Shown: positions 1-21,819 of the stretch, piece after piece | Layout of the letters: each line of letters opens with the position of its first letter | How positions within the stretch are numbered: the stretch's first letter is position 1 | IMG/VR virus record: IMGVR_UViG_3300020477_000152 | Coordinates: 1-21,819 of that record | DNA length: 21,819 nucleotides | Direction: 5' to 3' (one strand) | DNA from: a virus | Made by a program: the position numbers and the translations under genes | Notes under the pieces: generated by a model | Seen by the model: the letters and a program-made list of their open reading frames with translations, nothing else | Database searches by the model: none | Told to the model about the DNA's origin: nothing

Positions 1-843
1 TTTTTACAAAATGATACAATATTTTTAACTGTACATATGAACGATGTTGTTGAAAGATTAGGTAGAAAACCTATGTCAGGAGATGTTGTTGAATTCCCTC
101 ATATGAAAGACGATTATTCATTAGATGAAAGTATACCAATTGCACTTAAAAGATATTATGTTATAGAAGATGTAAACAGAGCGGCAGAAGGATTTAGTCA
201 AACATGGTGGCCGCATTTATTAAGATTAAAATTAAAAACACTAGTTGACGCACAAGAATTTAGAGATGTTATAGGCGACGCTACTACAACTGGTTCTGTA
301 GCAAATTATATGTCAACTTATAATAGAGAAAAAACTATTAATGATCAAATAGTTGCACAGGCAGAACAAGATGCACCTAAATCAGGATTTAATTACAAAC
401 AATATTATGTTGCACCAATTGATGAAAGAGGAAATATTAGAACCGATAATGTTAATACAACTGATAGAATTAGTACAGATAAACCAATTAATTCAGTAAT
501 AGATTCGCCGGCGGCATCACATTATGGCTTCTATATGGACGGAGATGGCGTTGCACCAAATGGACATCCTGCAGGATTTGGGATTTCGTTCCCAACTGCG
601 AATGTTGATAAGGGTGATTACTTCTTAAGAACAGATTATCTACCAAATAGATTGTTCCGTTTTGATGGAACCAGATGGGTTAAAATGGAAGATTCAGTTA
701 GAATAACTATGAGTAATACTGATTCGAAAGTAAATTACAAAACAGGTTTTGTTAATAATACAACGTCAAGTACTATTAATGGTTTAACTGTAGAACAAAG
801 GCAATCATTATCAAATGCATTGAAACCAAAGGCTGACAACTAA
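1..843 (+). CDS. T4-like neck/virion structural protein (gp14-like), 5' end outside window
   Basis: The frame is open from base 1, so the ATG at 37 is probably internal and the gene starts upstream; 280 codons are visible before the TAA at 841-843. Recognisable segments are RLGRKPMSGDVVEFPHMKDD (just after residue 20), YYVIEDVNRAAEGFSQTWWPH, and near the C terminus GDYFLRTDYLPNRLFRFDGTRWVK. These recall a conserved virion protein of marine T4-like phages. The position directly before a gp15-like gene matches the T4 order 14-15, so a neck (gp14) role in joining head and tail is the best guess. It overlaps the next gene by one base (TAATG), which suggests translational coupling. The structural role is fairly safe; the gp14 identity is inferred from remembered family features and gene order. 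Confidence 0.72.
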   Translation, partial: FLQNDTIFLTVHMNDVVERLGRKPMSGDVVEFPHMKDDYSLDESIPIALKRYYVIEDVNRAAEGFSQTWWPHLLRLKLKTLVDAQEFRDVIGDATTTGSVANYMSTYNREKTINDQIVAQAEQDAPKSGFNYKQYYVAPIDERGNIRTDNVNTTDRISTDKPINSVIDSPAASHYGFYMDGDGVAPNGHPAGFGISFPTANVDKGDYFLRTDYLPNRLFRFDGTRWVKMEDSVRITMSNTDSKVNYKTGFVNNTTSSTINGLTVEQRQSLSNALKPKADN

Positions 844-2288
844 TGCTACATTTTTACGACGGACAAATTAGAAAATTTTTAACTCAATTTATAAGAATTT
901 TGAGTAACTTTTCTGTGGAAACAGGAAAAGGTAAAGATGATACAGTAACTTTAAGACAAGTTCCAGTTGTATATGGAGATATGACACGTCAAGTTGCAAA
1001 CATTATAAGACAAAATTCAGAAAATGCATTACAATATGCACCAAGAATTGCCGCTTATGTTAGAGAATTAAATTATGATAGAGAAAGAATGCAAAATCCT
1101 TATCATATTGAAAAACAACATTTAAGAGAAAGAAATTATAACGAAACAACAGAACAATACGATAACAAATTAGGAGCAGGATATACAGTAGAAAAAGTTA
1201 TGCCTTCTCCTTTTAGATTAGAAGTTACAGCAGATATTTGGACAACAAATACAGATCAAAAATTACAAATAATGGAACAAATATTATATTTGTTTAATCC
1301 TGATTTTGAAATACAAAAAACAGACAATTATTTAGATTGGACAAGTTTAAGTTATGTTGAATTAACAAGTGTAACATTTAGTTCAAGAACAATTCCTATT
1401 GGTGCAGACACAGAAATTGATGTTGCAACATTAACTTTTTCTATGCCAATATGGTTATCACCACCTCTTAAAGTTAAAAAATTAGGTGTAATACAAAAAA
1501 TTATTATGAGTATATACGACGATGACGGCGGAATAGTGTCAGGATTAATTGATGGGTCATTATTAACAAGAAGTTATGTTACTCCAAACAATTATGGATT
1601 ATTAGTTACAGGAAATCAATTAAGATTATTAGGAAGTACAGGTACAAGTGTAACATCAGGTGGAGATGGATTTTACACAGGTGCTAAAGAGTCTGCAAGT
1701 TTAACAAATGACCCATTTGAAACATTTGGACCACCAATTAATTGGAAAGTTCTTTTAGATCAGTATGGTAAAGTTAGAAACGACACGTCACAAATTAGAT
1801 TAAAACAACCAAACGGAAACGAAATTATAGGAACTATTGCTACTAGTACTTTAGATGATACAATTTTATTATATAACATTGATCAAGATACAATTCCAGC
1901 AAATACATTAACGTCGGTTAAAAAAATAATTAATCCACTTACATATGCACCATCAAATCCACTAACAAATGATAGATATTTGATTATTGATCAAATTGGA
2001 GATTCTACTGCAACAGTACAAAGTTCAACTTGGGGAACATTAATTGCTTCAGTTGGAGATATTATTGAATATGACGGTAGTGCATGGAAAAAAGTTTTTG
2101 ATGCTAGTCATCCAGATTCAACACAACATTACGTTACAAATACCAATACAGGAATACAATATAGATTTAATGGAATAGAATGGGTTAAATCATATGAAGG
2201 AATTTATACTGGTGGTAATTGGAGTATTGTATTAGATGGTGGCGAGACTACAGGTTATAATGCTAGTTCAGACGCAACTACTCCTTGA
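843..2288 (+). CDS. Tail sheath stabiliser / tail completion protein, gp15-like with long C-terminal extension
   Basis: This is a 481-aa protein. The first ~230 residues follow T4 gp15, the terminator that caps the contractile sheath and joins tail to neck: an N-terminal FYDGQIRKFL, then RQVPVVYGD, then PSPFRLEVTADIW followed by QIMEQILYLFNPDF, and LTFSMPIWLSPPLKVKKLG. T4 gp15 is about 270 aa, so roughly 200 residues at the C terminus are extra. That extension contains two short motifs, IIEYDGSAWKKV and YRFNGIEWVKSY, resembling the FDGTRWVK motif at the end of the preceding protein. The start overlaps the stop of the preceding gene. Assignment to the gp15 family is good; the role of the extension is unknown. 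Confidence 0.82.
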   Translation: MLHFYDGQIRKFLTQFIRILSNFSVETGKGKDDTVTLRQVPVVYGDMTRQVANIIRQNSENALQYAPRIAAYVRELNYDRERMQNPYHIEKQHLRERNYNETTEQYDNKLGAGYTVEKVMPSPFRLEVTADIWTTNTDQKLQIMEQILYLFNPDFEIQKTDNYLDWTSLSYVELTSVTFSSRTIPIGADTEIDVATLTFSMPIWLSPPLKVKKLGVIQKIIMSIYDDDGGIVSGLIDGSLLTRSYVTPNNYGLLVTGNQLRLLGSTGTSVTSGGDGFYTGAKESASLTNDPFETFGPPINWKVLLDQYGKVRNDTSQIRLKQPNGNEIIGTIATSTLDDTILLYNIDQDTIPANTLTSVKKIINPLTYAPSNPLTNDRYLIIDQIGDSTATVQSSTWGTLIASVGDIIEYDGSAWKKVFDASHPDSTQHYVTNTNTGIQYRFNGIEWVKSYEGIYTGGNWSIVLDGGETTGYNASSDATTP

Positions 2289-2313
2289 TAAAATTACAAT
2301 AAATTGTTATAAT
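2285..2313 (+). promoter_or_regulatory. Sigma70-type promoter of the Nudix gene
   Basis: TTGATA at 2285-2290 (5 of 6 to the -35 consensus) and TATAAT at 2308-2313 (6 of 6) are separated by exactly 17 bases. The start point would fall at about 2319-2320, on the ATG of the Nudix gene, so the message would be leaderless. It contrasts with the TAAATA-type late motifs used elsewhere in the window. Confidence 0.6.
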
Positions 2314-2318
2314 AAACT

Positions 2319-2747
2319 ATGAAAGAAAATATAATCTGTTCAGGTGCTCTATTTTATTGTACATCTACCAAACGTTTTTTATTTTTGCAACGTACTGATG
2401 CTAAAACACGGGGTACTTGGGGGTTAACTGGTGGTCAAGCACGATATACAGAGTCAGCGTTTGAAGGTTTAAAAAGAGAAATAGAGGAAGAAGTTGGTAG
2501 TACTCCAGCATTTAAAAAAGTAATTCCTTTAGAATTGTTTACTTCAAATGATCAAAAGTTTTTCTTTCATACGTATCTTATAGCAATTGATTCAGAATTT
2601 ATTCCTAGATTAAACAAAGAACATTCAGGTTATTGTTGGACAGCTTTTGAATGTTGGCCTAAAAATTTGCATGGCGGATTAAAAAATACTTTAAACAATA
2701 AAAGTATAAAAGGTAAACTGCAAACGGTTTTAGATTTAATTGTTTAA
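2319..2747 (+). CDS. Nudix hydrolase
   Basis: This 142-aa protein has a full Nudix box (GX5EX7REUXEEXG): Gly39, Glu45, then Arg53-Glu54 and Glu57-Glu58 within REIEEEVG at residues 53-60. Upstream lies the usual beta-strand LFLQRT and the GTWGLTGG entry to the box. Nudix enzymes hydrolyse nucleoside diphosphates linked to another moiety, using Mg2+ or Mn2+ held by the box glutamates. Substrate cannot be told from sequence; oxidised nucleotides, dinucleoside polyphosphates, ADP-ribose or nucleotide sugars are all possible. The gene stands alone behind its own sigma70-like promoter inside a late structural region. No Shine-Dalgarno sequence precedes the ATG. The next small ORF begins at the base after its stop codon. 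Confidence 0.9.
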   Translation: MKENIICSGALFYCTSTKRFLFLQRTDAKTRGTWGLTGGQARYTESAFEGLKREIEEEVGSTPAFKKVIPLELFTSNDQKFFFHTYLIAIDSEFIPRLNKEHSGYCWTAFECWPKNLHGGLKNTLNNKSIKGKLQTVLDLIV

Positions 2748-2813
2748 ATGATTTGGGTATATATACTTTTATTACTATTCATTGCAATGGCAATTACTTT
2801 TAGTATGATATGA
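2748..2813 (+). CDS. Putative 21-aa single-helix membrane peptide
   Basis: The ATG follows the Nudix TAA with no gap. The predicted peptide has only an N-terminal MIWVY and then one uninterrupted hydrophobic stretch (LLLLFIAMAITFSMI). Its stop codon overlaps the ATG of the next ORF (ATGA). Such tight packing suggests translational coupling to the Nudix gene. Function is unknown. It is too short for coding potential to be judged, so this is a tentative call. Confidence 0.4.
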   Translation: MIWVYILLLLFIAMAITFSMI

Positions 2814-2896
2814 TAAGAAAATTAGTTATTTTTTTAATGGCGCTTTTTATAATTGCTATAATTATTTTATCTTTTTATGGTAACGCTGTTTATTAA
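2810..2896 (+). CDS. Putative 28-aa single-helix membrane peptide
   Basis: This ORF starts at an ATG overlapping the previous stop (ATGA) and reads MIRKLVIFLMALFIIAIIILS followed by a short polar tail ending at TAA 2894-2896. Two basic residues precede one predicted transmembrane helix, so an N-in orientation is likely. Function is unknown; a holin-like or membrane-modulating role is only a guess. Its last 30 bases overlap the 3' end of an opposite-strand ORF at 2867-3043, so both may not be real. Confidence 0.4.
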   Translation: MIRKLVIFLMALFIIAIIILSFYGNAVY

Positions 2897-3043
2897 GTCT
2901 CTTTTTCTTTGTATTTCCCAAATTTTAACTTGAGTTTCCCAATATTTTTCGTTTTCTAATTGTTCAGCAGAAGGTTCAGCAGTCCAAATAATATGATGTC
3001 CTGCTATCGAAATTAATGTTCCTGAAAATAAAAAGAGCTCCAT
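2867..3043 (-). CDS. Putative small protein, 58 aa
   Basis: The ORF begins with MELFLFSGTLISIAGHHIIW, a hydrophobic segment that could be a membrane anchor or buried strand, then a charged, tryptophan-containing helix (EQLENEKYWETQVKIWEIQ). It starts 12 bases after the stop codon of the upstream 211-aa fibre gene and fills what would otherwise be an intergenic gap. An AATAAATA motif lies 6 bases before the ATG, but this overlaps the tandem TAATAA stop of the previous gene and may be fortuitous. No Shine-Dalgarno sequence is visible. The product is not recognised; the amino-acid pattern looks protein-like rather than random. Confidence 0.5.
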   Translation of the reverse strand: MELFLFSGTLISIAGHHIIWTAEPSAEQLENEKYWETQVKIWEIQRKRDLINSVTIKR

Positions 3044-3055
3044 TATTCATATTTA

Positions 3056-3691
3056 TTAACCAGCACTAATTTTAACTGTTCCGCTGTCGTTCCAGAGTTG
3101 GCCTGCGTTGTTAGGATCACTTGTTGGCAAATCAGTTGCCATAACTTTTCCTGATTCGTTAACCATTACAGTACCACTTTGATCAGGAAATTTAATATCT
3201 CTTCTTGCAGTTGCATTGGTACCAAATAATCTAGTTTTTTTATATCCTGTTGTTTGTAATATTACAGGTTTATCTACGTGAACAATTACGCCATCGTTTT
3301 GTACGATTAACATTGATTTGTGTTGTCCAGCAACTCTTGTAGTAAAAACTAAAGCAGAATCATCTGTTCCTTTTTTTGCATCTCTAATTTTAGTATCAAT
3401 ACTTGCATAACGTATAGGATCACCATCGGAGTTTCTGCCTTTCCATTGTATTTTTCCTAATATATCGCCTTTTGCTGGACTGTCGGAAATTCTTTCCATG
3501 GTCATATGAGGACCGCCCGCAGAAGAATCTGCTCTAGTGATCATTAATATATTATTTTCACTAGTGGATGTATTTCTTACAACAAGTTTTTCTAATACTT
3601 GTTTTTTGTGAAAGTCACCGTCTTTATCCGTTACTGGTTTATTATCAGTATCGTCGTCTTCTACTTTCATTAAACTATATCGTTTTGGCAT
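3056..3691 (-). CDS. Fibre-associated virion protein, 211 aa
   Basis: A polar N terminus rich in Asp and Lys (about residues 1-35) precedes a beta-rich body. The last residues, LPTSDPNNAGQLWNDSGTVK plus ISAG, match an ending common in marine phage tail and virion proteins. The start is well defined: AAGGAGG lies just before the ATG, and the ATG overlaps the stop of the giant fibre gene by one base (TAATG), so the two are co-translated. It ends with a tandem TAATAA stop. It is probably an accessory or tip component working with the 1719-aa fibre; this is inferred from context. Confidence 0.72.
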   Translation of the reverse strand: MPKRYSLMKVEDDDTDNKPVTDKDGDFHKKQVLEKLVVRNTSTSENNILMITRADSSAGGPHMTMERISDSPAKGDILGKIQWKGRNSDGDPIRYASIDTKIRDAKKGTDDSALVFTTRVAGQHKSMLIVQNDGVIVHVDKPVILQTTGYKKTRLFGTNATARRDIKFPDQSGTVMVNESGKVMATDLPTSDPNNAGQLWNDSGTVKISAG

Positions 3692-6600
3692 TATTCCTCC
3701 TTAATATATTTTTTACCTGTTAGTTTTTCAATATCTTTAATCATTTCTTCCATATTAACTCTAACAGTTTTACCTGTTTTAGTATTTCTTGAGAAGTATT
3801 CCCATTCACCTTGTTTATTGTGTGGTGAAAGTTTTGTAACGTTACCTGCTTCATCTCTAACATATACTTCAGCACTTGCTGAATCGTCTTTAGCGTATAT
3901 ATGAGCATTGTTAGCCACACCAGATGGGTCACCTGATTCAACTGCCATTGCCATAACACCAGTTAAAGCAATACCAGTATTTGTTGTTTGTAATTTTGTG
4001 TTATTGTTATAATTTAAATCAACAGAAGTTGCCGCATTAAAAGTAGCCATTGTTTTTGTACCAGCGGCATTCATAAATGTTTGTGTGCCTGATCTATAAA
4101 ATATTGTACCTGTACCTGCGTCATCAATGTAACTGTTGTTACCATCATGATAAATTTCTAAATCACCACCAGTACCAACTTTTAATTTAACACTATCATT
4201 TAACGTAACGTGTCCTGTGTGTGTTTTTGCACCAGAAATTGTTTGTGCGTTAGTTGTTAAAACTTGTAATGATGTTGAAGCACCAGCCGCCACTCTTTTT
4301 ATGTGTGTTCTATAAGCATTAACAGTTGTTGATCCACCACTGGTACTTGCCGCGGATAATGTAACTGTTGTGCCTGATAATGCCGCTGTAAATGTTAATT
4401 GTCCTGTGCCTTTAGATGATACTTCTGGACCTTGTGAAACGTAAGCATCAGATCCATCACTTACAACAAACACTTCTGATATAGATGCTGGTGTACCCGA
4501 TTCACCTGAGTTATATCCAGTAATAACATAGTGAACTCCTGTGTATGAATCAGTTGAAAATGTATCTAGTGCTGTTGCTGAAGAAGATACAGTTGTTGCA
4601 CCTACAACTCCAGTATTTGTACCAGATGAATCTGATTCAGTATCACTTAATAAAATTCTGTACATTTTAACACCAGTGTTTGCTTCATTACCTGTTGCAC
4701 GTAATCGTACATCATTACTACTAATGTCTGCTGTTAATGTTATTAATGGATTATTTCCAGTGTATACGTCGTTGTATGTTGTAATAAAAGCATCAGTTCC
4801 GTTGTGAACAACTACACATTCTATATTTTGTAATTCAGTTTTTCCTGTATTGTTTGCACTAATATAATATTTTGCACCTCTATAAGAGCCTTTTGCCCAA
4901 GTGTCTATATTTTCTACAGCACTATCAACGTCAGAATTTAAAACAGTTGCAACGTTTCCAGTTGTTGCCGCAGTTGTTGAATCACCTAATCCTATTCTAA
5001 ACCATTTAACTGAGTTTACATCTGATGTTCCTGTTGCTCTTAATCTTACAGTACTACTTTGTATGTCTGCTGTATATGTAATTTGTTGATTACTTCCAGA
5101 TCTAACACCACCTCCAGATGCTACAAATGCCGTTGTATTATTATGTACTAAACTTATTTGATCAGTTGCAACCTCATCATTAATTTCATCTCTTGTTACT
5201 GCAAGATAAAATCCTGAGTCATATGAGCTAGATGTCCAAGTATCAATGTTAGTTGCTGATGTAGAGATTGATGTTGTTTCACCTGTTGTTGTATCGTCTG
5301 ATTCTGAAGTTGCGGCTGTTGTTGCTATACTTGTCCAACCACCAGAATCATATCTTTCATATGTACTTGTATCTGTGTTATAACGTAACATACCAACTAC
5401 ACTAGTAGAAGGTCTACTTGCTGTTGATCCTGTTGGAAGTGTTAATGCACCTGGTTCTAATTTAATATTATTGTGTGTAATATATAAATCGTCTGATGTT
5501 TGTCCAGATGCTCTGTAAATATTTGTTGATTCAATTGTTTTTCTTGCAAAATAAATTTTAGTATTAGGATTACAAGATGCTCTTAATCTTGCTTTACCGC
5601 TTGATACGTCTGCTGTAAATGTTGCAAGTTGATTGTTACCTGTTATAACAAAAGTCTCAGAAATTGTAGCATCAGATCCTGCCGCATTAACAGTTAAAGT
5701 TATTTCAGAGTTTTGATATTCAGATCCTGAAGTAAGATTTAAAAAGTATTTTGCAGTTTTATATTTGAATACGTCAAAAGAGTCAATAGTTTCTACTGTT
5801 GAATCAACGTCTCCAATTACATTATAAAATACATTATCATACGTACCTAGTTTTGTTTTAGAACCTAATCCTACTCTATATAAAAGTGCAGTTGCAGTTG
5901 TATTGCTTGAAGATAATGCGTTTAATGTAACTGTTGCTCCTGATATAGTTGCTGTAAAAGTATGTGAGTAACTGCCTGTACTTGATACTTTAGCAAAGTC
6001 AGTAAAGTAACAAGTTGTACCGTTATGAACTAAATTCATTTCTGATATTTGATATTCACTTGCAGTACTGTCTTTAGTTAATATGTAATATTTTACACCT
6101 TGATAATCTGTTTTTGTAAATTGATCTAATGTTGTTGCAGTAGAACCAATTGATGTTGATGCCTTTACAATCTTTGTGTTAGTTGCATCTTTTTGTTCGT
6201 TATGATCTCCTAATGCAACTCTATAAATTCTTAAATTTGTGTGTGTTGAATGGTTAGTTGCCGCAGATAATTGTACTATTTGTCCAGATATTGCAACTGT
6301 AAAATCACAAATTCTAGTTGAATCTTCGTTAACATCATAAACCGATACGTAAGGTGTTGAGTCATCATGAATAACACTAACTTTTACGTGGCCAATCATA
6401 CTTTGGTCATAGTCTTCTATTTCAATATCGTATATTGCACCTCGGTATGCGGCTATATCAAACTCATCAATTACTGCTGATGTTGTGCCTAATTTATAAA
6501 AATTAAATTGACTTACTGCTTGGTTGTCAGTTCCTGCTCCACCACCAGCATCAGCAAAACTTAAAGATCCTGACCCATCTGTTTGTAATACTTGAGTGTT

Positions 6601-8850
6601 ACTTCCATCTGCTGTTGGAAATGTATATTCACCATTAATATTAATTGTTCCTCCGGTAGTTATAGTACCTGCAGTAGTTACGTTAGCACCACTAAATGTC
6701 ATAGCAGTTGTACTTCCTGATTTAATTATTAAATTACTACTTGTATTTGTTAAACCACCAAATTGTGTGCCATCATCTTTTAAAACTATATCTCCACCGC
6801 CTGCATCTAAATTAATATCTGCCGTAGCATCTAAAGTAATATCAGCACCTGAATCTATTTCTGCAATAACCGGTGTAGTTAAAGTTTTATTTGTTAATGT
6901 ATCAGTTGTTGCTGTTTCAACTATTGTACCACTGTGTGTTCTGCTATTAATAACCGGAGAAGTTAACGTTTTATTTGTTAATGTATCAGTTGTTGCTCTA
7001 CCAACTAATGTATCAGTAGATGTAGGTAAAGTTACTGTACCTGTGTTTTTAATTGTGCTAAACGAAGGTGTATATGTAAAGTTTGTAACACCAGTTCCTG
7101 TTGCTTCGTAGTAAGTTAATTCTTTTGCAATGGACATTCTTGCAATATAAATTTCGTTGTTTGCTGGTGATCCAGCCATTCTTAATCTTGCTTTTCCACT
7201 GGATACATCTGCTGTAAATGTTGCTAAATCCCAACTAGCTGTGCTTACAACAGATTCACTTATAGTTGCACCGTTTTTAGCAGAATTAACATTTAAAGTT
7301 ATTTCAGAATTTTGATATTGTGTGTTATCACTATTAGCAACTGATATAAAATATTTTGCAGAAACATATTTGTAAACATCAAAATCATCAATTGTTGTAA
7401 CTGCAGAATCAATATCTTTAATTTTTTTATAAGTTACGTTATCAAATGTTCCAATTTTAGTTTTAGATCCTAAATCAATTCTATACATTATTGCTGTTGC
7501 AGTTGTTCCAATGTTACTTGCACCATATAATGAAAGTGTTGAACTTGAAATTGTTGCTGAAAAGGTGATAGGTGAAACACTACTTCTAGAACTTACAACA
7601 CCATACGTGTTGTGATACACAGTTGTACCATCATGTACTAAACTCATTTCTTGTATTGAGTAATCGTCTTGTGTTGTGTCTTTAGTTAATATAATATATT
7701 TTGCAGATTGTATATCTGTTTTTGTAAAATAATCTAATTCAGTTGCAGAAGATGAAATTGCACTTGAAGTTTTTATAATTTTTGAGTTTGTATTTGCAAC
7801 ACTCTCATGATGATCACCTAACGCAACTCTTTGCATTCTTAAAGTAATGTTTGAAGAAGTATTTCCTGCGGCAGATAATTGTAAATTATTGCCGGATATA
7901 GCGGCAGTAAAGTCTGCAATTCTTGTGCTGTCTTCGTTTATGTCATATACTGCTATGTAAGGTGTTGAACCATCATGCACAATAGAAACTTTTAAGTGTC
8001 CAGTAAAACTGTTTCCTACATCTTCTATTGATATATCGTATATTGCACCTCTGTATTCTGTTAAATCAAATTGATCTACTACTGTTGAACTTGTTCCAAG
8101 TTTGTAATAATTAATTTCTTTTACTGCTGTATTAGTTCCACCACCACCGCCTGTTGAATCTGCAAATGATAGTACTCCAGAACCGTTTGTTGTTAAAACT
8201 TGTCCGTTGTTTCCATCGCTGGCATAAGCGGCCAATATACCTGATACATTAGGTAATTGTACTGTTCTATCTGCTGTTGGGTCTACAACTGTTAATGTAG
8301 TTTCGTAATTGTCAGCAGTTCCGCCTTCAAAAATAATAGTGTTTGATGTGTTTAAAAATATTCCTTCTGACTCAAAACGTACAGAATTTGAAAGAGTTCC
8401 AGCCTTCATTACTTGAACTTGTATTTTTCCATCTTCAGTTCCGTCGGATGCATCAAAGATAGTAGAATATATTCTTCCATATTCAACTTCTTGATCGTTA
8501 TCGTTTTCACCTAAAAATGATAGTTGACCTAGTTTGTCTTGGTCTGCTGGACTTCCGCTGTTTCTTTTTAATGCTAAAATTGGACTTGCTGAATTACTTG
8601 CTTCTGTAGTAGTTAATGTTAATAGAGCACTCGTACCGGTACCTGCAACACCTAACGAAGTTAGGCCTGTTATTGATGATGCGTTGATTGTTCCGTTTAC
8701 GTCTAGTAATGCTGATGGAGAAGAAGTATTGATACCTATACGAGAATTCGTAACGTCAAGATAAAGTAGGTTTGTTTCAAATGCCAGATCGGTTCCGTTC
8801 CTCGTAAGGTTAGATTTTAATACCGATCCAGAAATACGGCCTATAGCCAT
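3691..8850 (-). CDS. Giant modular tail-fibre protein, 1719 aa, with nine ~100-aa repeats
   Basis: Residues 1-52 form the N-terminal module (MAIGRISGSVLKSNLTRNGT then NLLYLDVTNSRIGI) shared with the fibres starting at 11772 and 16719. Residues ~240-580 and ~777-1110 are two copies of a ~335-aa block, each made of three ~100-aa beta-rich units with a signature like SATxLDxF...AKYYI...LVHDGTT...TADISS...LRA...YRxxLG. Three further units follow at ~1188-1520. Between the blocks are TDTLTNKTLT repeats and an RPSTSVVGMLRYN segment (~1150). The C terminus has a short helix (VNMEEMIKDIEKLTG). GAGGAG lies 10 bases before the ATG. An exact TATAAATA and an 18-bp palindrome lie upstream. It is probably a receptor-binding fibre; the ligand is unknown. 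Confidence 0.85.
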   Translation of the reverse strand: MAIGRISGSVLKSNLTRNGTDLAFETNLLYLDVTNSRIGINTSSPSALLDVNGTINASSITGLTSLGVAGTGTSALLTLTTTEASNSASPILALKRNSGSPADQDKLGQLSFLGENDNDQEVEYGRIYSTIFDASDGTEDGKIQVQVMKAGTLSNSVRFESEGIFLNTSNTIIFEGGTADNYETTLTVVDPTADRTVQLPNVSGILAAYASDGNNGQVLTTNGSGVLSFADSTGGGGGTNTAVKEINYYKLGTSSTVVDQFDLTEYRGAIYDISIEDVGNSFTGHLKVSIVHDGSTPYIAVYDINEDSTRIADFTAAISGNNLQLSAAGNTSSNITLRMQRVALGDHHESVANTNSKIIKTSSAISSSATELDYFTKTDIQSAKYIILTKDTTQDDYSIQEMSLVHDGTTVYHNTYGVVSSRSSVSPITFSATISSSTLSLYGASNIGTTATAIMYRIDLGSKTKIGTFDNVTYKKIKDIDSAVTTIDDFDVYKYVSAKYFISVANSDNTQYQNSEITLNVNSAKNGATISESVVSTASWDLATFTADVSSGKARLRMAGSPANNEIYIARMSIAKELTYYEATGTGVTNFTYTPSFSTIKNTGTVTLPTSTDTLVGRATTDTLTNKTLTSPVINSRTHSGTIVETATTDTLTNKTLTTPVIAEIDSGADITLDATADINLDAGGGDIVLKDDGTQFGGLTNTSSNLIIKSGSTTAMTFSGANVTTAGTITTGGTININGEYTFPTADGSNTQVLQTDGSGSLSFADAGGGAGTDNQAVSQFNFYKLGTTSAVIDEFDIAAYRGAIYDIEIEDYDQSMIGHVKVSVIHDDSTPYVSVYDVNEDSTRICDFTVAISGQIVQLSAATNHSTHTNLRIYRVALGDHNEQKDATNTKIVKASTSIGSTATTLDQFTKTDYQGVKYYILTKDSTASEYQISEMNLVHNGTTCYFTDFAKVSSTGSYSHTFTATISGATVTLNALSSSNTTATALLYRVGLGSKTKLGTYDNVFYNVIGDVDSTVETIDSFDVFKYKTAKYFLNLTSGSEYQNSEITLTVNAAGSDATISETFVITGNNQLATFTADVSSGKARLRASCNPNTKIYFARKTIESTNIYRASGQTSDDLYITHNNIKLEPGALTLPTGSTASRPSTSVVGMLRYNTDTSTYERYDSGGWTSIATTAATSESDDTTTGETTSISTSATNIDTWTSSSYDSGFYLAVTRDEINDEVATDQISLVHNNTTAFVASGGGVRSGSNQQITYTADIQSSTVRLRATGTSDVNSVKWFRIGLGDSTTAATTGNVATVLNSDVDSAVENIDTWAKGSYRGAKYYISANNTGKTELQNIECVVVHNGTDAFITTYNDVYTGNNPLITLTADISSNDVRLRATGNEANTGVKMYRILLSDTESDSSGTNTGVVGATTVSSSATALDTFSTDSYTGVHYVITGYNSGESGTPASISEVFVVSDGSDAYVSQGPEVSSKGTGQLTFTAALSGTTVTLSAASTSGGSTTVNAYRTHIKRVAAGASTSLQVLTTNAQTISGAKTHTGHVTLNDSVKLKVGTGGDLEIYHDGNNSYIDDAGTGTIFYRSGTQTFMNAAGTKTMATFNAATSVDLNYNNNTKLQTTNTGIALTGVMAMAVESGDPSGVANNAHIYAKDDSASAEVYVRDEAGNVTKLSPHNKQGEWEYFSRNTKTGKTVRVNMEEMIKDIEKLTGKKYIKEE
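4300..5290 (-). repeat. Three additional ~100-aa fibre repeats
   Basis: Approximate limits. Residues ~1188-1520 contain three more units, beginning near SISTSATNIDTW, SDVDSAVENIDTW and TVSSSATALDTF. Each carries the V(H/S)(N/D)GxxAxV and TADI/TAAL core seen in the large blocks. A further related unit ends the 534-aa protein (SSATTIMSF...LVTHNGSTAF). Confidence 0.7.
5521..6522 (-). repeat. Protein-level duplication, copy 2 of the three-domain block
   Basis: Approximate limits. It encodes residues ~777-1110, running from AVSQFNFYKLGTTSAVIDEF to FARKTIE. The internal order of three related ~100-aa units is the same as in copy 1, which argues for duplication of a whole block rather than of single units. 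Confidence 0.75.
6884..6913. repeat. 30-bp exact direct repeat, copy 1
   Basis: Identical to 6968-6997, 84 bases apart start to start. On the minus strand it encodes the (A)TTDTLTNKTL segment of the giant fibre. Confidence 0.85.
6968..6997. repeat. 30-bp exact direct repeat, copy 2
   Basis: Identical to 6884-6913. Similarity extends weakly beyond it (ATAACCGG near both copies), giving a degenerate tandem unit of 84 bases, 28 codons, in frame. Confidence 0.85.
7111..8133 (-). repeat. Protein-level duplication, copy 1 of a three-domain block in the giant fibre
   Basis: Approximate limits. It encodes residues ~240-580, running from EINYYKLGTSSTVVDQFDLT to IARMSIAKEL. It aligns by eye over its whole length with copy 2 at 5521-6522, for example RGAIYDISIED against RGAIYDIEIED and TADVSSGKARLR in both. 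Confidence 0.75.
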
Positions 8851-8879
8851 AACTCTAGGTCTCCTCTATTAATATGTTA

Positions 8880-8897
8880 GTGTACAATATTGTACAC
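8880..8897. promoter_or_regulatory. Perfect 18-bp palindrome in the leader of the giant fibre gene
   Basis: GTGTACAATATTGTACAC is its own reverse complement. It sits 30 bases upstream of the ATG at 8850 and about 40 bases after the TATAAATA promoter. It could be a dyad bound by a protein, or in RNA a 7-bp stem with an AUAU loop. Confidence 0.6.
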
Positions 8898-8935
8898 ACA
8901 GCCTCTTTATCTTTGCCGGCTGACAGCAGTATACG

Positions 8936-8943
8936 TATTTATA
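8936..8943 (-). promoter_or_regulatory. T4-type late promoter TATAAATA for the giant fibre
   Basis: This is an exact match to the T4 late promoter element on the minus strand, 85 bases before the ATG at 8850 and just past the terminator at 8955-8978. In T4 such elements are used by gp55 with the sliding clamp; applying that here is inference. Confidence 0.65.
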
Positions 8944-8954
8944 CGCCTAAAAAA

Positions 8955-8978
8955 AAAGGCGATCCGAAGACCGCCTTT
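8955..8978 (-). terminator. Rho-independent terminator with UUCG loop
   Basis: On the minus strand AAAGGCG pairs with CGCCTTT. The inside can extend as GUC-UUCG-GAU, giving a C(UUCG)G tetraloop, and a run of T follows. It ends the 347-aa fibre gene (stop at 9006). Confidence 0.85.
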
Positions 8979-9005
8979 AATTCTACTAAAAAGTATTAAT
9001 ATTTA

Positions 9006-10049
9006 TTAGTTGTTAGTTCTCACTGCACAATTTACTAATCCAATACCTGCATCAGTTTTGCTTTCTAAAGCTCTTCCGATAACATGGAAAGGACTAAATG
9101 ATTCGCCAGTAGCAACTGCTCTTGCAGTTCCTTTAACTGAACTTGAAACTAGTCTTTGTCCTTTGTTTACTGCACCAGAAACTCTCACTGGAGTTCTACC
9201 TGTCATTGCAACAAATGGATGTGAATCGCTGTTACCAGCCGCCGCATTCATGGCATAAGCTGGAGCTGTTGATATAACACCAAAAACATTATCTGATAAG
9301 TCAGTTGTTGCTTCAGTGATCTCTGCAGATCCACCTAATTCAACTACTGCACCTTCTGCCATAGGAGCGTCTGCTTCGAAACGCTCGGCAACGTCCGCGT
9401 ATGACGCCGATGTCGCTCTTGCGTGTACTACGTTGGCTCTTATGTCAACTAGATTTGTTTCTGTTCTTGTTGGTGTAGCAACTTCATTGTCAGTACCGCT
9501 AGAAGCTCTTAATGCCGTAAAGGCACCGCCTGCGTTACCGTAAATTGTTGTACCGTCATCTGCAAAACCTTCGTCCCAAACCCACCAAAGATCTTCTTCA
9601 GTAGCTGAGGATGTTTGACCTCTGTTTACTTTTAAACCTGAGTATGAAGGCATACCAGAGTTAGCAGAAATATTTCTGTTAACTTCGATGATGTTATCTT
9701 CAACTGATAAAGTTGAAGTGTTGATTACTGTGTTAGTTCCGTCAACTGTTAAGTCTCCGTGAACTCTAACTCCCACATCAGTTATAGTCATTTCCGCATT
9801 ACCGTCAACTGTACATACGATTTTACCAGCACCGCCGGCTCCATCGTCTACATCAACGTTACTATTTCCTTCTGTGATTGTTGTAGATGATAAAGATGAT
9901 ACTGAATCGTCTACATATTTTTTATTAGCAAAATCACCGTCACTTGAAGGTGCACCTGTCGCCCCGCCTGTAATTGTATTGGCAGATGCTGACATCGTTA
10001 TGTCACCACAAGATAAACCAGTGTTTACTCTAAAGTTACGTGTTGTCAT
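9006..10049 (-). CDS. Modular tail-fibre protein with Peptidase_G2-like C-terminal domain, 347 aa
   Basis: Residues ~40-50 carry FANKKYVDDS and ~97-160 the module GDLTVDGTNTVIN...LSVEDNIIEVNRN...WWVWDEG, which recurs in the fibres starting at 11772, 16719 and 19284. From ~residue 215 the sequence changes: YADVAERFEADAPMAEGAVV, then NVFGVIS, TGRTPVRVSGAVNKGQRLV and VIGRALES. This resembles the C-terminal Peptidase_G2/intramolecular-chaperone type domain of phage fibres, some of which cleave themselves off after trimer assembly. That family link is made by eye and no catalytic residue is claimed. The start has AGGAACC just upstream. The gene stands between two terminators as a single unit and ends in tandem TAATAA. 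Confidence 0.75.
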   Translation of the reverse strand: MTTRNFRVNTGLSCGDITMSASANTITGGATGAPSSDGDFANKKYVDDSVSSLSSTTITEGNSNVDVDDGAGGAGKIVCTVDGNAEMTITDVGVRVHGDLTVDGTNTVINTSTLSVEDNIIEVNRNISANSGMPSYSGLKVNRGQTSSATEEDLWWVWDEGFADDGTTIYGNAGGAFTALRASSGTDNEVATPTRTETNLVDIRANVVHARATSASYADVAERFEADAPMAEGAVVELGGSAEITEATTDLSDNVFGVISTAPAYAMNAAAGNSDSHPFVAMTGRTPVRVSGAVNKGQRLVSSSVKGTARAVATGESFSPFHVIGRALESKTDAGIGLVNCAVRTNN

Positions 10050-10100
10050 GGTTCCTATTTCTCCCGCATGATTGTTAATGTTATGTTAGGTCGTAAAAAA

Positions 10101-10135
10101 AACGCTCTAACAGTGTTATTTACCGTTAGAGCGTT
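10101..10135 (-). terminator. Rho-independent terminator of the 534-aa fibre gene
   Basis: AACGCTCTAAC (10101-10111) pairs perfectly with GTTAGAGCGTT (10125-10135); an outer A-T pair makes 12 bp. On the minus strand the stem is followed by eight T. The 13-nt loop holds a GTAAATA motif. Confidence 0.88.
10117..10123 (-). promoter_or_regulatory. Putative late promoter GTAAATA inside the terminator loop
   Basis: GTAAATA on the minus strand, 67 bases before the ATG at 10049. The same heptamer precedes the 982-aa gene. No better late element lies between the terminator and the 347-aa gene, so this is the best candidate for its promoter. Confidence 0.4.
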
Positions 10136-10167
10136 TAAAATTATCTGTAAGGTTATATTATACTCTG

Positions 10168-11772
10168 TTATGCACTTAATGAGTACTGTACCGTAGCCGC
10201 TGTTTGTCCACCACTTGATACTGCTTGTACGTTCACAGTATTTGAACCGTCGTGGGTAAAAGTAATTGTAGCCATGTCAGTTCCACTAGTAGTAGTTACA
10301 CCGTATACGTTACCAAATGCAGTTGAACCATTATGTGTTACTAATGCTTTCATTACACCGTATTCAGAGTTACCAGAATCTTGTAAATTAATAAACAATT
10401 CTGCCGCTCTGTAAGTAGATGCGTTGAAGCTCATAATAGTTGTTGCACTTGATGTAAAGTTTGTTGAACTTGTTTCAGTTCTTGCAACTCCACCTGATGC
10501 TAATGCAGTATTATCAAAACCAGTTATTGCAAATATTCTAGCCGCGTTGTGCGGAGCAGAAGTAAATGTAATATTAGTTGAACTTACTGTATAGTTTTCA
10601 GTTGGTTCTTGGTAAACGTTATCAATAAACACAAGAACGTTAGCTACTGCACTTGGTGCCGAGCTAAAGAATCCTGTAAATGTTGTTGAAGATCCGTCAC
10701 CTGTTGCTGAAACTTTAGATATAGTTGGTGTATCACCTGCTGTTGCTAATTGTACAAAAGTTGATCCGTCTGTACAAATTTCATATGCACCAGTTGTAGT
10801 GTTAAATCTTATAACACCAGTTGCCGCAGATGGTCTTTGACCTGTTGTACCTACCGGAACTCTCCATGCAGTAGTGTCTCCACTACCATCTAAAGAATAT
10901 ACTGGTGAACTAGTTCTAATACCAATTGCATCTGCTGACCCATCTAAAAAGAATGCGTGTGTTTGACCATTAGATTCCATTCTAAAGTCAACGTCTGCAC
11001 CTGAGTCATCATTGAATACACAAGCAGTTGACCAAGATGCTCCACCAGTGTTAATTAATTTCGCGTTTCCTGTCGTAATTGTTAATCCACCTGATTTATC
11101 TGCACCTGTAGCCGTAGTTGTACCAGCAACCCATTCGTCTGCTGATTCATCCCAAATCCAACAAGCATTATTTCCTGTAGAACCTCTTTCTACAATAATA
11201 CCTGCGTCATTTGTACTAGCTGATATACCGTTGTTTAATTCTATAATGTTATCTGCAACTACTGTGTTTGTAGTTGAAATTGTTGATGTTGTACCGCTAA
11301 CTGTTAAGTTACCAGTAATTGTTACGTTCGAAGTTATGTCCACACCAAGTGTCATTGCTGATGCACTTAACGTCATTACGTTTCCTGTACCACCGCAATC
11401 AAATCTAATTGTGTCTTCGTCTGAACTTTCTTCTACTTGAATTTGTGTATCACTGTCTGCGTCTTTAACCGTGTCACCTGATGCCATGTTAGCCCAAGCA
11501 CCGCCTGAATAACCTTCAATTGTTGAAAGTGTGGAGTTATATCTTATATCTCCATTTGCTGGTGATCCTGGTCTTTGTCCTGTAGATCCAGATGGTAGTC
11601 TAACGGCGTCAGTAGCCGAAACGTGTAAAGTAGCGGCTGGAGTGGCTGTACCAATTCCAACTCTGCTATTTGAAACGTCTAAGGCTAATAAATTTGTCTC
11701 AAATGTTAAATCAGTACCTGATCTAGCCAGGTTGGCTGATAACATCTGTCCTGTTATACGTCCTATTGCCAT
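10168..11772 (-). CDS. Modular tail-fibre protein, 534 aa
   Basis: Residues 1-52 repeat the N-terminal module of the giant fibre (MAIGRITGQMLSANLARSGT, then NLLALDVSNSRVGI). Then come an RPGSPANGDIRYN segment (~67-79), the GNLTVSGTTSTIS...VVADNIIELNNG module (~155-215), a second RPSAATGVIRFN segment, and GDGSSTTFT...DNVYQEPTENYTV (~358-420), which also occurs in the 341-aa and 155-aa proteins. The last ~110 residues are one copy of the ~100-aa repeat that fills the giant fibre. An AAGGGG ribosome site precedes the ATG, and a strong terminator follows the gene. A virion adhesin or fibre role is well supported; the ligand is unknown. Confidence 0.82.
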   Translation of the reverse strand: MAIGRITGQMLSANLARSGTDLTFETNLLALDVSNSRVGIGTATPAATLHVSATDAVRLPSGSTGQRPGSPANGDIRYNSTLSTIEGYSGGAWANMASGDTVKDADSDTQIQVEESSDEDTIRFDCGGTGNVMTLSASAMTLGVDITSNVTITGNLTVSGTTSTISTTNTVVADNIIELNNGISASTNDAGIIVERGSTGNNACWIWDESADEWVAGTTTATGADKSGGLTITTGNAKLINTGGASWSTACVFNDDSGADVDFRMESNGQTHAFFLDGSADAIGIRTSSPVYSLDGSGDTTAWRVPVGTTGQRPSAATGVIRFNTTTGAYEICTDGSTFVQLATAGDTPTISKVSATGDGSSTTFTGFFSSAPSAVANVLVFIDNVYQEPTENYTVSSTNITFTSAPHNAARIFAITGFDNTALASGGVARTETSSTNFTSSATTIMSFNASTYRAAELFINLQDSGNSEYGVMKALVTHNGSTAFGNVYGVTTTSGTDMATITFTHDGSNTVNVQAVSSGGQTAATVQYSLSA

Positions 11773-11816
11773 TTTGTGTTCCCCTTATCGATAATTTGTT
11801 TTTGCAAAACTATTGA

Positions 11817-11824
11817 TATTTATT
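11817..11824 (-). promoter_or_regulatory. Putative late promoter AATAAATA for the 534-aa fibre
   Basis: On the minus strand, 44 bases before the ATG at 11772, within the divergent 91-bp gap. It differs from TATAAATA at the first base only. Confidence 0.45.
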
Positions 11825-11846
11825 TGATTTGTAGATAATCACGTCG

Positions 11847-11853
11847 TTAAATA
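11847..11853 (+). promoter_or_regulatory. Putative late promoter TTAAATA for the gene at 11864
   Basis: On the plus strand, 10 bases before the ATG at 11864. No Shine-Dalgarno sequence lies between. The AT-rich context makes chance matches likely. Confidence 0.35.
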
Positions 11854-11863
11854 CCATAAGATA

Positions 11864-12400
11864 ATGAATAATAACTATGTCACAATAGTCGGAAACTTGC
11901 CGATTAGCTTTGATTTGCATGAATCTATGCATATTGGCCCTGTAATAGCATCAGCTAATAGTAATAAAAGTATTAATTTTGCATATGCAACCTGTAATTC
12001 TGAACAAAACTTACAAGATATGCTAAATTCCAGTAATTTTCAAGATACTAACATACTTGTTCCGGAAGAGCTATTTAAAAAATATGTATTCTTTAATGAA
12101 GTAACTTGTTTACCTGATTTCCCCGGTATAAAAACTTTAGATGTTAATCCAACGGAATGTACGCCACAATGTTTATCATTAATGTTAGCCGCATATCTTA
12201 AGCCAAAAGTTATATTTTTATTAGGGTATGATTTAAGCAATCCAGTAGAATTTACAAGATTAAAAAGTATAGCAATATTAAATTCAGATATTCGATTTGC
12301 AAATATTAGTAAAGTACGCATTAACAAATTAGATGATTTAGAAAACTGTTTTAACGATACGTATATAAAGTATCAGGAAGTAATTGATGCAAAAAAGTAA
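11864..12400 (+). CDS. Unknown protein, 178 aa, with a GYDL-type strand
   Basis: Not recognised. The protein is mixed alpha/beta with an early strand (NNYVTIVGNLPISF) and a strand-loop KPKVIFLLGYDLSNP near residue 115-130. The LxGYDL pattern recalls DUF115/MptE-like and some sialyltransferase-type folds, which would fit a surface-glycan role, but the resemblance is short and weak. No signal peptide or fibre module is present, so it is unlikely to be a fibre. It lies on the plus strand between two minus-strand fibre operons, as an inserted extra gene would, and overlaps the next gene by 14 bases. Confidence 0.65.
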   Translation: MNNNYVTIVGNLPISFDLHESMHIGPVIASANSNKSINFAYATCNSEQNLQDMLNSSNFQDTNILVPEELFKKYVFFNEVTCLPDFPGIKTLDVNPTECTPQCLSLMLAAYLKPKVIFLLGYDLSNPVEFTRLKSIAILNSDIRFANISKVRINKLDDLENCFNDTYIKYQEVIDAKK

Positions 12401-12749
12401 ATTTTACAAATACAGTTTAAAAGTAAGATGGCCTGCTGTGTGTCGTAATAGGTCAATTCAAATTTTAAAAGAACGCCCAGATTTAGTAGAACAAATGAAT
12501 CGTTTTAGAGATAAAGCTTCTACTGTATTAAAAATTGTTTGTCGTAAATCGTTTTTAGTTGATACTAGTCATTCAATGGCAGGCATTAGAATACACTTTG
12601 AATCGGGTCAAGATGTGTATGAGTTTATTATAAGACAACCAGAATTTGATTGGGAAGTTGTTCCAACGTTAGAAGTAATTAATATTATTACTGGGCAAAT
12701 GCAAAATTTTGATATTGTGTATACACCGACTGGTGTTGTAATTGATTAA
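12387..12749 (+). CDS. Unknown protein, 120 aa
   Basis: Not recognised. The ATG at 12387 is preferred over the in-frame TTG at 12384 because AGGAAG ends 6 bases before it. The N-terminal half is basic (YSLKVRWPAVCRNRSIQILK), the centre has KIVCRKSFLVDTSHSM, and the C-terminal half is a beta-rich segment (IRIHFESGQDVYEFI). It is co-transcribed with the preceding unknown gene through a 14-base overlap. Its TAA shares bases with the stop of the opposite-strand 341-aa fibre gene at 12746. No membrane helix is evident. Confidence 0.62.
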   Translation: MQKSKFYKYSLKVRWPAVCRNRSIQILKERPDLVEQMNRFRDKASTVLKIVCRKSFLVDTSHSMAGIRIHFESGQDVYEFIIRQPEFDWEVVPTLEVINIITGQMQNFDIVYTPTGVVID

Positions 12750-13771
12750 TAACTTTCAGCAAATCCGTGCATTACTACTATTCTTGCGCCTGCGTGTGCG
12801 GCCTCTCCAGCAGTAGTAACAGTTGATCCACTCATTGTGTAATTGGTTGTAGGTTCCTGCATTACTCCATCTATATAAAGTATTACATTTTTTACATCAC
12901 TAGGTGATTTACTCATTGTAAATGATGTTGTAGAGCCATCGCCTGTAAAGATATCTTTTACAATTTCTTGTGCAGTATGTTCAGTTCTTAAATTTGACCA
13001 TGTAGAGCCATCTTCTGACACTTCGTATTTGCCAGTTTGAGTGTTAAATCTCATTACACCTTCTTCAGCAGTTGGTCTTTCAGCAGTAGTACCTGTAGGT
13101 ATTGTTATACCAGTGTTAGCACTAAAGATATATTTTCCTGTTCCTGAAGATGCAAAAGTAAAGTCTGCGTTAGTAACGTCTTGTTCTATTGTAGAACCAT
13201 TAAATGTAAAGTTACCTGTTGCCGCTGTTAAACTTGATACACCAATTGTTCCTGTGTATCTTGCTCCAGAAACATAAACAGATTTACCTGAAAAGTTTAC
13301 GCCGTTAGGTAAGTTTGTTCCTATAAAATGTAATACACCAGATTGATAATCAAAAAAGAATTCATCGTTATTACCTGAACCTGCCGGAAACACTCTAGTT
13401 CCACTTGCCGCGGCTGTTCCGGCATTACCCGCTGTGTGAATATAAACTATAACACCATATGTTGAACCAAACTCTGGTGGAATCCAATCTGTCAAACCTG
13501 TTTTCCATGATCTATTTGCTGTTGCTGTATTATCTTCTGTACACTCATCTGGAGCAGTTGTAGGATAAACTGTTACAATACCTGCAGTTGATGCCGGCAT
13601 AGATGCTGGAATACCATTTGCTTGGTTCCAAACTTTATCACCTCTTAATAATAATGGAGATGCAATGGCTTCGTTGGGTGCCGCCTTGTTGGCATTGGTA
13701 TCAGTTTTAGTTGCACCATACCCTAACTTCTTCCAAAGATAATCTACTTTTTTTGCATCAGCTATTGCCAT
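12746..13771 (-). CDS. Modular tail-fibre/virion protein, 341 aa
   Basis: The N-terminal ~180 residues (MAIADAKKVDYLWKKLGYGA, then PEFGSTYGVIVYIHT and FFFDYQSGVLHFIG) are of a type found in marine T4-like virion proteins. The C-terminal part is built from shared modules: GTTAERPTAEEGVMRFNTQT followed by GKYEVSEDGSTW, then GDGSTTSFTMSKSPSDVKNV with YIDGVMQEPTTNYT. The ATG overlaps the stop of the 982-aa gene by one base (TAATG), so the two are coupled and probably form one fibre assembly. AGGAG lies about 12 bases upstream of the ATG, a weak site. Confidence 0.8.
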   Translation of the reverse strand: MAIADAKKVDYLWKKLGYGATKTDTNANKAAPNEAIASPLLLRGDKVWNQANGIPASMPASTAGIVTVYPTTAPDECTEDNTATANRSWKTGLTDWIPPEFGSTYGVIVYIHTAGNAGTAAASGTRVFPAGSGNNDEFFFDYQSGVLHFIGTNLPNGVNFSGKSVYVSGARYTGTIGVSSLTAATGNFTFNGSTIEQDVTNADFTFASSGTGKYIFSANTGITIPTGTTAERPTAEEGVMRFNTQTGKYEVSEDGSTWSNLRTEHTAQEIVKDIFTGDGSTTSFTMSKSPSDVKNVILYIDGVMQEPTTNYTMSGSTVTTAGEAAHAGARIVVMHGFAESY

Positions 13772-16719
13772 TATTCTGCTACTCCTACTGATAATGCTGT
13801 TATGCTATCACCTGAGTTTAATAAAATTCTAACTAAACAGTTATTGTCTCTAGCGTTTGACATACTTTCAGTTCCTAATGTAAATGTAAATTGCTCTGAA
13901 GAATAAGTTGTATTATCAATCACTCTGTCGCCTCCCGTTTTTGCCACTCCAGCACTTCCGTTTCCTCCTGCATCAGCTCCTGGAACTCCTGAACCGTTAT
14001 ATTGTGTTGAACAATCTAACCATCCATTTGTTGAAGATGATGTGTTGTCAGTTGACGCACCAGGTAATTTAATCCACATACCAGACACTTTGCCTGACAT
14101 TGTAATTGAAAACTGTGATACTGTTGCTCTTCTAAAAGCAAAATTAAAGTATTGTCCTCCTGACCTACCACTATTTAAGTTTGGTCCGGCCGGAAGATAA
14201 CCACTACTTAAATCTGTTGTGTAGTGAGATATTGTTCCAAATCTTATTATTGCTTCGTTGGTGCCTGCCACAGTAACCGCTCCTGACCAAACTGAATCAG
14301 TGTAGTAATTGGCATTAGATGAATCATCGATGTCTGGATTATTACCTGACAAGGCACCGAACCCTGCAATTCTAACGGCATCGTCGTCAAACGTTGCCCC
14401 TAAAGAATCTGATACTGCGATACCACCGTCTTCTTTATCAAGACCATTAGGTGTGGTATCGTTATAAACTTGAATTTTTGTTGTGCTAGAAGTATTGTAA
14501 CTACCTATACCGTTACAATTTCTTGCTCTAATTTTAATTTCGTTAACGCATACTGCTGAATTTGTAGTAGTAATTGGAATAGTAAGAGTAGCAAGTGCGT
14601 ATGCACTACCTACTCCAAGATTTACTGCTGGAACAGTAGTTGAACCATCACCGATTGTTGCATATGTAAAATCTAAATTTGAAATAGCATTGCCACTACT
14701 TCCTTCCACTCTTGAATCATAATCAACTTCAACTGGATTAGATACATCAGAATAACATTGTCCAGTTAAATTAGATACTGTTACTCCAGCTAAAGATAAA
14801 GTAGGTGCTGATCCTATTTCAGAGTAATAAGGTATTCCTGAAATATATCTATAAGTTCCTGCTGAGCCTTCTGATAATGTTCCTACTGCCGCAATAGTTG
14901 GTGTTGCAGTTACATTATCTTTTACAAATTCTAAAACGTTTGTATTACCTAATGTGTGTTGTAGTTGAAAACTGTTTACACCTGTACTAATTCCGCTTGT
15001 TGCTTTACTAACAATAGCTTTAAATCCACTATAAAGATTTGGATAGTAAATGCTTGATGCAAAACTTACTGCGGCTCCTGTTGCATTTAATAAATTGTAA
15101 TCACTTTCTGATTCTATTGTACAACTTGTTGCTGTACCACTATTATCACTACCTGATAATACTATGGCACCGTCGGCGGTTCCGTTTACGTAGGCCGTTA
15201 ATGTACCTGTCGCGGCATTGTAACAAAAAGTTGATTGTGATGCAGTTCTAACAGGATCAACTGTTGTAATTCTGTTAACAGAATCTCCTGCTGAATAAGT
15301 TGGTGAACCTGATACGTTTTCAGTAAATCCAGTACAAAGTTTTGGACTTGTTCCTGTTGTTGCGTTCATGGCTATTGTTTTTGAACCTAAATGATTTGGC
15401 GCCGAAGGAGCGTCATCATAAACTTTTATTACATAATTTCCTGTTGCAGGAATATCACTTGGGTTTGCTGTTGAGTGACTAGATAATGTTAATACCATTG
15501 TATCTCGTCCAGTACCTGTATGTGTACCTGCTCCCCACTGATGTGATAATCTTGCACCACCTCCTACAGAGTTTACACCACCTGGTTGATTGTCTCCACT
15601 AATTGTATCAGCACTACTTCCGTCTGCCCAATTCATTGAGTATGCCACAGTTGCACCACTTGTATTAGTTGTTGCGTTTTCCATGTATCTTGTTTGTCCT
15701 TCAACTACCCAAGCACTATTTCCTGTTAAAGCAGTGCTGTCTGATGCAGTAGAAAATAATCCAAAACTTACACTTGGTGTTGCTGTGTAAATTGTAATAT
15801 AATTTGATCTTGTAAATGATGCGTGTGAGCCTGCTGAATCTGTTACTGCACCGTTGGCATATGCTTTTACTGTTACAGTCATTGCACCCGTTGAGTTGTA
15901 AGTATGAGATGGTGTTGAATCAGATGTACCTGTTGTTGTATTACTGTCACCCCAAGTAATTGTATATCTGTCTGCACCTCCACCTACTGTTGAAATTGTT
16001 AATGTAACTGTTGTGCCTGAGCCTGCCGCTGTAATATTTGATGTAAACGTTACACTTTTTACATAAAAATCTGCTCTAATATTTTCTGTTACTTCATTTA
16101 AATCGTCGATTGCATCTGTAATTGAACCAGAATTATCAAGTGTATAAGAACCATCACCAAAACTTGAATCTGTTGGAAGTCCTAAAGTTAAGTCGCCACC
16201 TTCTAAACCTGAAGTGTTTGAATCAACGTATGCCTTAGAAGCGGCATCGTTAGCATTGGATGGAGTTGTTGCTACTCTAAGATTTGCTAGTGATACACTA
16301 GTTAAATCTGTTCTTGTTGAACCATCAGATGTTGTTGTTGCAACTTTAAAAACGTCATCAGTTTCATCCCAAAATATAACAGCAGGATTTTGTGATGATC
16401 CTCTGTTTATCATTATTCCAGAATCAGTATCAGCTGATGCATTTTCATTTATTGTAAGAATATTATCTTCTACTACTAAATTTTGTGAGTCTATTGAGGT
16501 TGTTGTACCTTGAACTATTAAATCTCCTGTAATAGTTTGGTTACCTGTAATTCTTGTATTACCAGCAACATCTAAAGCAAAGTTACCTGGAGAATCTGTT
16601 TTTATACCAATACGACCGTTTGCTACATCTACGTATAATAGATTTGAATTGAACGCCAAATCCGTACTTCGAATAAGGTTCGATTCTAATAATTCTCCTG
16701 CTATCTTTGTTATTGCCAT
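13771..16719 (-). CDS. Large virion/fibre protein with two PKD-like domains, 982 aa
   Basis: Residues 1-51 are the shared N-terminal module (MAITKIAGELLESNLIRSTD, NLLYVDVANGRIGI). Residues ~65-130 are the GDLIVQGTTTSID...VVEDNILTINEN module, followed by NDAASKAYVDS (~157-167). Residues ~223-312 and ~313-435 look like PKD-type beta-sandwiches: YTITWGDSNTTT with SHTYNSTGAMTVTVKAY, and YSMNWADGSSAD with LSHQWG and a paired strand. The remaining ~540 residues are beta-rich and end in a Gly/Ser/Asn-rich segment that may be the tip. PKD domains often mediate protein or glycan contact. A GTAAATA element lies 13 bases before the ATG and no Shine-Dalgarno sequence is visible. Confidence 0.8.
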   Translation of the reverse strand: MAITKIAGELLESNLIRSTDLAFNSNLLYVDVANGRIGIKTDSPGNFALDVAGNTRITGNQTITGDLIVQGTTTSIDSQNLVVEDNILTINENASADTDSGIMINRGSSQNPAVIFWDETDDVFKVATTTSDGSTRTDLTSVSLANLRVATTPSNANDAASKAYVDSNTSGLEGGDLTLGLPTDSSFGDGSYTLDNSGSITDAIDDLNEVTENIRADFYVKSVTFTSNITAAGSGTTVTLTISTVGGGADRYTITWGDSNTTTGTSDSTPSHTYNSTGAMTVTVKAYANGAVTDSAGSHASFTRSNYITIYTATPSVSFGLFSTASDSTALTGNSAWVVEGQTRYMENATTNTSGATVAYSMNWADGSSADTISGDNQPGGVNSVGGGARLSHQWGAGTHTGTGRDTMVLTLSSHSTANPSDIPATGNYVIKVYDDAPSAPNHLGSKTIAMNATTGTSPKLCTGFTENVSGSPTYSAGDSVNRITTVDPVRTASQSTFCYNAATGTLTAYVNGTADGAIVLSGSDNSGTATSCTIESESDYNLLNATGAAVSFASSIYYPNLYSGFKAIVSKATSGISTGVNSFQLQHTLGNTNVLEFVKDNVTATPTIAAVGTLSEGSAGTYRYISGIPYYSEIGSAPTLSLAGVTVSNLTGQCYSDVSNPVEVDYDSRVEGSSGNAISNLDFTYATIGDGSTTVPAVNLGVGSAYALATLTIPITTTNSAVCVNEIKIRARNCNGIGSYNTSSTTKIQVYNDTTPNGLDKEDGGIAVSDSLGATFDDDAVRIAGFGALSGNNPDIDDSSNANYYTDSVWSGAVTVAGTNEAIIRFGTISHYTTDLSSGYLPAGPNLNSGRSGGQYFNFAFRRATVSQFSITMSGKVSGMWIKLPGASTDNTSSSTNGWLDCSTQYNGSGVPGADAGGNGSAGVAKTGGDRVIDNTTYSSEQFTFTLGTESMSNARDNNCLVRILLNSGDSITALSVGVAE

Positions 16720-16732
16720 AATACTACTTCAA

Positions 16733-16739
16733 TATTTAC
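16733..16739 (-). promoter_or_regulatory. Putative late promoter GTAAATA for the 982-aa operon
   Basis: On the minus strand, 13 bases before the ATG at 16719, in the 63-bp divergent gap. The predicted leader is only about 7 nt. Confidence 0.5.
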
Positions 16740-16767
16740 CAATTATTCGTACGGTTACAATCTAGCA

Positions 16768-16774
16768 CTAAATA
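16768..16774 (+). promoter_or_regulatory. Putative late promoter CTAAATA for the 288-aa gene
   Basis: On the plus strand, 8 bases before the ATG at 16783. CTAAATAATC also occurs before the 77-aa gene at 20231. No Shine-Dalgarno sequence is present. Confidence 0.5.
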
Positions 16775-16782
16775 ATCATTAT

Positions 16783-17649
16783 ATGGCACTATTACCTATT
16801 AATAAAATTGAGAAAGTTTCTAAAAGTCGTATAGCAGTAGAGCAGTTAGATCTGTATAAAAATGCTATTAGTGGAGATGTAATTGATGGTGGAACAATTA
16901 CAAATTTTAGAAGCTCTGGGATAAGAGATCAATCGTCTAGTCAACAACTTACTATTACTGATGGCAACGTAGAAATTGCAACAGATTTACATATTAAAGG
17001 TACTGTAAAAGTAGAAAATTTAGAATATGTTCAAGCACAGGTTCCAAAATTAAATGTTAAAGAAGCAATTATGGTTGACCATAATGAAGTTATTTGGAAA
17101 AATGCTTTAGGAAAATCTGTTAAAAGAAGTAGTTTAGAAGAGTTAGGTATACTAAAAAATTTACAAGTTAGAAATACTTTTTATGTTGGTGATGGACGTG
17201 TAGGGATTAATACAACGGCACCAAGTGCGGATTTTTCAGTTAACTCTGGTGGTTATGAAATTATAACAACTATGCATGAATCAAATGCTTATGTTGGAAC
17301 ACATACACACGTTCCATTTGCTATTGGAACAGATAACACACCAAGATTAACTTGCAGATCAAATGGAGATGTAGTTGTCGGAAGTGAAACAGGCAAACCT
17401 GTTAAGTTAAATGTATATGGTCAGTTAGGTATTGGTGTAAAATATCCTCAAGAAAGTTTAGAAGTTGATGGTAACATTAAATTTGCAGAAAGAACTTTTA
17501 CTTCTGGAGAGAAAGAACCAACAGATGGTAGATGGAATACAGGTTCAATTGTGTGGAATGAAATACCTGAGATAAACAAACCAATTGGTTGGGTATGTAT
17601 TAGAGGTGGAAAGCCAGGTTCCTGGCGTCCTTTCGGATTAATTCAATAA
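16783..17649 (+). CDS. Virion/fibre structural protein, 288 aa
   Basis: The N terminus (MALLPINKIEKVSKSRIAVE then DGGTITNFRSSGI) is unlike the MAIGRI-type module of the minus-strand fibres. The middle has two GxVGINTxxP-like turns typical of fibre shafts: GRVGINTTAPSADFSV (~143) and QLGIGVKYPQESLEVDGNI (~225). The end reads GSIVWNEIP...PIGWVCIRGGKPGSWRPFG, a terminal pattern seen in phage spike and fibre proteins. It is the only structural gene on the plus strand in the fibre cluster, with its own promoter element, and runs tail-to-tail into the 155-aa gene with a 3-base gap. A structural role is likely; the exact part is unknown. Confidence 0.75.
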   Translation: MALLPINKIEKVSKSRIAVEQLDLYKNAISGDVIDGGTITNFRSSGIRDQSSSQQLTITDGNVEIATDLHIKGTVKVENLEYVQAQVPKLNVKEAIMVDHNEVIWKNALGKSVKRSSLEELGILKNLQVRNTFYVGDGRVGINTTAPSADFSVNSGGYEIITTMHESNAYVGTHTHVPFAIGTDNTPRLTCRSNGDVVVGSETGKPVKLNVYGQLGIGVKYPQESLEVDGNIKFAERTFTSGEKEPTDGRWNTGSIVWNEIPEINKPIGWVCIRGGKPGSWRPFGLIQ

Positions 17650-17652
17650 AAA

Positions 17653-18120
17653 TTATTCGCCTAGTTTATGTATGTTGTGAATTACGGAAATGATGTGACC
17701 GTTAGTTGCACCATCATTGGCAGGTGGAGCAGAACCAAAAGTAATTTCGCCACCTGAATATGTATAGTTTGTAGTTGGTACTTGATAAACACCGCCAACA
17801 AATATTATCATATCTGATGCATCAGTTGGTGTAACACTTAAAGTAGCCGCAGTTGAACCATCAAGTGTATTTCCTTTTCCGCTACCAAATACAGTTGTTG
17901 TTCCGTCACCTTGAAATTTATCTACAGTTAAAGTTTTTTCTCCAGCCGCTGATGAAATGTTATACCAAGCAGAACTTATGTATGCTTGAAATGTTGAAGT
18001 TGTTGTATTGAAAACTACTTGACCACTAGTACCTGAAGGTCGTTGAGCTGTTGTTACATTTGGAATAGTAATTCCAAAAGCATTGTCGCCTATTACTGGG
18101 TTTTTTGCATATCTACCCAT
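17653..18120 (-). CDS. Small modular fibre protein, 155 aa
   Basis: The start is placed at the ATG at 18120 (MGRYAKNPVIGDNAFGI) rather than 69 bases further upstream, because it lies 5 bases after the preceding gene's stop and follows an AGGA. The longer form would run through that gene's 3' end. The protein is two shared modules in series: TTAQRPSGTSGQVVFNTTTS with AYISSAWYN, then GDGTTTVF...VGGVYQVPTTNYTYSG, both also found in the 341-aa and 534-aa fibres. It is thus a minimal fibre made of the repeated tip modules without an N-terminal anchor. It is the last gene of a three-gene operon. Confidence 0.75.
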   Translation of the reverse strand: MGRYAKNPVIGDNAFGITIPNVTTAQRPSGTSGQVVFNTTTSTFQAYISSAWYNISSAAGEKTLTVDKFQGDGTTTVFGSGKGNTLDGSTAATLSVTPTDASDMIIFVGGVYQVPTTNYTYSGGEITFGSAPPANDGATNGHIISVIHNIHKLGE

Positions 18121-18125
18121 GGCTA

Positions 18126-18437
18126 TTATAATCCTATAGTCGAGATTGTTGCGTTGAACTGTGCCGCTGAATCTGGTGCCGCGATCCAAATTTTTGCACC
18201 TGACTCTAAAATCATTTTCTCTGTGTCTATGATATAAGTGTCTCTAGCTTTAATAGTTAATTGTGAATATACTAAATGGTTTGCACTTGCTGATACGCCA
18301 TTAGGAGTAACATATACATCAACAGTTCCATCGCCGTCTGTTTTATTTGTAATGTAAATTACTGTAACTGCCGTGTCCGCAGAAGCGGTGTATGCCGCTG
18401 TAACGCTGGTTCCTACTTGAAAATTTGTTATCGCCAT
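18126..18437 (-). CDS. Small virion structural protein, 103 aa
   Basis: It starts MAITNFQVGTSVTAAYTASA and continues with alternating strand-like segments (VTVIYITNK, GTVDVYVTPNG, HLVYSQLTIKARDTYIID), consistent with a single beta-sandwich. Similar short proteins occur in marine T4-like structural operons. AGGA is within the overlapping stop region of the previous gene, 4 bases of spacer precede the ATG, and the following gene starts 5 bases after its stop. It is probably an accessory component of the fibre or baseplate assembled with its operon neighbours. Confidence 0.7.
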   Translation of the reverse strand: MAITNFQVGTSVTAAYTASADTAVTVIYITNKTDGDGTVDVYVTPNGVSASANHLVYSQLTIKARDTYIIDTEKMILESGAKIWIAAPDSAAQFNATISTIGL

Positions 18438-18441
18438 ATTT

Positions 18442-19284
18442 TTATCCTAATGCTATTGCTAAAGCCGTAGCCTTACTCTTACTTATCAGTTCTCCAGCAG
18501 TACCAGAACTAACTGATGTGTTGTTAAAATATACTCCAGTTCCGCCACCACCTGGTGTTTGAGTCCACAATCTTGTTATAGCTGTTGCTGTTGGATCACC
18601 ACTACGATTTGCACTAAACGACAAAATATCGTTTATTACAACAGAGCCGGATCCATTTGTACTCAACTCTAAATCTGCGTTAGTTGAACTATTGGTAATT
18701 GAATGAATATCTGTTAAATTATTGTTTAAATTAAATGTAATTGAATCAGCACCAACAACACTAGTATTTGAAATATTTCGTCCACCTAATAATTGTAAAG
18801 TATCATTTGATCCACCTACTGTAATAACAGAAGAATCATCACCAACAATTACAATTGATGAAGCTGATGTGTTATCAACATATTGTTTAGATGCCGCGTG
18901 ATTGGCATGAGTAGGAGATGTAGCAACTTTTATATTTCCTAAAGTCATATTGGTAATTGCTGTAACCGATGGAGCATTTGTTGTAGTACCTAATTGAAAC
19001 TCATTGTCTCCTGCGTCCCAATATAATAATCCGTGATTTTCTGAACCTCTATTAAAAAATAATCCAGAATCTTCTGAATCTGCAGTAGAGTTGTTTCTGT
19101 TTACTTCTATAAATTGGTCTTCTATTGATAGTGATGCTGTGTTTAATTCTGTTCTTGTACCGTCAACAACTAAATCACCTTGAACTCTTGTTGTTTTTGA
19201 GTCTAAAAATACCGTATTTGAGCCACCCGCACCTGTGCCCGTTTTTATTGTATAATCACCTGATGTTCGTAATGTCTTTGCCAT
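18442..19284 (-). CDS. Modular fibre/virion protein, 280 aa
   Basis: Residues ~35-105 are the shared module GDLVVDGTRTELNTASLSIE, then FIEVNRN...GLLYWDAGDNEFQLGTT. It is followed by HANHAASKQYVDN (~128), which also appears in the 982-aa protein and in shorter form in the 347-aa one. The body is beta-rich (SITNSSTNADLELSTNGSG). It lacks the MAIGRI-type N terminus, so its attachment must differ. It is the first gene of a three-gene operon with an exact TATAAATA 7 bases before the ATG and no Shine-Dalgarno sequence, so translation may start on a leaderless message. Confidence 0.78.
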   Translation of the reverse strand: MAKTLRTSGDYTIKTGTGAGGSNTVFLDSKTTRVQGDLVVDGTRTELNTASLSIEDQFIEVNRNNSTADSEDSGLFFNRGSENHGLLYWDAGDNEFQLGTTTNAPSVTAITNMTLGNIKVATSPTHANHAASKQYVDNTSASSIVIVGDDSSVITVGGSNDTLQLLGGRNISNTSVVGADSITFNLNNNLTDIHSITNSSTNADLELSTNGSGSVVINDILSFSANRSGDPTATAITRLWTQTPGGGGTGVYFNNTSVSSGTAGELISKSKATALAIALG

Positions 19285-19291
19285 TTGCTAT

Positions 19292-19299
19292 TATTTATA
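19292..19299 (-). promoter_or_regulatory. T4-type late promoter TATAAATA for the 280-aa operon
   Basis: Exact T4 late element on the minus strand. It ends 7 bases before the ATG at 19284 and begins 8 bases after the terminator stem at 19308-19328. Confidence 0.65.
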
Positions 19300-19307
19300 T
19301 AAAGAAA

Positions 19308-19328
19308 GGGGGAGCGTTGAACTCCCCC
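19308..19328 (-). terminator. Rho-independent terminator of the 140-aa gene
   Basis: GGGGGAG (19308-19314) pairs with CTCCCCC (19322-19328) around a 7-nt loop. On the minus strand TTTCTTT follows. Confidence 0.82.
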
Positions 19329-19360
19329 TAAATCCTTATAAGCACGTGTTTGATCTATTA

Positions 19361-19783
19361 TTATCTAACGTCTATAGATCCAGCGCCTGAACCAGCTTGT
19401 CCTTCGTCAGAACCTTCTGCTCCAAGTGAGTATGTACAAGTACCTGCCGCACCCGCCGCCGTTACATAGTGAATTGTATTATTATAGAATTTTTCTACGT
19501 AAGCAACAGTAGAGTCGTTCAATATAACTTGAACACAAAACTGGTTGGATGTATTAGCCAATGATGCTGGTGCTACTGCTTTTAATTCATAAACTGCTTC
19601 AGATGAATCATCTAAGTGAATCTTGAATATTCTTGATCCTCTTTGAGATACAATGTATGCTGTTGTTGAACTAACTAGAGATCCACCACTTGGTCGATAT
19701 CCAGTTACTGCAATTTTACCAGAAAGTGCTCCGCCGAATCCGACGTCGCCACCCATTTTAGATCTTTTAATTGGTCTTCCCAT
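19361..19783 (-). CDS. Small virion structural protein, 140 aa
   Basis: The N terminus is basic and glycine-rich (MGRPIKRSKMGGDVGFGGAL), the core is beta-rich (STTAYIVSQRGSRIFKIHLD, then FCVQVILNDSTVAYVEKFYN), and the last ~20 residues are a Gly/Ser/Ala tail. Small proteins of this build are common among marine T4-like structural genes, but no precise role is known to me. It is monocistronic: a terminator precedes the promoter and another follows the stop. AAGGAGA lies 7 bases before the ATG. The leader upstream can fold as a 70-nt cloverleaf, suggesting a highly expressed or specially controlled message. Confidence 0.72.
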   Translation of the reverse strand: MGRPIKRSKMGGDVGFGGALSGKIAVTGYRPSGGSLVSSTTAYIVSQRGSRIFKIHLDDSSEAVYELKAVAPASLANTSNQFCVQVILNDSTVAYVEKFYNNTIHYVTAAGAAGTCTYSLGAEGSDEGQAGSGAGSIDVR

Positions 19784-19800
19784 TTTGTTTTCTCCTTGTT

Positions 19801-19870
19801 CAGAGCCTAATGCGAGTTCTACTCGCTACGCGGTTTATTCCGCATAAGTCTCCACTTGAGTGGAGCTCTG
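19801..19870 (-). promoter_or_regulatory. 70-nt cloverleaf-like structured leader
   Basis: CAGAGC (19801-19806) can pair with GCTCTG (19865-19870), closing three hairpins: GCGAG/CTCGC (19812-19826, 5-nt loop), GCGG/CCGC (19830-19843, 6-nt loop) and CTCCAC/GTGGAG (19850-19865, TTGA loop on the plus strand). One base (19865) is shared between the closing stem and the third hairpin. It lies between the AATAAATA promoter and the Shine-Dalgarno sequence of the 140-aa gene. Loop sizes do not fit a tRNA. Confidence 0.6.
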
Positions 19871-19883
19871 TTTGAACTATTAT

Positions 19884-19891
19884 TATTTATT
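19884..19891 (-). promoter_or_regulatory. Putative late promoter AATAAATA for the 140-aa gene
   Basis: On the minus strand, between the terminator at 19933-19966 and the cloverleaf. The start point expected about 6 nt downstream falls just before the closing stem of the cloverleaf. Confidence 0.5.
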
Positions 19892-19932
19892 ATTTTTTTG
19901 TGAAAAAAGTATACAACTTTAAGTATAAAAAA

Positions 19933-19966
19933 GAGTGGTGTAAAATTAAAAGTAGTTACACCACTC
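19933..19966 (-). terminator. Rho-independent terminator of the 77-aa gene
   Basis: GAGTGGTGTAA (19933-19943) pairs perfectly with TTACACCACTC (19956-19966) over 11 bp. On the minus strand a run of six T follows. Confidence 0.88.
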
Positions 19967-19997
19967 CTTGAGGTTAACGTATTTCTAGATTATTATA

Positions 19998-20231
19998 TTA
20001 TTTTCGATTGTAGATATGATATAAAATCCAAACTGCTACTAAACCGACCAATCCTTGATCAGAAAAACCAGCAAGTACGCCCTGGACATTTCCTATTACA
20101 GAAACGTTTGGCCAGAACGGAATACCTTGACCATTAAAAAGGATTTCTAAAACGATTCCTAATGCTATTAGGCTTACACCTACATCAGCTAATCCTTTTG
20201 CCCATCCTTTTATTTTTACCATGATATCCAT
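19998..20231 (-). CDS. Small two-helix membrane protein, 77 aa
   Basis: A short basic N terminus (MDIMVKIKGWAKG) is followed by a hydrophobic helix (about residues 16-32, VGVSLIALGIVLEILF), a Gly/Pro/Asn turn region with FWPNVSVIGNVQG, and a second helix (about 59-72, QGLVGLVAVWILYHIY) with a basic tail NRK. Size and two-helix hairpin layout would fit a holin or another phage membrane protein, but no lysis gene is beside it, so function is open. AGGGAGGT lies 5 bases before the ATG at 20231. The leader carries a 7-bp stem-loop just after a CTAAATA element, and a strong terminator follows the gene. Confidence 0.8.
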   Translation of the reverse strand: MDIMVKIKGWAKGLADVGVSLIALGIVLEILFNGQGIPFWPNVSVIGNVQGVLAGFSDQGLVGLVAVWILYHIYNRK

Positions 20232-20253
20232 ATTGGACCTCCCTTGATAAATT

Positions 20254-20271
20254 AAGTTTCTAATGAAACTT
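20254..20271 (-). promoter_or_regulatory. 5' leader stem-loop of the 77-aa gene
   Basis: AAGTTTC and GAAACTT form a perfect 7-bp stem with a 4-nt loop. It begins about where transcription from the CTAAATA element would start, so it would cap the 5' end of the message. Confidence 0.5.
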
Positions 20272-20276
20272 GCGAT

Positions 20277-20283
20277 TATTTAG
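20277..20283 (-). promoter_or_regulatory. Putative late promoter CTAAATA for the 77-aa gene
   Basis: On the minus strand, 45 bases before the ATG at 20231. CTAAATAATC is identical to the element before the 288-aa gene. Confidence 0.5.
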
Positions 20284-20354
20284 AACATGAATATTCGTAA
20301 TAATAATATCACATTTGGTCTGTGAGTCGAGTGAAGGTGAAAAAAAATTTTTAT

Positions 20355-20930
20355 CTACGTACAGAATTCTTCAAATAATTTATAATCGTAGTCGTTATAT
20401 TCTCGATGCCAACTTAAAAATTCATCGCTTAATTTATCTTTTGAAATATATTTTATGTAATCTATATTACTTCTGTTAGTACTATCCCTAGGTTCTTTGT
20501 CAATGTTTAACATATTAGAAATTTCATCCCAACTCTCTTCAATATTTTCTAAAGAAAAAACTTTTTTAAAGTTAATTCTTAAACATTGTTGTACATTTAG
20601 ATATTTTGAATGCATATCAACAGTAGGATCTAAACAAAGATAATTTTTGTGTAACCATAAGGTTATAAAATTACCGGATAGTTGTTCACAATGTTCTTCA
20701 AAAGAGTCAGCTACTGCTTCTCCTTTGTTCATATCATAGTTAAATTGAGAAATATCTCTGTCTAAAGGAGTACGCAACCAAGTAAAATGTATTCCTGGAG
20801 TTCTGTGAGTAGTGTTATGGCCAATAGCATAATCTAATTTACTAATTTGTTTTTTATCTGCACGATCTTCAAGTCTTAATCTTATTGTGCTACCACCTGT
20901 TTTTGGTATATGATGAAATGTATGATGCAT
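20355..20930 (-). CDS. PAPS-dependent sulfotransferase (Sulfotransfer_2-like), 191 aa
   Basis: Both cofactor motifs of the carbohydrate sulfotransferase family are present: the 5'-phosphosulfate loop IPKTGGST at residues 8-15 and the 3'-phosphate site RTPLDRDIS at residues 53-61 (Arg53, Arg58, Ser61). GHNT near residue 37 is placed like the strand-loop between them in this family. Such enzymes move sulfate from PAPS to a hydroxyl of a sugar or other acceptor. At 191 aa it is short for the family, so it may be a minimal form. It overlaps kdsA by one base (TAATG) with no ribosome site of its own, so the two are coupled. That pairing suggests a glycan or lipopolysaccharide acceptor, by inference. 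Confidence 0.82.
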   Translation of the reverse strand: MHHTFHHIPKTGGSTIRLRLEDRADKKQISKLDYAIGHNTTHRTPGIHFTWLRTPLDRDISQFNYDMNKGEAVADSFEEHCEQLSGNFITLWLHKNYLCLDPTVDMHSKYLNVQQCLRINFKKVFSLENIEESWDEISNMLNIDKEPRDSTNRSNIDYIKYISKDKLSDEFLSWHREYNDYDYKLFEEFCT

Positions 20931-21727
20931 TATTTTACAATTCGGTCTATTTTCTTTAGTGTTCCTAGTAAATTTTCTAAATCTTCTAGATGTAAATTGT
21001 TTGGTCCATCTGAATATGCGTTATCAGGGTCGTTATGAACTTCCATAAACACACCAGCAACACCTACGGCAACTGCCGCTTTAGCAATTACAGGTATGTG
21101 TTCTCTATTGCCACCTGAACTTGTACCTTGACCACCTGGTTGTTGACAACTGTGTGTAGCATCTATAACAACAGGATAACCTGTCTTCTTCATTTCGTGT
21201 AACCCTCGCATATCATTTACAAGTGTGTTGTAACCAAAACTTGTACCCCGTTCACATAACATAATCATTTCGTTGCCTGTTGATGCAATTTTATATGCAA
21301 CGTTGGCCATATCCCATGGTGCAAGGAATTGTCCTTTTTTAACATTAATCCATATATTTTGTTTGCCTGCTTCTAGTAATAAATCAGTTTGTCTACATAA
21401 AAACGCAGGTATTTGTATTGCATCTACGTGTGGTGCTACAATTGAACATTGTTCCGCTGTATGTACATCTGTAATAATGTTAATGTCCATTTTTGATTTT
21501 AGATAATCAAAAATTTTTAAACCTTCTTCAAGTCCTGCTCCTCTTTTACCATGTAGTGAAGTTCTATTTGCTTTATCAAATGAAGATTTGTATATCAGTT
21601 CTATACCCATATGGTCAGTTATCTTTTTAATTTCAGTTGCCATATAGAGTGCGTGTTCTTTAGACTCAATTTGGCAAGGTCCTGCTATAAGAAAAAACGG
21701 TTTGTCGTTGCCTATGTCTATGTCCAT
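20930..21727 (-). CDS. kdsA: 3-deoxy-D-manno-octulosonate 8-phosphate synthase
   Basis: KdsA condenses phosphoenolpyruvate with arabinose 5-phosphate to make KDO-8-P, the committed step towards the inner-core sugar of Gram-negative lipopolysaccharide. Family motifs run in order: IAGPCQIES (14-22), YKSSFDKANRTS (46-57), GAGLEEGL (63-70), DVHTAEQ (87-93), IQIPAFLCRQTDLL (104-117), KKGQFLAPWDM (130-140), CERGTSFGYNTLV (158-170), DATHSCQQPGG (189-199) and SDGPN (239-243). Cys18, His192, Glu229 and Asp240 match the metal ligands of the metal-dependent class. It is nearly full length (265 aa against about 280), so likely active. A TTAAATA element lies 5 bases before the ATG, after a terminator, with no Shine-Dalgarno sequence. 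Confidence 0.95.
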   Translation of the reverse strand: MDIDIGNDKPFFLIAGPCQIESKEHALYMATEIKKITDHMGIELIYKSSFDKANRTSLHGKRGAGLEEGLKIFDYLKSKMDINIITDVHTAEQCSIVAPHVDAIQIPAFLCRQTDLLLEAGKQNIWINVKKGQFLAPWDMANVAYKIASTGNEMIMLCERGTSFGYNTLVNDMRGLHEMKKTGYPVVIDATHSCQQPGGQGTSSGGNREHIPVIAKAAVAVGVAGVFMEVHNDPDNAYSDGPNNLHLEDLENLLGTLKKIDRIVK

Positions 21728-21732
21728 ATTAC

Positions 21733-21739
21733 TATTTAA
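21733..21739 (-). promoter_or_regulatory. Putative late promoter TTAAATA for the kdsA operon
   Basis: On the minus strand, 5 bases before the ATG at 21727. A small hairpin (GACTG/CAGTC, 21741-21756) lies directly upstream, then the terminator at 21764-21784. Confidence 0.45.
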
Positions 21740-21763
21740 AGACTGAAAGTACAGTCACAAAAA

Positions 21764-21784
21764 AAGGCGACATAAAGCCGCCTT
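21764..21784 (-). terminator. Rho-independent terminator of a gene beyond the right edge
   Basis: On the minus strand AAGGCG pairs with CGCCTT, the inner GC/GU extends it, and a run of seven T follows. It ends a minus-strand transcript entering from the right, so kdsA begins a new unit. Confidence 0.8.
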
Positions 21785-21799
21785 TCTTTGAATAAAATT

Positions 21800-21815
21800 G
21801 TAAGCCTTGGCTTAC
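21800..21815. repeat. Inverted repeat at the right edge
   Basis: GTAAGCC and GGCTTAC form a 7-bp stem around TT. It lies upstream of the terminator on the minus strand, in sequence that may be the 3' end of the next gene. Its role is unclear. Confidence 0.45.
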
Positions 21816-21819
21816 TTGA

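Follow-up and report, generated by a model that had tools for sequence, protein, structure and literature searches.

Freshwater-2 RNA as a putative late-mRNA leader in uncultured T4-like phages

Results

We analyzed a 21,819-nucleotide stretch of viral DNA (the "window"; positions 1 to 21,819 of IMG/VR record IMGVR_UViG_3300020477_000152), in which a group of features, all on the minus strand, surrounds a short open reading frame (ORF). The ORF (positions 19361 to 19783, with its AUG at 19783) encodes a 140-amino-acid protein beginning MGRPIKRSKM, which is predicted to be all-beta and probably has a structural role. It is preceded by a Shine-Dalgarno (SD) sequence, AAGGAGA (19797 to 19791), and followed by an intrinsic terminator that was detected by a terminator scan (AGGGGGAG-loop-CTCCCCCT plus a T-run; 19307 to 19329). 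Upstream is a putative T4-type late promoter, AATAAATA (19891 to 19884). Transcription from T4 late promoters starts 5 nt after the promoter octamer, a geometry that places the predicted start site (+1) at 19878. Cyanophage S-PM2 has the consensus for this promoter, NATAAATA, as its late promoter (PMC2984593). TAAATA lies 5' of 211 of 212 copies of the leader element described below. Farther upstream, an 11-bp hairpin followed by the T-run TTTTTTAT (19933 to 19966) probably acts as the terminator of the preceding gene; its 12-nt loop exceeds the 8-nt limit of the terminator scan, which therefore did not list it. An 11-bp hairpin with a T-run is also present just upstream of the element in a second contig, L007. 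We concluded that the late promoter, structured leader, strong SD, and gene make up one fixed unit, which in the window is bounded by predicted terminators on both sides.

The initial annotation had described three hairpins enclosed by CAGAGC/GCTCTG at 19801 to 19870 and had regarded the fold as the leader of a late transcript. Both descriptions hold when the leader is read on the minus strand: the hairpins and the enclosing stem are present in the sequence, and the fold begins at the expected late start and stops just 5' of the SD. The closing stem (P0) pairs CAGAGC (19865 to 19870) with GCUCUG (19801 to 19806), and its helix may be extended by GUU (19875 to 19877) pairing with AAC (19798 to 19800) at a predicted probability of 0.44. 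Within it lie P1 (CTCCAC-TCAA-GTGGAG; 19850 to 19865), P2 (UAUGCGG-AAUAAA-CCGCGUA; 19827 to 19846), and P3 (GCGA-GUAGAAC-UCGC; 19812 to 19826), the last with a conserved 7-nt loop, N-U-A-G-A-A-C (19816 to 19822). From the predicted +1 to the AUG, the minus-strand leader folds at -31.9 kcal/mol, compared to -17.0 kcal/mol (sd, 2.8) for dinucleotide shuffles (z, -5.3). None of 200 shuffles was as stable, which settles a comparison that the initial annotation had proposed. The plus strand of 19801 to 19870 folds at -27.9 kcal/mol (z, -4.0). Pair probabilities, computed with 31 nt of coding sequence added, were 0.8 to 1.0 for P2 and P3 and 0.95 for the inner part of P1. They were just 0.4 to 0.7 for the closing stem (0.43 to 0.72 for CAGAGC), which is therefore the weakest part of the fold.

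A search of Rfam matched positions 19865 to 19781 to the freshwater-2 RNA family (RF02980) with 73.6 bits, against a gathering score of 49.9, and the match covers model positions 1 to 84 completely. From this match, we assign the element to freshwater-2. The element and the family have in common hairpins P1 to P3, the loop UAGAAC, and AAGGAGAAAACAAAUG; the six-base closing stem lies outside the Rfam structure. Rfam classes the family as cis-regulatory, and the SD and AUG are inside the model. The original description of freshwater-2 is reportedly that of Weinberg et al. (2017), and a literature search by name found no mention of freshwater-2.

Pattern scans of IMG/VR yielded many copies of the element. 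Since some of the scan patterns contained the loop or the SD, we drew three less biased samples. A sample selected by hairpin 2 only gave 121 matches, of which 118 had the TAAATA late promoter; the other 3 were chance matches. A protein starting M[G/A]R followed in 117 cases, and one more was cut off by the contig end. The loop was exactly UAGAAC in 97 and mostly UAAAAC or GAGAAC in the remainder. The other two samples were selected by protein only. With the window's gene as the query, the element was present at all 58 loci whose 5' side was intact (two further loci, on truncated contigs, are left aside), and with a distant family gene as the query, it was present at 34 of 34. Thus, the element accompanies all 92 of the relatives that were found by protein alone and are intact on the 5' side, which is a new observation; in the window, likewise, the ORF is directly downstream, the position of a cis-regulatory RNA. 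When 68 records were searched whole around earlier matches, a single copy was present in 66, two copies were present in one, and the remaining record lacked the element. Terminators were found within about 110 nt downstream of 26 of 117 units and upstream of 22 of 127, compared to 1% of control windows. Three contigs (L026, L036, and L047) have divergent copies 5' of genes starting MANKLSKRYFG or MSNKLKISK, in which CCUAGAACGUC and the SD are kept and hairpin 2 is different; these copies are possibly a subfamily.

Several genes identify the type of phage. Genes for T4-like Gp23 and Portal_T4 adjoin the element in one contig (L485), another (L042) encodes T4 gp15, and the window encodes a tail-sheath family member and has a short stretch with 78% DNA identity to Pelagibacter phage HTVC008M. 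The late promoter NATAAATA and T4-type hallmark genes thus occur in the same genomes. We concluded from gene content that the element-bearing genomes are T4-like (gp23, gp20, and gp15). The window also has, at 20930 to 21727 and 20355 to 20930 on the minus strand, genes for an aldolase related to the DAHP-aldolase family and for a protein weakly matching a sulfotransferase family. Lying beside the structural module, they are possible auxiliary metabolic or surface-sugar genes.

A first pattern scan of genome contigs gave no match. A second pattern matched two contigs of one Neomarinimicrobiota metagenome-assembled genome (MAG), L484 and L485 (PBPT01000082.1 and PBPT01000016.1), which carry the element and the MGRP gene and are almost identical in sequence in this region. 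In L485, genes for a T4-like portal, protease, and capsid lie beside the element. These are probably phage contigs binned into the MAG, and since the flanks in L485 are phage genes, no host can be inferred from it. DNA comparison with cultured phages gave no match to the element, and scoring them with RF02980 gave only subthreshold matches, in HTVC008M and Atu_ph07. The leader of HTVC008M gp136 (L358; NC_020484.1, 112393 to 112476) resembles the element in having a late promoter, a row of hairpins, AAGGAGA, and an AUG (z, -4.3). However, it scores just 23 bits to RF02980, precedes another gene, and lacks the loop motif. By these measures, it is an analogue rather than a member of RF02980.

We used an alignment of 51 sequences that was not fitted to the structure to look for covariation in P2 and P3, a check that the initial annotation had suggested for homologous leaders. 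Overall, 97.4% of cells pair, versus 22 to 56% when the partners were slid by 1 to 3 columns, and 74 cells had changed on both sides, versus 7 to 19 in the slid controls. Neither the paired fraction nor the count of two-sided changes was matched by any of 500 shuffles. P2 is 100% paired in the 51 sequences; its two inner pairs have been exchanged on both sides, and its four outer pairs, including a U.G pair, are invariant. In P3, all four pairs show exchange on both sides among relatives. P1 differs in almost every relative; most of 50 relatives have another helix in its position, and its mean pairing score exceeds that of shuffled upstream sequence (11.3 versus 7.2; 50 relatives). Hence, each of the three hairpins of the RF02980 structure is backed by covariation or by variable helices, a pattern which indicates that they are under selection as RNA. 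In addition, among 128 non-redundant elements, 99 have bases at the predicted start (usually GUC) that could form pairs with the three bases immediately 5' of hairpin 2, compared to 21.5 expected from shuffles. We rejected two further candidates: no pseudoknot between the loop UAGAAC and a nearby GUUCUA is conserved (by eye), and the first codons are not conserved as RNA, since synonymous codons vary.

The closing stem has a narrower distribution than the hairpins that it encloses. It is present in the window's sub-clade, but it shows no base-pair exchange, and it is not a property of the family: most members have a P3-to-SD spacer of <11 bases and no closing helix. The relatives with a long spacer, which we refer to as the window's clade, go beyond the RF02980 model in this spacer, in the closing helix P0, and in a possible anti-SD pairing. 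In sub-class A, which includes the window, the helix is CAGAGC/GCUCUG, extended by GUU/AAC in several members; in L353, this extension is shortened on both sides together (GUC/GAC). The sub-class A stem carries no covariation because its six pairs do not vary. In sub-class B, a GUUCAA/UUGGAC helix replaces it. A leader's own closing strands are predicted to pair more stably than swapped strands (mean, -5.7 versus -4.9 kcal/mol; reached by 6 of 2,000 permutations, an outcome that shared ancestry may exaggerate). In the window's clade, the 3' strand shows strong conservation while the hairpins change. In the window, CUCU (19802 to 19805) in this strand is shared by the closing stem (0.43 to 0.72) and a pairing with GGAG that would block the SD (0.2). 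In sub-class B, CUCCU lies opposite AGGAG, with a predicted pairing probability of about 0.9. The predicted probability that the SD is unpaired is 0.70 in the majority class, 0.75 in the window's class, and 0.18 in sub-class B. The median number of unpaired 5' bases before the first helix is 0 in the majority class and 1 in sub-class B; in the window's class, most minimum-energy folds have 7 or 8.

The downstream proteins have in common the N-terminal sequence MGRP[L/I/V] and a conserved region around ...KQRGSKxFxV..., and the window's protein is 17 to 32% identical to most of them. Its AlphaFold2 model is all-beta (pLDDT, 73.5) and has no PDB match; among viral structures, it best matches proteins encoded by Agrobacterium phage Atu_ph07 and by uncultured phages. 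Searches of Pfam, PHROGs, and PDB assigned no function. Among cultured phages, the gene has homologues, distant ones, only in Atu_ph07 and Sinorhizobium phage Phosso, where it lies behind a late promoter with a short leader lacking the element. Hence, the gene and its MGRP start can exist without the RNA. We rejected the MGRP peptide as an RNA-binding part, since it is kept in phages without the RNA. The initial annotation had called the gene a virion gene; a virion-associated product is likely, judging from the late promoter, the adjacent capsid gene in L485, and the all-beta model.

Discussion

We tentatively favor, at slightly under even odds, the reading that the element is a 5'-terminal stabilizer and translation leader of a late mRNA. 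Among the functions named in the initial annotation, a 5' stability element fits the sequence data best; a translation regulator is also possible, and a processed small RNA finds no support in them. The element would make up the entire 5' untranslated region of a short late mRNA that encodes an MGRP-type beta protein in a T4-like phage. Late RNA polymerase would start at its first bases, and the 5' end would at once be tied into a helix: GUC/GAC in most of the family, and GUUCAA/UUGGAC or GUU..CAGAGC/GCUCUG..AAC in the window's clade. With the 5' end in a helix, 5'-end-dependent decay should be hindered, as with the ompA leader, and an open SD would serve heavy late translation. A fixed arrangement in which the promoter is followed by a +1-terminal helix, hairpins, an open SD, a short gene, and a terminator is what would be expected of a leader that protects an mRNA and feeds ribosomes to it. 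Leaders of the ompA type (work on the ompA leader is cited in PMC7509114) would be analogous in having a stem-loop at or adjacent to the 5' end, a strong SD, and an abundant protein product. Unlike them, the element has a conserved loop sequence and three hairpins, and the two are not homologous. Four points count against the stabilizer and leader reading. The constancy of the loop exceeds what a plain stabilizer needs. The SD of sub-class B is predicted to be mostly paired, which argues against a pure translation enhancer. In the window, the 5'-terminal GUU and the closing stem are predicted to pair only part of the time. Finally, the homologous genes of Atu_ph07 and Phosso work without the element.

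The conserved UAGAAC loop and the invariant U.G pair of P2, constant while the stems vary, probably contact a protein or take part in a tertiary interaction. Since they suggest an additional binding partner, we considered, as the main rival, an autogenous or other operator, in which a protein of the phage (perhaps the encoded structural protein itself) or of the host would bind the loop or P2 and repress or activate translation. We regard this as possible though doubtful. T4 has such operators for gp32 and gp43 (PMC3014915), which, like the element, are structured RNAs just 5' of the SD in T4-type phages. Those operators control replication genes, whereas the element precedes a late, probably structural gene with no known repressor. 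In the window's clade, binding would shift the balance between the closing stem and the pairing that hides the SD, and both the shared CUCU of the window and the strong CUCCU-AGGAG pairing of sub-class B are consistent with this. However, the RNA core hardly changes although the proteins have diverged widely from the window's, the conserved MGRP N terminus persists in phages without the element, and the SD of the majority is mostly open, with no anti-SD. We consider it improbable that freshwater-2 as a whole serves T4-like phages as a class of operators for late structural genes, with a loop-bound phage protein metering a virion protein and with the closing helix and SD-blocking pairing of the window's clade as an on/off switch.

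A riboswitch- or thermosensor-like switch restricted to the window's clade, in which the SD would be free when the closing stem forms and paired with CUCU when it opens, is less probable again. It would account for the use of some of the same bases by both pairings in the window (0.7 versus 0.2) and for the conserved 3' strand. However, the SD-blocking pairing is weak (4 bp, including one G.U), the closing helix and SD hairpin of sub-class B barely overlap, and no ligand pocket was identified. We think it very unlikely that this is a DNA-level element (part of the late promoter, or a packaging or recombination site) that folds by chance. Its fixed place next to the promoter and single copy in most records searched would suit such an element, but compensatory changes preserve pairing, with G.U kept, rather than DNA sequence, and the conserved SD and constant place ahead of a single gene family argue for mRNA. 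The least likely reading is a tRNA-like RNA or a processed small RNA, which the cloverleaf-like drawing of three hairpins within a closing stem had suggested to the initial annotation: ARAGORN found no tRNA or tmRNA, the Rfam search gave no tRNA match, there is no CCA or other acceptor feature, most relatives lack the closing stem, and the cis-regulatory Rfam model continues through the conserved SD and AUG with no sign of separate processing.

Our data place freshwater-2 in T4-like phages, behind one late promoter and ahead of one gene family, with a fold that begins at the predicted first transcribed base. This genomic setting makes the function of the RNA directly testable. To the catalogued family, our analysis adds the type of phage, an invariant gene partner, the 5'-terminal pairing, and the clade-specific closing helix and SD pairing.

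When late leaders were compared, a second conserved leader was found, 5' of a gene starting MA[I/V]GRI[S/T]G. Examples are L104 (6193 to 6296), L103 (9884 to 9987), and L039 (417 to 533, minus strand), and about 120 further IMG/VR contigs have it. The window's counterpart of the gene is at 3691 to 8850 (minus strand), with a divergent leader at 8851 to 8935. The second leader has a covarying 5' hairpin and the constant blocks ACUGUGGUAAACCCGCAAUG...GGUGGUUANCCGUGAAACACGG and CCGUGAAACACGG, possibly with a pseudoknot. Its single-sequence folding energies are not unusual, and it has no Rfam match and no similar record in the phage collection. Among 120 exact matches to ACUGUGGUAAACCCGCAAUG, 116 are behind a late promoter and 111 are before a gene with an M..GR start. 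We consider it a candidate new RNA family. Its occurrence in the same genomes as freshwater-2 suggests that late genes of uncultured T4-like phages are furnished with structured leaders.
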